Positions 1 through 64,000 of a DNA stretch of 64,000 nucleotides are shown in pieces. The notes below the pieces were generated by a model. That model ran no database searches. It was given only the letters and a program-made list of their open reading frames with translations, and had not been told where the DNA came from. The position numbers and the translations under genes were made by a program. The first letter of the stretch is position 1. Each line of letters opens with the position of its first letter. Source of the stretch: Hyphomicrobium sp. CS1BSMeth3 (GTDB taxonomy: Bacteria; Pseudomonadota; Alphaproteobacteria; Rhizobiales; Hyphomicrobiaceae); NCBI RefSeq assembly GCF_900117415.1, contig NZ_FPEI01000005.1, forward strand, positions 1,116,001 through 1,180,000, given 5' to 3'.

Positions 1-1
1 T

Positions 2-148
2 TCATTTGTTGAGATTGCGTCGGCAGCGTCCTGGTGGCTCAGCAGCACAATCGACATTCTCGACGATGCCCTCCTCTGGGCCCTGTGGGACAAAATCGCA
101 GTGTGCGCACGCAGAAGCGTGAACGAGGTTGAAGATGCCGGATCAGTT
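2..148 (+). pseudogene. 3' end of the upstream frame of a DUF4020-like gene, out of frame with the next ORF
   Basis: This frame is open from the left edge and stops at 146-148. It encodes a stretch containing AASWWLSSTIDILDDALLWA followed by LWDKIA. From memory this resembles the segment just before the 'EALN-P-GRLAE' block of DUF4020-type proteins. That block is found one base out of phase in the ORF starting at 129. The simplest reading is one coding sequence broken by a single-base shift around 123-140, with its N-terminal part beyond the window. A sequencing error or two overlapping genes would look the same. Confidence 0.5.
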
Positions 149-1097
149 CACTGAGGCTCTCAATGCGCCAAGCGGGCGGCTTGCAGAAATACTTCTCAAG
201 AAGCTGACGCGGACCGACGACGGCGGGGAGATGTCAGAGGAGATGCAGGCCAGATTCGAGAAACTCATCTGCGCCGAAGGCCAGTTTGGGGACCTGGCAC
301 GTGTGCGCCTTGCGGCGGACGTACCGTTCCTCTTTGACCGCGCACCCAGGTGGACGACCGAGAACATCCTCCCCCTCTTCGACTGGTCTTCTCCCGACGC
401 ACGCGCCGCATGGTCGTCGCGAAAGTATTCCACGAGCATCGGCTCTCCGGAGCTCGTGTCGCTCGTGAAAGAGCCGTTCCTCCAACTGTTCGGTAGGAGT
501 GACATGGAGGAAAATGACATCGAGACGTTTGCCGATTGGCTCGTCGCGATGATGCTCGCGAACCAGTCAGGCGAGACAAACTATCCCATCAACGCCACCG
601 AAGCGCGCGCTTCCTTGCGCCATGCTGGCGCACGAGGCATGCGCATCGTCGCCCATCGCCTCGCTCGGCAGATGGAGAAGGCCGAAGCCGATCAGAAGAT
701 TGAGCAGTGGCGGCATACCGTGGGACCGGTGTTCCAAAGCATCTGGCCGCTCGATGTCGAGCTGCAGTCCCCTTCTTTAACTTTCAAGCTTGTGCAAATC
801 CTTCGCGCGACGGGAGCGGCCTTCCCCGAAGCTGCTGACGTGATTGTGCCGTTCATTCGCCCAGAGGATCCGCGGAGACACACGAGCGTCTACTCAATTT
901 CGAAAGCGCCAGATATCCTATACTCGTCCTCACCTGAGAGAATGCTGGACCTCCTGTCCGCGATCGTCGGCGACGTACCAGGCCGTAGCTTCTACGCCAT
1001 CAACGAAACTCTGGAGCGCATCCGTGGGCACAATGCGCGTCTAGCTGACACACGGAAGTTCCAGAGGCTCGGGGGCGCCGACGTCACCGCACCCTGA
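129..1097 (+). CDS. C-terminal part of a DUF4020-like protein (frequently SIR2-linked family), apparently 5'-truncated by frameshift
   Basis: A 322-residue soluble alpha-helical protein with no signal peptide or membrane segment. It begins with a TTG or ATG (135) codon without a clear ribosome binding site, directly inside the motif EALNAPSGRLAEILLKKL. Later blocks (WPLDVELQSPS, TGAAFPEAADVIVPFI) match my recollection of the C-terminal DUF4020 region of large SIR2-type or NTPase-type proteins that often sit in defence islands. Family identity is from memory and not from a search. The lack of an N-terminal enzyme domain and the good coding potential in the other frame just upstream suggest a broken large gene rather than a complete small one. 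It lies on the island side of the integrase and attachment site, which fits mobile defence cargo. Confidence 0.5.
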   Translation: MKMPDQFTEALNAPSGRLAEILLKKLTRTDDGGEMSEEMQARFEKLICAEGQFGDLARVRLAADVPFLFDRAPRWTTENILPLFDWSSPDARAAWSSRKYSTSIGSPELVSLVKEPFLQLFGRSDMEENDIETFADWLVAMMLANQSGETNYPINATEARASLRHAGARGMRIVAHRLARQMEKAEADQKIEQWRHTVGPVFQSIWPLDVELQSPSLTFKLVQILRATGAAFPEAADVIVPFIRPEDPRRHTSVYSISKAPDILYSSSPERMLDLLSAIVGDVPGRSFYAINETLERIRGHNARLADTRKFQRLGGADVTAP

Positions 1098-1429
1098 GCC
1101 AAAACCATCTGCGTTGCGCGAGGGCGTGAGCAGTGCCTCCTCCAGTTCATAAACGTCGACACGGGGATCTGACCCGGGATTGGGACGGCTATGCCTGAAC
1201 TTCGACCGGAGGTGCGAGACGTCCTCGCAACGTGCTCATACGTGCTCCCGCAGGCTCATGCTTGCGCAAAATTTTTGTGGGGTAAAATGTGGGGTAGGCG
1301 TTTTGGGGAACGCTTTAAACATCAACTAAATCAGTAGTTTAGTGCCATTTCATTGGTGGAGCCGAGGCCAATCAAACACAAAAGCAATTGCCAGTGCCTC
1401 AACATCTTTCGCTCCTTCGTTCGCCGGTG
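1098..1429. other. Intergenic region between convergent genes, no gene seen
   Basis: About 330 bases separate the DUF4020-like ORF from the end of the integrase gene. I see no convincing coding sequence or strong hairpin. A short direct repeat (TGTGGGGTA twice, about 1275-1298) lies in a more AT-rich patch. ORFs reading right through into the integrase region are antisense shadows. Confidence 0.4.
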
Positions 1430-2857
1430 TCACAGTGACAGGGTCTCCATTTGAGGTAGATTGTGCGTTTGTATGGTTTGCTCTTGTTCGGCTTCTGCTG
1501 GCACAGCCAACTCCTTCCGCCGAATGCGCCGCGGAACGGAGCGAATTCGTGCCCTGGCAAGAAGGCTCTTCCGGATGGTGGGTGAACTCTCCCCGGAGAT
1601 GCGATGGACGTGGTCGGCCCATAACTGCATCGCAGAGCGGACAAATTTGTCCATGAGCGCGAAGTTATAGTGGCGCCGGGTTATGCTCTTCGGCTTGTGG
1701 TTGAGAATACGGTCGATGACGTCCGGCCGTACCCCTTGATCGCCAAGCCAGGTTGAGATCGCCGTTCGCATATCGTGGATCGTTACGTCATCGATCTCGA
1801 AGTCAGCTCTGAGGCGGCGCACGGCCTTGCTCACGCTTTCGCCGTGAATGTGTGGGAGACGCGTCTTCCCTTCCGGATCCCCTTTCTTGGGGGCGGCAGG
1901 GAAAACGAATGGCGATTTGCCCGCCAGGGCGACCGCTTCCCTGAAAAGCGTGACCGCCTGTTTCGATAGTGGCACGACCTGCGCCTTGCGATTCTTAGTG
2001 CGTCCCCGCACAACTCGCCCGGAGCGGCGAGTGTGCCCTGCTAGGGTCCAAATGGGCGTCTTACCGTCAAGCTCCAGCTCTGAAAGGCGAGCGCCTGCGA
2101 CCTCCGTGCGGCGCTGCCCAGTGAGTATTGCGAGTTGCAGGATTAGCCGCATGCGCTTCGACAGCCACGCCTTTTTGGATTTGGTGGCGCGCCAGAAAGC
2201 ACTCATTTCTTTGTCGCTGAGTACGCGATCTCGCTCCACACTTGAAGATCGCTTTCCCAGACCTGCGGTCGGGTTCGCCGTCATGGCATGCCGTTTGCGT
2301 CCCCAAGCGAACACGCCGCTGATCGCTGATTTGGTCCGATCCGCTTGGACCAACGAGCCGCGGTTCTCAATCTTGTCGAGTATGGGGACGATCTGTGCTG
2401 GTGTGACCTCATCAGCCGGGAGATTGCCGATCGCGGAATAGACGTCTGCCTCGAGTGCCTCGCGATAGAGTTTCTTTGAGCTGTCAGCTAGATCCGGGTC
2501 GCGATTGAAGCGATCTTCGGCAAGCTCCTTGAACGTGATGGCCGTCAACCGCTCTTCGGCGACCGCGACCGGATCGATGCCGTCAGCGATCTCGCGGCGT
2601 TTTTCGTCAGCGATGTCACTGGCCTTGTAGACGGTGATAGCGTCGCGGCGTCCGATCGCGAGCTTGCGGTGTATGCGCTTTGCGCCGACCTCGATTTCAT
2701 AGCGAAGGACGTATGTCCCGACTCCCGACTCGCGAACGATGAGTTTCAGACCGCGTTCAGTCGCGATTTGATACTCGGTTCGCTTCTTATCGATCGCCTT
2801 TGCAGCGAGCGCAGCCTTATCGTTCAATGGCAGAACGTGATTTGCCTTCTTTGCCAT
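1430..2857 (-). CDS. Tyrosine recombinase / site-specific integrase of the P4 (DUF4102) type
   Basis: A 475-residue integrase that would catalyse integration and excision of the element on its left. The N-terminal 100 residues resemble the DUF4102 arm-binding domain (GVGTYVLRYE, KLAIGRR). A core-binding domain follows and then the catalytic domain. The catalytic residues are visible: Arg in TGQRRTEV, the HxxR pair in IHDMRTAIS, His in ILNHKP and the tyrosine nucleophile in RRHYNF. An arginine-rich tail of about 75 residues follows the tyrosine. The gene reads leftwards, with its start about 200 bases from the tRNA-Pro fragment at 3061-3106, the usual arrangement of an island integrase beside its attachment site. 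It appears intact. Family assignment is firm; whether it is active is unknown. Confidence 0.93.
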   Translation of the reverse strand: MAKKANHVLPLNDKAALAAKAIDKKRTEYQIATERGLKLIVRESGVGTYVLRYEIEVGAKRIHRKLAIGRRDAITVYKASDIADEKRREIADGIDPVAVAEERLTAITFKELAEDRFNRDPDLADSSKKLYREALEADVYSAIGNLPADEVTPAQIVPILDKIENRGSLVQADRTKSAISGVFAWGRKRHAMTANPTAGLGKRSSSVERDRVLSDKEMSAFWRATKSKKAWLSKRMRLILQLAILTGQRRTEVAGARLSELELDGKTPIWTLAGHTRRSGRVVRGRTKNRKAQVVPLSKQAVTLFREAVALAGKSPFVFPAAPKKGDPEGKTRLPHIHGESVSKAVRRLRADFEIDDVTIHDMRTAISTWLGDQGVRPDVIDRILNHKPKSITRRHYNFALMDKFVRSAMQLWADHVHRISGESSPTIRKSLLARARIRSVPRRIRRKELAVPAEAEQEQTIQTHNLPQMETLSL

Positions 2858-3307
2858 CCTACTAGGCCCTTGAGCTAATACGCGGCCAATTGGTTCGTAG
2901 ACGGATTAATTGGGACGCATATGGGACGCAAAAAGTGGGAGCTAGATGAGATTTTCTGATGCTAGCTGAGGAAGGAAAATGGAGTCAATGGATTGATTTA
3001 TAATATGAAATGTCTCTCATAGCTTCTCAGGAAGTGTCAGATTTTTGCAACGCTCATCAAACTGGGGGACTGGGGGTCGAGAGTTCGAATCTCTCCGCTC
3101 CGACCATTAAAAATCAAGTAGTTAGGCCATGCCCTGATTTTTTCGGCACGCCTGCTGGGTCACGATTGGGTCACGGCTGGACACCCACTCGCAGGTGCGA
3201 CGCAGATTACGGATGTGCGCAGGCAAATCCGACGTTTAGGGTTCTTTCCGCGGCACGGATACAGCTAGGCGCAATTTGCCATGCCGCTCGTTCGATGCCG
3301 CCCCTGC
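2858..3307. other. Integrase promoter region and element/chromosome junction
   Basis: This 450-base stretch has no supported gene. The first 200 bases, upstream of the integrase, are clearly richer in A and T than the surroundings, as expected for integrase control regions. The tRNA 3' fragment lies at 3061-3106, and beyond it the base composition returns to that of the chromosome. Confidence 0.5.
3061..3106 (+). other. Putative attachment site: displaced 3' part of a tRNA-Pro gene
   Basis: Positions 3079-3095 form a perfect T arm (GAGAG, loop TTCGAAT, CTCTC). It is followed by the acceptor strand CGCTCCG, discriminator A and encoded CCA (3096-3106). G72 with A73 and the GGGGTCG variable region are typical of proline tRNAs. 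No partner CGGAGCG acceptor strand or D arm exists upstream, so this is not a complete tRNA. It is the fragment left when an integrase recombines into a tRNA 3' end. The 8-base unit ACTGGGGG is tandemly duplicated at 3061-3076. The intact tRNA would lie left of the window at the other end of the element. Confidence 0.72.
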
Positions 3308-4456
3308 TCAGGTCCGTTTGCCCAAACGGGCGTACTCCTCAGCCGTCAGTCCATACGTCCAGGCGACGGCTTCCCGAGCTGTGCGCATCTGAGATGGTAC
3401 ACGCAGAAAATATGTTTTGTGGGTGCCGTCGGGCTCGGCAGTTCCGTTCCTCACCTCGACAGCCGCCCAGGCACCGGTGAGGGAGGTGGGATATCCCCAC
3501 CGCTTGCGCCAGAGAACGCCGCACTCATCTTCGTGGACACGCGACGGCACACCGCTCTTCACGAAGCGTTCCGGCGTCATGATGTCGATCATGCAGTTGC
3601 GCAGGGCGGGATCCAGGGTGGAGGCAATGGCCGATCGCGTGATCCGCTCGGGCTCCTCAATCAGCCAGGCGGGAATCGGCACGCCTCGCCAGGCATAGGT
3701 GGACCAACCGTCGCGATAGCGTAGTGCGGGTCCGTCCGGACCATGCAGGTGACCCGTGGCATCGAGGCGCAACAGGTTCGGGCGCTCCGCGATCCAGCAC
3801 ACGCGCTTATGCGGAACGATCCAGCCGGCCGACGCGCCGATACGCCAGAGACCATGCAGGGAGCCCGTCACATCTTTCCGCGGCAGGACGTCGTGGAGAT
3901 ATTCATAGATGGCCAGCGATGTGAGCTGACTCGGGCCAATGGCGATCTCGTCGAAGCTCCACCTGGGCAAGAGCCGCGATTGCCCGCGCAGTCTTAGCAG
4001 GACGTGACGGACGCGTACGCCCAGTTGTGAGAGGGCTTCGCTCACGGCGTTGTCTACGCGCTCATTGATATCCGCGGCTGCCTGTCTGCACTTCTCGTAC
4101 TCGTTGGTCGCCGTGCTTGCGCGCGAGAGATTGGCCAACTGCCTCTCGGCAATCGGGATCTCGTTGCGATAGATCTCGGACAGCAGGATGATCTTCTGCT
4201 GCAGATCGAAGTGGAGCTCGTTCCTGACGTTGGCCCCGATCACGGCATCGGCCGATGCCGAGGCCAACTGCGCCGCGATTTCGACGGGGCCGCCGCACCA
4301 CACGATCGTGTCGGGTGGTGCGAGATTGGCAGCGCGATAGGCGCGGTGAATGCTTTCCTCTGCCGCTGACCGGTCGGCAGGCTCGCAGGAAAGATGCCTG
4401 ATAGCCCAACTATTGAAGTAGTCTTTCAGACCTGCGAGCGGATCAGGAGCCGACAT
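3308..4456 (-). CDS. DUF6745-like protein of unknown function
   Basis: A 382-residue cytosolic protein without signal or membrane segments. The C-terminal half carries a pattern I associate with DUF6745. It contains a block around CWIAERPNLLRLDATGHLHG with GPALRYRDGW, then GVPIPAWLIEEPERIT, DECGVLWR, and a final stretch with EVRNGTAEPDGTHKTYFLRV followed by TAREAVAWTYGL. The N-terminal half is a helical region with no family I recognise. No catalytic motif is evident and the biochemical role is unknown. It starts 6 bases after the stop of the preceding gene on the same strand, so the two are almost certainly co-transcribed, and this pairing recurs in the family as far as I recall. It is the first chromosomal gene outside the attachment site. 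Confidence 0.7.
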   Translation of the reverse strand: MSAPDPLAGLKDYFNSWAIRHLSCEPADRSAAEESIHRAYRAANLAPPDTIVWCGGPVEIAAQLASASADAVIGANVRNELHFDLQQKIILLSEIYRNEIPIAERQLANLSRASTATNEYEKCRQAAADINERVDNAVSEALSQLGVRVRHVLLRLRGQSRLLPRWSFDEIAIGPSQLTSLAIYEYLHDVLPRKDVTGSLHGLWRIGASAGWIVPHKRVCWIAERPNLLRLDATGHLHGPDGPALRYRDGWSTYAWRGVPIPAWLIEEPERITRSAIASTLDPALRNCMIDIMTPERFVKSGVPSRVHEDECGVLWRKRWGYPTSLTGAWAAVEVRNGTAEPDGTHKTYFLRVPSQMRTAREAVAWTYGLTAEEYARLGKRT

Positions 4457-4462
4457 GAGCTC

Positions 4463-4909
4463 TTAGTCCTCGACGAATCCGGCCCGATCTTGAAGAGCGG
4501 CGTCCAGAGGCTCTAGTTGCCGTTGCCGCCGGATGCGGTATGTGCCCGCTGGAAGCGTGATGGTTGCGTGCTCTTCATGCTCGAGACGCGCTGTCGGGCT
4601 TTCAACGCGCACGTGCGTCACATACAGGCCGCCCGGGACGTCTCTCGCGAGAGCATCGTCGCGATACATGAGAATGGACCCGACGAGGCGGTGATGATGT
4701 CCGGTGGCTTCGCCCTCGGCGACGATCACGGACTCGCCTCGTTCTGATCGGCCAACGATTCCATCGATCGGGAGGGCAGCATCGATACGTTCGATGAGGA
4801 TGTCGCCCTGCGCGTACAGACGGAGCTCGGTTGGACGACCGTCTGTTGCGTCACGCGTATTCTGGAAGGTTGCGGCCTGCGGGGTCGCTGACAGTGTGCG
4901 CCTGTACAT
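4463..4909 (-). CDS. Small histidine-rich protein, partner of the DUF6745-like gene
   Basis: A 148-residue protein of unknown function. The ATG at 4909 is chosen because AGGAGG sits at the right distance upstream. Longer in-frame starts would add an arginine-rich, non-conserved N-terminus. The conserved part begins LYAQGDILIERIDAALP and has two His clusters, EGEATGHHHRL and LEHEEHATITLPAG, ending YRIRRQRQLEP. The spacing of GHHH and HEEH in a predicted beta-rich domain suggests a metal site, but this is inference. It is first in a two-gene operon with the DUF6745-like gene. Confidence 0.72.
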   Translation of the reverse strand: MYRRTLSATPQAATFQNTRDATDGRPTELRLYAQGDILIERIDAALPIDGIVGRSERGESVIVAEGEATGHHHRLVGSILMYRDDALARDVPGGLYVTHVRVESPTARLEHEEHATITLPAGTYRIRRQRQLEPLDAALQDRAGFVED

Positions 4910-5336
4910 GTTCCGCCTCCTGTCGTGGATCTTTGGATCCGGAAAGGATCGACCTCGCCGTATAGGAAATCGAGGGGGGCGGAGCGGCTTTCGCATAAAT
5001 AAGAAATATAGGTGTAGGCGCACGATCGGCTGCGACCGTATTCCGCGCGCGTGCGGCAACACTCGAAGAAAAGGCGCTCGCCGCCGACCGTCCTTCACAC
5101 ATGGCGTCAGGAGATGGCCGCTTTTGGGGGCGCGCGCTTGCCTAAAGAAGCTGGGCGGTGGCCCTCATATATAGTTCCTATGCGATCGCCCCGCCGCTCC
5201 CTCTCGATTTCATATGCCGTCCCGCACAAGTATGTGCCGGCATCGGTGTATTGGCCCTGATCTTCAGACCAAGACCGTGCGCTTCGCGGCTCTCGTCAGC
5301 CGGCATCCTTTGCGCACGGATCGCAAGGAGCAACCC
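4910..5336. other. Divergent intergenic region between the DUF6745 pair and the kdp operon
   Basis: This 427-base region must contain promoters for both the leftward pair and the rightward kdp operon. AT-rich patches at 4995-5015 and 5168-5180 are the only candidates I see, and I cannot identify a KdpE operator by eye. No supported gene. Confidence 0.35.
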
Positions 5337-5420
5337 ATGCTGGACGTGATCTTTCTGGTTGGTGGCATCGGCTTCTTCGCCGTCGCCATCGCTTATGCCT
5401 ACGCCTGCGATCATCTGTAA
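5337..5420 (+). CDS. 27-residue membrane microprotein upstream of kdpF
   Basis: The ATG is preceded by AAGGAG. The product begins [20 protein letters not shown] and ends AYACDHL: a single hydrophobic helix with an acidic or polar C-terminal tip. The stop is followed within 10 bases by the kdpF start, whose ribosome binding site (GGAGG) immediately follows this stop, so the genes are translationally close. Similar small ORFs stand before kdpF in other alphaproteobacteria as far as I recall. Function is unknown; a stabilising role in the Kdp complex, like that of KdpF, is an inference. Confidence 0.65.
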
Positions 5421-5429
5421 GGAGGTCCC

Positions 5430-5519
5430 ATGCTCGTCGAATACATTCTCGGCGGTGCCGTGACCGCGGCGGTGCTGCTCTACCTCGTCTATGCGCTGCT
5501 GCGTCCCGAGCGGTTCTGA
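5430..5519 (+). CDS. kdpF: KdpF, small subunit of the Kdp potassium-transporting ATPase
   Basis: A 29-residue peptide starting [14 protein letters not shown] and ending LLRPERF, the usual KdpF form of one hydrophobic helix finishing in an Arg-Pro-Glu-Arg-Phe-like tail. KdpF stabilises the KdpABC complex in the inner membrane. The start follows GGAGG by five bases, and kdpA begins 14 bases after the stop. Confidence 0.88.
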
Positions 5520-5533
5520 GCGAGGTACCACGC

Positions 5534-7237
5534 ATGACCATCGTCGGCTGGATTCAGATCGTCGCCTTTTGCGCTCTCGTCGTTGCGCTCGCGAAACCGC
5601 TCGGCGGCTACATGACGCGCGTCTTCACTGGTGAGAGAACCTTCCTGTCGCCCGTCCTGCGGCCGCTCGAGACCGGCCTTTACGCACTGGCCGGCATCGA
5701 CGCCAAGCGCGAACAGCATTGGCTCACCTATGGCATCGCCATGCTGCTCTTCAATGCAATCGGCTTTCTCAGCCTTTACGTGCTGCTGCGCCTTCAGGCC
5801 GGCCTGCCGCTCAATCCGGCGGGCCAGTCGGCCGTGGCGCCCGATCTCGCCTTCAACACCGCCGTGAGCTTCGTCACCAATACCAACTGGCAGAACTACG
5901 GTGGCGAGACGACGATGTCCTATCTCTCGCAGATGCTCGGAATGACCGTGCAGAATTTCGCCTCGGCGGCGACAGGGATCGTGCTGGCGGTCGCGCTCAT
6001 CCGCGGCTTCTCGCGTGTGTCGGCGGCGACGGTCGGCAATTTCTGGGTCGACCTGACCCGCTGTACGCTCTACGTCCTGCTGCCGATCTGCATAGTCCTC
6101 ACGCTGTTCTTGGTCTGGCAGGGCGTTCCGCAGACGCTCGGTGCATATGTCGATGCAGCGACCCTCGAGGGGGCCACGCAGACCATCGCCGTCGGGCCTG
6201 CGGCCTCGCAGATCGCAATAAAGATGCTCGGCACCAACGGCGGCGGCTTCTTCAATGCCAATGCGGCCCATCCGTTCGAGAACCCGACCGCATTGTCGAA
6301 CTTCGTGCAGATGCTGTCCATTTTCGCTATCGGCGCTGCGCTCACCAACGTGTTCGGCCGCATGGTCGGCAACCAGCGCCAGGGCTGGGCGATCCTCGCC
6401 GTCATGGGCGTGCTGTTCATCGCCGGCGTCACCGTCGCCTACTGGGCGGAAGCGCACGGCAATGATGCCTTTTCGGCGCTTGGTCTCACTGGCGGCAACA
6501 TGGAGGGCAAGGAGGTCCGCTTCGGCATCGTCGCCTCCGCGCTCTTTGCGGTTGTGACGACGGCAGCGTCGTGTGGCGCCGTCAATGCCATGCACGACAG
6601 CTTCACGGCCCTCGGCGGCATGATCCCGCTCATCAATATGCAGCTCGGCGAGGTCATCGTCGGCGGTGTCGGCGCCGGCCTCTACGGGATGCTGCTGTTC
6701 GTCGTCATCGCCATTTTCGTCGCCGGCCTGATGGTCGGGCGCACGCCGGAGTACGTCGGCAAAAAGATCGAAGCCAAAGAGGTGAAGATGGCCATGCTCG
6801 CCATCCTGATCCTGCCGCTGATGTATCTCGGCTGGACGGCGGCTGCTGTCGTCATTCCCTCGGCCGCCGCCTCGATGGCCAATCCCGGACCGCACGGCTT
6901 CTCCGAGGTGCTCTATGCCTATACCTCGCAGACCGCCAACAACGGATCGGCTTTCGCCGGCCTCACCGGCAACACGCTCTGGTACAACACGACCGGTGCC
7001 ATCGCCATGCTGGTCGGCCGCTTCCTGATGATTGTTCCGGCGCTGGCGATCGCCGGATCTCTGGCGGCAAAGAAAAGTGTGCCGCCCTCCTCGGGAACCT
7101 TCCCGACCACCGGCGCTCTGTTCGTCGGCCTCGTCGTCGGCGTGATCCTGATCGTCGGCGGCCTCACCTTCTTCCCAGCCCTCGCGCTCGGCCCCATCGT
7201 CGAGCATCTGGCCATGCGCGCCGGGACGGCATTCTGA
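5534..7237 (+). CDS. kdpA: KdpA, potassium-translocating subunit of the Kdp ATPase
   Basis: A 567-residue integral membrane protein of the SKT channel superfamily. It carries the K+ selectivity filters and translocates K+ while KdpB hydrolyses ATP. Visible family blocks include [18 protein letters not shown], the loop around [32 protein letters not shown] and [11 protein letters not shown], corresponding to the pore-loop repeats. Length is normal for the family. It is the third ORF of the kdp operon and is followed after 22 bases by kdpB. Confidence 0.97.
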
Positions 7238-7259
7238 GAGAACCACTCGGAGTCACTGC

Positions 7260-9374
7260 ATGCAGACCTCCACCATGCTCCGTAAGGCGACCCCCACCAC
7301 GGCTCTCCTCGATGCGCGGATCATCCTGCCGGCGATCCGATCGGCCTTCGTCAAGCTCGATCCTCGGGTGCAGATACGGAACCCGGTGATGTTCGTGCTC
7401 GAGGTCGTCTCGATTCTGACCGCCATCGTCCTGATCCGGGACCTGGTGATCGGCGGCCAGAATGTCGGCTTCACGTTCCAGATCGTCCTGTGGCTCTGGT
7501 TCACGCTGCTGTTCGCGAACTTCGCAGAAGCCGTGGCTGAAGGGCGCGGCAAGGCGCAGGCCGATACGCTGCGCCGCCAGCGCACGGAGACGCAGGCCAA
7601 GCGACTGCGGAATGAAAGCAAGCGGCAGTACGAGCTGGTTTCGGGCACCGACCTCGAAGTTGGTGACATCGTGCTCGTTGAAGCCGGCGACCTCATTCCG
7701 TCGGACGGCGAGGTGATCGAAGGTGTGGCTTCGGTCAACGAGGCCGCGATCACCGGCGAGTCGGCTCCCGTCATTCGCGAGTCCGGCGGCGACCGCTCGG
7801 CCGTCACGGGTGGCACGCAGGTGCTCTCGGATTGGATTGTCGTGCGCATCACGGCGGCGCCCGGATCGACGTTTCTCGATCGGATGATCAGGCTCGTCGA
7901 GGGAGCCGAGCGTCAGAAGACGCCCAACGAGATCGCGCTGAACATTCTTCTGGTCGGTTTGACGATCATTTTCGTCATCGCCACTGCCACCATTCCGAGC
8001 TACGTGAACTATGCCGGCGGCACTGTCTCGCTAGTCGTGCTGGCGGCTTTGTTCGTGACGCTCATTCCGACCACCATCGGCGCACTGCTCTCGGCCATCG
8101 GCATTGCCGGCATGGATCGTCTCGTCCGGTTCAACGTGCTTGCCATGTCGGGCCGGGCTGTCGAGGCTGCTGGCGACGTCGATACGCTGCTGCTCGACAA
8201 GACCGGCACGATTACGCTCGGCAATCGTCAGGCGACCGAGTTCAAGCCTCTGCGCGGCGTGAGCGAGCAGGATCTTGCCGATGCGGCGCAGCTTGCCTCG
8301 CTCGCCGATGAGACGCCGGAAGGGCGCTCCATCGTCGTGCTGGCCAAGGAGAAGTACGGTATCCGCGGGCGCGACGTGAGCGAGCTCAGCGCGCGGTTCA
8401 TACCATTCTCAGCGCAGACGCGGATGAGCGGCGTCGTGCTCGGCACGACCTCGATCCGTAAGGGCGCCGTCGACGCGATCCTCGGCTATCTCAATGGCGG
8501 ATCGGGGCGCGGGCATGGGGACGTCCAGGTCGCCACCAAGCCTCTGGTCAGCGCCGAGACCGCGCGCGAGATTCGCGCTATGGCCGACGATGTCGCCAAA
8601 TCCGGCGGCACGCCGCTTGCCGTCGCGCGCGATGGCCGCTTGCTCGGCATCATCCACCTCAAGGATATCGTCAAGGGTGGGATCCGCGAGCGCTTCGCCG
8701 AGCTGAGGCGGATGGGCATTCGCACGATCATGATCACCGGCGACAACCCTACGACGGCGGCGGCGATCGCGGCGGAGGCCGGGGTCGACGACTTCCTCGC
8801 CCAGGCCACGCCCGAAGACAAGCTCAGGCTCATTCGTGCCGAGCAGGAAAAGGGAAAGCTGGTCGCCATGTGTGGCGACGGCACGAACGATGCCCCCGCT
8901 CTTGCGCAGGCCGATGTCGGCGTCGCCATGAACACCGGCACGCAGGCGGCCCGCGAGGCCGGCAACATGATCGACCTGGATTCCAACCCGACCAAGCTGA
9001 TCGAGGTGGTCGAGATCGGCAAGCAGCTCCTGATGACGCGCGGCGCGCTCACTACCTTCTCGATCGCCAACGACGTCGCGAAGTACTTCGCCATCATCCC
9101 CGCAATGTTCGTGGTGTTCTATCCGCAGCTTCAGGCGCTCAACATCATGAACCTGACGACGCCGCAGAGTGCGATCCTGTCGGCCATCATCTTCAACGCG
9201 CTGATCATCATTGCGTTGATCCCGCTGGCACTGAAGGGTGTTGCTTTCCGCCCGATCGGCGCCGGTCCGCTGCTGCGGCGCAATTTGCTGATCTACGGCC
9301 TCGGCGGGATCCTCATCCCGTTCGTTGGCATCAAGGCGATCGACGTGGTCGTCACGACCCTGCATCTCGTCTGA
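7260..9374 (+). CDS. kdpB: KdpB, catalytic P-type ATPase subunit of the Kdp system
   Basis: A 704-residue P1A-type ATPase that energises high-affinity K+ uptake. It shows the actuator motif TGESAPV, the phosphorylation motif DKTGT with the aspartate at residue 313, the nucleotide-binding KGAVDAI and the hinge [12 protein letters not shown]. Membrane helices flank these domains. No truncation or missing residue is apparent. It depends on KdpA, KdpC and KdpF for assembly in the inner membrane. Confidence 0.97.
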
Positions 9375-9385
9375 GGAGAAGCACC

Positions 9386-9991
9386 ATGTTGAAAGAGCTT
9401 CGTCCGGCGATTGTCGTTTTCGTGGGGCTCATGCTGATCACGGGCCTCGCCTACCCGTTGGCCATGACCGGTATCGCCCAGACATTGTTCCCCTGGCAGG
9501 CGAATGGCAGCCTGATCGAGAGAGATGGCAAGGTCATCGGCTCCGCTCTGATCGGCCAGCAGTTCGCCAGCGACCGCTACTTTCACGGCCGCCCTTCGGC
9601 CACGCTCGGCCCGGACCCGGCCGACGCGAGCAAGACCGTGCCGCAGCCCTACAATGCGGCGAACTCGTCGGGCTCTAACCTTGGGCCGACGAACAAGGCG
9701 CTGATCGACCGTGTCAAAGCGGATGTCTATAGGCTCAAGGCGGAGAATCCCGATGCCAAGGTGCCGGTCGACCTGGTGACGACGTCGGGCGGCGGTCTGG
9801 ATCCTCACATTTCGCCGGAGGCAGCCTACTTCCAGGCGCCGCGCGTGGCCAAGGCGCGCAATTTGCCCGAGGTGCGCGTGCGGGCGCTGGTCGGCCAGCA
9901 TATCGAGAGCCACTTCCTTGGCTTTCTCGGTGAGCCCCGTGTTAATGTTCTGGCACTCAACATGGCTCTCGACCGAACGGCGAGCGAATAG
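9386..9991 (+). CDS. kdpC: KdpC, assembly/affinity subunit of the Kdp ATPase
   Basis: A 201-residue protein with one N-terminal transmembrane helix (about residues 8-30) and a periplasmic domain. Family blocks are present: [45 protein letters not shown]-like ([14 protein letters not shown]) and the C-terminal [11 protein letters not shown]. It supports assembly and nucleotide affinity of KdpFABC. The ATG at 9386 follows GAGGAG. A longer in-frame ORF running upstream into kdpB is a shadow. Confidence 0.96.
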
Positions 9992-10018
9992 CCCATGAAG
10001 TGGCAGGCCTGATGCACC

Positions 10019-12754
10019 ATGGCCGATCAACAGAGCGACTCTGAGCAGCGACCTTCGCCGGACGCTTTGCTGGCGGAGGCTCAACGCGAGGAGAAAGGCC
10101 GCTCCGGGCGGCTGAAGATCTTCGTCGGGGCCGCGCCGGGCGTCGGCAAGACCTACGAGATGCTGACCGCGGCCCACGCAAAGCAGAAGGAAGGCGTGGA
10201 CGTCGTCGTCGGTGTGGTCGAGACGCACGGTCGCGAGGAGACCGAAGCGCTGATCAGCGGGCTGGAGGTGCTGCCGCGCAAGCTGACGGTGTATGCAGGT
10301 CGCGCGCTCGATGAGTTCGATATCGACGCCGCGCTTGATCGTCGTCCGAGCTTGGTTCTCGTCGACGAGCTCGCGCACACCAATGTCCCGGGGAGCCGTC
10401 ATCCGAAGCGCTATCAGGACGTCGAGGAGCTGCTCGACGCGGGTATCGACGTCTACACCACGGTCAACATCCAGCACATCGAGAGCCTCAACGATGTCGT
10501 TGCGCAGATCACGCGCGTGCGCGTTCGCGAGATCGTTCCTGATGCCATTTTCGATCGTGCCGATGCGATCGAGCTCGTCGACTTGACCCCCGAAGATCTC
10601 ATCCAGCGCCTCAAGGAAGGCAAGGTTTACGTCCCGAAGCAGGCAGAGCGCGCGCTCCAGCACTACTTCTCGCCGGCCAATCTCACTGCGCTGCGAGAGC
10701 TCGCGCTGCGCAGGACCGCAGAGCGTGTCGATGAGCAGTTGCTCGAGCAGATGCGCGCGCGTGCCATCCAGGGGCCGTGGGCCGCAGGCGAACGCATTCT
10801 CGTGTGCATCAATGAGGACCCGCGCTCAGCCGGCCTCGTCCGCTATGCCAAGCGCCTGGCAGATCGGCTGCACGCACCGGTGACGGCACTCTACATCGAG
10901 ACGACGCGGAGCTTGGACTTCACGGAGGCCGATCGGGATCGCATAGCCGAGACACTGCGGCTCGCCGAACGCCTGGATGGTGAGGCTGTCTCCATTCCGG
11001 CGGTCGGGCGGCGGGTCGCCATGGACATACTGAGCTACGCGCGCAAGAGCAACGTAACGCACATCATCGTCGGCAAATCGGACCGGTCGCGCTGGTTCGA
11101 GATCCTGCACGGGTCTGTCGTCCATGACCTCGTGCGGCACGCCGGCGCGATCTCGGTGCATGTCATTGCCGGAGAGGCCTCCTCCGAGCCTGCGCCATCC
11201 CGTTCGGCGGCGACGACGACATCGGTTGCGTCGGATGCGGCTCGGACATTCGATGCTATGCCGTATTTCTTTGCCTTGCTGGCCGTGGCTGCCGCTCTCG
11301 GGATCAGCCTGCTCGTGACTTCATTTCTGGGATTGAATGTCGATCTCATCTTCCTGACGGCCGTTGTCGGCGTCGCCGTTCGCCTCGGCCTGGGGCCTTC
11401 GCTCGTTACGTCGTTCGTGTCGGCAGTTTGCTACAACTTCTTTTTCCTGCAGCCGACGTACACCCTCACGATCGACGATCCGAACAATGTCTCGGTGTTC
11501 CTGCTGTTCACCGCTCTGGCCGTGCTCATTTCGAGGCTTGCCGCGCGCGGCTGGCATCATACGGTTGCCGCGCAAGAACGCGTGCGCGTGGTGGAGACGC
11601 TATACGGCTTCAGCCGCAAGCTGGCCGGCGCGGGCGCGCTCGACGATGTCCTGTGGGCCACCGCCTATCAAATCGCGATGATGCTGAAGGTTCGCGTGGT
11701 GGTGCTGCTGCCGGATAACGACACGATCGCGGTGAAGGCCGGCTATCCACCCGAGGATGCGCTCGATGAAGCCGATCTGGCCGCTGCAAAGTGGGCATGG
11801 GAGAAGGGCCAACCGGCCGGTCGCGATTCCGATGCTTTGCCCGGGGCCAAGTGGCTGTTCATGCCCATGCGCACAGGGCGCGGAGCCATCGGTATCGTCG
11901 GGATCAGCCGGAACGGTACAGGTCCGCTTCTGCGCGCCGACCAGCGACGTCTTCTCGACGCGCTTGCCGATCAGGGTGCGCTCGCAATCGAGCGCGTGCA
12001 CCTGGTCGAGGATATCGATCGGGTCAAACGGACCGCCGAGACCGAGCGCCTCCGCTCGGCTCTGCTGACTTCTATATCGCACGATCTAAAGACACCACTC
12101 GCCGGCATCATCGGCTCAGCCGGTGCGCTCCGCGATCTGTCGCAGTCGTTCGATGAGCTGGCAAAGGCCGATTTGCTCTCGACGATCATCGAGGAATCGG
12201 AGCGCCTCAACCGGTTCATCGCCAATCTGCTCGATATGACCAAGCTCGAATCCGGCGCAGTCGCACCCAACACGGCCGCACACGATGTCGGCGAGATCGT
12301 CGGGAGTGCGTTGGAGCGCGCAAGCAAGATCCTTGCTGAGCACCGTGTCGAGGTCGACATGAGCCCGAAACTGCCGATGGTCATGGTTGACGCGGTGCTG
12401 TTCGAGCAGGTGCTGTTCAACCTGCTCGACAATGCCGCCAAGTATGCGCCACCGGCGACCACGGTCCGCATTTCGTGCTGGCACGAGGACCAGCATGTAA
12501 AGCTGCAGATCCTGGACGAAGGGGATGGTATTCCCGACGTGGAGCTGGAGCGCATTTTTGACAAGTTCTACCGCGCGCGAAAAGGAGATCAGGTGCGTGC
12601 GGGCACCGGCCTGGGGCTCGCCATTTCGCGGGGCTTTGTCGAGGCCCTGAACGGCACTATTATTGCCGCCAATCGCACCGACCGTAAGGGCGCCGTGTTT
12701 ACCATCACGCTGCCGGCGCCAAAAATTTACGAGCGAAAGAAAGATGCGGCATGA
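10019..12754 (+). CDS. kdpD: KdpD, potassium/turgor sensor histidine kinase
   Basis: A 911-residue sensor kinase. The N-terminal KdpD domain has a Walker A-type motif GAAPGVGKTYEML near residue 40 and is followed by a Usp-like domain (about 250-370). A four-helix DUF4118 membrane region (about 415-510), a GAF-like segment and the kinase core come next. The phosphoacceptor is His688 in SISHDLKTPLAG, followed by N, G1 (DEGDGI) and G2 (GTGLGLAI) boxes. It phosphorylates KdpE when K+ is limiting, inducing kdpFABC. The stop overlaps the kdpE start by four bases (ATGA), indicating coupling. Confidence 0.96.
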   Translation: MADQQSDSEQRPSPDALLAEAQREEKGRSGRLKIFVGAAPGVGKTYEMLTAAHAKQKEGVDVVVGVVETHGREETEALISGLEVLPRKLTVYAGRALDEFDIDAALDRRPSLVLVDELAHTNVPGSRHPKRYQDVEELLDAGIDVYTTVNIQHIESLNDVVAQITRVRVREIVPDAIFDRADAIELVDLTPEDLIQRLKEGKVYVPKQAERALQHYFSPANLTALRELALRRTAERVDEQLLEQMRARAIQGPWAAGERILVCINEDPRSAGLVRYAKRLADRLHAPVTALYIETTRSLDFTEADRDRIAETLRLAERLDGEAVSIPAVGRRVAMDILSYARKSNVTHIIVGKSDRSRWFEILHGSVVHDLVRHAGAISVHVIAGEASSEPAPSRSAATTTSVASDAARTFDAMPYFFALLAVAAALGISLLVTSFLGLNVDLIFLTAVVGVAVRLGLGPSLVTSFVSAVCYNFFFLQPTYTLTIDDPNNVSVFLLFTALAVLISRLAARGWHHTVAAQERVRVVETLYGFSRKLAGAGALDDVLWATAYQIAMMLKVRVVVLLPDNDTIAVKAGYPPEDALDEADLAAAKWAWEKGQPAGRDSDALPGAKWLFMPMRTGRGAIGIVGISRNGTGPLLRADQRRLLDALADQGALAIERVHLVEDIDRVKRTAETERLRSALLTSISHDLKTPLAGIIGSAGALRDLSQSFDELAKADLLSTIIEESERLNRFIANLLDMTKLESGAVAPNTAAHDVGEIVGSALERASKILAEHRVEVDMSPKLPMVMVDAVLFEQVLFNLLDNAAKYAPPATTVRISCWHEDQHVKLQILDEGDGIPDVELERIFDKFYRARKGDQVRAGTGLGLAISRGFVEALNGTIIAANRTDRKGAVFTITLPAPKIYERKKDAA

Positions 12755-13440
12755 GCGCGACCTCCTTGAAGATCCTTGTCGTCGACGATGAGCCGCCCAT
12801 CCGCAAGCTCCTGCGCATGGGGCTCACCTCGCAGGGCTATGAGGTGATCGAAGCGCCGAGCGGCAAGGTCGCTATCGAGCTGTTGGCCAAGAAGCCCGCG
12901 CTTGTGATCCTCGATCTCGGCCTGCCCGATATCGACGGCCTTGAGCTTCTGAGGCGCATCCGTCACCACGGCGACAATCTCCCCATCGTCGTGTTGTCGA
13001 GCCGTGGCGATGAAGCCGTCAAAGTGACGGCGCTCGATCTTGGCGCCGACGACTTCGTCACGAAGCCATTCGGTATGGATGAGTTGTTTGCTCGCATGCG
13101 CACCGCGCTCCGGCACCAACTGCAGGTGCAGGGAGAGCGCCCGGTGTTTCATCTCGGCGACCTGAGCGTCGATCTCGTGCGCCGGATCGTCAAGCTCGGC
13201 GAGGGGGAAGTGAAACTGTCACCCAAGGAGTATGATCTGCTGCGGCTGCTCGTTCAGCACGCAGGCAAGGTCCTCACGCACCGATTTCTCCTAGGCGAAT
13301 TATGGGATGAGCTGACGGATGCTCAGTATCTGCGCGTGTATGTCCGCCAGCTCAGGCAGAAGATCGAGAAGGATCCAGAGCGTCCGCAGTATCTTCTTAC
13401 CGAAACCGGAATCGGCTATCGGCTCCGCGCGCCTGACTGA
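12751..13440 (+). CDS. kdpE: KdpE, OmpR-type response regulator of the kdp operon
   Basis: A 229-residue response regulator. The receiver domain has the acidic pair Asp12-Asp13, phosphoacceptor Asp55 in VILDLGLPD, and the conserved Lys in FVTKPFG. The C-terminal winged helix (about 130-229) is of the OmpR/PhoB type (LSPKEYDLLRLL, YVRQLRQKIE). It activates kdpFABC upon phosphorylation by KdpD. The start lies inside the kdpD stop. Confidence 0.96.
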   Translation: MSATSLKILVVDDEPPIRKLLRMGLTSQGYEVIEAPSGKVAIELLAKKPALVILDLGLPDIDGLELLRRIRHHGDNLPIVVLSSRGDEAVKVTALDLGADDFVTKPFGMDELFARMRTALRHQLQVQGERPVFHLGDLSVDLVRRIVKLGEGEVKLSPKEYDLLRLLVQHAGKVLTHRFLLGELWDELTDAQYLRVYVRQLRQKIEKDPERPQYLLTETGIGYRLRAPD

Positions 13441-13486
13441 TTGACACGGGCGATGCCTGTTCGCCAGAACCACCCTTGGAATAGCA

Positions 13487-13936
13487 ATGCAAATCTCTAC
13501 CTTTCTCGCGCCGGAGAACGCGCTTGTCGATGTGGAGGCAAGTGACAAGGCGCGCTTGCTGACCGAGTTGAGTGCTCGCGCGGCGAGAAGCCTCTCGCTG
13601 GAGCACGAGCAGGTGTCGCAGGAAATTCTGAGGCGGGAGGAGCTGGGGTCAACCGGGGTCGGCGGTGGCGCGGCCATTCCGCATGCGCGCATTCCGGGCC
13701 TCACTTCTCCTTTCGGCATTCTTGCGCGCCTGCGCAAACCAATCGATTTCGACGCGATCGACGGAAAGCGGGTCGACGTGGTCTTTCTGCTGTTGTTGCC
13801 CGCGTCGTCAACCGGCTACCATCTGAAGGTGCTGGCAGCCGTGGCGCGCGCGCTGCGCAATGAGCCCGTCCTGAGCGCTCTTCGTCATGCCGAAGATGCC
13901 GCGGGGTTGTACGCCGCGATTACGTCTGCAACCTAG
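13487..13936 (+). CDS. PTS EIIA domain protein, PtsN (EIIA-Ntr)-like
   Basis: A 149-residue single-domain fructose/mannitol-type EIIA protein. The phosphorylatable histidine is His66 in GGGAAIPHARI. Length and sequence fit the EIIA-Ntr group, which works in the regulatory nitrogen PTS rather than in sugar uptake. In enterobacteria and rhizobia EIIA-Ntr is known to bind and stimulate KdpD. Its position 46 bases after kdpE therefore suggests a dedicated modulator of this Kdp system. No sugar-specific EIIB or EIIC genes are nearby. It is probably the last gene of the kdp operon. Confidence 0.9.
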   Translation: MQISTFLAPENALVDVEASDKARLLTELSARAARSLSLEHEQVSQEILRREELGSTGVGGGAAIPHARIPGLTSPFGILARLRKPIDFDAIDGKRVDVVFLLLLPASSTGYHLKVLAAVARALRNEPVLSALRHAEDAAGLYAAITSAT

Positions 13937-14110
13937 AGAGAGCGGCGCTTCAAGCGGCCCCGACACTGCATTCGTCGCGCCGCGTCCGCCCTCGCTCAGA
14001 TCTGCAACTCATCAAATTCGACGAGAGCGTCGTTCTCCGTGCGGATCTGGTTCTGCGAGGATCCGGACGACCTCGCCGCCTGCGCCGGCGTGAATGGCAC
14101 CGCAGAAGGC

Positions 14111-14128
14111 GTTCCACTCAACGGAACG
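14111..14128. promoter_or_regulatory. Palindromic operator-like site GTTCCA-N5-CGGAAC upstream of the ABC operon
   Basis: GTTCCACTCAACGGAACG is a palindrome with TTCC and GGAA arms spaced by seven bases, about 170 bases before the transporter start at 14299. The same arm and spacing pattern recurs upstream of the genes at 22132 (minus) and 22424 (plus). The form resembles operators of IclR-family regulators. The rest of the 13937-14298 gap shows no supported gene. Confidence 0.45.
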
Positions 14129-14298
14129 ACTCTGCTCTATTTCCGAGACATTCAAACTAAGCTATCAATGACGTTGCGTGTCAACGGCCAACAACAGTGT
14201 CGTGGCTGGTCGCCCGAGTGCATGGCCTTTTTCCGGAACCACGCAAAGCCACGGCAGACGGAGGTCAACTCCGCTGCGCAACGAGAGAGGAAACGCGA

Positions 14299-15348
14299 AT
14301 GGGCTTGATGAAATCCTTACGGTACGTGGTGGCCGCCGCGGGCGCCGCGATGTGCTTGCTGTCCCTCGATGCTCGCGACACATCCGTGGCTGCGCAGACA
14401 AAGGACAAGATCCGTCTGGCGGCACAGGTCTGGTTCCCGAGCTTTCCACAGTACACCGCCATCGAGCGTGGCATTTATGCGAAGTGGGGCCTCGATCCGT
14501 CGATCAAGGTCTATCCTTCGGGTGCCCCCATCGTGCAAGCGGCGGCAACGAGCGAGTGGGACGTCGCTCATATCGGCCTGCCTCCGACAGTCCAGGGCGT
14601 CAAGCTCGGCTTGATCATTGCCGGCGTCATCAGCGAGGAGGCCATCATCCAGGAGATGATCGGTCGGGCCGACTACGTTGCCGCGGTGCAGAAGGATCCA
14701 TCCAAGCTCAAAGGCGCGAAGATATTCATCACCACCGCGTCGACGGGGCACTTCATGATCGAGGGCTGCCTCAAGAAGCGCGGCATCGCGATGTCGGATG
14801 TGCAAATATTGCCATCCGAGCAGCAGGCGTCACTGTCCGCGTTTGTTGCCGGCAATGGCGATCTGGCTCAGCTCTGGCCGCCGCAGACGACCGCCGCCCG
14901 CGAGCGTGGAAATAAGAAGCTCTGCGACGGCGTCGAGGCCGGCCTGAAGATCCCGTCTGTCTGGGTGATTCATCCGGATTTCGCAAAGAAGAATCCCGAT
15001 GCGGCCGTGCGCTGGCTGAGGGCCACCCTGGAAGCCGTGGACTGGGCGCGCAAGAACAAGGCCGAAGCGGCCGTGCTCTACAAGAAATGGGATCAGTTCC
15101 GCGGCACGCAGACGCCCGACAGCTTCCTGAAGGAAGAGGTCGATCTCGCCACCGATCTCTGGCCGATCGAGCAGCAGCTCAAGGCCATGAAGCCCGATGG
15201 TGCCAAGCCCGCGTACGTGAACGAGGCCATCGACGGCATCGCGCAGTTCTATGTCCGCATCGGTCGCATGAAGGAAGTCTCTCCGGCGATCTTCAAGATG
15301 ATCGATACGAGCTGGATCGATAAGGCTGCCGCGCTGCCCGCCCGGTGA
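14299..15348 (+). CDS. ABC transporter substrate-binding protein, SsuA/NMT1-THI5 type
   Basis: A 349-residue exported protein. The ATG at 14299 (after GAGAGAGGAAA) gives a signal peptide ending near VAAQTK; a longer upstream start would spoil it. The mature part has the typical layout of aliphatic sulfonate, taurine, nitrate or pyrimidine-precursor binding proteins: VWFPSFPQYTAIERGIYAKW, a VAHIGLPPTVQG ligand-sensing segment, and FITTASTGHFMIEG. It delivers its ligand to the permease pair encoded just downstream. The ligand cannot be named; an organosulfonate or similar anion is a guess from family and from the monooxygenase genes nearby. Confidence 0.85.
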   Translation: MGLMKSLRYVVAAAGAAMCLLSLDARDTSVAAQTKDKIRLAAQVWFPSFPQYTAIERGIYAKWGLDPSIKVYPSGAPIVQAAATSEWDVAHIGLPPTVQGVKLGLIIAGVISEEAIIQEMIGRADYVAAVQKDPSKLKGAKIFITTASTGHFMIEGCLKKRGIAMSDVQILPSEQQASLSAFVAGNGDLAQLWPPQTTAARERGNKKLCDGVEAGLKIPSVWVIHPDFAKKNPDAAVRWLRATLEAVDWARKNKAEAAVLYKKWDQFRGTQTPDSFLKEEVDLATDLWPIEQQLKAMKPDGAKPAYVNEAIDGIAQFYVRIGRMKEVSPAIFKMIDTSWIDKAAALPAR

Positions 15349-15413
15349 GCGGTATTCCCGCTGGGGTGGGCGCAAGCCCGCCCCAAAATCCTCACAGAGC
15401 GCGCAGTGGACAG

Positions 15414-16208
15414 ATGCCGAACAACCTCTCGTATGAAAACGTCACCATGCGTTTCGAAGGACGATCGGGTGCCGTTCAGGCTCTCGATCGCTTCGATTTT
15501 CAGGTCAAATCGAGCGAATTTCTCGTCATCGTCGGGCCGTCCGGTTGTGGCAAGAGCACTCTGCTTCACCTGACGGCAGGGCTGTACAAGCCGCCGACCG
15601 GCCGCATTCTGCTCGGCGGCGAGGAGGTTCGAGAGCCTGGCCCCGACAAGGCGATCGTCTTCCAGAACTTCTCTCTGTTCCCCTGGAAGACCGTCCACGA
15701 CAACATCGACTTCGGCCTGCGCATCAATGGCGTCCCCGCTGCCGATCGCGAGGATCAGATCAAGCGCGTGATCCGTTTGATCGGGCTCGACGGGTTCGAG
15801 AACCACTACCCGCGCCAGCTTTCCGGCGGCATGCAGCAGCGCGTGGCGATCGCGCGAAGCTTCGTCCTCAAGCCGCGAACGCTGCTCATGGATGAGCCTT
15901 TTGCTGCACTCGATGCTCAGAACCGCCAGATCATGCAGGAGGAGCTCGTCCGCATCTGGCAGACGCAGCGTCCGACGGTGATGTTCATTACGCACAGCGT
16001 CGAGGAAGCGGTGTTTCTCGCCGACCGGGTCATCGTCATGACGCGCCGGCCGGGTCGCGTGAAGGAAGTCATCGATATCGCGAACATCACCGGTGATCAC
16101 CACTGGCGGGCCGATCCATTCGACGAAGTGATCCGACGGGCCGATTTTCAGGATGTGCGCTCGCGCATCTGGGGGCTTGTCAAAAGCGAGATCAGCGTCA
16201 GGAACTGA
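15414..16208 (+). CDS. ABC transporter ATPase, SsuB/TauB type
   Basis: A 264-residue ATPase with Walker [11 protein letters not shown]-loop [12 protein letters not shown], signature LSGGMQQRV, Walker [12 protein letters not shown] and switch His in ITHSVEEA. The family N-terminus ([16 protein letters not shown]) begins at 15414. A GTG at 15345 overlapping the preceding stop would add 23 poorly conserved residues and cannot be excluded. It energises the two permeases that follow. Confidence 0.9.
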
Positions 16209-16213
16209 ATGCG

Positions 16214-17008
16214 ATGAACGGCTCCGCACGCAGCAATGCTCTCGCCCGCGCGCTGTTCGGCGCGCTTTCCGTCGGGTCTTTGCTCTTCACTTGGTGGCTG
16301 GTCACCTCGCTGGAGCTCGTAAAGCCGCTGATCCTCCCGCCTCCGGCGGACGTTTGGGTGGGCTTCCTCGACATCTGGTACGGCTATCTCAACGTGCCGT
16401 TCTGGAACCACTTCCTCGCGAGCATTTCGGTCATGCTCGGCGGCTACGCCATGGCAATTGCGATCGGCGTGCCGCTCGGGATTTTCATGGCGTGGAACCG
16501 CGCGGTCGATTGGGTTGTCGGACCGCTCCTGCAGATCCTTCGCCCCATACCGCCACCAGCATGGATACCACTCGCCATCCTCTGGTTCGGCATCGGCTAC
16601 GCAGGAAAGATCTTCATCGTCTTCATTGCGGCGGCGGTGCCGTGCATCCTCAACAGCTACCTGGCGATCAAGCAGACACCGTCCGAGCTGCTGAGCTCTG
16701 CGCGGAGCCTCGGAGCGAAGCCGCATACGCTCCTGTTCGAAGTCGCGATCCCGTCAGGGCTTCCGACAATCATGACCGGCCTCAGGATTGCGCTTGGCAT
16801 CGCCTGGGCGTCCATTGTCGCGGCTGAGCTCGTCGTGTCTCTTGCAGGCTTCGGCTTTCTGATCATGAACGGTTATCGCAATCTCGAGAGCAACATCGTG
16901 TTCGTCGGGATGGCGGCGGTCGCGCTTTTGGGGCTGCTCATGAACCTCGTCTTCCATCGAATTGAGCGCGCCATGCTTCCGTGGAGAGAGGATCAGGACA
17001 ATGGCTGA
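16214..17008 (+). CDS. ABC transporter permease (SsuC/TauC-like), first of two
   Basis: A 264-residue inner-membrane protein of the BPD_transp_1 family with about six helices. The EAA loop that contacts the ATPase reads around ARSLGAKPHTLLFEVAIPSG. It begins six bases after the ATPase stop and overlaps the next permease by eight bases. The pair probably forms a heterodimer because a single ATPase and binding protein are present. Confidence 0.9.
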   Translation: MNGSARSNALARALFGALSVGSLLFTWWLVTSLELVKPLILPPPADVWVGFLDIWYGYLNVPFWNHFLASISVMLGGYAMAIAIGVPLGIFMAWNRAVDWVVGPLLQILRPIPPPAWIPLAILWFGIGYAGKIFIVFIAAAVPCILNSYLAIKQTPSELLSSARSLGAKPHTLLFEVAIPSGLPTIMTGLRIALGIAWASIVAAELVVSLAGFGFLIMNGYRNLESNIVFVGMAAVALLGLLMNLVFHRIERAMLPWREDQDNG

Positions 17009-17861
17009 TGGGACGGCAGAGGCCAGCGTCAGCCGCTTGCCGACGGAAGCCGATCGGACATCGACCACGCGCACGCTCGGCGATCGGATCGAAGCACTGC
17101 CGAACGCGCTGCGCGTCGGCGTCATGCTCTTCTTCTGGCTGGCCGTGTGGTACGGCGTCGTCGAATTGTTCGCCGTGTCGAAGGATTTCCTTCCCAATCC
17201 GATCGACGTCATCAGCCGAATTGTGCGATTGGCGTGGGAGCCCGTGGGCGCCGGGCCGCTCCTGACGCACGCATGGGCCAGCATCGTCCGTCTGTTGTGG
17301 GGGTTCGGAGCTGCGATCGTCATCGGCGTGCCGCTTGGTCTTGCGATGGCCTACTTTCGTCCTCTGCAGTGGATCGTCGCGCCGCTCTTCGAGCTCTTCA
17401 GGTACATCCCGCCCATTGCCTGGGCGCCGTTTGCAATGTTCTGGTTCGGCGCCGGCAGCAGCGCGCAGGCCTACGTTATCTTTACCTCGTCTTTCGCGCC
17501 GATCCTGATCAACTCGTTTCGTGGTGTGCAGCTCGTCGATAGTCGTCTCATTGATGCGGCCCGCACGCTCGGCGCAAAATCATGGACTATCCTGTTCGAG
17601 GTAGCCTTGCCGGCGGCCTTGCCGCATGTCGTTACGGGATTGCGTATTGGTCTCGCTACGGGTTGGATGGCTCTGATCGCGGCGGAGATTGTTGCCGGCA
17701 CCGGCAGTCGTGACGGGCTTGGATACCTGATCCTTCAGGGGCAGCAGCAGCTACACGCGGATCTCACGATCGGCGCCATGGTCCTCATCGGCATTCTGGG
17801 CTCGCTCATAGATCTCGCCATTCGCGCCGTAGAAGGGCGTTTCGCTTACTGGCGGAGCTGA
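17001..17861 (+). CDS. ABC transporter permease (SsuC/TauC-like), second of two
   Basis: A 286-residue permease of the same family; its EAA loop is ARTLGAKSWTILFEVALPAA. The ATG at 17001 overlaps the end of the first permease and has GAGGATC upstream, so translation is coupled. An upstream start at 16962 would add residues encoded by another gene in a different frame and is unlikely. A strong terminator follows. Confidence 0.9.
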   Translation: MADGTAEASVSRLPTEADRTSTTRTLGDRIEALPNALRVGVMLFFWLAVWYGVVELFAVSKDFLPNPIDVISRIVRLAWEPVGAGPLLTHAWASIVRLLWGFGAAIVIGVPLGLAMAYFRPLQWIVAPLFELFRYIPPIAWAPFAMFWFGAGSSAQAYVIFTSSFAPILINSFRGVQLVDSRLIDAARTLGAKSWTILFEVALPAALPHVVTGLRIGLATGWMALIAAEIVAGTGSRDGLGYLILQGQQQLHADLTIGAMVLIGILGSLIDLAIRAVEGRFAYWRS

Positions 17862-17889
17862 TTGGAAAGCAGGCGACCCCGAAGAAAAA

Positions 17890-17924
17890 GGGGCGCTCCG
17901 ACTGTTCGAAAGTCGGAGCGCCCC
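17890..17924. terminator. Bidirectional terminator hairpin between convergent operons
   Basis: Fourteen-base perfect inverted repeat (GGGGCGCTCCGACT and its complement) around a 7-base loop. It lies between the end of the second permease (+) and the end of the TRAP permease (-). A-rich DNA precedes it, giving a T-rich run on the minus strand; no long T run follows on the plus strand. Confidence 0.7.
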
Positions 17925-17953
17925 GCTTTGGCCCTCGGCCAGCCTCCCAGCAT

Positions 17954-19912
17954 CTATGATGGCGCAGAGTCCGGTGTGCGCATCGAGCGGAATTTGAGTA
18001 CCGTGCCGACGGCTGCAAGAACTGCGAAGCCGGCGAGATCAGCCATCGCCGCCGGATAGAACAGCAGCAGCCCCGCGATCACGAGAGCGGCGCGCTCCCA
18101 GAGGCGCACGGCAGTCCAGAGCCATCCGCCCACGCCGGCGCCGATCGCCACGACCGCCAGCAAGGCTGTCGTGTTGGTCCAGATGATGTTCTCCCACGAT
18201 CCCTCGAGCAGAAGTCCAAGTCCGTCAGGGCTGAGGGTGAACATGAACGGGACCACGAAGCACGGCAACGTGTAGAGCCACGTGATCATCGTCGTACGCC
18301 ACGGATTGCCGCCCGTGAGCGCCGCCGCCGCCATGGGCGCCAGTGCGACCGGCGGAGAGACCTCCGACAGCAGCGCGTAGTAGAAGACGAACATGTGCGC
18401 GGCGACATCGGGGACGCCGAGCTTCGTCATGGCCGGAACCGTAATGACAGCCGCGACGACGTAGGAGGCCGTGATCGGCATCGCCAGGCCGATCACCATG
18501 AGAATGATGGCGGTCAGAATCAGCGTGATGACGAGGCTGCCACCTGCGAGGCCGAGGATGATGTCGGAGAATTTGAAACCGAGGCCGGTCAGGTTCACCG
18601 CTCCGACGAGCATGCCCGCCGCCGCACATATTGCCGCCACCGATAGCACCTCGCGCCCCGCATGATAGAGCGAGGTCACGGCGCGACCGGGCGTCAATCG
18701 GGTATCGGCGCGAAGATAAGAGAATGCCGCCGCTGCCACGATCGACCAGAGAATTGCGTACACGGTGGAGAAACCGACCACCATGAGGATGACGACGACG
18801 AAAAGCGAGGACAGGTGGAACCAGTACTTCTTCATCAGGTTCCACGCCGTATCTGGCGGCGTGTAGTCGATCCGGACACCCGCGACCTGCTGGCGGCGTG
18901 AGTCGGCTTCGATCATCACGAAGATGGCCACGTAGTAGAGGATCGTGGGCATCAGGGCCATCTTGATGACGGTCAGGTACGGTACGTTCAGCATCTCGGC
19001 GATGAGGAACGAGGCCGCGCCCATGACCGGCGGAGAGAGCACCGCGCCGATGCCGCCGGCGGCGAACAGCGCGCCGGCACGGTCCGGGCTGTAGCCCGCC
19101 TTTTTGAGCATCGGGTAGGCAACGGCACCGACGGTCAACGTCGTCGCCGTGCCGCTGCCGGATGGGCCGCCGAGCAGAAATGACGACAGGATCACCGAGC
19201 GCGTGACGCCGACCGTCGTCTTTCCCCGCGTCAATGCGAATGCAAAATCGAGGAAGAAGCGACCAGCGCCTGTCTGCTCAAGGATGGCGCCGTAGATCAC
19301 GAAGAGCGTGATGAGCGTCACCGACACATCGAGCGGCACGCCGAATATGCCGTCCTGCGTGATGAAGAGATGGCCGATCAGCCTAACGATGCTGTAGCCG
19401 CGGTGTCCCCAGGGCGGCGGCAGATAGTTGCCGAAAAGGGCATAGGCGAGCACAGCCAGGATCACGATCACCAGCGGCCAGCCGACCGTGCGGCGGCATG
19501 CCTCCAGTGTCAGGACCATGATCGCGCCGCCGAAGAAGAGATCCCAGTTCGTCGGGATCACTGCCCGGTTCACGAAGTCGTCCAGATCGATGTGGACGTA
19601 CGCCAACCCGGCGACGGCTATGCCAATGCAGATCCAGTCGAGGATCGATGGCTGCGTCTTGCTCCTCGATCCGGCCGGGAAGAGCCAGAAGATCCCGGCC
19701 AGAACGAGGCCCAGATGGACCATGCGGAACGTGTACGACTGCACCAGGTAGATGGTGCCGTACAGTGTCCACACAGCGACGAGCACACAGATGATTTGGA
19801 GCACACGGAAGCTCCACCCGTGCAGAACGCGCACGGGGGCCTCCTCCATGATGGGAGATACCGGAGCTGCGGCAGCACCGGCTTGCTCGGATTTGATGTC
19901 GGAGTTCTGCAT
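17954..19912 (-). CDS. TRAP transporter fused permease (4TM + 12TM), TAXI type
   Basis: A 652-residue inner-membrane protein combining the small (DctQ-like) and large (DctM-like) TRAP subunits, as is usual for TAXI-type TRAP systems. The DctM part shows LLGGPSGSGTATTLTVGAVA and AAGGIGAVLSPPVMGAASF, the conserved glycine-rich loops of this family. It imports a small organic acid driven by an ion gradient, together with the TAXI binding protein encoded four bases upstream. The fusion is normal for the family. The substrate is unknown. Confidence 0.92.
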   Translation of the reverse strand: MQNSDIKSEQAGAAAAPVSPIMEEAPVRVLHGWSFRVLQIICVLVAVWTLYGTIYLVQSYTFRMVHLGLVLAGIFWLFPAGSRSKTQPSILDWICIGIAVAGLAYVHIDLDDFVNRAVIPTNWDLFFGGAIMVLTLEACRRTVGWPLVIVILAVLAYALFGNYLPPPWGHRGYSIVRLIGHLFITQDGIFGVPLDVSVTLITLFVIYGAILEQTGAGRFFLDFAFALTRGKTTVGVTRSVILSSFLLGGPSGSGTATTLTVGAVAYPMLKKAGYSPDRAGALFAAGGIGAVLSPPVMGAASFLIAEMLNVPYLTVIKMALMPTILYYVAIFVMIEADSRRQQVAGVRIDYTPPDTAWNLMKKYWFHLSSLFVVVILMVVGFSTVYAILWSIVAAAAFSYLRADTRLTPGRAVTSLYHAGREVLSVAAICAAAGMLVGAVNLTGLGFKFSDIILGLAGGSLVITLILTAIILMVIGLAMPITASYVVAAVITVPAMTKLGVPDVAAHMFVFYYALLSEVSPPVALAPMAAAALTGGNPWRTTMITWLYTLPCFVVPFMFTLSPDGLGLLLEGSWENIIWTNTTALLAVVAIGAGVGGWLWTAVRLWERAALVIAGLLLFYPAAMADLAGFAVLAAVGTVLKFRSMRTPDSAPS

Positions 19913-19916
19913 CGGG

Positions 19917-20894
19917 CTACTTCAGCAAGCCTTTTTCCTTGAAGTAGCGCGCTGCGCCGCTATGCAGCGGCACTGGCGTATTGGCGGCGGTCTCGAGCTT
20001 GATGTTCCGCGCTTCCGGATGGATCTTTGCCAACTCGTCCAGGTTTTCCATCAGGAGCTTCGTGATCTGGTAGACGAGGTCTTCTGGCAGATCCTGGCGG
20101 ACAAAGAGGCTGTTTCCACCGCCGACCATCGGTACTTCCGCGCTCTGGCCCTTGTAGGTGCCCTTGGGAAGCGTGAGCTTGAAGTAGACAGAGCTACCCC
20201 AGTCGTTCTGCAGACCGCCAACGGCGGCCGACGTGTCGAGGAACTTGATCGTCGTGCCTGGCGTGTTCGCTATGTCTTCCCAGGCCGGCTGCCTCTGTCC
20301 GGCAGTATGCAGCAGGGCATCGATGCGGCGGTCCTTCAGCGCTTCCGCGGCCTGCTGCGGTGGCAGACGCTCACGCTTGATGTCGCTCAGCCCGAGGCCG
20401 GCCGCTTTCAGGATATTGAGCGCGTCGAGCTCGCTGCCGCTGCCGGGATTGGACGTTGAGACGCGCTTGCCCTTGAGGTCGGCCAGCGTGTTGATGCCGG
20501 TTCCCTCGACGGTCACGGCCCAAAGGTACTGCGGATAGATATTGACGAGACCGGCGACCGGATACTTCGTCCCCTTGAAGGGGCCGTCGCCCTTCACGCC
20601 CTGGACGATCGCGACGCTGGTTCCGAAGCCGATGTCGGCCTGCTTGGTGCCGACGAGGCGCATGTTGTCCACTGACGCATTGGTCGTCTCGGCCGTGACG
20701 TCGACGCCATTGAGCTTCTCGCGAAGCAGCTTGGCCATGCCGCCGCCCAGCACATGGTAGATGCCGCCGATGGCGCCGGTGGCAATGCTGATGCGATCGA
20801 CCTTCGCTGCGCTCTGCGCCCAGGATGCAGTGCTGAAGGAGCAGGCCAGAGCCAGCCCCACAGCAGTGAACTTCGCTAATGCACCTAGTTTCAT
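19917..20894 (-). CDS. TAXI-family TRAP substrate-binding protein
   Basis: A 325-residue exported protein with signal peptide MKLGALAKFTAVGLALACSF and cleavage near SWAQSA. The hallmark of TAXI proteins, here IATGAIGGIYHVLGGGMAKLL, follows at once, then ETTNASVDNMRLVGTKQADIGF. The ATG at 20894 has GGGAGG upstream; the longer in-frame start would bury the signal peptide. Some TAXI proteins bind glutamate, 2-oxoglutarate or other acids; this ligand cannot be assigned. Confidence 0.92.
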   Translation of the reverse strand: MKLGALAKFTAVGLALACSFSTASWAQSAAKVDRISIATGAIGGIYHVLGGGMAKLLREKLNGVDVTAETTNASVDNMRLVGTKQADIGFGTSVAIVQGVKGDGPFKGTKYPVAGLVNIYPQYLWAVTVEGTGINTLADLKGKRVSTSNPGSGSELDALNILKAAGLGLSDIKRERLPPQQAAEALKDRRIDALLHTAGQRQPAWEDIANTPGTTIKFLDTSAAVGGLQNDWGSSVYFKLTLPKGTYKGQSAEVPMVGGGNSLFVRQDLPEDLVYQITKLLMENLDELAKIHPEARNIKLETAANTPVPLHSGAARYFKEKGLLK

Positions 20895-21016
20895 TGTTTT
20901 TCCTCCCGGTCGTTGGATTGTTGGTGTTGGTTTTATTGTCGGTGTCCGGCCGCGTATGAAGCAATCCTGCGGGCACGCCGATGTAGGCTGCACCCGACAA
21001 GCTCTACGCGACTGCC

Positions 21017-22132
21017 TTAGGCAACCGCTGGCAATCTGTCCGCAATTCGTCCCTCGAAGTACGGCATGACTTTCTGGCTGAAGATGCGCGCCGCTTCTGC
21101 GTGCGGGTAGCCCGACAGGCAGAAGGTGGTGCAGCCGGCATCAACGAACTCCTGGATGGTCGCGGCCACCTGCCGAGGATCGCCCACGATCGCAATGCCC
21201 GCGCCGACGCGCACCGTGGAGATGCCGGCCCAAAGGTGGGGATGGATCCTCATGTCGTCGCCGGACTCATCGAGGAGCTGCCAGACGCGCCGATTGGCAT
21301 CCGACGTCTTCTTGATGTCCTCGAAAGCGGCCGCCCCCGTGCGCATGTTCACGAAGTTGAACTTTCCCGCGCCTTTGATGAGGCGATGCGCTTCGTGCCA
21401 GGCCTCTTCCTCTGTATCGCGGCAGATGACCTGCAGGCGCATGCCGAAATTGATCACGTCCTCGCGCCCGTACTTGGCCGCGAGCGCGCGCATTTCCTTG
21501 ACCTTCTCTGCAATGACCGTCGGCTTGTCGCCCCAGAACAGGTGGACCGTCGAGTGCTTCGCGGAGATCTCGGCGGCTTGTGGCGAACCGCCGCCGAGAA
21601 AGAACGGCGGGTGCGGCTTCTGGAACGGCTTCGGCTCGATGACCTGGTTCACCTTGTAGTGCTTGCCTTCGAAGGCTATGGGCTCGCTCGATTGCCAGAG
21701 CCGCTTCATGATCTCGACTTCCTCGTCCATCTTCTCGTAGCGGACGATCTTGTCATCGAAGACGCCATCGGCGACGGCATCGGCATCATTGAGGCCGGCA
21801 ATGAGATTGATGCACAACCGACCATTCGACATTTGATCGAGCGTCGCGAACATGCGCGCGGCCAAGGTCGGGTTCATGTAGCCCGCACGAAGCGCGATCA
21901 GCGGCATGACGTTGCGCGTCTTGGCAACGTAATAGGAGGCGAGCACGGTCGCTTCCCAGCATGTCGTGTTCACGGGAATGAGCATGTACTTGAAGCCGCC
22001 GTTGTCGACGACGTTCACGATCTCATCGAAGACGGCGCGGCTCGATGGAATGCGATCTTTGGAGCTGCCGAGGGCGCTGGCATCACCACTCGAGGGAAGG
22101 AACCAGCCAAACGTCAGATCATCCCTCGCCAT
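21017..22132 (-). CDS. LLM-class flavin-dependent monooxygenase, SsuD-like
   Basis: A 371-residue TIM-barrel protein of the bacterial luciferase family, closest by its motifs to alkanesulfonate monooxygenase SsuD (about 380 residues). It has FGWFLPSSGD, QMSNGRLCINLIAGLNDADA, YEKMDEEVEIMKRLW, PPFFLGGGSPQAAE and GYPHAEAARIF. Such enzymes use reduced FMN and O2 to cleave a C-S bond or oxidise other small molecules. The start at 22132 has AAGGAG upstream. A TTCC-N7-GGAA palindrome lies in its promoter region. The flavin reductase partner is not in the window. Exact substrate is uncertain. Confidence 0.85.
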   Translation of the reverse strand: MARDDLTFGWFLPSSGDASALGSSKDRIPSSRAVFDEIVNVVDNGGFKYMLIPVNTTCWEATVLASYYVAKTRNVMPLIALRAGYMNPTLAARMFATLDQMSNGRLCINLIAGLNDADAVADGVFDDKIVRYEKMDEEVEIMKRLWQSSEPIAFEGKHYKVNQVIEPKPFQKPHPPFFLGGGSPQAAEISAKHSTVHLFWGDKPTVIAEKVKEMRALAAKYGREDVINFGMRLQVICRDTEEEAWHEAHRLIKGAGKFNFVNMRTGAAAFEDIKKTSDANRRVWQLLDESGDDMRIHPHLWAGISTVRVGAGIAIVGDPRQVAATIQEFVDAGCTTFCLSGYPHAEAARIFSQKVMPYFEGRIADRLPAVA

Positions 22133-22276
22133 CTCGCGCTCCTTGCACGTTCGATCCCCGATGTTGGTTTCTTGTAATTTGAGACGAACGGTATTGAGCA
22201 GCGAGCCCTTGTGCAATCCCCTGCCGCCTGCGATTTTGAGGGAGCCATGCGCAAAAAGTCGACCTTCGCGCTGTCA

Positions 22277-22293
22277 GTTCCACGTGGCGGAAT
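22277..22293. promoter_or_regulatory. Palindromic operator-like site GTTCCA-N5-CGGAAT (second copy)
   Basis: GTTCCACGTGGCGGAAT lies between the divergent SsuD-like and BKACE genes, about 145 bases from each start. It has the same TTCC-N7-GGAA core as the sites at 14111 and 22392. Confidence 0.45.
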
Positions 22294-22391
22294 GACGGGC
22301 TCTCCGCTTGCTCATCGCATTTCTTGCGTGGCGCGCAGCTTGACATGGCTTTCACAGCTTTCCTAACGTTGGCTGGAAAATGAGACTGATC

Positions 22392-22408
22392 GTTCCATTA
22401 AATGGAAT
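22392..22408. promoter_or_regulatory. Palindromic operator-like site GTTCCA-N5-TGGAAT (third copy)
   Basis: GTTCCATTAAATGGAAT is a near-perfect palindrome ending 15 bases before the BKACE start, immediately upstream of its ribosome binding site, where a repressor would block transcription. It shares the TTCC-N7-GGAA core with two other sites in the window. Confidence 0.5.
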
Positions 22409-22423
22409 GCCGAGGAGGAGGAC

Positions 22424-23314
22424 GTGGCCATGAAGCCGACCATACTTACCTGCGCCGTCACGGGGACCTTTCCGACCCGCGCACACAATCCGGCCCTCCC
22501 GGTCACGCCTCAGGAGATCGCGGACTCGTGCATCGGTGCGGCTAAAGCCGGGGCCGCCATCTGCCACATTCATGTGCGCGATCCGCAGAGCGGCGTGCCG
22601 AGCATGAAGCTCGAGTACTACCGCGAAGTCATGCAGCGCATTCGTGCGAGCGGCACGGACCTCATCATCAATCTGACGACAGGGCCGGGCGGGCGCTTCA
22701 TCCCGAGCGATGACGAACCGGCCAAAGCCGCACCCGGCACGCTTCTGACGACGCCGGAGATCCGAACCGAGCATGTTGTCGAGCTGAAGCCGGAAATTTG
22801 CACGCTCGATCTCAACACCATGTGGTTCGGTGGCGGCGCGGTGATCAACACGCCGCGCAATCTCAGGGTCATGGCGGAGCGCATGTATGCCGCTGGCGTG
22901 AAGCCCGAGATCGAGGCCTTCGATACCGGCGACCTCGTGATGGCGCAGGATCTCATTGCGGACGGCACGATCAAGCTCCCGGCGCTCTTCCAGATCGTGA
23001 CGGGCGTGAAGTACGGAATGCCGTCGACGCCGGAGACCATGCAGCTCGCCAAGTCACTGCTGCCGAAGGATTGCGAGTGGGCCGCTTTCGGGGCCGGGCG
23101 TCACGCCTTCACCATGCTGGCTCAGGCGTTCATCCTCGGTGGACATTGCCGCATCGGCATGGAGGACACGGTGCATCTTTCCCGTGGCGTTCCGGCGCCG
23201 AGCAATGCCGCTCTCGTCGAGAAGGGAGTGACCATCATCGAAAACCTCGGCGGCAAGATCGCGACCGTCGAGGAAGCGCGCAGCATCCTGCAGCTCAAGC
23301 CGCGGAAGGCCTAA
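22424..23314 (+). CDS. BKACE family protein (DUF849), beta-keto acid cleavage enzyme
   Basis: A 296-residue TIM-barrel enzyme of the family founded by 3-keto-5-aminohexanoate cleavage enzyme (Kce). These Zn-dependent enzymes condense a beta-keto acid with acetyl-CoA to give acetoacetate and a new CoA ester. The metal-binding HIH is seen in AAICHIHVRDPQSG. The C-terminal GHCRIGMEDTVHLSRG matches the family 'vG-ED' block. The GTG at 22424 follows GAGGAGGAG by three bases; an ATG two codons later is equally possible. A palindromic operator lies just upstream. Substrate is not predictable. Confidence 0.92.
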   Translation: MAMKPTILTCAVTGTFPTRAHNPALPVTPQEIADSCIGAAKAGAAICHIHVRDPQSGVPSMKLEYYREVMQRIRASGTDLIINLTTGPGGRFIPSDDEPAKAAPGTLLTTPEIRTEHVVELKPEICTLDLNTMWFGGGAVINTPRNLRVMAERMYAAGVKPEIEAFDTGDLVMAQDLIADGTIKLPALFQIVTGVKYGMPSTPETMQLAKSLLPKDCEWAAFGAGRHAFTMLAQAFILGGHCRIGMEDTVHLSRGVPAPSNAALVEKGVTIIENLGGKIATVEEARSILQLKPRKA

Positions 23315-23318
23315 CAGG

Positions 23319-24770
23319 TCAATTGATCCCGAACCGGAATGCTCTGATGGTGGGCCGCGCCGCCAGCCCTTTGACGAGGGCCAGCAGAGGCGTGTCCATC
23401 AGCGGGTAGTCCGTGGCTATGGGGCCTGCATCCTTTAGCGCACGATACTGCGTGTCGTCATAGAAGGCCGCGAGCAGGAGATCATCGTCCGAGGCAAACG
23501 GCCCTCGCATCTTGCGGATGCGGTCGAGCGCTGGCGGGAGCAGCGCTCCGGGCCGCTCCTTGATCGGCGGAGCACCGCGCGTGATCTTGTCGTAAAGGTT
23601 CTGGTCGATCGGCCCCGCGATCTCGCCGTAGCCGCCGCGGACATAGAGACGCACCTCGTCGGGTACGGTGTCGTAGCGGGCATGACCCTTGTCGCGGCCG
23701 ACCACGTTCAACACGGCCTGCGTGACGATGAATTGCGCAAAGGGGCTCACGACAATCGGATAGCCGAGATCTTCGCGAACGTGCCACGCCTCCTCCAGGA
23801 TCTCCTCCAGGCGGTCGCGCAGTCCCATGGTCTCGAGCTGGTAGGCGAGGTTCGAGACCATGCCGCCGGGGCATTGATGCTGGAAATGGAACTCGTCGTA
23901 CTCGTTGGGCGTGCCGACGGGCTTGTCCTCCTGCTTTGCAATCGCGGCGAGGCGCTCCGCCACCTCCTTGATGGCCGCGAGATCGATGCGCACATCGTGC
24001 CCACGCCGGCGCAGGTTGGCGACGACGCGCTCCGTCGGTGCGTGTGAGACCCCATTCGCGAGCGTCGAGGTCGCGGTGTGCACGACATCCACGCCGTGCT
24101 TGACGGCCTGCAGCAAAACATAGGGCGCCAGGCCCGAATTGCAGTGCGTGTGGAGCTGCAGGGGGCGATCTCCCAACACCTTCTTCACGGCAGGCACGAG
24201 CGTCGCGACGCGCTCGGGCGTCAACAGGCCGCTGGCGTCCTTGAGGAACACGGCATCAACGCCGAGCCTGACGAGGTCCCGCGCCTTGCGAACGTAGTAG
24301 TCGTCCGTGTGCACGGGGCTGAACGTGAAGACGAGGCCGCCGGCGACGTACATGCCATGCCGCTTTCCGGCTTTGATCGGGATCTCCAGGTTGCGCATGT
24401 CGTTCAGCGCGTCGTAGGGCGTGTGATAGCGCATGCCGTTTGCAGCGAAGCGCTCCGCCGCCAGCTCGACGATGTCGTCGGCAAAAAACTCGAAGGTGAA
24501 AAGGCTCTGCCCGCGCGTATGTATGATGAGCGGCGTCTGCTTCACCCATGACGACAGGAGACGCATCCTCTCCCACGGATCCTCCCGCAGGTAGCGGACG
24601 CAGACGTCAAAGACGGCGCCGCCGACGAGATCGATGGCCTCGAAGCCGGCCCGGTCGAGGCGAGGCGCCACGTCACGCATCATGGCCGTCGTCATGCGCG
24701 TCGCCCACAAGCACTGATGAGCGTCGCGAAGCGTCACGTCGATAAGCTTGATGGTCCTGCGATCAATCAT
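23319..24770 (-). CDS. Carboxyltransferase-domain protein (oxaloacetate decarboxylase alpha / pyruvate carboxylase subunit B-like) without biotinyl domain
   Basis: A 483-residue HMGL-like TIM-barrel protein. It opens with IKLIDVTLRDAHQCLWATRM, followed by GGAVFDVCVRYLREDPWERM, FLKDASGLLTP and LQLHTHCNSGLAPYVLLQAV. These correspond to the metal-binding Asp, catalytic Lys and HxH residues of the carboxyltransferase domain. The C-terminal half resembles the conserved carboxylase region. The usual C-terminal biotin-carrier domain (AMKM motif, total near 590 residues) is absent and no carrier gene is adjacent. It ends convergently four bases from the BKACE gene. Function may be decarboxylation or aldol-type cleavage rather than biotin-dependent transfer. 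Confidence 0.8.
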   Translation of the reverse strand: MIDRRTIKLIDVTLRDAHQCLWATRMTTAMMRDVAPRLDRAGFEAIDLVGGAVFDVCVRYLREDPWERMRLLSSWVKQTPLIIHTRGQSLFTFEFFADDIVELAAERFAANGMRYHTPYDALNDMRNLEIPIKAGKRHGMYVAGGLVFTFSPVHTDDYYVRKARDLVRLGVDAVFLKDASGLLTPERVATLVPAVKKVLGDRPLQLHTHCNSGLAPYVLLQAVKHGVDVVHTATSTLANGVSHAPTERVVANLRRRGHDVRIDLAAIKEVAERLAAIAKQEDKPVGTPNEYDEFHFQHQCPGGMVSNLAYQLETMGLRDRLEEILEEAWHVREDLGYPIVVSPFAQFIVTQAVLNVVGRDKGHARYDTVPDEVRLYVRGGYGEIAGPIDQNLYDKITRGAPPIKERPGALLPPALDRIRKMRGPFASDDDLLLAAFYDDTQYRALKDAGPIATDYPLMDTPLLALVKGLAARPTIRAFRFGIN

Positions 24771-24903
24771 GAGGTGACCTGCTTTGGCGATGGGCGGCAT
24801 TCGTCCGCGTGGCGGTGCGGATGATCGACAATCTTCGGCGAAGAAACGCGCACGTCAAGAAACAAGACATAACGTCTCATTTTTGATAGGTCTTGAGGTG
24901 TGA

Positions 24904-25704
24904 GTGGCGACGCAGAGAGATGAGGCCGAGATGCTGGCCGGAGCAGATCCATATTTCACTGTTGCGGAGCACAATATTCTCGTGGCGGGCGGCGCGGGCG
25001 GCCTCGGCGCACCTTTGGCCCGCGCGCTCTCGGCACGTGCCGCTCGTATCGCCATTGCGGACGTCGACCCGGTGCGGGCGGCGGCACTCGCGGATGAGAT
25101 TAAGGCTGCAGGAGGAGAGGCGCTTGCCGTATCTCTCGACGTGGTGGAGCAGGCATCCTGCACTGCCGCCGTCGATGCCGCGGTGCAGCAGTGGGGGCGT
25201 CTGGATGGTCTCGTCAATGCCAGCGGCATCTACAGAGTGGCGCCGGCGCTCGAGCTGGCGGACGCCGAGTGGGAGCGGACGCTCGACATCAATGTGAGCG
25301 GGGCCTTCCGGCTTGCGCGGGCGGCAGGCAAGGTGATGATCGAGCAACAGCACGGCTCGATCATCTCGCTGGCATCCGTATCAAGTGCGGTGGCGAACCC
25401 AAACTATGCCGCGTACGCGGCCAGCAAGGCGGCGGTTGCACACGTGACCCGCGTGCTTGCCGTGGAATGGGCGCGGCATGGCGTACGCGTCAATGCCATC
25501 GGCCCGGCGGTCACACCCACACCCTTGGCAGCGCCGATCCTCGCCGATGAAGCCACGCGCAGCTCGGCGCTCGCGCGAATTCCGATGGGACGCTTCGGGA
25601 CGCCCGACGATCTGGTGGCAGCGACAATATTCCTGCTGTCGCCTGGGAGCGCCTTCGTGACCGGGCAGACGCTCTACGTTGATGGTGGCCGCACAATTAG
25701 CTGA
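24904..25704 (+). CDS. SDR-family NAD(P)-dependent oxidoreductase
   Basis: A 266-residue classical short-chain dehydrogenase/reductase. It has a nucleotide-binding GGAGGLG motif, Asp in IADVD (favouring NAD), NASG, catalytic Ser in ISLASVSS and YxxxK in YAAYAASKAAV, and ends FVTGQTLYVDGG. The reading frame opens with GTG at 24904; an ATG at 24931 with GAGGCCGAG upstream is a good alternative. It is divergent from the carboxyltransferase-like gene and may belong to the same catabolic region. Confidence 0.9.
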   Translation: MATQRDEAEMLAGADPYFTVAEHNILVAGGAGGLGAPLARALSARAARIAIADVDPVRAAALADEIKAAGGEALAVSLDVVEQASCTAAVDAAVQQWGRLDGLVNASGIYRVAPALELADAEWERTLDINVSGAFRLARAAGKVMIEQQHGSIISLASVSSAVANPNYAAYAASKAAVAHVTRVLAVEWARHGVRVNAIGPAVTPTPLAAPILADEATRSSALARIPMGRFGTPDDLVAATIFLLSPGSAFVTGQTLYVDGGRTIS

Positions 25705-25806
25705 CGGCGGATGGCCTTAGTGGCAGGTCCGATGCCGAGGGACGCTTGAGCCCGCAGTCCCCCGGACCGGAATAGTCCTCCAAGGCTCTCCACCGTGACT
25801 GCCGGG

Positions 25807-26241
25807 CTATCTCAGCGAGATCGCGAGGCCGCTCAGATCGGCGTTCGCCATGAGCCCGACCTGGCGACCTGAGAGCTCCAGCACGGCGCCTTTCTGGTTG
25901 GTCAGGATGATCGCGCGGGCGCCCCGGCCGACAGCAAGGCCTGCGCCCGCCGCGCCATAGACGCCGGCGACATCAGACGGCCGCCGGATGTTCCTGACGT
26001 AGCCCCTGAGGACGGTCTTCGAGCCGCCAAACACGAGGCCGTAGTCGATCCCGCCAACCGACAGCGGGTAGCGCCTGCCCTGGAAGTAGAGCGTGCCGCC
26101 ACCGCCCGAGCCACCGATGATCCACCCCGCCTTGTAGATCGTGAGCGTCACACCGCCGCTCTCGGCGAGGCTGGCGCGCGACATTCCGACGATGGCAACC
26201 AGCGCGATGAGCGCCGTGCGAAGGACTGATGAAATCCTCAT
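25807..26241 (-). CDS. Exported glycine-rich protein of unknown function
   Basis: A 144-residue protein with a signal peptide (MRISSVLRTALIALVAIVGM, cleavage near SLAES). The mature part is one compact domain: LTIYKAGWIIGGSGGGGTLY, RRYPLSVGGIDYG, and a run with YVRNIRRPSDVAGVYGAAGA. I recall uncharacterised exported proteins of this pattern in proteobacteria; no function is known to me. The start at 26241 is preferred because earlier in-frame starts would precede the signal peptide with 72 unrelated residues. Confidence 0.75.
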   Translation of the reverse strand: MRISSVLRTALIALVAIVGMSRASLAESGGVTLTIYKAGWIIGGSGGGGTLYFQGRRYPLSVGGIDYGLVFGGSKTVLRGYVRNIRRPSDVAGVYGAAGAGLAVGRGARAIILTNQKGAVLELSGRQVGLMANADLSGLAISLR

Positions 26242-26555
26242 GGAGCACCTTTCCCTGGAAGGTTCACTGCTGGCGGCGACGCAGAGCGAATCGCACGCGC
26301 TATTTAGCCCCTTGTTTGGGGAGACAAGATGTTCGCGATGATTGCCGAGGCGGACGTGTGCTTTTGACGCATCAGGGGAAGAGGCTCCTGCTGGCGCAGC
26401 GCTTCCGCAATCATCGTGCCCCCTAGGCAACGGCGGAAATACAAAGCTGGAAACCAAGGAGAAAACCGCCCGCTATCCTAGCCCGTGCCTTGCGAATAAT
26501 GATCAAATAGTATTGTCGGAATACTTGGCACGAATTCGCTATTTGGAGTGGGGCT
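26242..26555. other. Divergent intergenic region, no gene seen
   Basis: A 314-base region between two exported-protein genes. It contains an AT-rich patch near 26495-26555 that may hold the promoter of the DUF3829 gene. A small imperfect inverted repeat (CCCCTTGTTTGGGG, about 26310) is visible. I see no coding sequence. Confidence 0.35.
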
Positions 26556-27491
26556 ATGAAATCCGCCTGCGCGCTCGTTCTGGCCATCGGTGCGGCCGTC
26601 TTGTTCGGATCGCCTGCTGCGAGGCCTGCGCTCGCGCAAGGCTCATCGCTCAACGAAAAGATCAACGCCTACATCGGGTGCATCAACCGACTCTCCGAGC
26701 GCTCGTATGCCTCGCGCCAGCGCTACTTCAGTTGGGCTGCCAAGAGCGGCCCGACCGGCAAGGAGCGCATCATCTATGGGCTCTACACGATCTATGACAC
26801 GACCGACTGCAGGCGGAACGTGGAGAAGGCGAACGAGCTCGAGCCGCGCGATGTCGAGCTCGAGACGGCAGCATCCAACTACGCCGAGGCTGTGACGGCG
26901 CTCGAAGCGCTGCTGAAAGAGGCGGACGACTATTACACGCAGGAGAACTACAAAGACGACAAGATGGCCAAGGGCAGAGCGCTCCATCCGCGTCTGGTCG
27001 CGGCGTGGGATACCTTCGCAGCCGCGGACCAGAAGCTGCGCACGGGCATCGACGAGCTTCAGGACGCCATGGCCGCTCAGCGCATTGCCGAGATCGAGCG
27101 CACGGAAGGCCTCAAGGATCGCTATCACGTCGAGGCCGTGATGCTCAGCGCCAAGCGCCTTATGCGCGCGCAGACGGCTTCGCAGCAGGATCTCAAGGCC
27201 GTCGCCAAGGCGCTCGATGACTACGAGGCCATTCTCAAGGCAACGGAGGCGTATGCCGAGGCCAACAAGGACGTAAAGATCGGCTCGAGCTTCATCAGCA
27301 CGGCCAAGACCTACCTGACGACCGCAAAGCAGCTCATGCGCCGCGTGCGGGACAAGGTTCCCTACAACCAGGGTGAGAAGATGATGCTGGATACCGGCGG
27401 CGGTGCCTGGATGGTCGAGGGCTCGCCGGCCCGCGCGACGCGGGACTACAACCAGCTTGTGAGCAGCTACAATCGCGGGGCAAAATTCTAA
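26556..27491 (+). CDS. DUF3829 (YiiG-like) exported protein
   Basis: A 311-residue protein with a signal peptide ending near ALAQGS, so periplasmic or lipid-free exported. The family pattern is clear: YIGCINRLSERSYASRQRY, SGPTGKERIIYGLYTIYD, C-pairing cysteines, and a long helical remainder with ALEALLKEADDYY and ATRDYNQLVSSYN. DUF3829 proteins are widely distributed and not functionally characterised. It is a single gene followed 69 bases later by the LysR gene. Confidence 0.85.
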   Translation: MKSACALVLAIGAAVLFGSPAARPALAQGSSLNEKINAYIGCINRLSERSYASRQRYFSWAAKSGPTGKERIIYGLYTIYDTTDCRRNVEKANELEPRDVELETAASNYAEAVTALEALLKEADDYYTQENYKDDKMAKGRALHPRLVAAWDTFAAADQKLRTGIDELQDAMAAQRIAEIERTEGLKDRYHVEAVMLSAKRLMRAQTASQQDLKAVAKALDDYEAILKATEAYAEANKDVKIGSSFISTAKTYLTTAKQLMRRVRDKVPYNQGEKMMLDTGGGAWMVEGSPARATRDYNQLVSSYNRGAKF

Positions 27492-27560
27492 AAGCGATCC
27501 GGGTCTGCCCCGGTTCATGATCAGGCGCAGGTCGATTGGCGCAGTACTCGGGAGGCACCG

Positions 27561-28481
27561 GTGCTGGACAAGCTGGAGTTTATGATTGCCCTCGCCCGCG
27601 AGAAGCACTTCGGGCGGGCCGCCGAGAGCTGTGGTGTGGCGCAGCCCACGCTCTCCCAGGGCATCCAACAGCTCGAGGAAATGCTGAACGTGCCGCTCGT
27701 GAAGCGCTCGTCGCGCTTTCTCGGCTTCACGCCGGAAGGCGAGCGCGTGTTGGTCTGGGCGCGCCGCCTCGTCGGGGACGCTCAGGCCATGCGCAAGGAG
27801 ATCCTCGGGATGCAGCAGGGCCAGGGCGCCCAGCTCCGCATTGCCGCGATGCCTGCTGCCATGCCGCTCGTTGCCTCCCTGACGGCTCCCTTTCAGCTCC
27901 GCAATCCGACCGTGCGGTTCACCCTGCTCACGCGTACCTCGGACGAGATCATGAGCCTGCTGCACGAGCGCGAAATCGATGCGGGCGTTCGCTACATGAG
28001 CAGCGCGCCCAGCGGCGACGTCGACGAGGTCCCGCTCTATGAGGAGCGATACCTGTTGCTGACGACCGCGGGCGGCCGCTACGGCGACGCCACCGAGATT
28101 GCCTGGTCCGAGCTCGCGGCGCTCCCGCTCTGCCTCTTCGCGCCGAGCCTGCAGCAGCGGCGCATCATTGACGAAGCCTTACGCCGCCGAGGTGTCGAAG
28201 TACGCCCGGCCATCGAGACGGATTCCATTCTGGCGCTGACGACGCATGTGCGTACGGGACGCTGGGTCAGCGTCGTCTCGAGTCTGGTCGGAGATGCCAT
28301 CGATTTGTCCGGCTCGCTGCGGGTTGCCCCCATCGTCGATCCCGAAGTCGTGAGCTCGATCGGCCTCGTGGTCTCGAAGCGCTTTCCGCTTCAGCCTGCC
28401 ATGGCAGCGCTCATGGCCGAGGCACGCCGTGGCTTCACCTATGAGCCTGCATCGCAGCTCGATGGTCAGGCCAGTAACTGA
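27561..28481 (+). CDS. LysR-family transcriptional regulator
   Basis: A 306-residue regulator with an N-terminal winged helix-turn-helix (FMIALAREKHFGRAAESCGV then AQPTLSQGIQQLEEML). The effector domain is of the periplasmic-binding fold. It is encoded 17 bases before the polysaccharide deacetylase and may be co-transcribed with it. Its target and ligand are unknown; related regulators often stand near formate dehydrogenase genes, none of which is seen here. Confidence 0.9.
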   Translation: MLDKLEFMIALAREKHFGRAAESCGVAQPTLSQGIQQLEEMLNVPLVKRSSRFLGFTPEGERVLVWARRLVGDAQAMRKEILGMQQGQGAQLRIAAMPAAMPLVASLTAPFQLRNPTVRFTLLTRTSDEIMSLLHEREIDAGVRYMSSAPSGDVDEVPLYEERYLLLTTAGGRYGDATEIAWSELAALPLCLFAPSLQQRRIIDEALRRRGVEVRPAIETDSILALTTHVRTGRWVSVVSSLVGDAIDLSGSLRVAPIVDPEVVSSIGLVVSKRFPLQPAMAALMAEARRGFTYEPASQLDGQASN

Positions 28482-28498
28482 GGCACTGAAACTTACTA

Positions 28499-29143
28499 AT
28501 GGCGACCATCACACTGACTTTCGACAACGGGCCCGAGCCCGATGTGACACCGCACGTGCTCGACACACTGCGCCGGCACGATCTCAAGGCGACGTTCTTC
28601 GTTCTCGGCAGGAAACTCGTCGAGCATCGCGCTCTGGCGGAACGCGCCCATGGCGAAGGCCATTGGATCGGCAATCACACCTTCAATCATGCTGTGCCGC
28701 TTGGCCTGATGACGGGGCCGGGGGCCGCGGATGAGATTGCGCGGACGGAAGCGCTGATCGGTGACCTCGCCCATGAGCGCCGTTTCTTTCGTCCCTATGG
28801 CGGCGGCGGCCTGCTCGACAGGCGCCTCCTCAATGGCGAAGCGCGCGATCATCTGGCGGCGCATGGCTATACGATGGTTCTGTGGAATGCCATTCCCGAG
28901 GACTGGCGAGATCCTGAGGGCTGGGTGGCGCGTGCGATCGAGCAGTGCTTTGCGCAGGAAGAGACGCTGATCGTGCTGCACGATCTCCCGACCGGCGCGA
29001 TGAAGCACCTCGATCGGTTCATCGTTGCCGCAAAAGATCGCGGCGTGGCCTTCCAGCAGGATTTTCCGGCAAGTTGTCTGCCGATGATCAAAGGCCGCGT
29101 CGTACTGCCGATCGACAACTACGTCAGCGAGGCCGCCGCCTGA
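28499..29143 (+). CDS. Polysaccharide deacetylase family protein (NodB homology)
   Basis: A 214-residue cytosolic protein of carbohydrate esterase family 4. It starts ATITLTFDNGPEPDVTPHVL, which carries the TFDxGP motif 1. The usual second Asp of 'TFDDGP' is Asn here (TFDNGP), as in several non-canonical members. HxxxH motif 2 appears as GNHTFNH and motif 3 as RFFRPYGGGG. No signal peptide is present, so a role on intracellular substrates or puuE-like amidohydrolysis is possible. Family is firm, substrate open. Confidence 0.85.
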   Translation: MATITLTFDNGPEPDVTPHVLDTLRRHDLKATFFVLGRKLVEHRALAERAHGEGHWIGNHTFNHAVPLGLMTGPGAADEIARTEALIGDLAHERRFFRPYGGGGLLDRRLLNGEARDHLAAHGYTMVLWNAIPEDWRDPEGWVARAIEQCFAQEETLIVLHDLPTGAMKHLDRFIVAAKDRGVAFQQDFPASCLPMIKGRVVLPIDNYVSEAAA

Positions 29144-29175
29144 GTGGGGCGTTAGGCGCGCCGCGTGTCGGGGCC

Positions 29176-31269
29176 TCAGCCGGCGCGGCGCCGTCCGCGT
29201 ATGGGCCCGACATGGGCCTCTGCACGGGGCTCTGGCAGCTTACGGTCGACAGCCAGTTCTTTGGCGCTGTGAACCAGTTGCACCATCGGCTGCGGCTTCC
29301 CGAGCAGATAGCCCTGCGCCTCGTCGCAGCCTTCGCTGCGCAGGATGACAAGCTGCTGATCCGTCTCGACGCCTTCTGCGAGAACCTTGATCTCGAGCGT
29401 CTTGCCGAGGCTGAGCACGGCGCGCACGACGGCCTTGGCCTGCTGGCTATGCTCCACCTCGTTCATGAACGAGCGATCGAGCTTGATCTTGTCGAAGGGG
29501 AACTCGCGCAGCGTCGAGAGCGAGGAGTACCCCGTCCCGAAGTCGTCGATGGCGATCGTGACGCCGAGCGTCTTGAGCTGGCGCAGGATGTGCAGCGTCC
29601 GCGCCTTGTCGGCGATGATCGTCGATTCGGTGAGCTCGAGCTCGAGCCGGCTCGGCGAAAGATCAGTCTGGAGCAGCACCTCGTGCACAACGCGCGCGAG
29701 ATCGGCATTGGCGAACTGGACCGGCGAAAGATTGACCGCAATCTTATGCGGGACGCTCCAGCTTGCAGCCTCGCGGCAGGCCGTCCGCAGCACCCATTCG
29801 CCGATCGGGAGGATCGCGCCCGTCTCCTCGGCGATCGGGATGAACTCGACGGGCGACACCATGCCATGCACGGGATGCCGCCAGCGGAGCAATGCCTCGT
29901 AGCCGCAGATCTCGCCGCTCGCGATGGACGTCTGCACCTGATAGTGCAGCTCGAGCTGATTGAGCTCGACGGCGTGGCGGAGATCCTGAGCCAGCGAATG
30001 GCGGGCGCGGGAGGCTTCATCCATGCGCGCTTCATAGAAGCACGTGATCCGCGTAGCGTCGGCAATGGCGCGATACATGGCGAGCTCGGCGTTGTTCACG
30101 AGCCGCTCCTGCGTATCGCCATCCTCTGGATAGACGGCGACGCCAAGGCTCGCGCCGGTCACCGTCTGGAAATCGCCGAGATGGATCGGCGCGAAGAGAA
30201 CACCTTCGAGACGCGAGATGAAGTCGAGGAGATCGCCCTGCTCGCTGAAGCGCTTGGAAGCAGCAAACTCGTCACCGCCCGCGCGGGCGACGAATTCCCC
30301 GTCCCTCAGGAGCTGGCTGAGTCTCTGGCTGATGTTTCTCAGAGCCGCATCGCCTGCTTCGAGACCGCGCAGGTCGTTGATCTCCTTGAAACGGTCGAGA
30401 TCGATGCCGATGACAGCCACCCGGCTGTTTTCGCTTTTGGCGCGTACGATCTCGTGGCCGAGATTTTCCGCGAAGCGGGCGCGATTGGGCAGGCCGGTCA
30501 GGGCATCATTGTGCGCCAGATGATGCAGGCGCTCGGCCATGTCCTCGGTCGCCTTCGTATCGATGATGTAGGCGGCCACGCCCGTGCCGGCGATGATGAG
30601 GCTGACACCTGCGATGGCGATGGCCATCGCCACGAGCAGCTCGGGATCGACAAGCGGTGCGCCAGTGGCAGGCGGCGTCACGCTGAGCGCTGTCATGCCG
30701 GTAAAGTGCATCGAAAGATCAGCGAGGACGAACAGGCCCATCGCTGCATGATGCGCGTGCGCCCAAGGCTTGCGAACGGCCTGGCGAAGAGCCATGGCGC
30801 AGAGCACTACGGCCATGGCGACCGACGCGACGACGTAGCCGGTGCTCCACGCGATGACGCCATCAATGCGATAGGCCATCATGCCCGTGTAGTGCATGGC
30901 CGCGAGAGCGAGCCCGATGAAAGCGCCGCCCGCTTCGGGGAGCTGCCCGTTCCTGTAGCGAAGGGCGATGTGAAAGCCCGTGCCGCAGCCTGCAATCGCG
31001 ATCAGGAGCGAGAACATGGTCAGCAGCGGATCGAAGCTGATCGGCGCCCGGACGTCGAAGGCAAGAATGCTGATGAAATGCGTGCACCAGACGGAGGCGC
31101 CTGCCGCGACCGCTGCGAGGAACGTCCATCCATAGCGCTGCGTGCCGAGCTTTTCGCCGGCGCGATGGAACAAACCGAGCGCCACCCAGCTTCCGCTAAG
31201 GGCAACGAATGCGGCCAGAAGAACGAGCCGCAGATCATGCTCGGTGAGAAACACGGAAATGACGCGCAT
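29176..31269 (-). CDS. MHYT-GGDEF-EAL bifunctional c-di-GMP signalling protein
   Basis: A 697-residue membrane protein. The first 250 residues form a seven-helix MHYT sensor with three repeats (THFISI, MHYTGM, MHFTGM) that may bind copper and sense a diatomic gas. A GGDEF domain (about 270-430) retains the signature RAGGDEF, and an EAL domain (about 445-690) retains YEALLRW, ELTESTI and DDFGTGYSS. Both cyclase and phosphodiesterase motifs look intact, so it could make or degrade c-di-GMP. It stands alone, convergent with the deacetylase gene. Confidence 0.94.
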   Translation of the reverse strand: MRVISVFLTEHDLRLVLLAAFVALSGSWVALGLFHRAGEKLGTQRYGWTFLAAVAAGASVWCTHFISILAFDVRAPISFDPLLTMFSLLIAIAGCGTGFHIALRYRNGQLPEAGGAFIGLALAAMHYTGMMAYRIDGVIAWSTGYVVASVAMAVVLCAMALRQAVRKPWAHAHHAAMGLFVLADLSMHFTGMTALSVTPPATGAPLVDPELLVAMAIAIAGVSLIIAGTGVAAYIIDTKATEDMAERLHHLAHNDALTGLPNRARFAENLGHEIVRAKSENSRVAVIGIDLDRFKEINDLRGLEAGDAALRNISQRLSQLLRDGEFVARAGGDEFAASKRFSEQGDLLDFISRLEGVLFAPIHLGDFQTVTGASLGVAVYPEDGDTQERLVNNAELAMYRAIADATRITCFYEARMDEASRARHSLAQDLRHAVELNQLELHYQVQTSIASGEICGYEALLRWRHPVHGMVSPVEFIPIAEETGAILPIGEWVLRTACREAASWSVPHKIAVNLSPVQFANADLARVVHEVLLQTDLSPSRLELELTESTIIADKARTLHILRQLKTLGVTIAIDDFGTGYSSLSTLREFPFDKIKLDRSFMNEVEHSQQAKAVVRAVLSLGKTLEIKVLAEGVETDQQLVILRSEGCDEAQGYLLGKPQPMVQLVHSAKELAVDRKLPEPRAEAHVGPIRGRRRAG

Positions 31270-31416
31270 ACCGGTGCCCCAATGCGAACGACCGCGCTCT
31301 CTCCCTCTGGGAGCGCATAAGTTCGAGCCTCGAGGCTAGCGGGCGAGGTGCTAATATTGAATAAAAACTATCGCTTATTTACCGCTCTAGCGCGGTAATT
31401 TATCGGCATCTTTCGC

Positions 31417-31452
31417 GCCGGGCGCAACGCGACAATCGAGATTGCGCCCGGC
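31417..31452. terminator. Hairpin after the CysB-like gene
   Basis: GCCGGGCGCAA pairs with TTGCGCCCGGC across a 14-base loop, just past the stop of the minus-strand regulator gene. A second small hairpin (TTACCGC/GCGGTAA) follows at 31378-31397 next to T-rich DNA. Together they probably end the sulfite-assimilation transcript. Confidence 0.45.
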
Positions 31453-31464
31453 TGATGCGGCCCT

Positions 31465-32409
31465 TTACTTCGCGGTAACAACCTCGGCCGGCGGCACCGA
31501 GCCCTTTCGGATGGTCGCTTCGGTGAGCGTCGGCGAGCACAGCTCGATAAAGCGATAGGCATAGCGGCGCAGGTAGCTGCCGCGCCGCACAGCGATCCAG
31601 GTCGTGTTCGGCGGGAAGAGCCTATCCGCAGGGAGCAGCTTGAGCGGTGCATCGCGCTTCGCATCGAATGCCACCGACGCGATGATGCCGACGCCGAGAC
31701 CAAGCCCGACGTACGTCTTGAGCACATCCGTATCCATCGCGGACATCACCACATCGGGGGAGAGGCCTGCCTCGTGGAAGGCCTTGTCGATGTTGCCGCG
31801 GCCGGTGAAGCCTTCGTGATAGGTGATGATCGGGTACTCGGCGAGGGTCTCGAGCGTAAGCGGGTCGGCGCGCTCCAGCTCATGCCCCTTGGGTATGACC
31901 ACGCCGTGGTGCCAGGTGTAGTAGGGGAAGGTCGCAAGCTGCGGCGTCAGTGCAAGCGTCTCGGTGGCAATGCCGATTTCGGCCTGACCGCTCAGCAGCA
32001 TGTCGGCGATCTCAGGCGGGCTGCCTTGGTGCAGGGCAAGATGCACCTTTGGGAAGGCCTTGACGAACTCCTGTACGACGCCGGTCAGCGCGTAGCGCGC
32101 CTGCGTGTGCGTCGTCGCGATGGTCAGCTTACCTTCGTCCTGATCGGCGTACTGCTGGCTGAGCTTCTTGATGTTGGCTGCATCGACCAGCATGCGGTCG
32201 ACGATTACGGCCAGCTCCTTGCCGGGCTCGGTGAGGCCGAGGAGCCGTTTGCCGCGACGAATGAAGAGCTCGACGCCGAGCTCCCCCTCGAGATCGCGGA
32301 TGTGCTTGCTGACGCCCGACTGCGATGTGTAGAGCGCACCGGCGACTTCGGTCAGATTGTAGTTCTGCCGGACAGTCTCGCGAATAATGCGCAGTTGCTG
32401 GAAGTTCAT
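31465..32409 (-). CDS. CysB-like LysR regulator of sulfur assimilation
   Basis: A 314-residue LysR protein closely following the CysB/Cbl pattern: MNFQQLRIIRETVRQNYNLT, ALYTSQSGVSKHIRDLEGEL, TTHTQARYAL, and GRGNIDKAF in the effector domain. CysB-type regulators activate sulfate or sulfonate assimilation genes and respond to O-acetylserine, sulfide or sulfate. It is encoded 45 bases after the DUF934 gene of the sulfite-reductase operon on the same strand, which supports the assignment. Confidence 0.9.
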   Translation of the reverse strand: MNFQQLRIIRETVRQNYNLTEVAGALYTSQSGVSKHIRDLEGELGVELFIRRGKRLLGLTEPGKELAVIVDRMLVDAANIKKLSQQYADQDEGKLTIATTHTQARYALTGVVQEFVKAFPKVHLALHQGSPPEIADMLLSGQAEIGIATETLALTPQLATFPYYTWHHGVVIPKGHELERADPLTLETLAEYPIITYHEGFTGRGNIDKAFHEAGLSPDVVMSAMDTDVLKTYVGLGLGVGIIASVAFDAKRDAPLKLLPADRLFPPNTTWIAVRRGSYLRRYAYRFIELCSPTLTEATIRKGSVPPAEVVTAK

Positions 32410-32454
32410 ATCAGGACTCCCATCCGTCTTGTGAATATGCTCTGTGCAACGAGA

Positions 32455-33015
32455 TCATTGCTGTGCCGCCCCGATGCCCGCTCGACGCGAGCGCCAGCCG
32501 CGTGTCGCAGTTTCAGCCCCGCTCTGATAGACGCGTGACACGGCAGGCAGGGGTGCAACTTCGAGGGCGTGAATGGTGGCCGCGTTGACGATCTCGAAGG
32601 TCGTGAAGCCCGCGCGCAGCATGAGCGGGAGCTGATCGAGCAGCACGTCGCCCGTGGCCCGGATCTCGCCCGCATAGCCACTCTCGCGCAGGCGCCGCGC
32701 CGTCGAGTATGCGCGGCCGTCCGTGAACTTCGGAAAGACGAGCGCAATCACGGCGAGGCGGTTGACGTCGTCCGTGTCGAAGTCGAGGGCTTCCGAAGAT
32801 TGCACGACGACGCCGACCGGCGCTCCAAGTGCGGCCAGTGCGGGCTGCTCGGCTCGCCAGCGCGTGAGCGAGACAATAGCCTGACCGCCAATCGGGAAGG
32901 GCTCTGCATCGGCGATCGTGCGCCACGGATCGGGGACAAAGCTCGTTCCCGTCCACAGGCGCGGTTCGGTCGTGGCCGGCTTGAGCGGGCTGAAGAGCGG
33001 GGCGGGCTCAGACAT
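32455..33015 (-). CDS. DUF934 family protein of the sulfite-reductase operon
   Basis: A 186-residue protein. The DUF934 core includes LDFDTDDVNRLAVIALVFPK, FTDGRAYSTARRLRESGYAG and EIRATGDVLLDQLPLMLRAG. DUF934 genes sit beside CysI-type sulfite reductase in many proteobacteria, but the molecular role is not established. The ATG at 33015 overlaps the end of cysI by eight bases, indicating translational coupling; the longer frame upstream is an extension into cysI. Confidence 0.92.
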   Translation of the reverse strand: MSEPAPLFSPLKPATTEPRLWTGTSFVPDPWRTIADAEPFPIGGQAIVSLTRWRAEQPALAALGAPVGVVVQSSEALDFDTDDVNRLAVIALVFPKFTDGRAYSTARRLRESGYAGEIRATGDVLLDQLPLMLRAGFTTFEIVNAATIHALEVAPLPAVSRVYQSGAETATRGWRSRRAGIGAAQQ

Positions 33016-34702
33016 GGGCAGCCTCCCTGTCGGCGCGCCGCGTTGGCTCGGGACCGTAGAGCGCCGTGCGGAACGGCACTTTGCCGAGGCGACGATAGGC
33101 CACGACAAAAGTCTCCGAGGCGTCGCGGCGCAGCGAGAGGTACGTTTCGACGATCTTCTCTATGGCATCGGGCACCGCGTCGGCCGTGAAGCTCGGGCCG
33201 ATGATGTCTCCAACTTCGGCGTCGTCCTTCGGGCTGCCGCCGAGCGTGATCTGGTAGTGCTCGGTGCCTTTCTTATCGACGCCGAGGATGCCGATGTTGC
33301 CAGCATGATGATGCCCGCAGGCATTGATGCAGCCCGAGATGTTGAGGCGCAGCGGCCCGATTACCTCGGCGCGTGCGGGATCTGCGAAGCGCTTGGCGAT
33401 CTCCTGCGCGATCGGGATCGATCGCGCATTGGCGAGATTGCAGTAGTCGAGCCCGGGGCAGGCGATGATGTCCGTGATCAGCTCGGTGTTTGCGGTCTCG
33501 AGTCGCTGCTTGATCAGTGCATCGTAGATGCGCGCGAGGTCTGCAACGGCAACTGTCGGCAGCACGAGGTTCTGCTGATAGCTGACGCGGATCTCGTCGT
33601 GGCCGTACTGCTCGGCGAGCGCGGCGACGGCCTCCATCTGCTCGGCCGTCGCATCGCCCGGCACCTTGCCCGGCTCCTTGAAGGAGATGTTGACGATGGC
33701 ATAGCCCGGCACGCGGTGCGGCAGCACGTTCGTGCGGAGCCAGCGCGCGAAGAGCGGGTCGGTCGTGCGGCGCGCCTCTATGCCGGTGTCCTCCTGCGGG
33801 CGCGGCTTCAGCTTGCGCGGCGCGAAATAGGCCGCGATGCGCTGGAACTCCTCGTCGGGAAGGTCGATCGACGGGGCATCGAGCGTCGCCCACTCGGCCT
33901 CGACCTGGCGGCGGAACTCGTCGATGCCGAGCGCATTGACGAGGATCTTGATGCGCGCCTTGTAGATATTGTCGCGACGGCCATGCAGATTGTAGACGCG
34001 CATGACAGCCTCGAGATAGGAGAGCAGGCGCGCGCGCGGCACGAAGCGCGCAATCTCCTGCGCGACATAAGGTGTGCGGCCCTGGCCACCGCCGACGTAC
34101 ACGCGAAAGCCCGTCGCGCCTTCCGGTCCCTTCACGATCTTGAGGCCGATGTCATGGAAGAGGATCGCAGCGCGGTCCTCGGCAGCACCGGTGATGGCGA
34201 CCTTGAACTTCCTCGGCAGGAACGTGAACTCGGGATGGATCGTCGACCATTGCCGCAGCACTTCCGCCCACACGCGCGGATCCTCGATCTCGTCCATCGC
34301 GACGCCGGCATAGGGATCGGCCGTGACATTGCGGATGCAGTTGCCGCTCGTCTGGATGGCGTGCATCTCGACTTCGGCGAGAGCGTCCAGAATGTCCGGC
34401 GCGTCTTCCAGCTTGATCCAGTTGAACTGGATGTTCTGGCGCGTTGTGAAGTGTCCGAAGCCGCGATCCCACCGCCGTGCGATCATCGCAAGCTGGCGGA
34501 GCTGGCGCGATGAGAGCACGCCATAGGGAATGGCAATCCGCAGCATGTAGGCGTGGAGCTGCAGGTAGAGGCCGTTCTGCAGCCGAAGCGGCTTGAACTG
34601 CTCCTCCGTGAGGTCGCCGGCGAGGCGGCGGGTCACCTGACCTCGGAATTGCCTCGCGCGTTCGGTGACGAAGCCATGGTCGAACTCGTCGTAGCGGTAC
34701 AT
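33008..34702 (-). CDS. cysI: Sulfite reductase (nitrite/sulfite reductase hemoprotein family)
   Basis: A 564-residue siroheme and [4Fe-4S] enzyme. The N-terminal half-repeat contains QNIQFNWIKLEDAPDILDAL, TSGNCIRNVTADPYAG. The C-terminal half carries the cluster-binding cysteines in IIACPGLDYCNLA and LNISGCINACGHHHAGNIGI. It reduces sulfite to sulfide with six electrons, probably delivered by the ferredoxin encoded at the head of the operon since no CysJ flavoprotein is seen. Nitrite reduction is a family alternative, but the DUF2849/DUF934/CysG context favours sulfite. The start at 34702 begins the conserved MYRYDEFD. Confidence 0.93.
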   Translation of the reverse strand: MYRYDEFDHGFVTERARQFRGQVTRRLAGDLTEEQFKPLRLQNGLYLQLHAYMLRIAIPYGVLSSRQLRQLAMIARRWDRGFGHFTTRQNIQFNWIKLEDAPDILDALAEVEMHAIQTSGNCIRNVTADPYAGVAMDEIEDPRVWAEVLRQWSTIHPEFTFLPRKFKVAITGAAEDRAAILFHDIGLKIVKGPEGATGFRVYVGGGQGRTPYVAQEIARFVPRARLLSYLEAVMRVYNLHGRRDNIYKARIKILVNALGIDEFRRQVEAEWATLDAPSIDLPDEEFQRIAAYFAPRKLKPRPQEDTGIEARRTTDPLFARWLRTNVLPHRVPGYAIVNISFKEPGKVPGDATAEQMEAVAALAEQYGHDEIRVSYQQNLVLPTVAVADLARIYDALIKQRLETANTELITDIIACPGLDYCNLANARSIPIAQEIAKRFADPARAEVIGPLRLNISGCINACGHHHAGNIGILGVDKKGTEHYQITLGGSPKDDAEVGDIIGPSFTADAVPDAIEKIVETYLSLRRDASETFVVAYRRLGKVPFRTALYGPEPTRRADREAAHV

Positions 34703-34715
34703 CGTGGAAAGTTCC

Positions 34716-34982
34716 TCAGACGGTTGGGGCGCCGGCAGCGCGGATCTTCTCGCGCACGGAAAGCGGCGTTGGGTGGCCATCGACGATGGCGACATCGAAG
34801 GCGTAGACGGCTGTGACTTCGCTCCGCTCGACGGCGGCGAGCGCGAGCTTCTCGAGCTTCGCGCGCGCGTCAGCATCGGGAGCAGCGGTGGCGTCGGCGA
34901 GCTTCTCGACCCAGGTGCCATCATCCTTGAGATAAACGACGGCGCCGGTGCGCAGGATGTTGGCGGTGACGATACTAGGCAT
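34716..34982 (-). CDS. DUF2849 family protein
   Basis: An 88-residue protein beginning MPSIVTANILRTGAVVYL and containing VEKLADATAAPDA. DUF2849 genes are found between cysG and cysI in alphaproteobacteria, so a small accessory role in sulfite reduction is inferred. The start lies eight bases inside the end of cysG. No motif for catalysis is visible. Confidence 0.9.
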   Translation of the reverse strand: MPSIVTANILRTGAVVYLKDDGTWVEKLADATAAPDADARAKLEKLALAAVERSEVTAVYAFDVAIVDGHPTPLSVREKIRAAGAPTV

Positions 34983-36405
34983 GAACAACCTCGATATGAT
35001 CCTGCTGCGCCAGCCGTTCGACGATGCCAGCCGCATCGAGGCCCGCGACCTCGCCAATGATCAGGAGTGCGGGCCCTGTGATGTCGAGCTTTGTCGAGGG
35101 CGCTGCAAGTACATCGAGAGTGATCGCGATCCGGCGCTCGCCAGGCTGGGAGACGCGGGACGCGATGATCACCGGCATGGCCGGCGACCAGCCGGCGTCG
35201 ATCAACGTCCGCGCAAGGTCGCGGGACGTCGAAAGCCCCATGTAGACGGCAAGCGTTGCGCCCTGGTTCGCCAGTGCCGCGAGGTCGACCTGATCGAATT
35301 CGGGAGCGCCATCGCCGGCCGCGTGACCGGAGAGGAATGTCACCGAGCGCGAGAGATCGCGATGCGTCAGCGGGATCTGCAGGGAGGCGGCCGCGGCGGT
35401 TGCTGCCGTGATGCCGGGAACGACCTCGACGGCAACGCCCGATGCGCGCAGCATCTCGATTTCCTCGCCGCCACGGCCGAAGATGGACGGATCGCCGCCC
35501 TTGAGCCGCACGACCGTCTTGCCTTCGCGCGCGAGCGCGACGAGCAGGGCGTTGATTTCCGCCTGTGTCTTGGAGTGGCGACCCTTGGCCTTGGCAACCG
35601 AGATGAGCTGGGCCTCGCGGCGCGCATGATCGAGCACGCCCTCGCCCATGAGGCCGTCATGCACGATCACATCGGCAGATTTCAGCGCCCGCACCGCCTT
35701 GAGCGTCAGGAGATCCGGATCACCAGGGCCGGCGCCGACGAGGATCACGCGGCCGACCGGCGCCGTTTGCGCGCTCTCGCTCGAAAGAAGGGCCTCGATC
35801 GCTGTGCGGCCCTCGGCTTCATCGCCCTCGAGAATGGCGCGGGCGGCCGCACCGCCGAACACCTCATCCCAGAAAACGCGTCGAGCGGCGCCGGGCGCAA
35901 TCGCGTCCGCAACGTCATCGCGATACGCGCGCGCGATATCCGCGAGGCGGCCGAGGCGCGGATGCAATTCCAGCTCGATGGACGAGCGAAGCCGCGTCGC
36001 AAGAACCGGCGCCGCACCCTCCGTACCGATCGCGACAGTCACGGTGCCGCGATCGACAATCGCACCTAGCGCGAACGTCGAAAGATGCGGCCGATCCGGC
36101 ACGTTGACCGGAACACCGAACGATCGCGCCAGCTCGGACAGGCGCCTGTCCTCGGCATCGTCCTCCGTCGCTGAGATCACGAGGGGCCGACCGGGGAGCG
36201 ATTCCCATAGCGTAGCCGGGTCGAGGCGCTCGACGTGGCCCTCATCGATCAGCGGCCGGAAGCCCTCGACGAGCGCTCCCGCCGCAACCGCCACGCGCTC
36301 GGCGCGCTTGAGCAGCAGGCGGACCTTGCTCAGAGCCAGATTGCCGCCGCCGACGACGAGAGGTGCGGTTCGGCCGACCTCCACAAAAATCGGAAATGTC
36401 GCCAT
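34975..36405 (-). CDS. cysG: Siroheme synthase CysG (bifunctional dehydrogenase/ferrochelatase and uroporphyrinogen methyltransferase)
   Basis: A 476-residue fusion. The N-terminal part (about 1-200) is the CysG-B dehydrogenase/ferrochelatase, with the NAD-binding LVVGGGNLALSKVRLLL. The C-terminal part (about 220-470) is the SUMT methyltransferase, with VGAGPGDPDLLTLKAVRAL, VRLKGGDPSIFGRGGEE and VVPGITAATAAAA. It makes siroheme from uroporphyrinogen III for the sulfite reductase encoded downstream. Length agrees with the family. The start at 36405 is four bases after the ferredoxin stop. Confidence 0.95.
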   Translation of the reverse strand: MATFPIFVEVGRTAPLVVGGGNLALSKVRLLLKRAERVAVAAGALVEGFRPLIDEGHVERLDPATLWESLPGRPLVISATEDDAEDRRLSELARSFGVPVNVPDRPHLSTFALGAIVDRGTVTVAIGTEGAAPVLATRLRSSIELELHPRLGRLADIARAYRDDVADAIAPGAARRVFWDEVFGGAAARAILEGDEAEGRTAIEALLSSESAQTAPVGRVILVGAGPGDPDLLTLKAVRALKSADVIVHDGLMGEGVLDHARREAQLISVAKAKGRHSKTQAEINALLVALAREGKTVVRLKGGDPSIFGRGGEEIEMLRASGVAVEVVPGITAATAAAASLQIPLTHRDLSRSVTFLSGHAAGDGAPEFDQVDLAALANQGATLAVYMGLSTSRDLARTLIDAGWSPAMPVIIASRVSQPGERRIAITLDVLAAPSTKLDITGPALLIIGEVAGLDAAGIVERLAQQDHIEVVHA

Positions 36406-36409
36406 AGAC

Positions 36410-36811
36410 TCACCCTGCCACCCAATAGGTCTGTACGAGGCTGTCGGGCTGGATCTCGAACTCGAGGCCGTCCATCTCGTTGGTGGTTTCGATCTGGCAG
36501 GCGAGGCGCGAGGACTCGTCGGCCGTCGGGATGTCATCGAGCTTGGCAAGTTCCTCGTCAGTGGGCGGGGGAAGAACGTGCTGCCAGCGCTCGGGAATGC
36601 GGATGTGGCAGGTGCCGCAGACGCAGGCGCCGCCGCACTCGGCCTTCACTGGAAAGCCGTACATGCGGAGAAGGTCGAGAAGGCGCAGGCCCGCGATCGC
36701 TTCCCGCTGGAAGTGACTGCCGTCGGCCAGATAAATGTGGATCTTCAGGATCTTATCTTCGTCGTCTTCGACGAGGGGCGGCTCAATGCGGGCCACTGCG
36801 ATTGTCTGCAT
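36410..36811 (-). CDS. [2Fe-2S] ferredoxin
   Basis: A 133-residue ferredoxin. The cluster ligands fit the C-x5-C-x2-C...C pattern: ECGGACVCGTC followed by the last cysteine in RLACQIE. It heads the siroheme/sulfite-reductase operon and is the likely electron donor to the reductase. The ATG at 36811 follows GGAG by six bases. An adjacent GTG one codon earlier is less likely. Confidence 0.9.
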   Translation of the reverse strand: MQTIAVARIEPPLVEDDEDKILKIHIYLADGSHFQREAIAGLRLLDLLRMYGFPVKAECGGACVCGTCHIRIPERWQHVLPPPTDEELAKLDDIPTADESSRLACQIETTNEMDGLEFEIQPDSLVQTYWVAG

Positions 36812-37247
36812 CACACGCTCCGTTGATCGTGCAGTGCAACATAGTGGAAAAATAAACTAATGATAGCTCGTCTTGAAAATAAGAATAGAAAACCATTCCT
36901 AGTTATGGCGATAGGAGCGCGCGTATTTCTCCCCCAAGCCGCAAGAGGAACCCGATTGCCGGTCTCAGCGAGACAATAGGAAATCGTGCCTCCGGCCGCG
37001 GCCGGCTGGCCTTCGCTCCGTGACACGAGAGGGCGGGGCCGGCGCGTTCGCGGCTGCCGGCGTCGTAGATACGACTTTCAATCTGATAGACACTTGTGCA
37101 GGCCGATGCCAATTTGAGCGCGACATTCGTCATGGCCTTCAATAAGCCTGCAAGCTGCAGAGTGAAGGGCCCGGGAGTTCGACGTTGACTTATTGCGCAT
37201 GGATACGTGTCAGGTTCTCGAAACCTGGCGCGGCAGGGGGGTGATCG
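36812..37247. other. Divergent intergenic region with an AT-rich control segment
   Basis: A 436-base gap between the ferredoxin operon and a TRAP operon. About 36835-36900 is strikingly AT-rich for this genome and lies directly upstream of the sulfur operon. This resembles the AT-rich upstream regions where CysB-type activators bind, but no exact site can be assigned. A long ORF on the minus strand across this gap has no conserved features and is not called. Confidence 0.4.
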
Positions 37248-37793
37248 ATGTTGCGGCGGGCCCTCGATGCTCTCTATCTCGCTGCTGGTTATCTCGCCGG
37301 CCTCTTTCTGATCGCGATCTTTCTGCTGATGATGGCGCTGTCGCTCGGCCGCCAGGTCGGCGTCAATGTGCCATCGGGCGATGACTTCACGGCCTGGTCT
37401 CTTGTCGCGATGGCGTTTCTCGCCCTCGCACACACGTTCAAATCCTCCGAGCTGATCCGCATGGGGCTCGTCATCGAGCGCCTCAGCGGGCGGGCCCGGA
37501 CGGCTATGGAACTCATCGCCTTGGGCATCGGCACGGCGATCGTCGCGACGCTCTCGTGGGCCGCGGTGACGATGACGTACGAGAGCTGGCTCTTGAACGA
37601 CCTCTCCAGCGGCGTGGTCTCCGTGCCCCTCTGGATCCCCCAGCTCGGTTTCTCGGTGGGCTCGTCCATTCTCCTCATCGCCTTCCTCGACGAGTTCTAC
37701 AACGTCGCGACCGGCGGCTATCCGCGCTATTCGAAGCCGCCGCCGAAGACCAAGGAAGAAATTGTCGAGCGGGCAGCATCGGGGAACCTGTGA
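37248..37793 (+). CDS. TRAP transporter small permease (DctQ-like)
   Basis: A 181-residue protein with four predicted helices, as expected for DctQ. It begins MLRRALDALYLAAGYLAGLF and contains SELIRMGLVIERLSGRAR between helices. It pairs with the DctM permease that starts two bases after its stop. The C-terminal tail is charged and cytosolic. Confidence 0.88.
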   Translation: MLRRALDALYLAAGYLAGLFLIAIFLLMMALSLGRQVGVNVPSGDDFTAWSLVAMAFLALAHTFKSSELIRMGLVIERLSGRARTAMELIALGIGTAIVATLSWAAVTMTYESWLLNDLSSGVVSVPLWIPQLGFSVGSSILLIAFLDEFYNVATGGYPRYSKPPPKTKEEIVERAASGNL

Positions 37794-37795
37794 CG

Positions 37796-39106
37796 ATGCA
37801 GCTCGAGCTTGTGGAAGTCGCCTTTGCGCTGCTGCTCGTTTTGGGCGTGGCGTTGGTTCTCGGCGTATGGGTGGGGCTGGCGCTCGTCCTCAGCGGCATC
37901 GCGGCCATGTATTTCGTCGCCAACGTGCCCATGACGGCCGTCATGGCGACCACCATCTGGAGTGCGAGCGCCTCTTGGACGCTTGCAGCCCTGCCGCTCT
38001 TCGTCTGGATGGGCGAAATCCTGTTTCGGACCCGGCTCTCCGAAGAGCTTTTCCGAGGGCTCGCGCCCTGGGTGGGGCGCCTCCCAGGCGGCCTCGTGCA
38101 CGTCAATGTGCTGGCGTGCGGCATATTCGGGATGGTTTCGGGCTCTTCCGCAGCAACATGTGCCACGATCGGCAAGATCGCACTGCCGGAGCTTACAAAG
38201 CGCGGGTACGATGAGAAGCTCGCGATCGGATCACTCGCCGGCTCTGGAACGCTCGGGCTCCTGATTCCGCCCTCGATCATCATGATCGTCTACGCCGTCC
38301 AGGCCGAGGTGTCGCTTCTGCAGATGTTCCTTGCGGGCTTCCTGCCCGGCGCCGTGGTCATGGTGCTCTACTGCGGCTACATCGCAATTGTGTCCCTGCT
38401 CAATCCCGACAAGCAGCCGCCATCCGAGCCTTGGATGGGCTTCCGGCGGGCATTCAAAGAGTCGGCGAACCTTATCCCGACACTCCTCCTCATCCTGTTC
38501 GTCTTCGGGGCGCTCATATCCGGCTCGGCGACGGCAACGGAGTGCGCGGCCTGGGGTGTGGCAGGCGCTCTGATCATCGCGTGGCTGCAGGGGTCGCTGA
38601 CCTTCCAGTCCTTCTGGGCGAGCGTGATGGGCGCGACCCGAACCACCGCGATGATCATGCTCATTCTCGGCGGTGCGGCCTTCATGTCTGCGGCGATGGC
38701 GTACACGCAGATACCGGCGGCCATTGCGGACGGCGTGTCTCGCTTGAACCTCGGCCCGGGAATGCTCATCGCGTGCCTGACGCTGTTCTACATCGTCCTC
38801 GGCATGTTCCTCGATGGCATCTCGATGATCGTGCTGACGATGGCGATCGTCCTGCCCTTGGTGCAGAAGGCCGGCTTCGATCTCATCTGGTTCGGAATCT
38901 TCGTCGTGCTCGTCGTCGAGATGGCGCAGGTTTCGCCGCCCGTCGGCTTCAATCTGTTTGTGCTGCAATCCATGAGCGGCCGAGACAGCTGGACGGTCGC
39001 GTATGCGGCGCTTCCCTTCTTCATTCTTTTGATTGTCGCCGTGGCGATCATCTATGCCTTCCCGCAAATTGCGCTATTCTTGCCGAGGCTGGTGTTCCCG
39101 GCTTGA
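37796..39106 (+). CDS. TRAP transporter large permease (DctM-like)
   Basis: A 436-residue, roughly 12-helix permease. The family signatures are ACGIFGMVSGSSAATCATIG and GSLAGSGTLGLLIPPSIIMI. It moves the ligand delivered by the binding protein encoded next, using an ion gradient. The ATG at 37796 begins the typical N-terminus (MQLELVEVAFALLLVLG); the longer upstream frame overlaps dctQ and is not coding. Confidence 0.93.
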   Translation: MQLELVEVAFALLLVLGVALVLGVWVGLALVLSGIAAMYFVANVPMTAVMATTIWSASASWTLAALPLFVWMGEILFRTRLSEELFRGLAPWVGRLPGGLVHVNVLACGIFGMVSGSSAATCATIGKIALPELTKRGYDEKLAIGSLAGSGTLGLLIPPSIIMIVYAVQAEVSLLQMFLAGFLPGAVVMVLYCGYIAIVSLLNPDKQPPSEPWMGFRRAFKESANLIPTLLLILFVFGALISGSATATECAAWGVAGALIIAWLQGSLTFQSFWASVMGATRTTAMIMLILGGAAFMSAAMAYTQIPAAIADGVSRLNLGPGMLIACLTLFYIVLGMFLDGISMIVLTMAIVLPLVQKAGFDLIWFGIFVVLVVEMAQVSPPVGFNLFVLQSMSGRDSWTVAYAALPFFILLIVAVAIIYAFPQIALFLPRLVFPA

Positions 39107-39147
39107 TGGCGTGCCCGCACGACCAGAAGACGAAATGGAGTAGATGG

Positions 39148-40122
39148 ATGACGACATTCAAATTGATGCTGGCTGCGACCGCCGTCGTGGCGGCAACGGC
39201 GACGACGGCCACCGCTCAGACCAAGTGGAACCTGCCTGCCGCATACCCGGCGTCGAACTATCACACCGAAAACCTTGCCTGGTTCGCCGAAGAGGTGAAG
39301 AAGGCGACCGGCGGAAAGCTCGAGATAACCGTCCATGCGGGCGCCTCGCTATTCAAGGCGCCGGAAATCAAGCGCGCGGTTGCGACCGGCCAGGCGCAGA
39401 TGGGCGAGGTGCTGATCTCGATCCACGAAAATGAGGACTCGGTGTTCGGCCTCGACACCATCCCGTTCCTCGCCTCGAGCTATCCCGAAGCAAAGAAGCT
39501 GTGGGAGGCGCAGCGGGCTGCGATCGCCAAGAAGCTCGACAGCCAGAACATCATGGTCCTGTTCGCAGTGCCGTGGGGACCGCAGGGCATCTACGCGAAA
39601 AAGGAGCTGAATACGGTTGCCGATATGAAGGGGCTCAAGTTCCGCGCCTACAATGTCGGCACGACGCGCATTGCCGAGCTCGTCGGCGGTCAGCCGGTCA
39701 CGGTGCAGGCGGCGGAGCTGCCGCAGGCGCTCGCGACGGGAACTGTCAATATCTTCATGACCTCGGGTTCCACGGGCTACGACAGCAAGGCCTGGGAGAC
39801 CATGAGCCACTTCTACGACGTGCAGGGCTGGATCCCGAAGAACGTGACCTTCGTCAACAAGGCCGCTTTCAACGGCCTGCCGAAGGATCAGCAGGAGGCA
39901 ATCCTCAAGCTCGCCAAGGCGGCGGAGGAGCGCGGCTGGAAGATCGCGCCCGAGAAGGCCACCTGGTACAACGAGCAGCTCACCAAGAACGGCATGAAGG
40001 TCCTCCCGCCGAGCGCCGAGCTGAAGGCGGGGCTGAAGAAGATCGGTGACCAGCTCACCGAGGATTGGCTCAAGAAGGCGACTGACGACGGCAAGGCCGT
40101 GGTCGCGACCTATCGCAAGTAA
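39148..40122 (+). CDS. TRAP transporter substrate-binding protein (DctP family)
   Basis: A 324-residue exported protein with a signal peptide (MTTFKLMLAATAVVAATATT, cleavage near TAQTK). DctP features include SNYHTENLAWFAEEVKKATG, the ligand-contacting Arg in LKFRAYNVGTTRIAEL and an ELPQALATG stretch. A carboxylate ligand is expected for the family but cannot be specified. It ends the operon before a strong hairpin. Confidence 0.92.
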   Translation: MTTFKLMLAATAVVAATATTATAQTKWNLPAAYPASNYHTENLAWFAEEVKKATGGKLEITVHAGASLFKAPEIKRAVATGQAQMGEVLISIHENEDSVFGLDTIPFLASSYPEAKKLWEAQRAAIAKKLDSQNIMVLFAVPWGPQGIYAKKELNTVADMKGLKFRAYNVGTTRIAELVGGQPVTVQAAELPQALATGTVNIFMTSGSTGYDSKAWETMSHFYDVQGWIPKNVTFVNKAAFNGLPKDQQEAILKLAKAAEERGWKIAPEKATWYNEQLTKNGMKVLPPSAELKAGLKKIGDQLTEDWLKKATDDGKAVVATYRK

Positions 40123-40126
40123 AAAA

Positions 40127-40158
40127 CGATCGGCCGGTCAGCGATGACCGGCCGATCG
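40127..40158. terminator. Terminator hairpin after the TRAP operon
   Basis: CGATCGGCCGGTCA and its perfect complement enclose a 4-base loop, five bases after the dctP stop and preceded by an A tract. As the A tract reads as T on the minus strand, it probably works on both strands. Confidence 0.7.
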
Positions 40159-40179
40159 GCATGATTGCTGGAGCAATCG

Positions 40180-40209
40180 AGCGAGCCGTGCCCTTAGGCG
40201 CGGCTCGCT
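40180..40209 (+). terminator. Second hairpin between convergent genes
   Basis: AGCGAGCCGTGCC pairs with GGCGCGGCTCGCT with one mismatch and is followed by a T-rich stretch (TTCATTTT). It backs up the preceding terminator for rightward transcription. Confidence 0.55.
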
Positions 40210-40215
40210 TCATTT

Positions 40216-41775
40216 TCAGAGCGCGACTTCGATGAGGTAGGGGCCCTGCGAGGCCAGGCCGGCATCGAGCGACTTTGCAAGCTGCGTGCAATCCGTGGCC
40301 CGGGAAGCCTCGACGCCCATGCTGCGCGCCATGTGCACCCAATCGATGGCGGGATTGCCGATCGTCAGCATGTTCACCGCGCGCGGGCCGGGATTGCGCA
40401 CGCCGACGTTGGTCAGCTCGCCGCGCAGGATGTTGTACGAGTGGTTGGCGAAGACCAGCACAGTGACGTCGAGGCCTTCGCGTGCCATCGTCCATAGCGA
40501 CTGGATCGTGTACATGGCGCTGCCGTCGCCCTCGAGCGCGATCACTTTGCGGTCCGGGCAGGCGACCGCAGCGCCGATCGCGACCGGCAGGCCATAGCCG
40601 ATCGATCCGCCGCGATTGTTGATCCAGCTATGCGGCGGCGCACCCGCCGTCTCGGGAAAGAATTCGCGTCCCGTCGTCACGCTCTCGTCGACGACGATCG
40701 CGTTCTCGGGGATCTTCGCACCGAGGATCGAGGCAATGCCGGCCGGACCGATCGGCCCCGTCGGAAGGGCAGGGCGGCGCGGCGCTGCAACCCCGGCAGG
40801 CGGCGTGTTGATTGCGTCGAGCTCGATGGCGAGGGCCTCGAGCGCGGCTTCCATGTCGTCCTCGAGGCCGGCGAGCTTCGTGGAGCGCGCATCCTTCGGC
40901 ATGAGCAGGCTGGGCTTGTTCGGATAGGCGAAGAAGGCGACGGGCTCGCGTGCGCCGACGAGGACGAGGTTGCCGGCGGCTTCCATCACCTTGAGTGCCT
41001 GATCGACGACATAGGGAATGCGGTTGACCTGGACCCGGCCGGCCCCCCGTTCGAGGCGCGTGTTCGCGCCCTCAGTGAGAATGCCGCAGCCGGTCTTGGC
41101 AGCGATACGACCCGCAAGCTCCAGCGGGCGCGCGCGCAGCGCTGCACCGCCCATGAGTAGGGTTGCTTTGGGGCTCTTGCGCAGCATCTCGGCCGCTGCC
41201 TTCACGGCATCGCCCGACACCTTGGGTGGCGCGACCCTCGGCGCCGTCTCGGCAATGCCGTTCGCAGGCCCCCAAGCCGTATCCGCAGGCAGGATCAGCG
41301 TCGCGATCTGGCCCGGTGTCTGGCGTGCCGCTTCGATCGCCAGCGCGCCGTCGGCTGCGATGCCGGCCGAGTTCGGCGAGGTCTTCACCCAGTGCGACAT
41401 CGGCCGCGCCACGCCCTCGATATCGGAGGTGAGTGGGGCGTCATGGGTAATATGGTAGGTCGCGTGCTCGCCAACGATATTGACGATGCCGGAGCTCGCC
41501 TTCTTGGCATTGTGGAGGTTGGCAAGACCGTTGGCGAGGCCAGGACCCAGATGCAGAAGTGTCGATGCCGGCTTGTCGAGCATGCGGTAGTAGCCGTCCG
41601 CCGCGCCCGTCACGACACCCTCGAACAGGCCGAGCACGCAGCGCATACCCGGTACTTTGTCGAGCGCCGCGACGAAGTGCATTTCCGACGTGCCCGGATT
41701 GGTGAAGCAGACGGTCACGTCGCCTGCAATCAGTGTCCGTACAAGGCTTTCCGCCCCGTTCATCTCGCTCGACAT
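40216..41775 (-). CDS. ThDP-dependent enzyme, acetolactate synthase large-subunit-like
   Basis: A 519-residue ThDP enzyme. The N-terminal PYR domain has FTNPGTSEMHFVAALD and the activating Glu in LGLFEGVVTGAADGY. The C-terminal PP domain has the cofactor motif GDGSAMYTIQSLW with FANHSYNIL. This sequence group is usually labelled acetolactate synthase, but no regulatory small subunit is encoded nearby. It is more probably a decarboxylase or ligase of a 2-keto acid in catabolism. The start could be 41775 or the second Met at 41763; both have weak ribosome sites. It is divergent from the channel gene. Confidence 0.85.
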   Translation of the reverse strand: MSSEMNGAESLVRTLIAGDVTVCFTNPGTSEMHFVAALDKVPGMRCVLGLFEGVVTGAADGYYRMLDKPASTLLHLGPGLANGLANLHNAKKASSGIVNIVGEHATYHITHDAPLTSDIEGVARPMSHWVKTSPNSAGIAADGALAIEAARQTPGQIATLILPADTAWGPANGIAETAPRVAPPKVSGDAVKAAAEMLRKSPKATLLMGGAALRARPLELAGRIAAKTGCGILTEGANTRLERGAGRVQVNRIPYVVDQALKVMEAAGNLVLVGAREPVAFFAYPNKPSLLMPKDARSTKLAGLEDDMEAALEALAIELDAINTPPAGVAAPRRPALPTGPIGPAGIASILGAKIPENAIVVDESVTTGREFFPETAGAPPHSWINNRGGSIGYGLPVAIGAAVACPDRKVIALEGDGSAMYTIQSLWTMAREGLDVTVLVFANHSYNILRGELTNVGVRNPGPRAVNMLTIGNPAIDWVHMARSMGVEASRATDCTQLAKSLDAGLASQGPYLIEVAL

Positions 41776-42131
41776 CGGCCTACATGGCTCCCATTGCATG
41801 AAAAAGCCCGGCACCTGGAACGGCCGACGGGCGATGCCGCCGACTTTATGCCGAACCGCAGGGGGGTTCAAACCGCTGCTGTCGCACGGCCGCATCAGCA
41901 ACGTGCATGGATGAGCTGGACTGGTTTCTGAGCAGTGGTGATGCACCCCTTCTGAGATAAGATGAATGCTCGAGGGTAGCGGCACACCGCGCGCGTGCCG
42001 TGAGAGTGGGGCGTTCGCCATCAGGCGGGCGGAATTCTTCTGGCAGTTTCGCATTCCGCTTCTTGCCGAGCTGGCTGTCGCGAGCGATGGCGGCGCGGCC
42101 GCGGATGGCGTCGTTAAAAGTGAGTGGCGAC
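41776..42131. other. Divergent promoter region, no gene seen
   Basis: A 356-base region between the ThDP enzyme and the channel-fusion gene. Frames extending both genes into it are open, but they lack the conserved N-termini, and no ribosome sites support them. No operator or hairpin is clear. Confidence 0.35.
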
Positions 42132-44438
42132 ATGAGCGTGGCTGCTGACGGCATTGGATTGCGTGCCGCATGGCCGTCGGGGGTGTGGTGGCATCGGGCC
42201 CTGGTGGCGTTCGCGGCCGTCCTTTGGGTGGTCGGCTCTACGCTTCCAGCGGCGGCCATCAAAGAGGCGGAAGCCGCGCAAGGCCCGCCATATAATGTCG
42301 CGCTGCTCGTGAGCGCGCCGCGCGATGATCTCTGCCACGACCCTGGTGATATCGCCGCGATCCGTCGGCTGGCGGCGGACGAGCAGGCGCGCATCAACCA
42401 ACGGGGCGGGATTGCCGGCAGACCCATAGCGATCAGGATCTTCGACGACGGCCGCGATGATGCGAAGGCCATCGCCAACATGCGCGCCGTTCTTGCTGAC
42501 CGCAACATGATCGGCATGATCGGGCTCGGCAACGCGAGCCGGGCCAAGGCAGTGTTCGACGCGCTCGGCGAGGACATCCGGCGCAGCAACATACCGTTCC
42601 TTTCGGATATCGCCGTCAGCAGCATCTTCGCGGGCCACCCGAACGTCTTCACGACGCGCGCCTCGCAGGACGAGGAGCGGGCGCCCGTTATGGCCGCCTT
42701 CACGCGCAGCATGGGCTTCAAGCGGCCCGCTTTCATTGGCGCGTCGGGCATGGTCTCCAGCGAGGCGCTGCGCGAGAGTCTCGTCGATCTCATCGGCGAA
42801 GCCAATCTGAGTGGCGATCATCGAATGCGTCTCACCGACGGCAAACCTGACGCTAGAGAACTGGCCGCCGTCGTTGCCGATCTCGCTCAGCGTCAGCCTG
42901 ATGTGATCTATCTCGCCGTCGGCTCGCGGGCCGGCGGTGAGGTCATGTCTGCGCTAAAGACGGCCGGGGTGACGCCGGCAATATTCATTAGCGGGCGCAT
43001 CGACGCGCTCCCGCCAGCCGTCGCGATGTCCTATCCAAGCCCGCTCTATCAGATCTCATGGGACAACCTGCCGGAGCTCTACAACGGCCGCCTGCGCAAG
43101 CTCGCCGTGCTGGCACCTTCCAATCCCTGGATCTTCGAGGGGCGCAAGAACGCGCGCGCGCCCGGCTGGGCTAAGGGCGAATGCCAGGAGCGGGCCGAGA
43201 CCCGCGGTATACGCGATCCCTTTGAAGCGGCGAACATGCGCGCCATTGCGACCGGTGCGCGCTACGCGGACATGATGGCGCTCATCGCCGACGTTTTGCG
43301 AACAGCCGATCGCAGTGCCGACATCGAGACGCTGCGCGCAGCCGCCGTGTCGCGCATCACGTCGGCCTACGCGGCCGGCCGCGGTGCCTTCAGGGGGACG
43401 TTCGAGAACTGGTCTTTCGATCCGACCACGCGTACGGCCACGCGCACGCCTTTCATCATCATTCTGCCGCGCGGTCTTGGCCGTTTGCAGCTCGCGCCCA
43501 TCCAGTTCCGCCGCGCGCGCGACGGTACGTTCCGGCGCGTCGAGACGCTTTATATGGACATCGATCTCGTCAAGGCGCATCGCGTCGACGACAATGAGAA
43601 GGCCTACTTCGCGGAGTTCTATCTATCGCTCCACGCCAATCCTACGATCGACATCGGTGAGATCGAGTTCGCCAACGCCTACATCGATCCGCGCACCCAT
43701 GGGCGCCAGCTCACGATCGAGCCCCTCCACGGCGGCGCCAGCGACCGCATCTATCCCGCTTCGATGAAAGTCTACAAGGTTGTCGGGCGCTTCCTGTTCG
43801 AGCCTCGTCTCGAGACCTTCCCTTTCGACACGCAGAGCTTCTCCATCGAGGTCCAACCGCGGCGCAGCGATGCCGCATTCATCGTTCAGCCACCTCCCGT
43901 TTCGTTGCGCGACGCACGCGTGATCACCGAAAGCTGGACGCCCATGGTGCACTATGTGGGCTATGACGAGGACTTCGTTCCTGTCGTCGACTCCTTCACC
44001 CATGAGGCAAGCGTCGCGCCCTTCTACAAGGCGAGCTTCGTGTGGCAGATGCGGCGCGAGACGACCGACTATTTCCTCCGCGTGGTCGTGCCATTGGGCT
44101 TCATTCTCGGCATCGCCTATCTTTCGATCTTCATTCCCATGGCGCGCTTCGACTCGATCGTGGCCATCCAGGTGACCGCCCTCCTGTCGGCAGTCGCGCT
44201 CTACATCTCCCTGCCTAAGCTCGACTCGGATACGGCGACACTGTCGGATCGCATTTTCGTCTTCGACTACATGATGGTGAGCCTCATGATCGCGATCACG
44301 GTCTTGAGGATCAATCCATTCGTCGCCAGCCGCCGGTGGCTGGTCAGCGTGCTCGAGTTCATGCACGTAGCCGTCGTGCCGGCCCTTGTGGTGGTCGCGG
44401 CGTACTATGCCTACGGCATGAGCATTGCCGCTCAGTAG
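42132..44438 (+). CDS. Periplasmic binding domain fused to a pentameric ligand-gated ion channel
   Basis: A 768-residue protein. A signal/anchor helix (about residues 22-42) precedes a Leu/Ile/Val-type periplasmic binding domain of roughly 400 residues (VALLVSAPRDDLCHDPGD, INQRGGIAGRPIAI, MIGMIGLGNASRAKAV). From about residue 465 the sequence is a Cys-loop-type channel. Its extracellular domain has FPFDTQSFSIEV, the bacterial counterpart of the Cys-loop. Four helices follow from about residue 645 (TDYFLRVVVPLGFILGIAYL). My hand alignment of M2 with GLIC puts Asp674 at -2', Thr at 6' and Leu at 9', suggesting a cation-selective pore with a leucine gate. The large binding domain may be the ligand sensor. 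No pore motif is missing. Confidence 0.88.
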   Translation: MSVAADGIGLRAAWPSGVWWHRALVAFAAVLWVVGSTLPAAAIKEAEAAQGPPYNVALLVSAPRDDLCHDPGDIAAIRRLAADEQARINQRGGIAGRPIAIRIFDDGRDDAKAIANMRAVLADRNMIGMIGLGNASRAKAVFDALGEDIRRSNIPFLSDIAVSSIFAGHPNVFTTRASQDEERAPVMAAFTRSMGFKRPAFIGASGMVSSEALRESLVDLIGEANLSGDHRMRLTDGKPDARELAAVVADLAQRQPDVIYLAVGSRAGGEVMSALKTAGVTPAIFISGRIDALPPAVAMSYPSPLYQISWDNLPELYNGRLRKLAVLAPSNPWIFEGRKNARAPGWAKGECQERAETRGIRDPFEAANMRAIATGARYADMMALIADVLRTADRSADIETLRAAAVSRITSAYAAGRGAFRGTFENWSFDPTTRTATRTPFIIILPRGLGRLQLAPIQFRRARDGTFRRVETLYMDIDLVKAHRVDDNEKAYFAEFYLSLHANPTIDIGEIEFANAYIDPRTHGRQLTIEPLHGGASDRIYPASMKVYKVVGRFLFEPRLETFPFDTQSFSIEVQPRRSDAAFIVQPPPVSLRDARVITESWTPMVHYVGYDEDFVPVVDSFTHEASVAPFYKASFVWQMRRETTDYFLRVVVPLGFILGIAYLSIFIPMARFDSIVAIQVTALLSAVALYISLPKLDSDTATLSDRIFVFDYMMVSLMIAITVLRINPFVASRRWLVSVLEFMHVAVVPALVVVAAYYAYGMSIAAQ

Positions 44439-44453
44439 GCCGGGGTGCTGCAA

Positions 44454-45545
44454 CTAGACGTGCGGCATGACCTCTTCGGCAAGAAGCTTCATGGCGCGCT
44501 CAACGTGCGCCTTGTCGATGCCGCCGATGTTGAGCCAGAGCGCAAACTCGGTAATCCCGAAGCGCCGCTTCATATCCTTGAGCTTTGCGATGCATGTTGC
44601 AGGATCATCGGCGATGCAGGCGCCGTGCTCGTGCAGTTTCTCGAAGGAGAGATAGCCCATCTCGCGCGTGCGTTTGCCTTCGCGCATGGTGAGCTCGTAG
44701 CCCTTGACCTCGCCGGCTTGCGGCGCGCCGGCGAGCTGGTTCGCGGTCACCTTGGCATAGAACCACTCGACGTGCGTCTTGTAGATCTCGCGCGCCTTGG
44801 CCGCATCTTCATGTACGAAGAACGGCAGCAGGATCATGCGTTCGGCCTTCTTCGGATCTCTGCCAAGCTCTCTGCACACCGCGTCGTATTGGCCGCAGCT
44901 CTTCTCGAGTTCGTCCATCCAGGTCTCGCGATAGGTGCGGTACGTGAAAGGCGACGCCATTTGCAGGTTGACACCGCTCCGCGCAGCCTGCTCGAAACTT
45001 TCCGGGCTGATCGTCGCCTGATAGACCGGCGGGTGCGGTTTCTGCACGGGCTTCGGCAGCACCTCCACGGGCTCGGGGATCGTCCAGTACTTGCCTTTGT
45101 ACGAGATCTTCTCCTGCGTCCACGACTTCAACACGATGTCGAGGCCTTCGGCGAGCATCGCGCGGCTCTGGTCCATCGGCAGGCCGAGACCGACGAACTC
45201 GTGCGGCTGGTAGGCACGGCCGACGCCGAAGTCGAGCCGCCCATGCGAGAGGACATCGACGAGCGCGTAGTCCGAGGCCGTCCTCAGCGGATGATTGAAG
45301 GGGATCGCACACACGGCCATGCCGATTCGCAGGCGCTTCGTGCGCTGGGCGATGGCGGCGGCATAGACCTGGGTCGAAGTGACGAGGCCGTAGGTCGAGA
45401 AGAGGTGCTCTGCAATCCAGACGCTGTCAAAGCCGAGTTGCTCGGCCAGCTCGAAGAGGCTCAGGTCCTCGTCGAAGGCTTCGACGACGCGCGAGAGATC
45501 CGGAACCTGACTGAGGCTGAAGATGCCGAATTTGGTTTTGCCCAT
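44454..45545 (-). CDS. LLM-class flavin-dependent oxidoreductase
   Basis: A 363-residue luciferase-like protein starting MGKTKFGIFSLSQVPDLS. Family features are GFDSVWIAEHLFSTYG, LSHGRLDFGVGRAYQPHEF and PHPPVYQATISPESFE. It should bind FMN or F420 and oxidise a small organic molecule; the substrate is unknown. It is convergent with the channel-fusion gene, with a 15-base gap. The start at 45545 is preferred over upstream in-frame codons because the conserved N-terminal strand begins there. Confidence 0.87.
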   Translation of the reverse strand: MGKTKFGIFSLSQVPDLSRVVEAFDEDLSLFELAEQLGFDSVWIAEHLFSTYGLVTSTQVYAAAIAQRTKRLRIGMAVCAIPFNHPLRTASDYALVDVLSHGRLDFGVGRAYQPHEFVGLGLPMDQSRAMLAEGLDIVLKSWTQEKISYKGKYWTIPEPVEVLPKPVQKPHPPVYQATISPESFEQAARSGVNLQMASPFTYRTYRETWMDELEKSCGQYDAVCRELGRDPKKAERMILLPFFVHEDAAKAREIYKTHVEWFYAKVTANQLAGAPQAGEVKGYELTMREGKRTREMGYLSFEKLHEHGACIADDPATCIAKLKDMKRRFGITEFALWLNIGGIDKAHVERAMKLLAEEVMPHV

Positions 45546-45823
45546 TGCCGACGTTTCCCTGAATGCTTGTTCAGGAGTAATGGTGTTCTTGGAAGCTCCG
45601 GGCGTCAAACGACATTCGTGCGTCCGTAACTTGCCGCATGTGCATGGGGAGGAACTCTAAGGGTGCCAGAAGAGTTTTTCCTCGGGCACTCATGGGGATG
45701 GGGGTTCGGACATCATGCAGTCATGTCTCCGACACTTTTTGCCCGTAGCCGCGGACCGACGGATGCCGGTCGCATGGAAAGTTCCGTGCCGCAACGGTCC
45801 GCGCATTCAGAGAGCGAATAGCC

Positions 45824-47551
45824 ATGACTCGACGTACTCGACGTACTAAGGGATCAAACATACTGCCGCTGGCGATGACGGTCGCGCTCGCAGGAACGAG
45901 CTGGATCGGCCTTGCGGGCGGGCCGCTGGTACCGCAAGCGCAGGCTCAGCGCTCGCAGGAGAAGGACCAGGACGATCAAGGGCGCCAGCGCGATCAGCGC
46001 CAGCGCCAGGAGCGTCCGCAGGAACGGCCCGGCGATCGTGGCGGTCAGGGGCGTGGAGAGGGGCGCGGCGATCCTGGGCGCCAAGGCGATCGCGCGGCGC
46101 CGCAGCGCCAGGAGCAGCCTCGCGGGCCCGGACGCGAAGAGCGCCGCGAGCGCGCCGCGCCGCAGCCTCAGCAGATGCCGCCGCAGCAGCAGCGCCCGCC
46201 TCAGCAGGTTGCGCCACAGCAGCCGCGTGCACCGCAGCAGGTCGCACCGCAGCCTCAGCCGCAGCAGCCGCGCGCACCGCAGCAGGTAGCACCACAGCCC
46301 CAGCCACAGCAGCCGCAGCGTCCCGACTTCGGTCGCGCGCCGCCGTCGGGTGCACCGACTGGCGATCCGCAGCAGCGTCAGGTCATGCCGCCGCGTGGGC
46401 CGCAGCCGGGAGGTGATGACGGTCGCCGTGGTCGCGGCCCGGAGCAGGCGCGTCCGACGCAGCCCGGGGGCGATGGCGATCGCGGGCGCCCGGGCCAGCC
46501 GCCGCAGCGCGAGGGCCGGCCCGATGGGCGTCCTGATGGGGGACGTCCCGATGGTGCGCGTCCCGCGGAAGGGCCGCGCGGTCCAGGGGCGCCGGATGGA
46601 AGAGCGGCCGAGCGGTTTCAGCGCGGCCCGATGCGCCTCGATGAGGTGAAACGCGGCCGTGTCGAGCGCAATGAAGGTGGCCGCCGCGTCATCGAGGAGC
46701 CGGGCAATCGCGTGATCATCCGCGAAAAGGATCGGATGGTTATCCGCCGCGACGAGGGTCGTGCCTTCGAGCGCTTCAGCCCGAACGCCCGGAGCCGAGA
46801 TCTAGGCGAAGGACGGCGCGAGACCTGGTTCGAGCGCCCCGATGGCACGCGCGTCTACAGCGAGGTCGACCGCAACGGCCGCATCCTGCGCCGCTGGCGT
46901 CGCGATCGCGGAGGTCGCGAGGTCGTCCTGATCGACAACCGCCGCTTCTATCGCAACGTCGCAATCGGAATCGGCGTCGGCGCGCTCGGGATCGGCGTCG
47001 GCCTTGCGCTCGCACCGCCGGCGATCAGCATCCCGCGCGATCGCTACATCGTCGACTACGAGCAGGCTTCCGACGACGACCTCTACGAGGCACTCTCGGC
47101 GCCGCCGGTCGGCCGTCTCGAGCGTGGCTACTCGCTCGATGAGATCCGCTACAGCGCATCCCTGCGCGACTACATGCGCCGCATCGATCTCGACACGATC
47201 AACTTCGAGTTCGGCTCGTTCGAGGTCGCGCGGGACCAGTATCCGAAGCTCGCACGCCTCGCGCGCATCATCCAGCGGATGCTCGAGCGCAATGAGGCCG
47301 AGATGTTCCTCATCGAGGGGCATACGGATGCCGTCGGATCCGACGAGGACAATCTGACGCTGTCCGATCGTCGCGCCGAGTCGGTTGCCGACATCCTCGT
47401 CAATGAGTTCGGCGTACCGGTCGAGAACCTCGTTACGCAGGGCTATGGCGAGCAATATCTGAAGATCAACACGCAGGCGCCGGAACGGCAGAACCGACGT
47501 GTCGCGCTTCGCCGTATCACGCCCCTGCTCGGCGAATTGCACGATCGCTAG
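45824..47551 (+). CDS. OmpA-family outer-membrane protein with a long Pro/Gln/Arg-rich disordered region
   Basis: A 575-residue protein. A signal peptide (to about QAQAQ, residue 42) leads into some 250 residues of Gln, Pro, Arg and Gly, including near-identical PRAPQQVAPQPQPQQ repeats. A basic RDEGRAF/RRDRGG region, one hydrophobic segment (AIGIGVGALGIGVGLALAPP) and a C-terminal OmpA domain follow. That domain shows FLIEGHTDAVGSDEDNLTLS, DRRAESVADIL and PERQNRRVALRRI. The OmpA domain binds peptidoglycan; the basic disordered part may reach through or along the cell wall. A rho-independent terminator follows. Confidence 0.88.
   Translation: MTRRTRRTKGSNILPLAMTVALAGTSWIGLAGGPLVPQAQAQRSQEKDQDDQGRQRDQRQRQERPQERPGDRGGQGRGEGRGDPGRQGDRAAPQRQEQPRGPGREERRERAAPQPQQMPPQQQRPPQQVAPQQPRAPQQVAPQPQPQQPRAPQQVAPQPQPQQPQRPDFGRAPPSGAPTGDPQQRQVMPPRGPQPGGDDGRRGRGPEQARPTQPGGDGDRGRPGQPPQREGRPDGRPDGGRPDGARPAEGPRGPGAPDGRAAERFQRGPMRLDEVKRGRVERNEGGRRVIEEPGNRVIIREKDRMVIRRDEGRAFERFSPNARSRDLGEGRRETWFERPDGTRVYSEVDRNGRILRRWRRDRGGREVVLIDNRRFYRNVAIGIGVGALGIGVGLALAPPAISIPRDRYIVDYEQASDDDLYEALSAPPVGRLERGYSLDEIRYSASLRDYMRRIDLDTINFEFGSFEVARDQYPKLARLARIIQRMLERNEAEMFLIEGHTDAVGSDEDNLTLSDRRAESVADILVNEFGVPVENLVTQGYGEQYLKINTQAPERQNRRVALRRITPLLGELHDR
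46190..46320 (+). repeat. In-frame tandem repeat within the OmpA-family gene
   Basis: About 130 bases are built of imperfect copies of a 45-base unit encoding PRAPQQVAPQPQPQQ, with smaller CAGCAGCC-type elements. Repeats of this kind can expand or contract by slippage in whole-codon steps, changing the length of the disordered region without breaking the frame. Confidence 0.75.
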
Positions 47552-47574
47552 AGATCGCGGCGGACAAAAAACGA

Positions 47575-47610
47575 AGGGAGCCCTTGGCGCGGCCAGGGGC
47601 TCCCTTTTTT
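47575..47610 (+). terminator. Rho-independent terminator of the OmpA-family gene
   Basis: AGGGAGCCCTTGGC pairs with GCCAGGGGCTCCCT (one mismatch) and is followed by TTTTTT. It starts 23 bases after the stop codon. Confidence 0.85.
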
Positions 47611-47627
47611 ATTTCGTCGATATCCGG

Positions 47628-47798
47628 TCAGCGGCCGTTGCCGTTTGAGCGCAGCGACTGCACGAAGTCGTAGATCAGCATCGCCATGACGGCACACACT
47701 ATGATGATCAGCGGCGGCGCGGGTACCCAGATGAGCATGAACGCCAGAAAGGCTATTACCAACGTTATGCCGATGATGCCGGTGATGAAGTTGGTCAC
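47628..47798 (-). CDS. 56-residue membrane protein coupled to the amidase gene
   Basis: The GTG start overlaps the amidase stop (GTGA) and has AAAGGAGGG at ideal distance inside the amidase gene. The product starts VTNFITGIIGITLVIAFLAF and continues with a second hydrophobic stretch, PPLIIIVCAVMAMLIYDFVQ, ending SLRSNGNGR. Two membrane helices with a short WVPAP turn are predicted. It is too short for most gene callers. Function is unknown; its coupling suggests a link with the amidase or the TRAP system upstream. Confidence 0.75.
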   Translation of the reverse strand: MTNFITGIIGITLVIAFLAFMLIWVPAPPLIIIVCAVMAMLIYDFVQSLRSNGNGR

Positions 47799-49192
47799 TT
47801 GGCCCTCCTTTGGCTGGTCCGGCGGCCGGAGCTTTTTGATGATGTGGATTTGCGGTGGGGCTTGCCGCCTTCGGCAAGATGGCGGGAAAGCCAGCGCGCG
47901 GTCCTGAGAAGACGGGCATCGTTGCCACGCCGTCCGACGAGCTGCACGCCGATCGGCATCCCGTTCGGGCCCTCGAGCAGCGGCAGGGAAACGGCTGGCG
48001 TGCCGAGGTACGTCCAGAGCGAGCAGAAGATCGGGTTGCCTGTTGCAGTCCCGATGGGAGCCTCGCCTGGCGCCGACGCGGTCAGGATGGCATCGTACTC
48101 GTTGAACAGGTCGTCCAGCAGGCGGTTGAAAGTCTCGGCCGCTGTCGTTGCCTCGAGGTAGTCGAACGCCGTGTGCTGCTGACCGCGCGTGAGCAACTCG
48201 CGGAGCTGAGGGCTCAGAGCGTCGCCGCCCTTCGCGAGATCCCGGCGGAAGTTATGGGCCATGTCGGTGGCCATGACGATGCCGTGGAAGTCGATCGCGC
48301 GATCGAACGCGGTGCCGAGGTCGACGGGCTGGATGGTCTCACCGAGGGCGGCAACGAGCTCGGCAAATGCCTCGTCCAGAACCGGCTCGGCGGCTTTCCA
48401 TGCGGGCCCCTTGACGAACGCGAAACGCGGCGGCAGGGGCGGCTCGCCGGCTGCCGTCATCGCAAGTTGCGGAGCCGCGATCGGCCGGGTGTCAGGATCC
48501 TCCTCATCATGACCGGCGAGGACATCGGCGATCAACGCCGCATCGACGATCGAGCGGGCAAACACGCCGACATGATCGAGTGCGCGAGAGAGGAGCAACG
48601 CGCCGGAGCGCGGGATGAGGCCGTGCGTCGGCTTGTAGCCGACGACGCCGCAGAACGCCGCGGGGCGGATCACGGAGCCATTGGTCTGCGAGCCGATGGC
48701 AGCAGGCACCATGCCGGCGGCAACGGCAGCAGCGGATCCGCTCGACGAGCCCCCGGGCGTGCGTGCCGGGTCGTGTGGATTCCGCGTCTTTCCTGGATGG
48801 TAGTAGGCGTATTCGGTCGTCACCGTCTTGCCGAGAATGACCGCGCCCGCCGCACGCAGACGCGCGACGGCGGCCGCATCATGCCGCGGTGTTCGACCCC
48901 GCCAGAGGGCGGAGCCGAACTCGGTCGGATAGTCCGACGTGTCGAAGATGTCCTTGATGCCGAGCGGCACGCCGTGCAGGGGCCCGAGCGCCCTGCCCGC
49001 CATGCGCTGATCGTCGGCTGCCTGCGCCTGCCGCAGCGCGTGATCGGGGTCGAGGAATGCCCAGGCCTGAACCTGTCCGTCGACCTCGCGCACGCGGCTG
49101 AGGCAGTCCTCGGTCAGCTCGACGGCGGTGACGCGACCCTCACGGATCGCCGCCGCCGCCTCAGCCACACTCAGATCTGCCAATCGCGTCAT
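47795..49192 (-). CDS. Amidase signature family enzyme
   Basis: A 465-residue amidase with the Ser-cisSer-Lys triad visible: Lys in GVPLGIKDIFDTS, the glycine/serine-rich TPGGSSSGSAAAVAAGMV, and the nucleophile region GSQTNGSVIRPAAFCG. Such enzymes hydrolyse amides to acids and ammonia. It lies after a DctPQM TRAP operon on the same strand, 28 bases from the dctM stop, so the transporter may bring in the amide or its relatives. The ATG at 49192 begins the conserved MTRLADLSVAE. Confidence 0.92.
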   Translation of the reverse strand: MTRLADLSVAEAAAAIREGRVTAVELTEDCLSRVREVDGQVQAWAFLDPDHALRQAQAADDQRMAGRALGPLHGVPLGIKDIFDTSDYPTEFGSALWRGRTPRHDAAAVARLRAAGAVILGKTVTTEYAYYHPGKTRNPHDPARTPGGSSSGSAAAVAAGMVPAAIGSQTNGSVIRPAAFCGVVGYKPTHGLIPRSGALLLSRALDHVGVFARSIVDAALIADVLAGHDEEDPDTRPIAAPQLAMTAAGEPPLPPRFAFVKGPAWKAAEPVLDEAFAELVAALGETIQPVDLGTAFDRAIDFHGIVMATDMAHNFRRDLAKGGDALSPQLRELLTRGQQHTAFDYLEATTAAETFNRLLDDLFNEYDAILTASAPGEAPIGTATGNPIFCSLWTYLGTPAVSLPLLEGPNGMPIGVQLVGRRGNDARLLRTARWLSRHLAEGGKPHRKSTSSKSSGRRTSQRRAK

Positions 49193-49220
49193 CTTCCGAG
49201 CCTTGTTGCCTCGCCGGCAC

Positions 49221-50570
49221 CTAGCGTGACGTGTAGAGGTAGTCAGGCAGCCACAGTGCAATGCCTGGGAAGATGTAGACCAGGAACATCGTCAGGAACA
49301 CCATGCCGACGAACGGCAGGGCGCCACGGAAGATGTGCGTGAGTTCCACTTGTGGTGGGGCCACGCCTTTTAAGTAGAAGGCCGCCATCGCCACGGGAGG
49401 CGTGTTGAAGGCCGTCTGCGTATTCAGCGCCACCAGGATGCCGAAGAAGATCGGATCGATCCCGAAGTTGTCCAGGAGCGGCAGGAAGATCGGCACGAAG
49501 ATCACGATGATCTCCGTCCACTCCAGCGGCCATCCCAGAAGGAAGATGATGGTCTGGGTAAGCAGCAGGAACTGGATCGGTGACAGATTGAGGCCGAGAA
49601 TGAAGTCCTCGACAACTTTCTGGCCGCCAAGAATTGCGAAGACCGAGGCGAATGTCCACGAGCCGATGAAGAGATAGCAGACCATCGCCGAAGCGCGGGC
49701 CGTCAGGTAGACGGATTCCCTCAGCATCTCGTAGTTGAGTGCCCGATATGCTGCAGCGAGCACGAGGCTCGCAAGCGCACCGGCTGCCGCCGCTTCCGAC
49801 GGTGTCGCCAGGCCGAATAGGATCGCGCCGAGCACACAGACGATGAGGATCGCGAGGGGCAGGAAGGAAGTGAAGAGGGCCCGCAGCACCTCGCTGATCG
49901 GCACGTCCGTCTGCTCCTTCGGGAGCTTCGGGCACAATGCCGGATTAATGACCGCCCTGATGATGATGTAGAAGATGTAGAGTGCTGCCAGCAGAAAGCC
50001 CGGAAAGAAGGCCGCTGCGTAGAGCTTCACCGCGGACACGCCGGCTGTCGCCGCGTAGACGATCAGCAGAATGCTCGGCGGGATCAGGATGCCGAGGCAG
50101 CCGCCCGCGCACACGACACCTGTCGACAGTTTGATGTCATAGCCGGCGCGCAGCATGGCGGGCAGCGCGAGCAGCCCCATGAGCGTCACCACGGCGCCGA
50201 CGATGCCGGTTGCGGTGGCGAACATCGCGCAGGTGATCATCGTCGCGACGGCGAGCGCCCCGGGTACGCGCGACATCGAGAGCTGCAGGGCATGGAAGAG
50301 GCGATCGAGGATGTTCGCCCGTTCTATGAGGTATCCCATGAACAGGAATAGCGGCACCGCGATCAGCGTATCGTTCGATGTCACCTCGAACGTCTTTTGA
50401 ACAAGCAGCGTGAATATTCGATTCTCGAAGAACGCCTGGGTGGCATCGAAGTAGGCGTAGAAGCCGAAGCCGACACCCATGGCTATGAGTGTAAAGGCGA
50501 TCGGAAAACCCAGCATGATGATGAAGATGAACAATCCCAACATCAGCATGCCAACTGCCGGGTCGGACAT
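49221..50570 (-). CDS. TRAP transporter large permease (DctM-like), second system
   Basis: A 449-residue permease with about 12 helices. Typical loops are FATATGIVGAVVTLMGLLAL and CAGGCLGILIPPSILLIVYA. The ATG at 50570 is chosen because the conserved N-terminus (MSDPAVGMLMLGLFIFIIML) starts there, two bases after the dctQ stop. It works with the DctQ and DctP proteins encoded upstream. Confidence 0.93.
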   Translation of the reverse strand: MSDPAVGMLMLGLFIFIIMLGFPIAFTLIAMGVGFGFYAYFDATQAFFENRIFTLLVQKTFEVTSNDTLIAVPLFLFMGYLIERANILDRLFHALQLSMSRVPGALAVATMITCAMFATATGIVGAVVTLMGLLALPAMLRAGYDIKLSTGVVCAGGCLGILIPPSILLIVYAATAGVSAVKLYAAAFFPGFLLAALYIFYIIIRAVINPALCPKLPKEQTDVPISEVLRALFTSFLPLAILIVCVLGAILFGLATPSEAAAAGALASLVLAAAYRALNYEMLRESVYLTARASAMVCYLFIGSWTFASVFAILGGQKVVEDFILGLNLSPIQFLLLTQTIIFLLGWPLEWTEIIVIFVPIFLPLLDNFGIDPIFFGILVALNTQTAFNTPPVAMAAFYLKGVAPPQVELTHIFRGALPFVGMVFLTMFLVYIFPGIALWLPDYLYTSR

Positions 50571-50572
50571 GC

Positions 50573-51169
50573 TTAGCCCCCCTTCGACGGATCGTGGAGC
50601 AGTTGCTCCTGTTGTTTTTCTCGAATGATGACGCTCTCGGTCTCCTCCACGTCGTGCAGCCGCTGCGGCCAGCTTCCTTCGCGGATGCAAATGATGCAGC
50701 GGATGATCTCGGCAGCGCCCTGCAGCAGCAGGAGCACGCCGGTCACGGGGATCAAGGTCTTCAGCGGAAAGATCGGAATGCCCGCCGGGCTGAAGATGCT
50801 CACTTCCTTGAAGCGGATCGAGGTCGCCGCGTACTTCCAGCCCGAATAGATCAGGGCGGCAACCGCCGGCAGGAAGAAGATCACGTAGAGGATGAGGTCT
50901 ACGCTCGCCTGCGTTCGCGGTTTGAGGAAGCGGTAGACGACGTCGGCGCGGACGTGGCCGCCGCGTGAGAGCGTATAGGCACCGGCCATCAGGAACATCG
51001 CGCCGTAGTTGATGTAGCTGAAGTCGAAGGCCCAGGTGGTCGGCGCTCGGAACGCATAGCGCACAAGGACTTCGTAGCTGACGCCAAGCGTGAGAACCAT
51101 GATGAGCCAGGCGAAGGCCTTGCCGGTCCACGTGCTGAGGGAGTCGATGAAGAAGAGGAAGTTTTTCAT
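50573..51169 (-). CDS. TRAP transporter small permease (DctQ-like), second system
   Basis: A 198-residue protein with four predicted helices (MKNFLFFIDSLSTWTGKAFA onwards) and the DctQ pattern YEVLVRYAFRAPTTWAFD, then GGHVRADVVYRFL. The C-terminal 25 residues are charged. It is the second gene of a dctP-dctQ-dctM operon. Confidence 0.9.
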   Translation of the reverse strand: MKNFLFFIDSLSTWTGKAFAWLIMVLTLGVSYEVLVRYAFRAPTTWAFDFSYINYGAMFLMAGAYTLSRGGHVRADVVYRFLKPRTQASVDLILYVIFFLPAVAALIYSGWKYAATSIRFKEVSIFSPAGIPIFPLKTLIPVTGVLLLLQGAAEIIRCIICIREGSWPQRLHDVEETESVIIREKQQEQLLHDPSKGG

Positions 51170-51280
51170 TTGCGCACCGATCTTCGGCGGATGCCGCCCA
51201 GGGGGCTGCCGTCAAAATATCGGGCGGCGCAACTCTACGCCGCCCGATACTTCGTCATGGCATGAAATGCCGAGGCCCGA

Positions 51281-52417
51281 TCAGATCTTCAGGACGCCCG
51301 GGAAGTGGTGCTCGAAGGCGCCACGGTAGTCGGTGGCGTTGTACATGTTGTAGTACACGACGCGGCGCACCCAGGCCTTCTGCGAGTCCATCACCTTCTT
51401 CATGAAGGGGTCTTTCTCGAGGCCGGCGATCAGGCCGTCCCACGCCTTGATCTGGGCGTCGAAGACGTCCTTCGGCGTGCGCAGCACGCTGACCTTGTCC
51501 TTCGACATCAGCTCCTGCAGGTCCTTCGAGTAGTAGTCCATCGCCTTCCACTCGTTGGCGGAGGAGACGGCCTCGGCGGCGTACTGCAGGATGGCTTTGT
51601 GCTCGGCCGGCAGGGCGTCGAACTTGCCCTTGTTGAACATGATCTCGAAGTATTCGGTCGCCTGATGGTGGCTGCCCATCATGTAGTTCTTGGCGACGTC
51701 CTGGGCGCCGAAACGGCGGTCCGACGTCGGGTTGTTGAACTCGAAGCCGTCGATGACGCCGCGCTCCATGGCCGGCACGATCTCGCCGCCCGGAAGCTGG
51801 GCAACCGAGGCGCCCATCGCCTGGAAGAGATCGGCGGCAAGGCCGACCGTGCGATACTTGAGGCCCTTGATCTGCGCGGCCGAGGTGATCGGCTTCTTGA
51901 ACCAGCCGAGCGGCTGGGTCGGCATGGGCATCGCGAAGAAGCTGACGATGTTGACTTTCATGATCTGCGTCTGCAGCTCATGGAAGAGCTCGCGCCCGCC
52001 GCCATTGTGGATCCAGCCGAGGCCTTCGTTGGCGTTGAAGCCGAACACGGGGCCGGTGCCGAACAGCGAGGCGGCCTTGTGCTTGCCGTACCAGTAGACC
52101 GTGACGGTATGGGCGCCGTCGATCTGGCCGCCGTGAACGCCATCGAACACCTGGAAGGGATGAACAACTGCGCCGCCAACGAGATAGTCGATCTTCAGAC
52201 GACCGCCCGCCATCTTGTTGACGCGGTCGACGTAGTCCATCGCCATCTCGTTGAAGACGTCCTTCGCGCCCCACGAACCCTGCATTTTCAGGGTCACGGT
52301 CTGGGCGCGCGAGACGTTCGGCATGGTAACCGTGCCCGCCGCAGCGGCCGCAGCAAGCGCGCCACCCTTAAGAAAGCGGCGTCGGTTTACGCGCGTGGAA
52401 TCAGAATTGTTAGTCAT
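51281..52417 (-). CDS. TRAP transporter substrate-binding protein (DctP family) with Tat signal
   Basis: A 378-residue protein with a twin-arginine signal (NRRRFLKGGALAAAAAAG), implying folded export, which is common in the larger TRAP binding proteins of this subgroup. Family blocks include LKMQGSWGAKDVFNEMAMDY, YWYGKHKAASLFGTGPVFG and IKGLKYRTVGLAADLFQAMG. Members of this subgroup have been linked to mannitol/chloroaromatic or 2-keto acid uptake; the ligand here is not assignable. GGAGGAAG precedes the ATG. Confidence 0.92.
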   Translation of the reverse strand: MTNNSDSTRVNRRRFLKGGALAAAAAAGTVTMPNVSRAQTVTLKMQGSWGAKDVFNEMAMDYVDRVNKMAGGRLKIDYLVGGAVVHPFQVFDGVHGGQIDGAHTVTVYWYGKHKAASLFGTGPVFGFNANEGLGWIHNGGGRELFHELQTQIMKVNIVSFFAMPMPTQPLGWFKKPITSAAQIKGLKYRTVGLAADLFQAMGASVAQLPGGEIVPAMERGVIDGFEFNNPTSDRRFGAQDVAKNYMMGSHHQATEYFEIMFNKGKFDALPAEHKAILQYAAEAVSSANEWKAMDYYSKDLQELMSKDKVSVLRTPKDVFDAQIKAWDGLIAGLEKDPFMKKVMDSQKAWVRRVVYYNMYNATDYRGAFEHHFPGVLKI

Positions 52418-53123
52418 GGGCTTCCTCCAAATTGGTCGGTCTTTGCCGACGCTCGTTATTGGTGCGAACCATGGCACGCATGGTATGCCATATGCAATAC
52501 CTGCCGTTTCATGTTTGGGCCGGCTGTCCTCAGTCCTTTGGACGATGTGCTGATTGTGCGACGCAGCGGCCTTGGCAGGCGCGTACGCGATAGCCAATCC
52601 GTTGCCCTGCGAGCGGATCTCTTCCCCCGGGCTCTATCCAATATTTTGTGTCTCAGACACTTTCCCGCGGCTGGCATCCCAGGTCTGGGATCGCATCCTG
52701 CTGCGCCTCTACAAGCAGGAGCTCAAGTCACGGGTAGCGACGACCCGCCCGATGTGTTGCGACGATCCGGGCGTCGAGCTCTCGATAGGGCGGGACGGCG
52801 ACATCCAGAGACCTGACGAAGTGCTGCCGGTGCGTCCGGCAAAGAAATATGAAAAGAATGTCTAATGCTCGGGCCTGTTGCTACGCATTCCGCCGTAGCG
52901 TGAAGATCGCGATCAAAATTCGCCTTGGTGCTTACTGCGCAAAACGCACTTTCACCGATCGGCCGAGAATGAGATCCGCGTCCTTCACGCCGAGAATGCC
53001 CTGCTCTTCTTTCGACTGTTTGTGATTTGATTTGGCTTATCGTCCCTCGATAGTTGCCGACGACCAGCGTGAGCGCGATCGGTGATCCGCCCCGCCAGAA
53101 GTACCGAAATCAACGAGGCGAAC
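52418..53123. other. Long intergenic region between divergent genes
   Basis: About 700 bases. A possible operator lies at 52479-52492. A plus-strand frame at 52554-52865 encodes 103 residues without conserved features or a good ribosome site and is not called. The rest shows nothing I can support and may contain a decayed gene. Confidence 0.35.
52479..52492. promoter_or_regulatory. Possible GntR-type operator upstream of the TRAP operon
   Basis: CATGGTATGCCATA contains TGGTATGCCA, a near-palindrome of the TGGT-N2-(A/G)CCA form used by FCD-type GntR regulators. It stands about 65 bases before the dctP start. No GntR gene is in the window. Confidence 0.3.
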
Positions 53124-54452
53124 ATGAGCACATCACGGCAAATGCGGCTCGGCGCGTTCATGCGTCCGGTCAGCATTCACACGGCCGCCTGGCGCTATCC
53201 CGGCGGCACGCCCGACGCCAACTTCAACTTCACGCACCTGAAGCGCTTCGCGCAGAAGCTCGAGCAGGGGAAGTTCGATGCCTTCTTCATGGCCGACCAC
53301 CTTGCCGTGCTCAACATGCCGACCGAGGGGCTGAAGCGCAGCGCGACCGTCACATCCTTCGATCCGCCGACGCTGTTGCCTGCGCTTGCTGTCGTCACCG
53401 AACGGCTCGGCCTCATCGCGACGGCTTCGACGACATTCGATCAGCCCTATCACGTCGCCCGGCGCTTCGCGGCGCTCGACCATCTGAGTGGCGGCCGCGC
53501 CGGATGGAATGTCGTCACGACCTCGAACCCGGACGCGGCTTTGAACTTCGGCCTCGAAGAGCACGTCGAGCATGGCGATCGCTACAAGCGCGGCCGCGAG
53601 TTCGTCGATGTCGTCAAAGGGCTCTGGGATAGCTGGGCGGACGACGCTTTCATCCGCGATGTCGAAAGCGGCATCTACTTCGATCCCGAGAAGATGCACG
53701 TGCTCGATCACAAGGGGCCCCATTTCTCCGTGCGCGGGCCGCTCAATGTCGCGCGTCCCATCCAGGGCTGGCCGGTGATCGTTCAAGCAGGCGCCTCCGA
53801 GGCCGGGCGTCAGCTCGCGGCCGAGACCGCCGAAGTCATCTTCGCGGCGCCAGGCAATCTCGCGGGCGGCAAGAGCTTCTACGCGGACGTCAAGGGGCGC
53901 ATGGACAGGCTTGGCCGGCCGCGGGATCACCTGAAGATCCTTCCCGGTGCGCTGGTGGTCGTCGGCGATACGGTCGAAGAGGCGCGCGCCAAGCGGGCGC
54001 TTCTCGATAGTCTCGTGCACTATGAGAGTGCGATTGCGTCGCTTTCCATTGCCATCGGGCACGACGCCTCGAAGTTCGATCCTGATGGGCCGCTTCCCGA
54101 TATTCCCGAGACGAACGCCAGCAAGAGCGGACGCGAGCGCGCGATCGCGCTCGCGCGGCGCGAGCACCTCACTGTGCGTCAGCTCGCGCAGCGCTTCGGC
54201 GGTTACGCGGGCCTTTCTTTCGTCGGTACGCCGAAGACGATCGCCGACGAGATGGAGCAGTGGCTTGTCGAGGACGGCAGCGACGGCTTCAATATCATGT
54301 TCCCGTACCTTCCCGCGGGGCTCGACGACTTCGTCGATCGGGTGGTTCCGGAGCTGCAGCGGCGCGGCATTTTCCGCCGCGAGTACGAGGGGCGCACCCT
54401 GCGCGAAAATCTGGGTCTTCCGCGCCCCCCGAACAAGTATTTCCCGGCCTGA
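53124..54452 (+). CDS. LLM-class flavin monooxygenase, NtaA/SnaA/DszA group
   Basis: A 442-residue protein of the nitrilotriacetate monooxygenase subgroup, longer than the other two luciferase-like proteins here, as expected. Features: MRLGAFMRPVSIHTAAWRYP, FDAFFMADHLAVLNMP, LDHLSGGRAGWNVVTTSNPD, VQAGASEAGRQLAAETAEVI and the C-terminal FNIMFPYLPAGLDDFVDRVV. These FMNH2-dependent enzymes attack chelators, thiophenes, sulfones and related compounds. A cysteine-rich leader ORF follows 213 bases later, hinting at a sulfur role. The start at 53124 gives the family N-terminus. Confidence 0.9.
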   Translation: MSTSRQMRLGAFMRPVSIHTAAWRYPGGTPDANFNFTHLKRFAQKLEQGKFDAFFMADHLAVLNMPTEGLKRSATVTSFDPPTLLPALAVVTERLGLIATASTTFDQPYHVARRFAALDHLSGGRAGWNVVTTSNPDAALNFGLEEHVEHGDRYKRGREFVDVVKGLWDSWADDAFIRDVESGIYFDPEKMHVLDHKGPHFSVRGPLNVARPIQGWPVIVQAGASEAGRQLAAETAEVIFAAPGNLAGGKSFYADVKGRMDRLGRPRDHLKILPGALVVVGDTVEEARAKRALLDSLVHYESAIASLSIAIGHDASKFDPDGPLPDIPETNASKSGRERAIALARREHLTVRQLAQRFGGYAGLSFVGTPKTIADEMEQWLVEDGSDGFNIMFPYLPAGLDDFVDRVVPELQRRGIFRREYEGRTLRENLGLPRPPNKYFPA

Positions 54453-54665
54453 GCGCCGCCGCTTGTCCTCGGCCAATGGAGCAATATGCTTCATAAGCAT
54501 CTGAGAAACACTTCGTTGGCTGAGGACAAAATCCCCTTATGTTGTCAGTGTCGGCCCTTGCGGGGCCGGCCGCGGTGATTTGGGGCAAAGAGACTTGCGC
54601 CGCGTCATCAAACGCTAAGGTTTCGCGGGCGGCGCCCGTGAACTCCTGACGAAAGGAGCTCTGTG

Positions 54666-54746
54666 ATGACGATTCTGACAGGTGCGATGAACGCACAAGA
54701 TTTCGCCGTTCGCAGCATGTGTTGCGACCGCTGCTGTTGTTGCTGA
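54666..54746 (+). CDS. 26-residue cysteine-cluster leader peptide
   Basis: The ORF reads MTILTGAMNAQDFAVRSM followed by CCDRCCCC and a stop, with six cysteines in the last eight residues. AAAGGAG lies seven bases upstream. CTCCT at 54643-54647 can pair with AGGAG at 54654-54658 and mask that site. A 12-bp hairpin with a 3-nt bulge follows the stop. A weak promoter (TTGGCT, 16 bases, TATGTT; 54516-54543) precedes it. In mycobacteria polycysteine leader ORFs are known cysteine-responsive attenuators; the same logic is inferred here. A small metal-binding protein is an alternative. Confidence 0.65.
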   Translation: MTILTGAMNAQDFAVRSMCCDRCCCC

Positions 54747-54750
54747 GACG

Positions 54751-54780
54751 CATGCCGACCCGCGCCTCGCGCGGGGCATG
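54751..54780 (+). promoter_or_regulatory. Hairpin following the cysteine-cluster ORF
   Basis: CATGCC + CCGCGC pairs with GCGCGGGGCATG if three bases (GAC) bulge out, with a CTC loop. It begins five bases after the leader stop. No T run follows, so a Rho-dependent or translational switch is likelier than intrinsic termination. Confidence 0.5.
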
Positions 54781-54846
54781 ATCCGCAACATCCCATCGAC
54801 AATTCGATCAGCAGAGGCGTCGCGCATTCGCGGCGAACGGAGAGCT

Positions 54847-55089
54847 ATGTCCGAAGGCTACACAGTGGAAGACACGCAGGGTGAGACTATTGGCATTGTC
54901 GTGCGGAAGGAAGGCGGGCGTGGATTCCGCTTCTTCTCTTCGGCGCGCGCATTCGATGTGCTCGACGGGCACATTTTCGCCAGCGCTCAGGCGGCACAGC
55001 GCGCCGCACGCGATATCGAGCGCGTCGGCAAGCGCGGTTGGCGCGCCATCTCGAGTTCGGATCAACGCACAATGGAGGCGGTCACATGA
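54847..55089 (+). CDS. 80-residue protein of unknown function
   Basis: A small soluble protein, MSEGYTVEDTQGETIGIVVR onward, with a FRFFSSARAFDVLDGHIFAS core and a helix rich in Ala and Arg (AQRAARDIERVGKR). A ribosome site CGGAGAG precedes the ATG. Its stop overlaps the next start (ATGA). It is the first gene after the cysteine leader, so it is the likely regulated target. I do not recognise the family. Confidence 0.6.
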   Translation: MSEGYTVEDTQGETIGIVVRKEGGRGFRFFSSARAFDVLDGHIFASAQAAQRAARDIERVGKRGWRAISSSDQRTMEAVT

Positions 55090-55280
55090 GTGGGTTGCTC
55101 GATGCGCTCCGCAACTTTGCGGCGTGGTGGCAGGAAGGCCTGACGAAGATCGGTGCGCAACTGCTGCAGGCCTATGACTGGCCTGGGGCGCCGATCGAGC
55201 CGGACAGCGATTCCGAGGCCGATCGCGAGGCCTGGGAAGAGGAGCGTGCGCGCCTCGCACTCTCCCCCTGGTGGATGTGA
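55086..55280 (+). CDS. 64-residue Trp-rich acidic protein of unknown function
   Basis: Starts MSGLLDALRNFAAWWQEGLT and ends ARLALSPWWM. Six tryptophans, an amphipathic N-terminal helix and a very acidic middle (EPDSDSEADREAWEEE) are seen. Translation is coupled to the preceding gene by ATGA. No family recognised; possibly a membrane-surface or partner-binding peptide, which is a guess. Confidence 0.6.
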   Translation: MSGLLDALRNFAAWWQEGLTKIGAQLLQAYDWPGAPIEPDSDSEADREAWEEERARLALSPWWM

Positions 55281-55310
55281 CGGGCGTGTGCCCGGCTGCT
55301 TTGTCGAGAT

Positions 55311-55344
55311 CACTCCGGGCGCATGACTTCCTGCGCCCGGAGTG
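55311..55344 (+). terminator. Terminator-like hairpin after the two small genes
   Basis: CACTCCGGGCGCA and its perfect 13-base complement enclose an 8-base loop, 30 bases after the stop. There is no T run, so termination strength is uncertain. The following 190 bases up to the next gene show nothing else. Confidence 0.55.
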
Positions 55345-55538
55345 CCGTCCCATGGATTTACATCTTTCCGATCGCCGCCTTCTAGGCCTGCGCGCCGTAT
55401 GGCGCTGAGCGCGTTCCCCTCCAAGCTGTGCCATCCGCGCGACCGCGCCATGCGGGCGACACGTCCGCTGTCGCTCAAGCTCGGCGGACGTGCTTAGCTG
55501 GGGCACTGTCGCTCGACGGCACCTGGGAGGATCAATCA

Positions 55539-56510
55539 ATGAAAGTCGGTTTCATCGGCCTCGGCACGATGGGCGCGTACATGGCGGCCAATCTGTCGAA
55601 GTATCTCGAGAGCTCGAACCACGGGCTCGTCGTGCATGACGTGCGGCGCGAAGCAGCCGAGCCCTTCCTCGCCAAGGGGGCGGCTTGGGCCGCGAGCCCG
55701 CGGGCGGTTGCCGAGGCCTGCGACGTCGTCTTTCTGTCGCTGCCCGGGCCGAAGGAGGTCGAAGCCGTCGCGACGGGCGATGGTAACGGTTTGCTCGAGG
55801 GCCTCAAGGCGGGAGGCGCCGTGTTCGACCTATCGACGAACGCGCCGAGCATGGTGCGGAAGATCGCCGCGCAGTTCGCAGAGAAGGGCTGCCACTTCCT
55901 CGACGCGCCGGTGAGCGGCGGCCCGAGCGGCGCACGATCGGGCCGGCTCGCCATCTGGGTCGGCGGCGACAAGGCGAGCTTCGACGAGTACAAAGTGCTC
56001 CTGGACGCCTTTGCCGATCAGGCGCGCTACATCGGTGCGATCGGCGCGGGCTCGGTTGCGAAGCTCGTCCACAATTGCGCGGGCTATGCGATCCAGACCG
56101 CACTTGCCGAGGTCTTCACCATGGGCGTCAAGGGCGGAGTCGAGCCGCTGGCCCTATGGGAAGCCGTGCGCACCGGCGCTGTCGGGCGCAGTCGTGCGTT
56201 CGACCGCCTCGTCGACCAGTTCCTGCCGAGCAAGTACGAGCCCCCGGCCTTCGCGCTCAAGCTCGCATTGAAGGACATGACACTTGCGACCGATCTTGGA
56301 CGCGAGCTCGGCGTGCCGATGCGCCTATCCAATCTCGCGTACGCCGACATGGTCGAGGCCATGGGCCGCGGCTGGGAAGCGCAGGATTCTCGCTCGGCAA
56401 TGAAGCTGCAGATCGAGCGTGCGGGTGTCGAGATCGCCGTCGATCCCGAGCGCATCAAGGCCGCCCTCGAGCGCGACCCGTCGGCGGCGGGTGACCCAAA
56501 GCGATCCTGA
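55539..56510 (+). CDS. Beta-hydroxyacid dehydrogenase (3-hydroxyisobutyrate dehydrogenase family)
   Basis: A 323-residue NAD(P)-dependent dehydrogenase. The Rossmann motif is KVGFIGLGTMGAYMAANL; the substrate block is FLDAPVSGGPSGARSGRLAI; and the catalytic Lys lies in GSVAKLVHNCAGYAIQTALA. It oxidises a 3-hydroxy acid such as 3-hydroxyisobutyrate, tartronate or a related compound. The start at 55539 begins the nucleotide-binding strand and follows GGGAGGATC. It is convergent with the metal-transporter operon, eight bases apart. Confidence 0.92.
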   Translation: MKVGFIGLGTMGAYMAANLSKYLESSNHGLVVHDVRREAAEPFLAKGAAWAASPRAVAEACDVVFLSLPGPKEVEAVATGDGNGLLEGLKAGGAVFDLSTNAPSMVRKIAAQFAEKGCHFLDAPVSGGPSGARSGRLAIWVGGDKASFDEYKVLLDAFADQARYIGAIGAGSVAKLVHNCAGYAIQTALAEVFTMGVKGGVEPLALWEAVRTGAVGRSRAFDRLVDQFLPSKYEPPAFALKLALKDMTLATDLGRELGVPMRLSNLAYADMVEAMGRGWEAQDSRSAMKLQIERAGVEIAVDPERIKAALERDPSAAGDPKRS

Positions 56511-56518
56511 AGGAGGCG

Positions 56519-57448
56519 CTAAGCTCGGTTCGCCGCGACCTTGACGCCGCGGCGCCGTGGCCCGAACAGGCAGCACAGAAATAGGATGATGCCCGACACC
56601 GTGGCGATCATGCCGGCGGCGCTGACGCTCGAGCGTGCGCCAACCCAGAGCGGTCCGTAGCCGGCCAGAACGTAGCCGAGCACGGCCGAGAGGACGGCAA
56701 AAACGACGCTCCAGGCGATCTGCGGTCCCATGCGATCGGTCATCAGCCGTGCGGCCGCGGGCGGGCAGATGAACATGGCGATGACGATGATCGAGCCGAC
56801 GGCGTCGAACGCTGCGACGGCGGCCACGGCGACCATGACGATGAGCGCATAGCTCGTAATGGTCGGCCGCGCGCCGATGCTTTCGGCAAAGGCAGCGTCG
56901 AATGTGCCGATCACCAGCTCCTTCCAGAAGATGGTGATGAAGCCTGCGACCACGAGTAAGACGAGCGCGAGGCGGGGAAGCTGGGGGGGAAGCTCGGCAA
57001 GTGCCGCCGGGTCGACCAGCGAGCCCCAGCCGTCGCCGGCGAGCCAGATCAGGCTTTCGAGATTGCCATAAAGTGCATGTTCGACATCGAGGTGCACCTT
57101 GCTCGTGTCGGAACGCTCGAGCAGCAGCACGCCGGCAGCAAACAGGGTTGTGAATACGACGCCCATCGCCGCGCCGGGCTCGATCTTGCCGACCTTGCGA
57201 ATGAGCTCGATAAGCAGTGCCGCAACGACGGCGGAAGCGGCAGCTCCGATCAGCATCGGGCCGGCCGCGACGGTTCCCGTGATGAGGAATGCGACGACGA
57301 TGCCGGGCAGCGCCACGTGTGCCACGGCGTCGCCGATCAGGCTCTGGCGGCGCAGAACGAGGAAATTGCCGACGAGCGCGCATGTCACCGACGCGAGCGT
57401 TCCGATGAGCATCGGCGCCAGGGAGAGCTGGACGAACTCGCTGCTCAT
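56519..57448 (-). CDS. Metal ABC transporter permease (ZnuB/MntB/SitD family)
   Basis: A 309-residue ABC-3-type permease with eight to nine helices. It starts MSSEFVQLSLAPMLIGTLAS and has the family loop LVGNFLVLRRQSLIGDAVAH near residue 30. The ATG lies within the stop of the upstream permease (ATGA overlap). With the other permease it forms the membrane channel of a manganese, zinc or iron importer. Confidence 0.9.
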   Translation of the reverse strand: MSSEFVQLSLAPMLIGTLASVTCALVGNFLVLRRQSLIGDAVAHVALPGIVVAFLITGTVAAGPMLIGAAASAVVAALLIELIRKVGKIEPGAAMGVVFTTLFAAGVLLLERSDTSKVHLDVEHALYGNLESLIWLAGDGWGSLVDPAALAELPPQLPRLALVLLVVAGFITIFWKELVIGTFDAAFAESIGARPTITSYALIVMVAVAAVAAFDAVGSIIVIAMFICPPAAARLMTDRMGPQIAWSVVFAVLSAVLGYVLAGYGPLWVGARSSVSAAGMIATVSGIILFLCCLFGPRRRGVKVAANRA

Positions 57449-58653
57449 GATGGCGCCTTTTGCACGGTGAGGTGGCGATCGAGCTCGGCAACGATGTCGG
57501 CTGGAAGGGCCTCGGTGATGGGTGTCACGCCGTGATGGGCGGCGTTGGCGGCGTCATCCGGAAAGAGCTTCTGGTAAAGCGACCAGCGGGCCTCGTCCAG
57601 CATCACGCCGGCCGCCGCGCCGCGCCCGGCGAGCGTGGCGACGCCATCGGCGCGGATGAACCCCTTACGTTTCAGAACCCGGAGTGTGAAGGTATCGTAG
57701 ATGGGCTCGCCGCGCGCGAGGGCCATGAGCCCTTGCCGTTCATGCACCTCTCTCTGGAATGAGAGCCGCTTCAACGCGCTCGCGAGCAGTCCGCGACGCG
57801 GCGAAAGGAGAAGCGAGACGAGGAACAGTGCGAATGCGACGAGCACGATCAGCGCGCCGGTCGGCAGGCCGCGGTCGAGCGACGAGATGACGGCGCCGAG
57901 ATAAGCGGCGACTGCACCGAGCGCGGCGGCGATGATCACCATGGGCTCCGGTCGGTCGGTCCAGAAGCGTGCCGCGGCGGGCGGGATGATCGTCAGCGCG
58001 ACGATCAGCACGAGACCTGCAACCTTGAGCCCGATCACCGTGATCACGAGCAGGAGGCCCATCATCGCAAGATCCGTCGCGCGTACGTTGATCCCGCGAA
58101 CGGCGGCGTACTCCTGATCGAAGCAGACGAGCGTCAGCGGACGACGCAGGGCGAAGATCGCAGCGCCGGAAATCAGCGCCGCGATCGCGATCGTCTCGGC
58201 TTCGCTGCGCAGCATTCCGGCTGTCGAGCCGACGAGATAGCTGGATATGCCCGCCTGCCGGCCGGTTTCGAGCGATTGAATGACCGTGAGCAAGACGATC
58301 CCGAAGCCGAAGAACACGGCCAGCACGGAGCCGATGGCCGCGTCCTCCGTCAGGCGCGTTCGCCGACCGATCCATTCGACGAGAACGAGGCCGAGACCTG
58401 CACTCGCGCCGGCGCCGATCATGAGGCCGGCGATCCAACGCCCGTCGCCCGTGAGAAGTGCCATGATGATGAATGCGAGGGCGAGACCAGGAAGTGTCGC
58501 GTGGCTGATAGCGTCGCTCACCAGAGAGCGTTTGCGCAGCAGGACGAAAGTACCGATGGCGCCCGCGCTCGCGCCGAGCAACGCGGCGCCTATGGTTACC
58601 AGGGCTGTGTTGTAGCCGGCTTGAAGAAGGAGTGCGCTGAGAAAGGCGTCCAT
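57445..58653 (-). CDS. Metal ABC transporter permease fused to a DtxR-like C-terminal domain
   Basis: A 402-residue protein. Residues 1-285 form an ABC-3 permease (FVLLRKRSLVSDAISHATLP). The last 110 residues are soluble and look like an iron/manganese-dependent repressor winged-helix domain (YDTFTLRVLKRKGFIRADGV, DEARWSLYQKLFP, HGVTPITEALPADIVAELDR). Such fusions are known in some MntC/SitC-type permeases; the tail may sense cytosolic metal and gate the transporter. The order in the operon is binding protein, ATPase, this permease, then the second permease. Confidence 0.85.
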   Translation of the reverse strand: MDAFLSALLLQAGYNTALVTIGAALLGASAGAIGTFVLLRKRSLVSDAISHATLPGLALAFIIMALLTGDGRWIAGLMIGAGASAGLGLVLVEWIGRRTRLTEDAAIGSVLAVFFGFGIVLLTVIQSLETGRQAGISSYLVGSTAGMLRSEAETIAIAALISGAAIFALRRPLTLVCFDQEYAAVRGINVRATDLAMMGLLLVITVIGLKVAGLVLIVALTIIPPAAARFWTDRPEPMVIIAAALGAVAAYLGAVISSLDRGLPTGALIVLVAFALFLVSLLLSPRRGLLASALKRLSFQREVHERQGLMALARGEPIYDTFTLRVLKRKGFIRADGVATLAGRGAAAGVMLDEARWSLYQKLFPDDAANAAHHGVTPITEALPADIVAELDRHLTVQKAPS

Positions 58654-58665
58654 TGGATGCGGTCG

Positions 58666-59511
58666 CTAATGCCGGGACGCTATGGTCGATGCGGCCTCGT
58701 CGGCAAGTGCCTCCACCTGCGTACTCGCAAGCCGTCCGCCGTAGGTCGCCTGAAGGTTCTCGGCCGTGAACGTCGTCGCGACGGGACCGGCCGCAATCCT
58801 GCGGACATTGAGTAGCAACACATGATCGAAGTAGTCGCGGACAGTCGAAAGGTCATGGTGGACGCAGATGATTGTCCTGCCCTGGGCATTCAGCTCCTTG
58901 AGCACGGACACGATCGCGCGCTCGGTCGCGGCATCGACGCCGGCAAATGGCTCGTCCATCACATAGAGCTCTGCGTCCTGGGCGAGCGCTCGCGCAAGAA
59001 ACACGCGCTGCTGCTGTCCGCCCGAGAGCTGCCCGATCTGTCGATGTGCGAAGCTCGCCATGCCGACCCGCTCGAGGCATTCGAGCGCCCGCTGGCGATG
59101 CCGCCGTCCGGCAAAGCGCAGGAAACCGATCTCGCGATAGAGGCCCATGATCACGACATCGAGTGCCGTTGCCGGAAACTCCCAGTCGACGCTCGCGCGC
59201 TGTGGGACATAGGCAATGCGATGGCGCACCTTGTCATAGGCCTGGCCGAATGCTGTCACCTCGCCGCTGATGCGCGGCACGATGCCGAGCGCTGCCTTGA
59301 TGAGGGTCGACTTGCCGGCGCCGTTCGGTCCGACGATTGCGACCATGCTGCCCGGCGGCGTGACAAAGTCGACAGAGAAGAGAACGGGCTTCTCACCGTA
59401 GGAAACCGTAAGCCCCGAGATCGCGAGCGGGCTATCTGAAATTGCCGGGGCAAGTGTGCGGCCATTCTGCGCGATGAGTTGCGGCGTGGCTTCGGTCATG
59501 CGCTCTCTCAC
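58666..59511 (-). CDS. Metal ABC transporter ATPase (MntB/SitB/ZnuC family)
   Basis: A 281-residue ATPase with Walker [10 protein letters not shown], signature [15 protein letters not shown], Walker [13 protein letters not shown] and switch His in CVHHDLSTV. The Q-loop ([16 protein letters not shown]) is typical of the Mn/Zn/Fe group. The frame may start with GTG at 59511, overlapping the binding-protein stop (GTGA), or with ATG at 59499. Confidence 0.93.
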
Positions 59512-60491
59512 ATTGCGGCCAGTCTGTTGTTGAGGCCCTTTGCCGGTGCTTCGCCACCAAGCGCGCGGGTGATCACCGTCGTGTTGTGATCGATCATTCC
59601 GATGTAAGTGCCCTCGTACGTGCCGGGTGCCCCCATGGCGTCGGAAAAGAGCTCGCCGCCGATGACGACCTTGTGGCCTTTGGCAGCAGCGCCCTCGACC
59701 AGGGCCTTGATGTTGCGGTCCGACACCGACGACTCGATGAAGATGGCGCGGATCTCCTTGTCCACGATGACCTGGACGAGATCCTCGATCTGTTTCAGCC
59801 CGGCCTCGCTCTCCGTCGAGATGCCCTGAATGCCCAGCACCTCGTAGCCGAATGCCCGGCCGAAGTAGCTGAAGGCATCGTGAGCCGTCACCAGCACGCG
59901 GGACTTTTCCGGCACGTTGGCGAGAACGCGCTTGGCGTAGACAGTCAGCGCATCGACTTCAGCTAGGTGCCGTTCAGTGTTCGCCTTGAATTGCGCCGCG
60001 CCGCCGGGATCGAGCTTGATCAGCTCGCTGTACGCCGCCGAAATCACGCCCTTCCACAGTTGAGGGTCCATCCACACGTGCGGATCGTATCGGCCGGGAT
60101 ACTGAGCACTGCTGTGGAGCTTTTCCTTCGGCAGCGCCTCCGCGAGCGCGATGACCTTCTTGCGCTTGGCGAGATCCTTGAAGAAGGTCTCGAGCTGCGC
60201 TTCGAGATACAGACCATGCCAGAAGACGACGTCGGCCTTGGTCATGGCCACGATGTCGGATCGCGTCTGGCGATAGGTGTGTGGATCGACGCCAGCGCCC
60301 ATGAGCGCCGAAACCTCGACACGATCGCCGCCGACTTGCTTGAGGGCATCGGCGATCATGCTGGTCGTGGCAACCACCTTGAGCTTCTGCTGCGCATTCG
60401 CCGGGGACACTGCGCAGGCAGCAACGAGCGCTGCGGCAAGCAGCCCTCCTGCCACTATTGCCCGTCGCCACCCCCCAATTGCCCTCTTCAT
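59508..60491 (-). CDS. Metal ABC transporter substrate-binding protein (cluster 9 family)
   Basis: A 327-residue exported protein with a signal peptide ending near SPANAQQK. A cysteine in AACAVS raises the possibility of a lipoprotein, but the lipobox is poor. Metal ligands expected for the family are visible: His in VDPHTYRQ, His in YDPHVWMDP, Glu in GISTESEAG and Asp in GMIDHN. This ligand set (His, His, Glu, Asp) is typical of manganese-binding members rather than zinc proteins with a His-rich loop, which is absent here. Two Mur/Fur-like boxes precede the gene. Confidence 0.92.
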
Positions 60492-60552
60492 CGTGCCTCG
60501 CCGACCTGAACTTGCCCGCGTCTCTCATCTGCCCCCTAGAGGCAGACGCAAG

Positions 60553-60567
60553 TGCAAACCATTTGCA
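60553..60567. promoter_or_regulatory. Mur/Fur-like metal-regulator box 1
   Basis: TGCAAACCATTTGCA is a perfect palindrome (TGCAAA-N3-TTTGCA), 62 bases upstream of the metal-binding-protein start and downstream of the proposed -10 element. It agrees with the TGCAAAT/ATTTGCA pattern I associate with manganese-responsive Mur (Fur-family) sites in rhizobia. Confidence 0.6.
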
Positions 60568-60574
60568 GGAAGAT

Positions 60575-60603
60575 CTGATAAGGCAATTGCGAATGATTTG
60601 CAA
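60575..60603 (-). promoter_or_regulatory. Promoter with overlapping Mur/Fur-like box 2
   Basis: On the minus strand TTGCAA and TATCAG, spaced by 17 bases, form a plausible sigma-70 promoter for the metal-transporter operon. The -35 element lies inside a second palindrome, TTGCGAATGATTTGCAA (60587-60603). With box 1 downstream of the -10 element, a metal-loaded repressor could cover both sides of the promoter. Confidence 0.5.
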
Positions 60604-60872
60604 GAGAGATCGGTGGCCGGGTCCGAGGGGGATTGGGAAGGAACGCGCGTGCTGGCTGGGTCAGCGAACGCCACGCCCGGGCAAGATTATGCCAACATCA
60701 CAGGAAGTTGGAGCGGGAGGCGTACATGCCGCCGCCGCTCTCGGCATGTGCAACTTGCATAGCCGTATGCTCGATGGTCGGGCATTGGCCGGTCATCGAG
60801 CCCGTGGATGGCGCCTCGCCAACTCCCCCGGGACACACTATGCCCCGGGGACTGCGGGCGGGCGACGTGCCC
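60604..60872. other. Intergenic region, no gene seen
   Basis: About 270 bases between the metal operon promoter and the end of the RND pump gene. A small GC-rich inverted repeat (CCCCGGG/CCCGGGG, 60826-60850) may help terminate the pump transcript. Nothing else can be supported. Confidence 0.35.
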
Positions 60873-63800
60873 TTACTCTGCGGGGGCCGGCCGCGGCGCG
60901 TGGGCTTCGGCGATGGCCGGCGGCGCGCCGGTCTGCTTCAGCGGCCGGTTACCGGCGAGCGCACGGAGCATCACGTAGAAGAGCGGCGTCAGGAAAATGC
61001 CGAAGATCGTCACGCCGATCATGCCCGAGAAGACCGCGATGCCCATGGCCTTTCGCATTTCGGCGCCGGCGCCGACCGAGAGGACCAGTGGCACCACGCC
61101 CATGATGAAGGCGAACGAGGTCATCAGGATCGGCCGGAGACGCAAGCGACTTGCCTCGATCGCGGCCTGCAAAGGCGTGCGTCCCGCGAACTCGAGCTCG
61201 CGTGCGAACTCGACCATGAGGATCGCATTCTTCGCCGAAAGGCCGACCAGCACGACGAGGCCGATCTGCGTGAAGACATTATTGTCACCACCGCTGATCC
61301 ACACACCCGCCAGTGCCGCCAGCAGGCCCATCGGCACGATCATGATGATCGACAGCGGCAGTGTCAGGCTCTCGTACAGCGCAGCAAGCACCAGGAACAC
61401 GAGCAGCACTGACAGCGGGAAAATCAGGATCGCGGAGTTGCCGGCCAGGATCTCCTGGTAGGTGAGCTCGGTCCATTCGAAGGAAATGCCCTTCGGCAGT
61501 GTCTCGGCGGCAATGCGCTCGGCGGCAGCCTGGGCTTGGCCCGATGAAAAGCCGAGGGCCGGGCCGCCGGTGATGTCCGCCGAGAGAAAGCCGTTGTAGC
61601 GCATGGCCCGCTCCGGCCCCGATGCCTGCTGCACCTTGAGCAGCGCCGAGAGCGGGATCATGTCGCCCGACTTCGAGCGCACCTTGAGCTGGCCGATGTC
61701 GTCGGCGCGCGCGCGGAACGGGGCGTCCGCCTGAACGCGCACCGAGTACGTGCGGCCAAAACGGTTGAAGTCATTGGCGTAGAGCGAGCCGAGGTAGATC
61801 TGCATGGTTTCGAAGACATCCGTCACGGCCACGCCGAGCTGGCGCGCGCGTGTTCGGTCGATCTCCGCATAGAGCTGCGGCACGTTGATCTGGTAGCTCG
61901 TGAAGAGGCCGGTGATCTCCGGTGCCTGCATTGCGCGCGCAAGGAAGGCTTTCGTCGCCGCATCCAGCGCTTCATAGCCGAGGCCGGCGCGATCCTCGAT
62001 CTGCAACTTGAAGCCGCCGACCGTACCGAGGCCGGAGACCGGCGGCGGCGGGAACATGGCGATGAACGCATCCTTGATGCCGGCATACTGCTGATTGAGC
62101 GCCATGGCGATGGCGGGACCGGAAAGCCCCGGCGATCGGCGTTCGCTGAAAGGCTTCAGCGTCGCGAAGACGATGCCGGCGCTCGCGCTGTTCGTGAAGC
62201 CGGCAATCGAGAGGCCAGGGAAGGCGACCGCATTCTCGACGCCCGGATGCTTCATGGCGATCTCGCTCATGCGACGGATCACGTCCTCGGTGCGATCGAG
62301 CGTGGCGCCGTCGGGAAGCTGCGCGAAGCCGATGAGGTACTGCTTGTCCTGCGCGGGAACGAACCCTGAGGGCACCGCCTTCAGCACGCCGAACGCAGCC
62401 GCGATCAGCACGAGATAAATGCCGAAGCCGGCAGCCTTGCGCGACAGCACACCCTTAACGCCGCCCGTGTACGCGTTCGTGCCGCGATGGAACACGGCGT
62501 TGAAGCCGCGGAACAGCCAGCCGAGCGTCAGATCGAGGAAGCGCGTCAGGCCATCCTTGGGCGCGTCATGGCCCTTGAGGAGGAGCGCTGAAAGCGCGGG
62601 CGACAGGGTCAGCGAGTTGATCGTCGAGATGACCGTGGAGATGGCGATGGTCAGGGCGAACTGGCGATAGAACTGGCCGGTCAGCCCGGTGATGAACGCG
62701 AGCGGCACGAACACGGCGACCAGCACGAGCCCGATTGCAACGATCGGTCCCGAAACCTCCTGCATGGCCTTGTACGTCGCCTCGCGCGGCGGCAAGCCCT
62801 CCTCGATATTGCGCTCGACGTTTTCGACGACGACGATCGCGTCATCGACGACGATGCCGATCGCCAGCACGAGGCCGAAAAGCGTCAGCGCATTGATCGA
62901 GAAGCCGAGCGCGTACATGACCGCGAATGTGCCGACGATCGAGACGGGCACGGCGGCGAGAGGAATGATCGAAGCCCGCCAGGTCTGAAGGAACAGTACG
63001 ACGACGAAGACGACGAGCGCCACCGCCTCGAGCAGCGTCATGACCACGGCCTGGATCGAAGCGCGCACGAACTGTGTCGGGTCGTACACGATGCCGAAGT
63101 CCACGCCCTCCGGCATGTTCTGCTTGAGCTCGGCCATTGTCGCGCGCACGGTCTCGGAGATCTGCAGGGCATTGGAGCCGGGCGCCTGGAAGACGCCGAG
63201 GCCAACCGCGGGCTTGTTGTCGAGCAGTGCGCGCAGCGAATATTCGGAGGCGCCGAGCTCGATGCGTGCGATGTCGCGAAGGCGGACGATCTGGCCGTTG
63301 GCGCCGGCCTTCACGACGATCTCGCCGAAGTCCGCTTCACTCTGCAGGCGCCCCTGCGCATTGACGGGGAGCTGCAGATCGATATCGGCAGGGGCCGGCG
63401 AAGCGCCGATGACGCCGACGGCGGCCTGAATGTTCTGCGCGCGGATCTCGTTGACGACGTCGGCGGGAGAAAGGCCCACCTCCGCCGTCTTGGCCGGATC
63501 GAGCCAGATGCGCATGGCGTAGTCGCCGCCGCCGAAGATCTGGACCTGCCCGACGCCCTCGATGCGCGCCAGCCGGTCCTTGACGTTCAGCACGGCGTAG
63601 TTGCGCAGGTACGTCATGTCATAGCGGCCGTTCGGCGAGAGCAGATGCACGACCATGGTGAGGTCCGGCGCGCTCTTGACGGTCGTCACGCCGAGCCGGC
63701 GCACTTCCTCGGGCAGCCGCGGCTCGGCCTGCGCAACGCGGTTCTGGACGAGCTGCTGGGCCTTGTCGACGTCCGTGCCGAGCCGGAAAGTGACCGTGAG

Positions 63801-64000
63801 CGTCATCACGCCGTCGGCGGTCGCTTGGCTGCCCATGTAGAGCATTCCCTCGACGCCGTTGATCTGCTCCTCGAGCGGCGTCGCGACGGTCTCGGCGATG
63901 ACTTTCGGATTCGCGCCCGGATAGACCGCGCGCACCACGATCGAGGGTGGTGCCACCTCGGGATATTCCGAGATGGGCATCACACGCAGCGCCAGAAGGC
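60873..64000 (-). CDS. RND multidrug efflux pump inner-membrane subunit (AcrB/MexB, HAE1 type), 5' end beyond the window
   Basis: At least 1042 residues are present and the frame is open to the right edge (LLALRVMPISEYPEVAPPSI), so about 30 N-terminal residues including the first helix start lie outside. The proton-relay Asp pair is in IVVDDAIVVVENVER, the relay Lys in LSAKNAILMVEFARE. Porter-domain features match AcrB (GGGDYAMRIWLDPAKTAEVG, FNRFGRTYSVRVQADAPFRA). It exports drugs or hydrophobic compounds together with a periplasmic adaptor and outer-membrane channel, probably encoded just to the right. Confidence 0.95.
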   Translation of the reverse strand, partial: LLALRVMPISEYPEVAPPSIVVRAVYPGANPKVIAETVATPLEEQINGVEGMLYMGSQATADGVMTLTVTFRLGTDVDKAQQLVQNRVAQAEPRLPEEVRRLGVTTVKSAPDLTMVVHLLSPNGRYDMTYLRNYAVLNVKDRLARIEGVGQVQIFGGGDYAMRIWLDPAKTAEVGLSPADVVNEIRAQNIQAAVGVIGASPAPADIDLQLPVNAQGRLQSEADFGEIVVKAGANGQIVRLRDIARIELGASEYSLRALLDNKPAVGLGVFQAPGSNALQISETVRATMAELKQNMPEGVDFGIVYDPTQFVRASIQAVVMTLLEAVALVVFVVVLFLQTWRASIIPLAAVPVSIVGTFAVMYALGFSINALTLFGLVLAIGIVVDDAIVVVENVERNIEEGLPPREATYKAMQEVSGPIVAIGLVLVAVFVPLAFITGLTGQFYRQFALTIAISTVISTINSLTLSPALSALLLKGHDAPKDGLTRFLDLTLGWLFRGFNAVFHRGTNAYTGGVKGVLSRKAAGFGIYLVLIAAAFGVLKAVPSGFVPAQDKQYLIGFAQLPDGATLDRTEDVIRRMSEIAMKHPGVENAVAFPGLSIAGFTNSASAGIVFATLKPFSERRSPGLSGPAIAMALNQQYAGIKDAFIAMFPPPPVSGLGTVGGFKLQIEDRAGLGYEALDAATKAFLARAMQAPEITGLFTSYQINVPQLYAEIDRTRARQLGVAVTDVFETMQIYLGSLYANDFNRFGRTYSVRVQADAPFRARADDIGQLKVRSKSGDMIPLSALLKVQQASGPERAMRYNGFLSADITGGPALGFSSGQAQAAAERIAAETLPKGISFEWTELTYQEILAGNSAILIFPLSVLLVFLVLAALYESLTLPLSIIMIVPMGLLAALAGVWISGGDNNVFTQIGLVVLVGLSAKNAILMVEFARELEFAGRTPLQAAIEASRLRLRPILMTSFAFIMGVVPLVLSVGAGAEMRKAMGIAVFSGMIGVTIFGIFLTPLFYVMLRALAGNRPLKQTGAPPAIAEAHAPRPAPAE

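Follow-up and report, generated by a model that had tools for sequence, protein, structure and literature searches.

Introduction

Fusions of an N-terminal type-1 periplasmic binding domain (PBP-I) to prokaryotic pentameric channels (ART-LGICs) were described for Bradyrhizobium japonicum and Magnetospirillum magnetotacticum in the available sections of Tasneem et al. (2005, PMC549065). According to the passages seen of Jaiteh et al. (2016, PMC4795631), the associated domains of prokaryotic channels are known at the genome level only and, as of 2016, every channel of the family in unicellular organisms was without a known biological role. DeCLIC is, in the excerpted text of two papers (PMC9897478, PMC12664993), the sole such channel with an added N-terminal domain to have been partly characterised. 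Its N-terminal domain comprises two jelly-roll lobes and does not have the binding-protein fold; it influences gating kinetics and, in that text, is not reported as an agonist sensor (PMC9897478, PMC12664993). Animal ionotropic glutamate receptors work alike, with a clamshell stacked on a ligand-gated pore; the parallel, which the original prediction had drawn, stands for their amino-terminal type-1 domain and fails for the glutamate-binding type-2 domain, as far as the available part of PMC549065 describes them. The pore family of these receptors is different, and while their PBP-I domain is amino-terminal it is a PBP-II domain that carries the channel.

Here we describe a gene of Hyphomicrobium sp. 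CS1BSMeth3 that lies in a window of 64,000 nucleotides, from whose first letter all positions for this gene are counted. The gene encodes an N-terminal PBP-I domain and a channel in one protein, the kind outlined by Tasneem et al.; by their description the domain order is like that of our protein and the hosts are also alphaproteobacteria (PMC549065, in part). The statement in the original prediction that such channels had been associated with binding proteins is thus borne out in print (available text of PMC549065). So is its remark that few such fusions have been studied, going by the accessible parts of the literature on added domains (PMC4795631) and on DeCLIC (PMC12664993, PMC9897478).

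Results and discussion

The fusion gene spans 42132..44438 on the forward strand (768 aa plus stop) within a frame, 42000-44438 (+), that holds no internal stop. A start at ATG 42132 is favoured by comparison with the relative L001, where only four codons, one of them TTG, separate the equivalent ATG from a preceding in-frame stop. A likely signal peptide (42132..42257, +) was read by eye as a hydrophobic stretch ending in TLPAAA, and a hydropathy peak is found at residues 25-43. A promoter scan found nothing. The N-terminal half is a type-1 periplasmic binding domain (42291..43514, +), as had been proposed: the Peripla_BP_6 profile of Pfam matches it above cut-off (E 6.4e-18) and also matches 32/32 rows of our family alignment (A1) at E 0.1 or better, and the fold is recovered by Foldseek. 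The alignment includes L044, the second copy of genome G023, and excludes L019 (unread residues), L011, L017 and L043 (partial), same-locus duplicates and the weak match L028.

No Pfam channel family matched the C-terminal half of the window protein or of any of the 32 rows. The NCBIfam LIC profile gave an insignificant E of 0.4 for the window C-terminal half and phmmer aligned it with the alpha7 nAChR at E 0.0026. A search of the organism's own genome with Neur_chan_LBD gave no match, and neither did its controls. A channel-half profile (A3) built from 26 of the 32 family rows matched DeCLIC (6v4a) at E 1.7e-9, an ELIC-GLIC chimera at E 3.8e-8 and GLIC at E about 1e-6, the last over profile positions 5-292 of 303. 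These matches to DeCLIC and GLIC uphold the channel identity originally assigned to this half. DeCLIC, among the best profile matches, carries an added N-terminal domain as does the window protein. GLIC can be aligned with this half over almost its full length and shares its fold; it has no binding domain.

An AlphaFold2 model of residues 48-768 as a single chain (mean pLDDT 87.1, pTM 0.81) is mixed alpha/beta in its N-terminal half; a middle part made of beta strands only follows, and the chain finishes with four long helices. Searching with this model, Foldseek returned 3hut as the best binding-protein match (E 2.8e-16) and GLIC 3eam at E 2.8e-14 (TM 0.69 by target). The extracellular beta domain of the channel was placed at 43530..44057 (+) by profile alignment and model. 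Hydropathy and model place M1 at 44064..44132, M3 at 44241..44312 and M4 at 44334..44429, with the M2 pore helix at 44139..44210 (all + strand, ends approximate); the four hydropathy-peak regions agree with the four channel helices of the model. The beta domain contains the predicted FPFDTQ motif of the Pro-loop (residues 563-568) and, before M1, Arg642. All 32 rows keep D566, R642 and the proline of M1 unchanged; in mature numbering the invariant residues are P517, F518, D519, R595 and P607. The positions of the Pro-loop acid and pre-M1 arginine are called apparently universal in the available text of Tasneem et al. (2005, PMC549065), and their invariance here suggests that the gating parts are kept. 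One channel feature that is common and not defining has not been kept: its position is I, V, M or T in 32/32 rows, and GLIC likewise lacks it. The fusion of binding domain and channel is confirmed as an observation: a single ORF, with both halves significant, encodes the one-piece protein that had been proposed. From sequence and model, a type-1 binding domain is joined directly to a complete channel subunit.

The M2 helix aligns with GLIC without gaps and gives the register originally read by hand, Asp at -2' (residue 674), Thr at 6' (682) and Leu at 9' (685). The acidic residue at -2' is Glu in 28/32 rows, Asp in 3/32 (the window protein and its two nearest relatives) and Asn in 1/32. Position 2' is Thr (21/32), Ala (9/32) or Gly (2/32), Thr 6', Leu 9' and Ala 13' each occur in 32/32 rows, and a basic residue at 0' occurs in none of the 32. 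The family consensus is identical to GLIC at -2', -1', 1' and 2', the window protein itself having Asp at -2' and Ala at 2'. At 11', both the window protein and the family consensus have Ala in place of the histidine of GLIC. With its acidic -2' ring and no basic residue at 0', the pore is predicted to be of a GLIC-like cation type, an assignment to be read with the statement, in the portion of Jaiteh et al. (2016, PMC4795631) available, that M2 motifs are no general predictor of selectivity in prokaryotes. Both selectivities are expected among prokaryotic channels in the sections at hand of Tasneem et al. (2005, PMC549065).

The binding domain shares its fold and N-lobe sequence with LivJ/LivK-type binding proteins (3hut, 4mpt, 3lop, 2liv), which are free proteins feeding ABC transporters. 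Its Cys68 (42333..42335, +) and Cys351 (43182..43184, +) occupy the same columns in 27/32 rows and are both missing in 3/32; in two further rows the pair is present by eye with the second cysteine shifted, giving 29/32 altogether. As the two cysteines are present or absent together, they likely form a disulphide. Pocket positions were placed via HMM alignments and not by superposition. We take Thr102 and Ser79 of LivJ to be the Ser/Thr pair that holds the alpha-amino acid in the leucine-binding site. The Thr102 position is Thr in only 1/32 rows and Val in 25/32; that of Ser79 is Ser in 26/32 rows and Ala in the window protein, which thus lacks the alpha-amino-acid-type pair. The column of window residue 161 is Ser in 28/32 rows but Ala in the window protein, and Arg137 is kept in 30/32. 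The pocket threonine of the LivJ/LivK-type proteins is therefore lost in 31/32 members, which makes the label "amino-acid-type" first given to this domain doubtful. Judged from these columns, the ligand is probably something other than a standard alpha-amino acid held as in leucine-binding protein.

A search of 60 genomes of relatives (the window's own included) gave matches in 31, of which 24 have the two-part gene and seven have weak binding-protein matches only. Within the taxonomic family of the organism, which contributes 36 genomes to this set, the two-part gene is present in 21. Among 397 genomes of the order, 20 matched at E 1e-20 or better. In combination, 35 Hyphomicrobiales genomes have the two-part gene and 33 of these, from many genera, have both parts in one frame, some of the genes being cut at contig ends. 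The two draft relatives in which the gene is in pieces (G001 and G003) are the only ground for suspecting that an assembly or annotation artefact has fused a binding-protein gene with a channel gene; there is none for the window itself. The recurrence of the same fusion in other genomes refutes a frameshift or assembly join at about 43400-43540, which the original prediction had named as the case that would undo it, and we consider the chance of an artefact negligible. G023, G019 and G035 each hold the fusion gene twice; in G035 the extra copy (C136:1397-2731) has four in-frame stops in the part encoding the binding domain. Across the class the channel profile matched 2/385 genomes, window included, and no match to the window-family fusion was found among 72,556 plasmid records.

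Trees of the binding domain and of the channel (32 rows) have 20/29 splits in common, with a distance correlation of 0.90; among those listed, conflicts with support above 0.9 on both sides occur around L033 and L039 only. It therefore appears that the two halves have mostly travelled together. Comparisons with two relatives gave these dN/dS ranges: binding domain 0.087-0.108, beta domain 0.049-0.053, helices 0.057-0.064. Identity to the window protein ranges over 26-85% for the binding domain and 36-92% for the channel, the binding domain diverging faster.

The neighbourhood survey covered 35 loci, window included; the gene was located in 33 and several loci end at contig ends. Outside the genus no neighbour recurs in more than 5/35 loci (best 40 ORF groups, own and overlapping frames set aside). 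At five such loci a group that by eye resembles an RND pump lies 3-8 kb from the gene. Inside the genus the divergent and convergent neighbours recur, which is little informative; the neighbours within the window were read by eye. An attempt to infer the ligand from the gene neighbourhood failed, no neighbour group extending beyond 5/35 loci. With no widely recurring neighbour, the fusion gene is probably self-contained, needing no fixed partner gene.

The channel profile, run over 388 genomes of the phylum, had matches in 25, and 22 of these belong to other classes. Four frames read from among the 22 (L101, L103, L105 and L106) have Peripla_BP_6 above cut-off (E 6e-22 to 5e-45) and match the family channel profile at E 6e-24 to 7e-20. 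By eye, all four binding domains have the [ST]ATN pocket motif, unlike the window family; in three the pattern before M2 is anion-like (A/P-S-R), -2' being A/P and 0' being R, and L101 has E at -2'. A more distant PBP-I/channel fusion of 746 aa, L081 (G699, 6125-8365, -), has A-A-K preceding M2 (by eye); hhalign relates it to the window family at 7e-9, and no match to its channel was found on plasmids. At L083 (5922-8343, +) a pentameric channel without a fused domain is encoded beside an NMT1-like binding-protein gene, an arrangement that resembles the PBP-II neighbourhoods of prokaryotic channels described in the available text of Tasneem et al. (2005, PMC549065). In a tree of binding domains, from which row C_L104 was left out, those of the window family and the other fused ones form two clades, with a long branch to the window-family clade. 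A single clade of all fused binding domains is not rejected (AU p 0.46, same row left out), and the idea of two separate origins of the fusion was dropped.

In four alphaproteobacterial proteins (L089, L090, L095 and L096) one ORF encodes a PBP-I domain, a channel-type beta domain and then an MscS pore. By hhalign the middle domain matches other channels at E 6e-12 and the window family at 2e-6; four unrelated domain pairs, run as controls, gave 0.18-0.84. In a related ORF, L097 (4016-7084; plasmid pAB510b of Azospirillum sp. B510, AZL_RS21910), Peripla_BP_6 and the beta domain of MscS both match above cut-off. These five ORFs encode about 1020-1190 aa. By eye, the PFD motif of the Pro-loop is lost in L089, L090, L095 and L096, and L089 has a cyclic-nucleotide domain too. 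Among plasmids, L090 is covered to 80% or more in nine records, every one from Azospirillum; L097 is the one of these that was inspected. In other alphaproteobacteria the channel's input stack thus appears, from sequence, to have been placed on another pore, which fits a portable input module.

The organism's own assembly (99.76% complete) contains two flagellins above cut-off and, counting the window gene, 25 Peripla_BP_6 places. CheW was not found in this genome (7/14 controls positive), and for the MCP signal domain the search gave nothing above cut-off and one weak match with an internal stop (7/14 controls positive). Among eight relatives, CheW was found in 0/4 with the fusion versus 3/4 without it; counting the window's own genome, 0/5 versus 3/4 gives p about 0.05 by hand calculation for genomes that were hand-picked and relatives that are not independent. 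An association of the fusion with absence of CheW is suggestive only. PBP-capped channels were proposed as chemotaxis receptors in the text available of Tasneem et al. (2005, PMC549065). If a classical chemosensory system was meant, the CheW/MCP picture sits ill with that idea, at a suggestive level only, and would, as tentatively, leave room for a direct effect of the current on motility. As a broader proposal, which we regard as rather unlikely, the fusions could be solute-gated cation channels for flagellated Hyphomicrobiales without classical chemosensing, in which a solute other than a standard amino acid would act through the PBP-I clamshell to give an ion current in place of MCP/CheW signalling, a related binding-protein and beta-domain input serving MscS elsewhere.

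Taken together, we favour, with somewhat better than even confidence, a homopentameric, periplasm-facing, ligand-gated cation receptor channel of the inner membrane. The subunit would be exported and five subunits would assemble; a small solute would close the binding clamshells, and the closure would move the beta domain and open the cation pore. The open pore could give a brief depolarisation of the cell, or entry of cations, and our leading guess is that the ion flux would act directly on motility or transport.

Gating could instead reside in the channel's own beta domain, responding to protons, amines or divalents, with the binding domain merely tuning the channel or gathering ligand for it. 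DeCLIC, which is calcium-sensitive and whose N-terminal domain alters kinetics, is a precedent (available parts of PMC9897478, PMC12664993), and the available text of Tasneem et al. (PMC549065) proposes that the PBP domain may enrich or detect a ligand whose binding then takes place on the domain of the channel proper. The faster divergence of the binding domain would agree with this. That domain is nonetheless clearly constrained by its dN/dS. The M2 11' histidine of GLIC has a role in proton gating, and with Ala at this position in both window protein and consensus, proton gating by the 11' route is unlikely. We regard gating at the beta domain as possible, though on the unlikely side. Faster divergence is likewise consistent with a cap that is relaxed and in part structural, and some glutamate-receptor amino-terminal domains are structural or partner-binding caps. 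A binding domain that no longer binds solute would account for a leucine-site Thr in 1/32 rows, the Ala at the Ser position in the window protein and the long branch to the window-family clade; it fits poorly with the retention of the cleft columns (Ser at 161 in 28/32, albeit Ala in the window protein, and Arg137 in 30/32) and with a binding-domain dN/dS of 0.09-0.11, and we judge it quite improbable. The solute-gated receptor channel remains our preferred reading.

Conclusions

Functional work on PBP-capped channels or on PBP-MscS fusions was absent from the matches listed in the open-licence PMC literature. This kind of protein has been known since 2005, is apparently unstudied functionally and is well placed for testing. 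As the fusion itself points to the likely sensor, the ligand could be sought with the soluble protein ahead of electrophysiology. Because Pfam does not detect the channel half, genes of this kind probably carry a transporter-binding-protein label and go unnoticed; the MscS cousin from Azospirillum sp. B510, whose annotation reads ABC transporter substrate-binding protein, is a case of such mislabelling.
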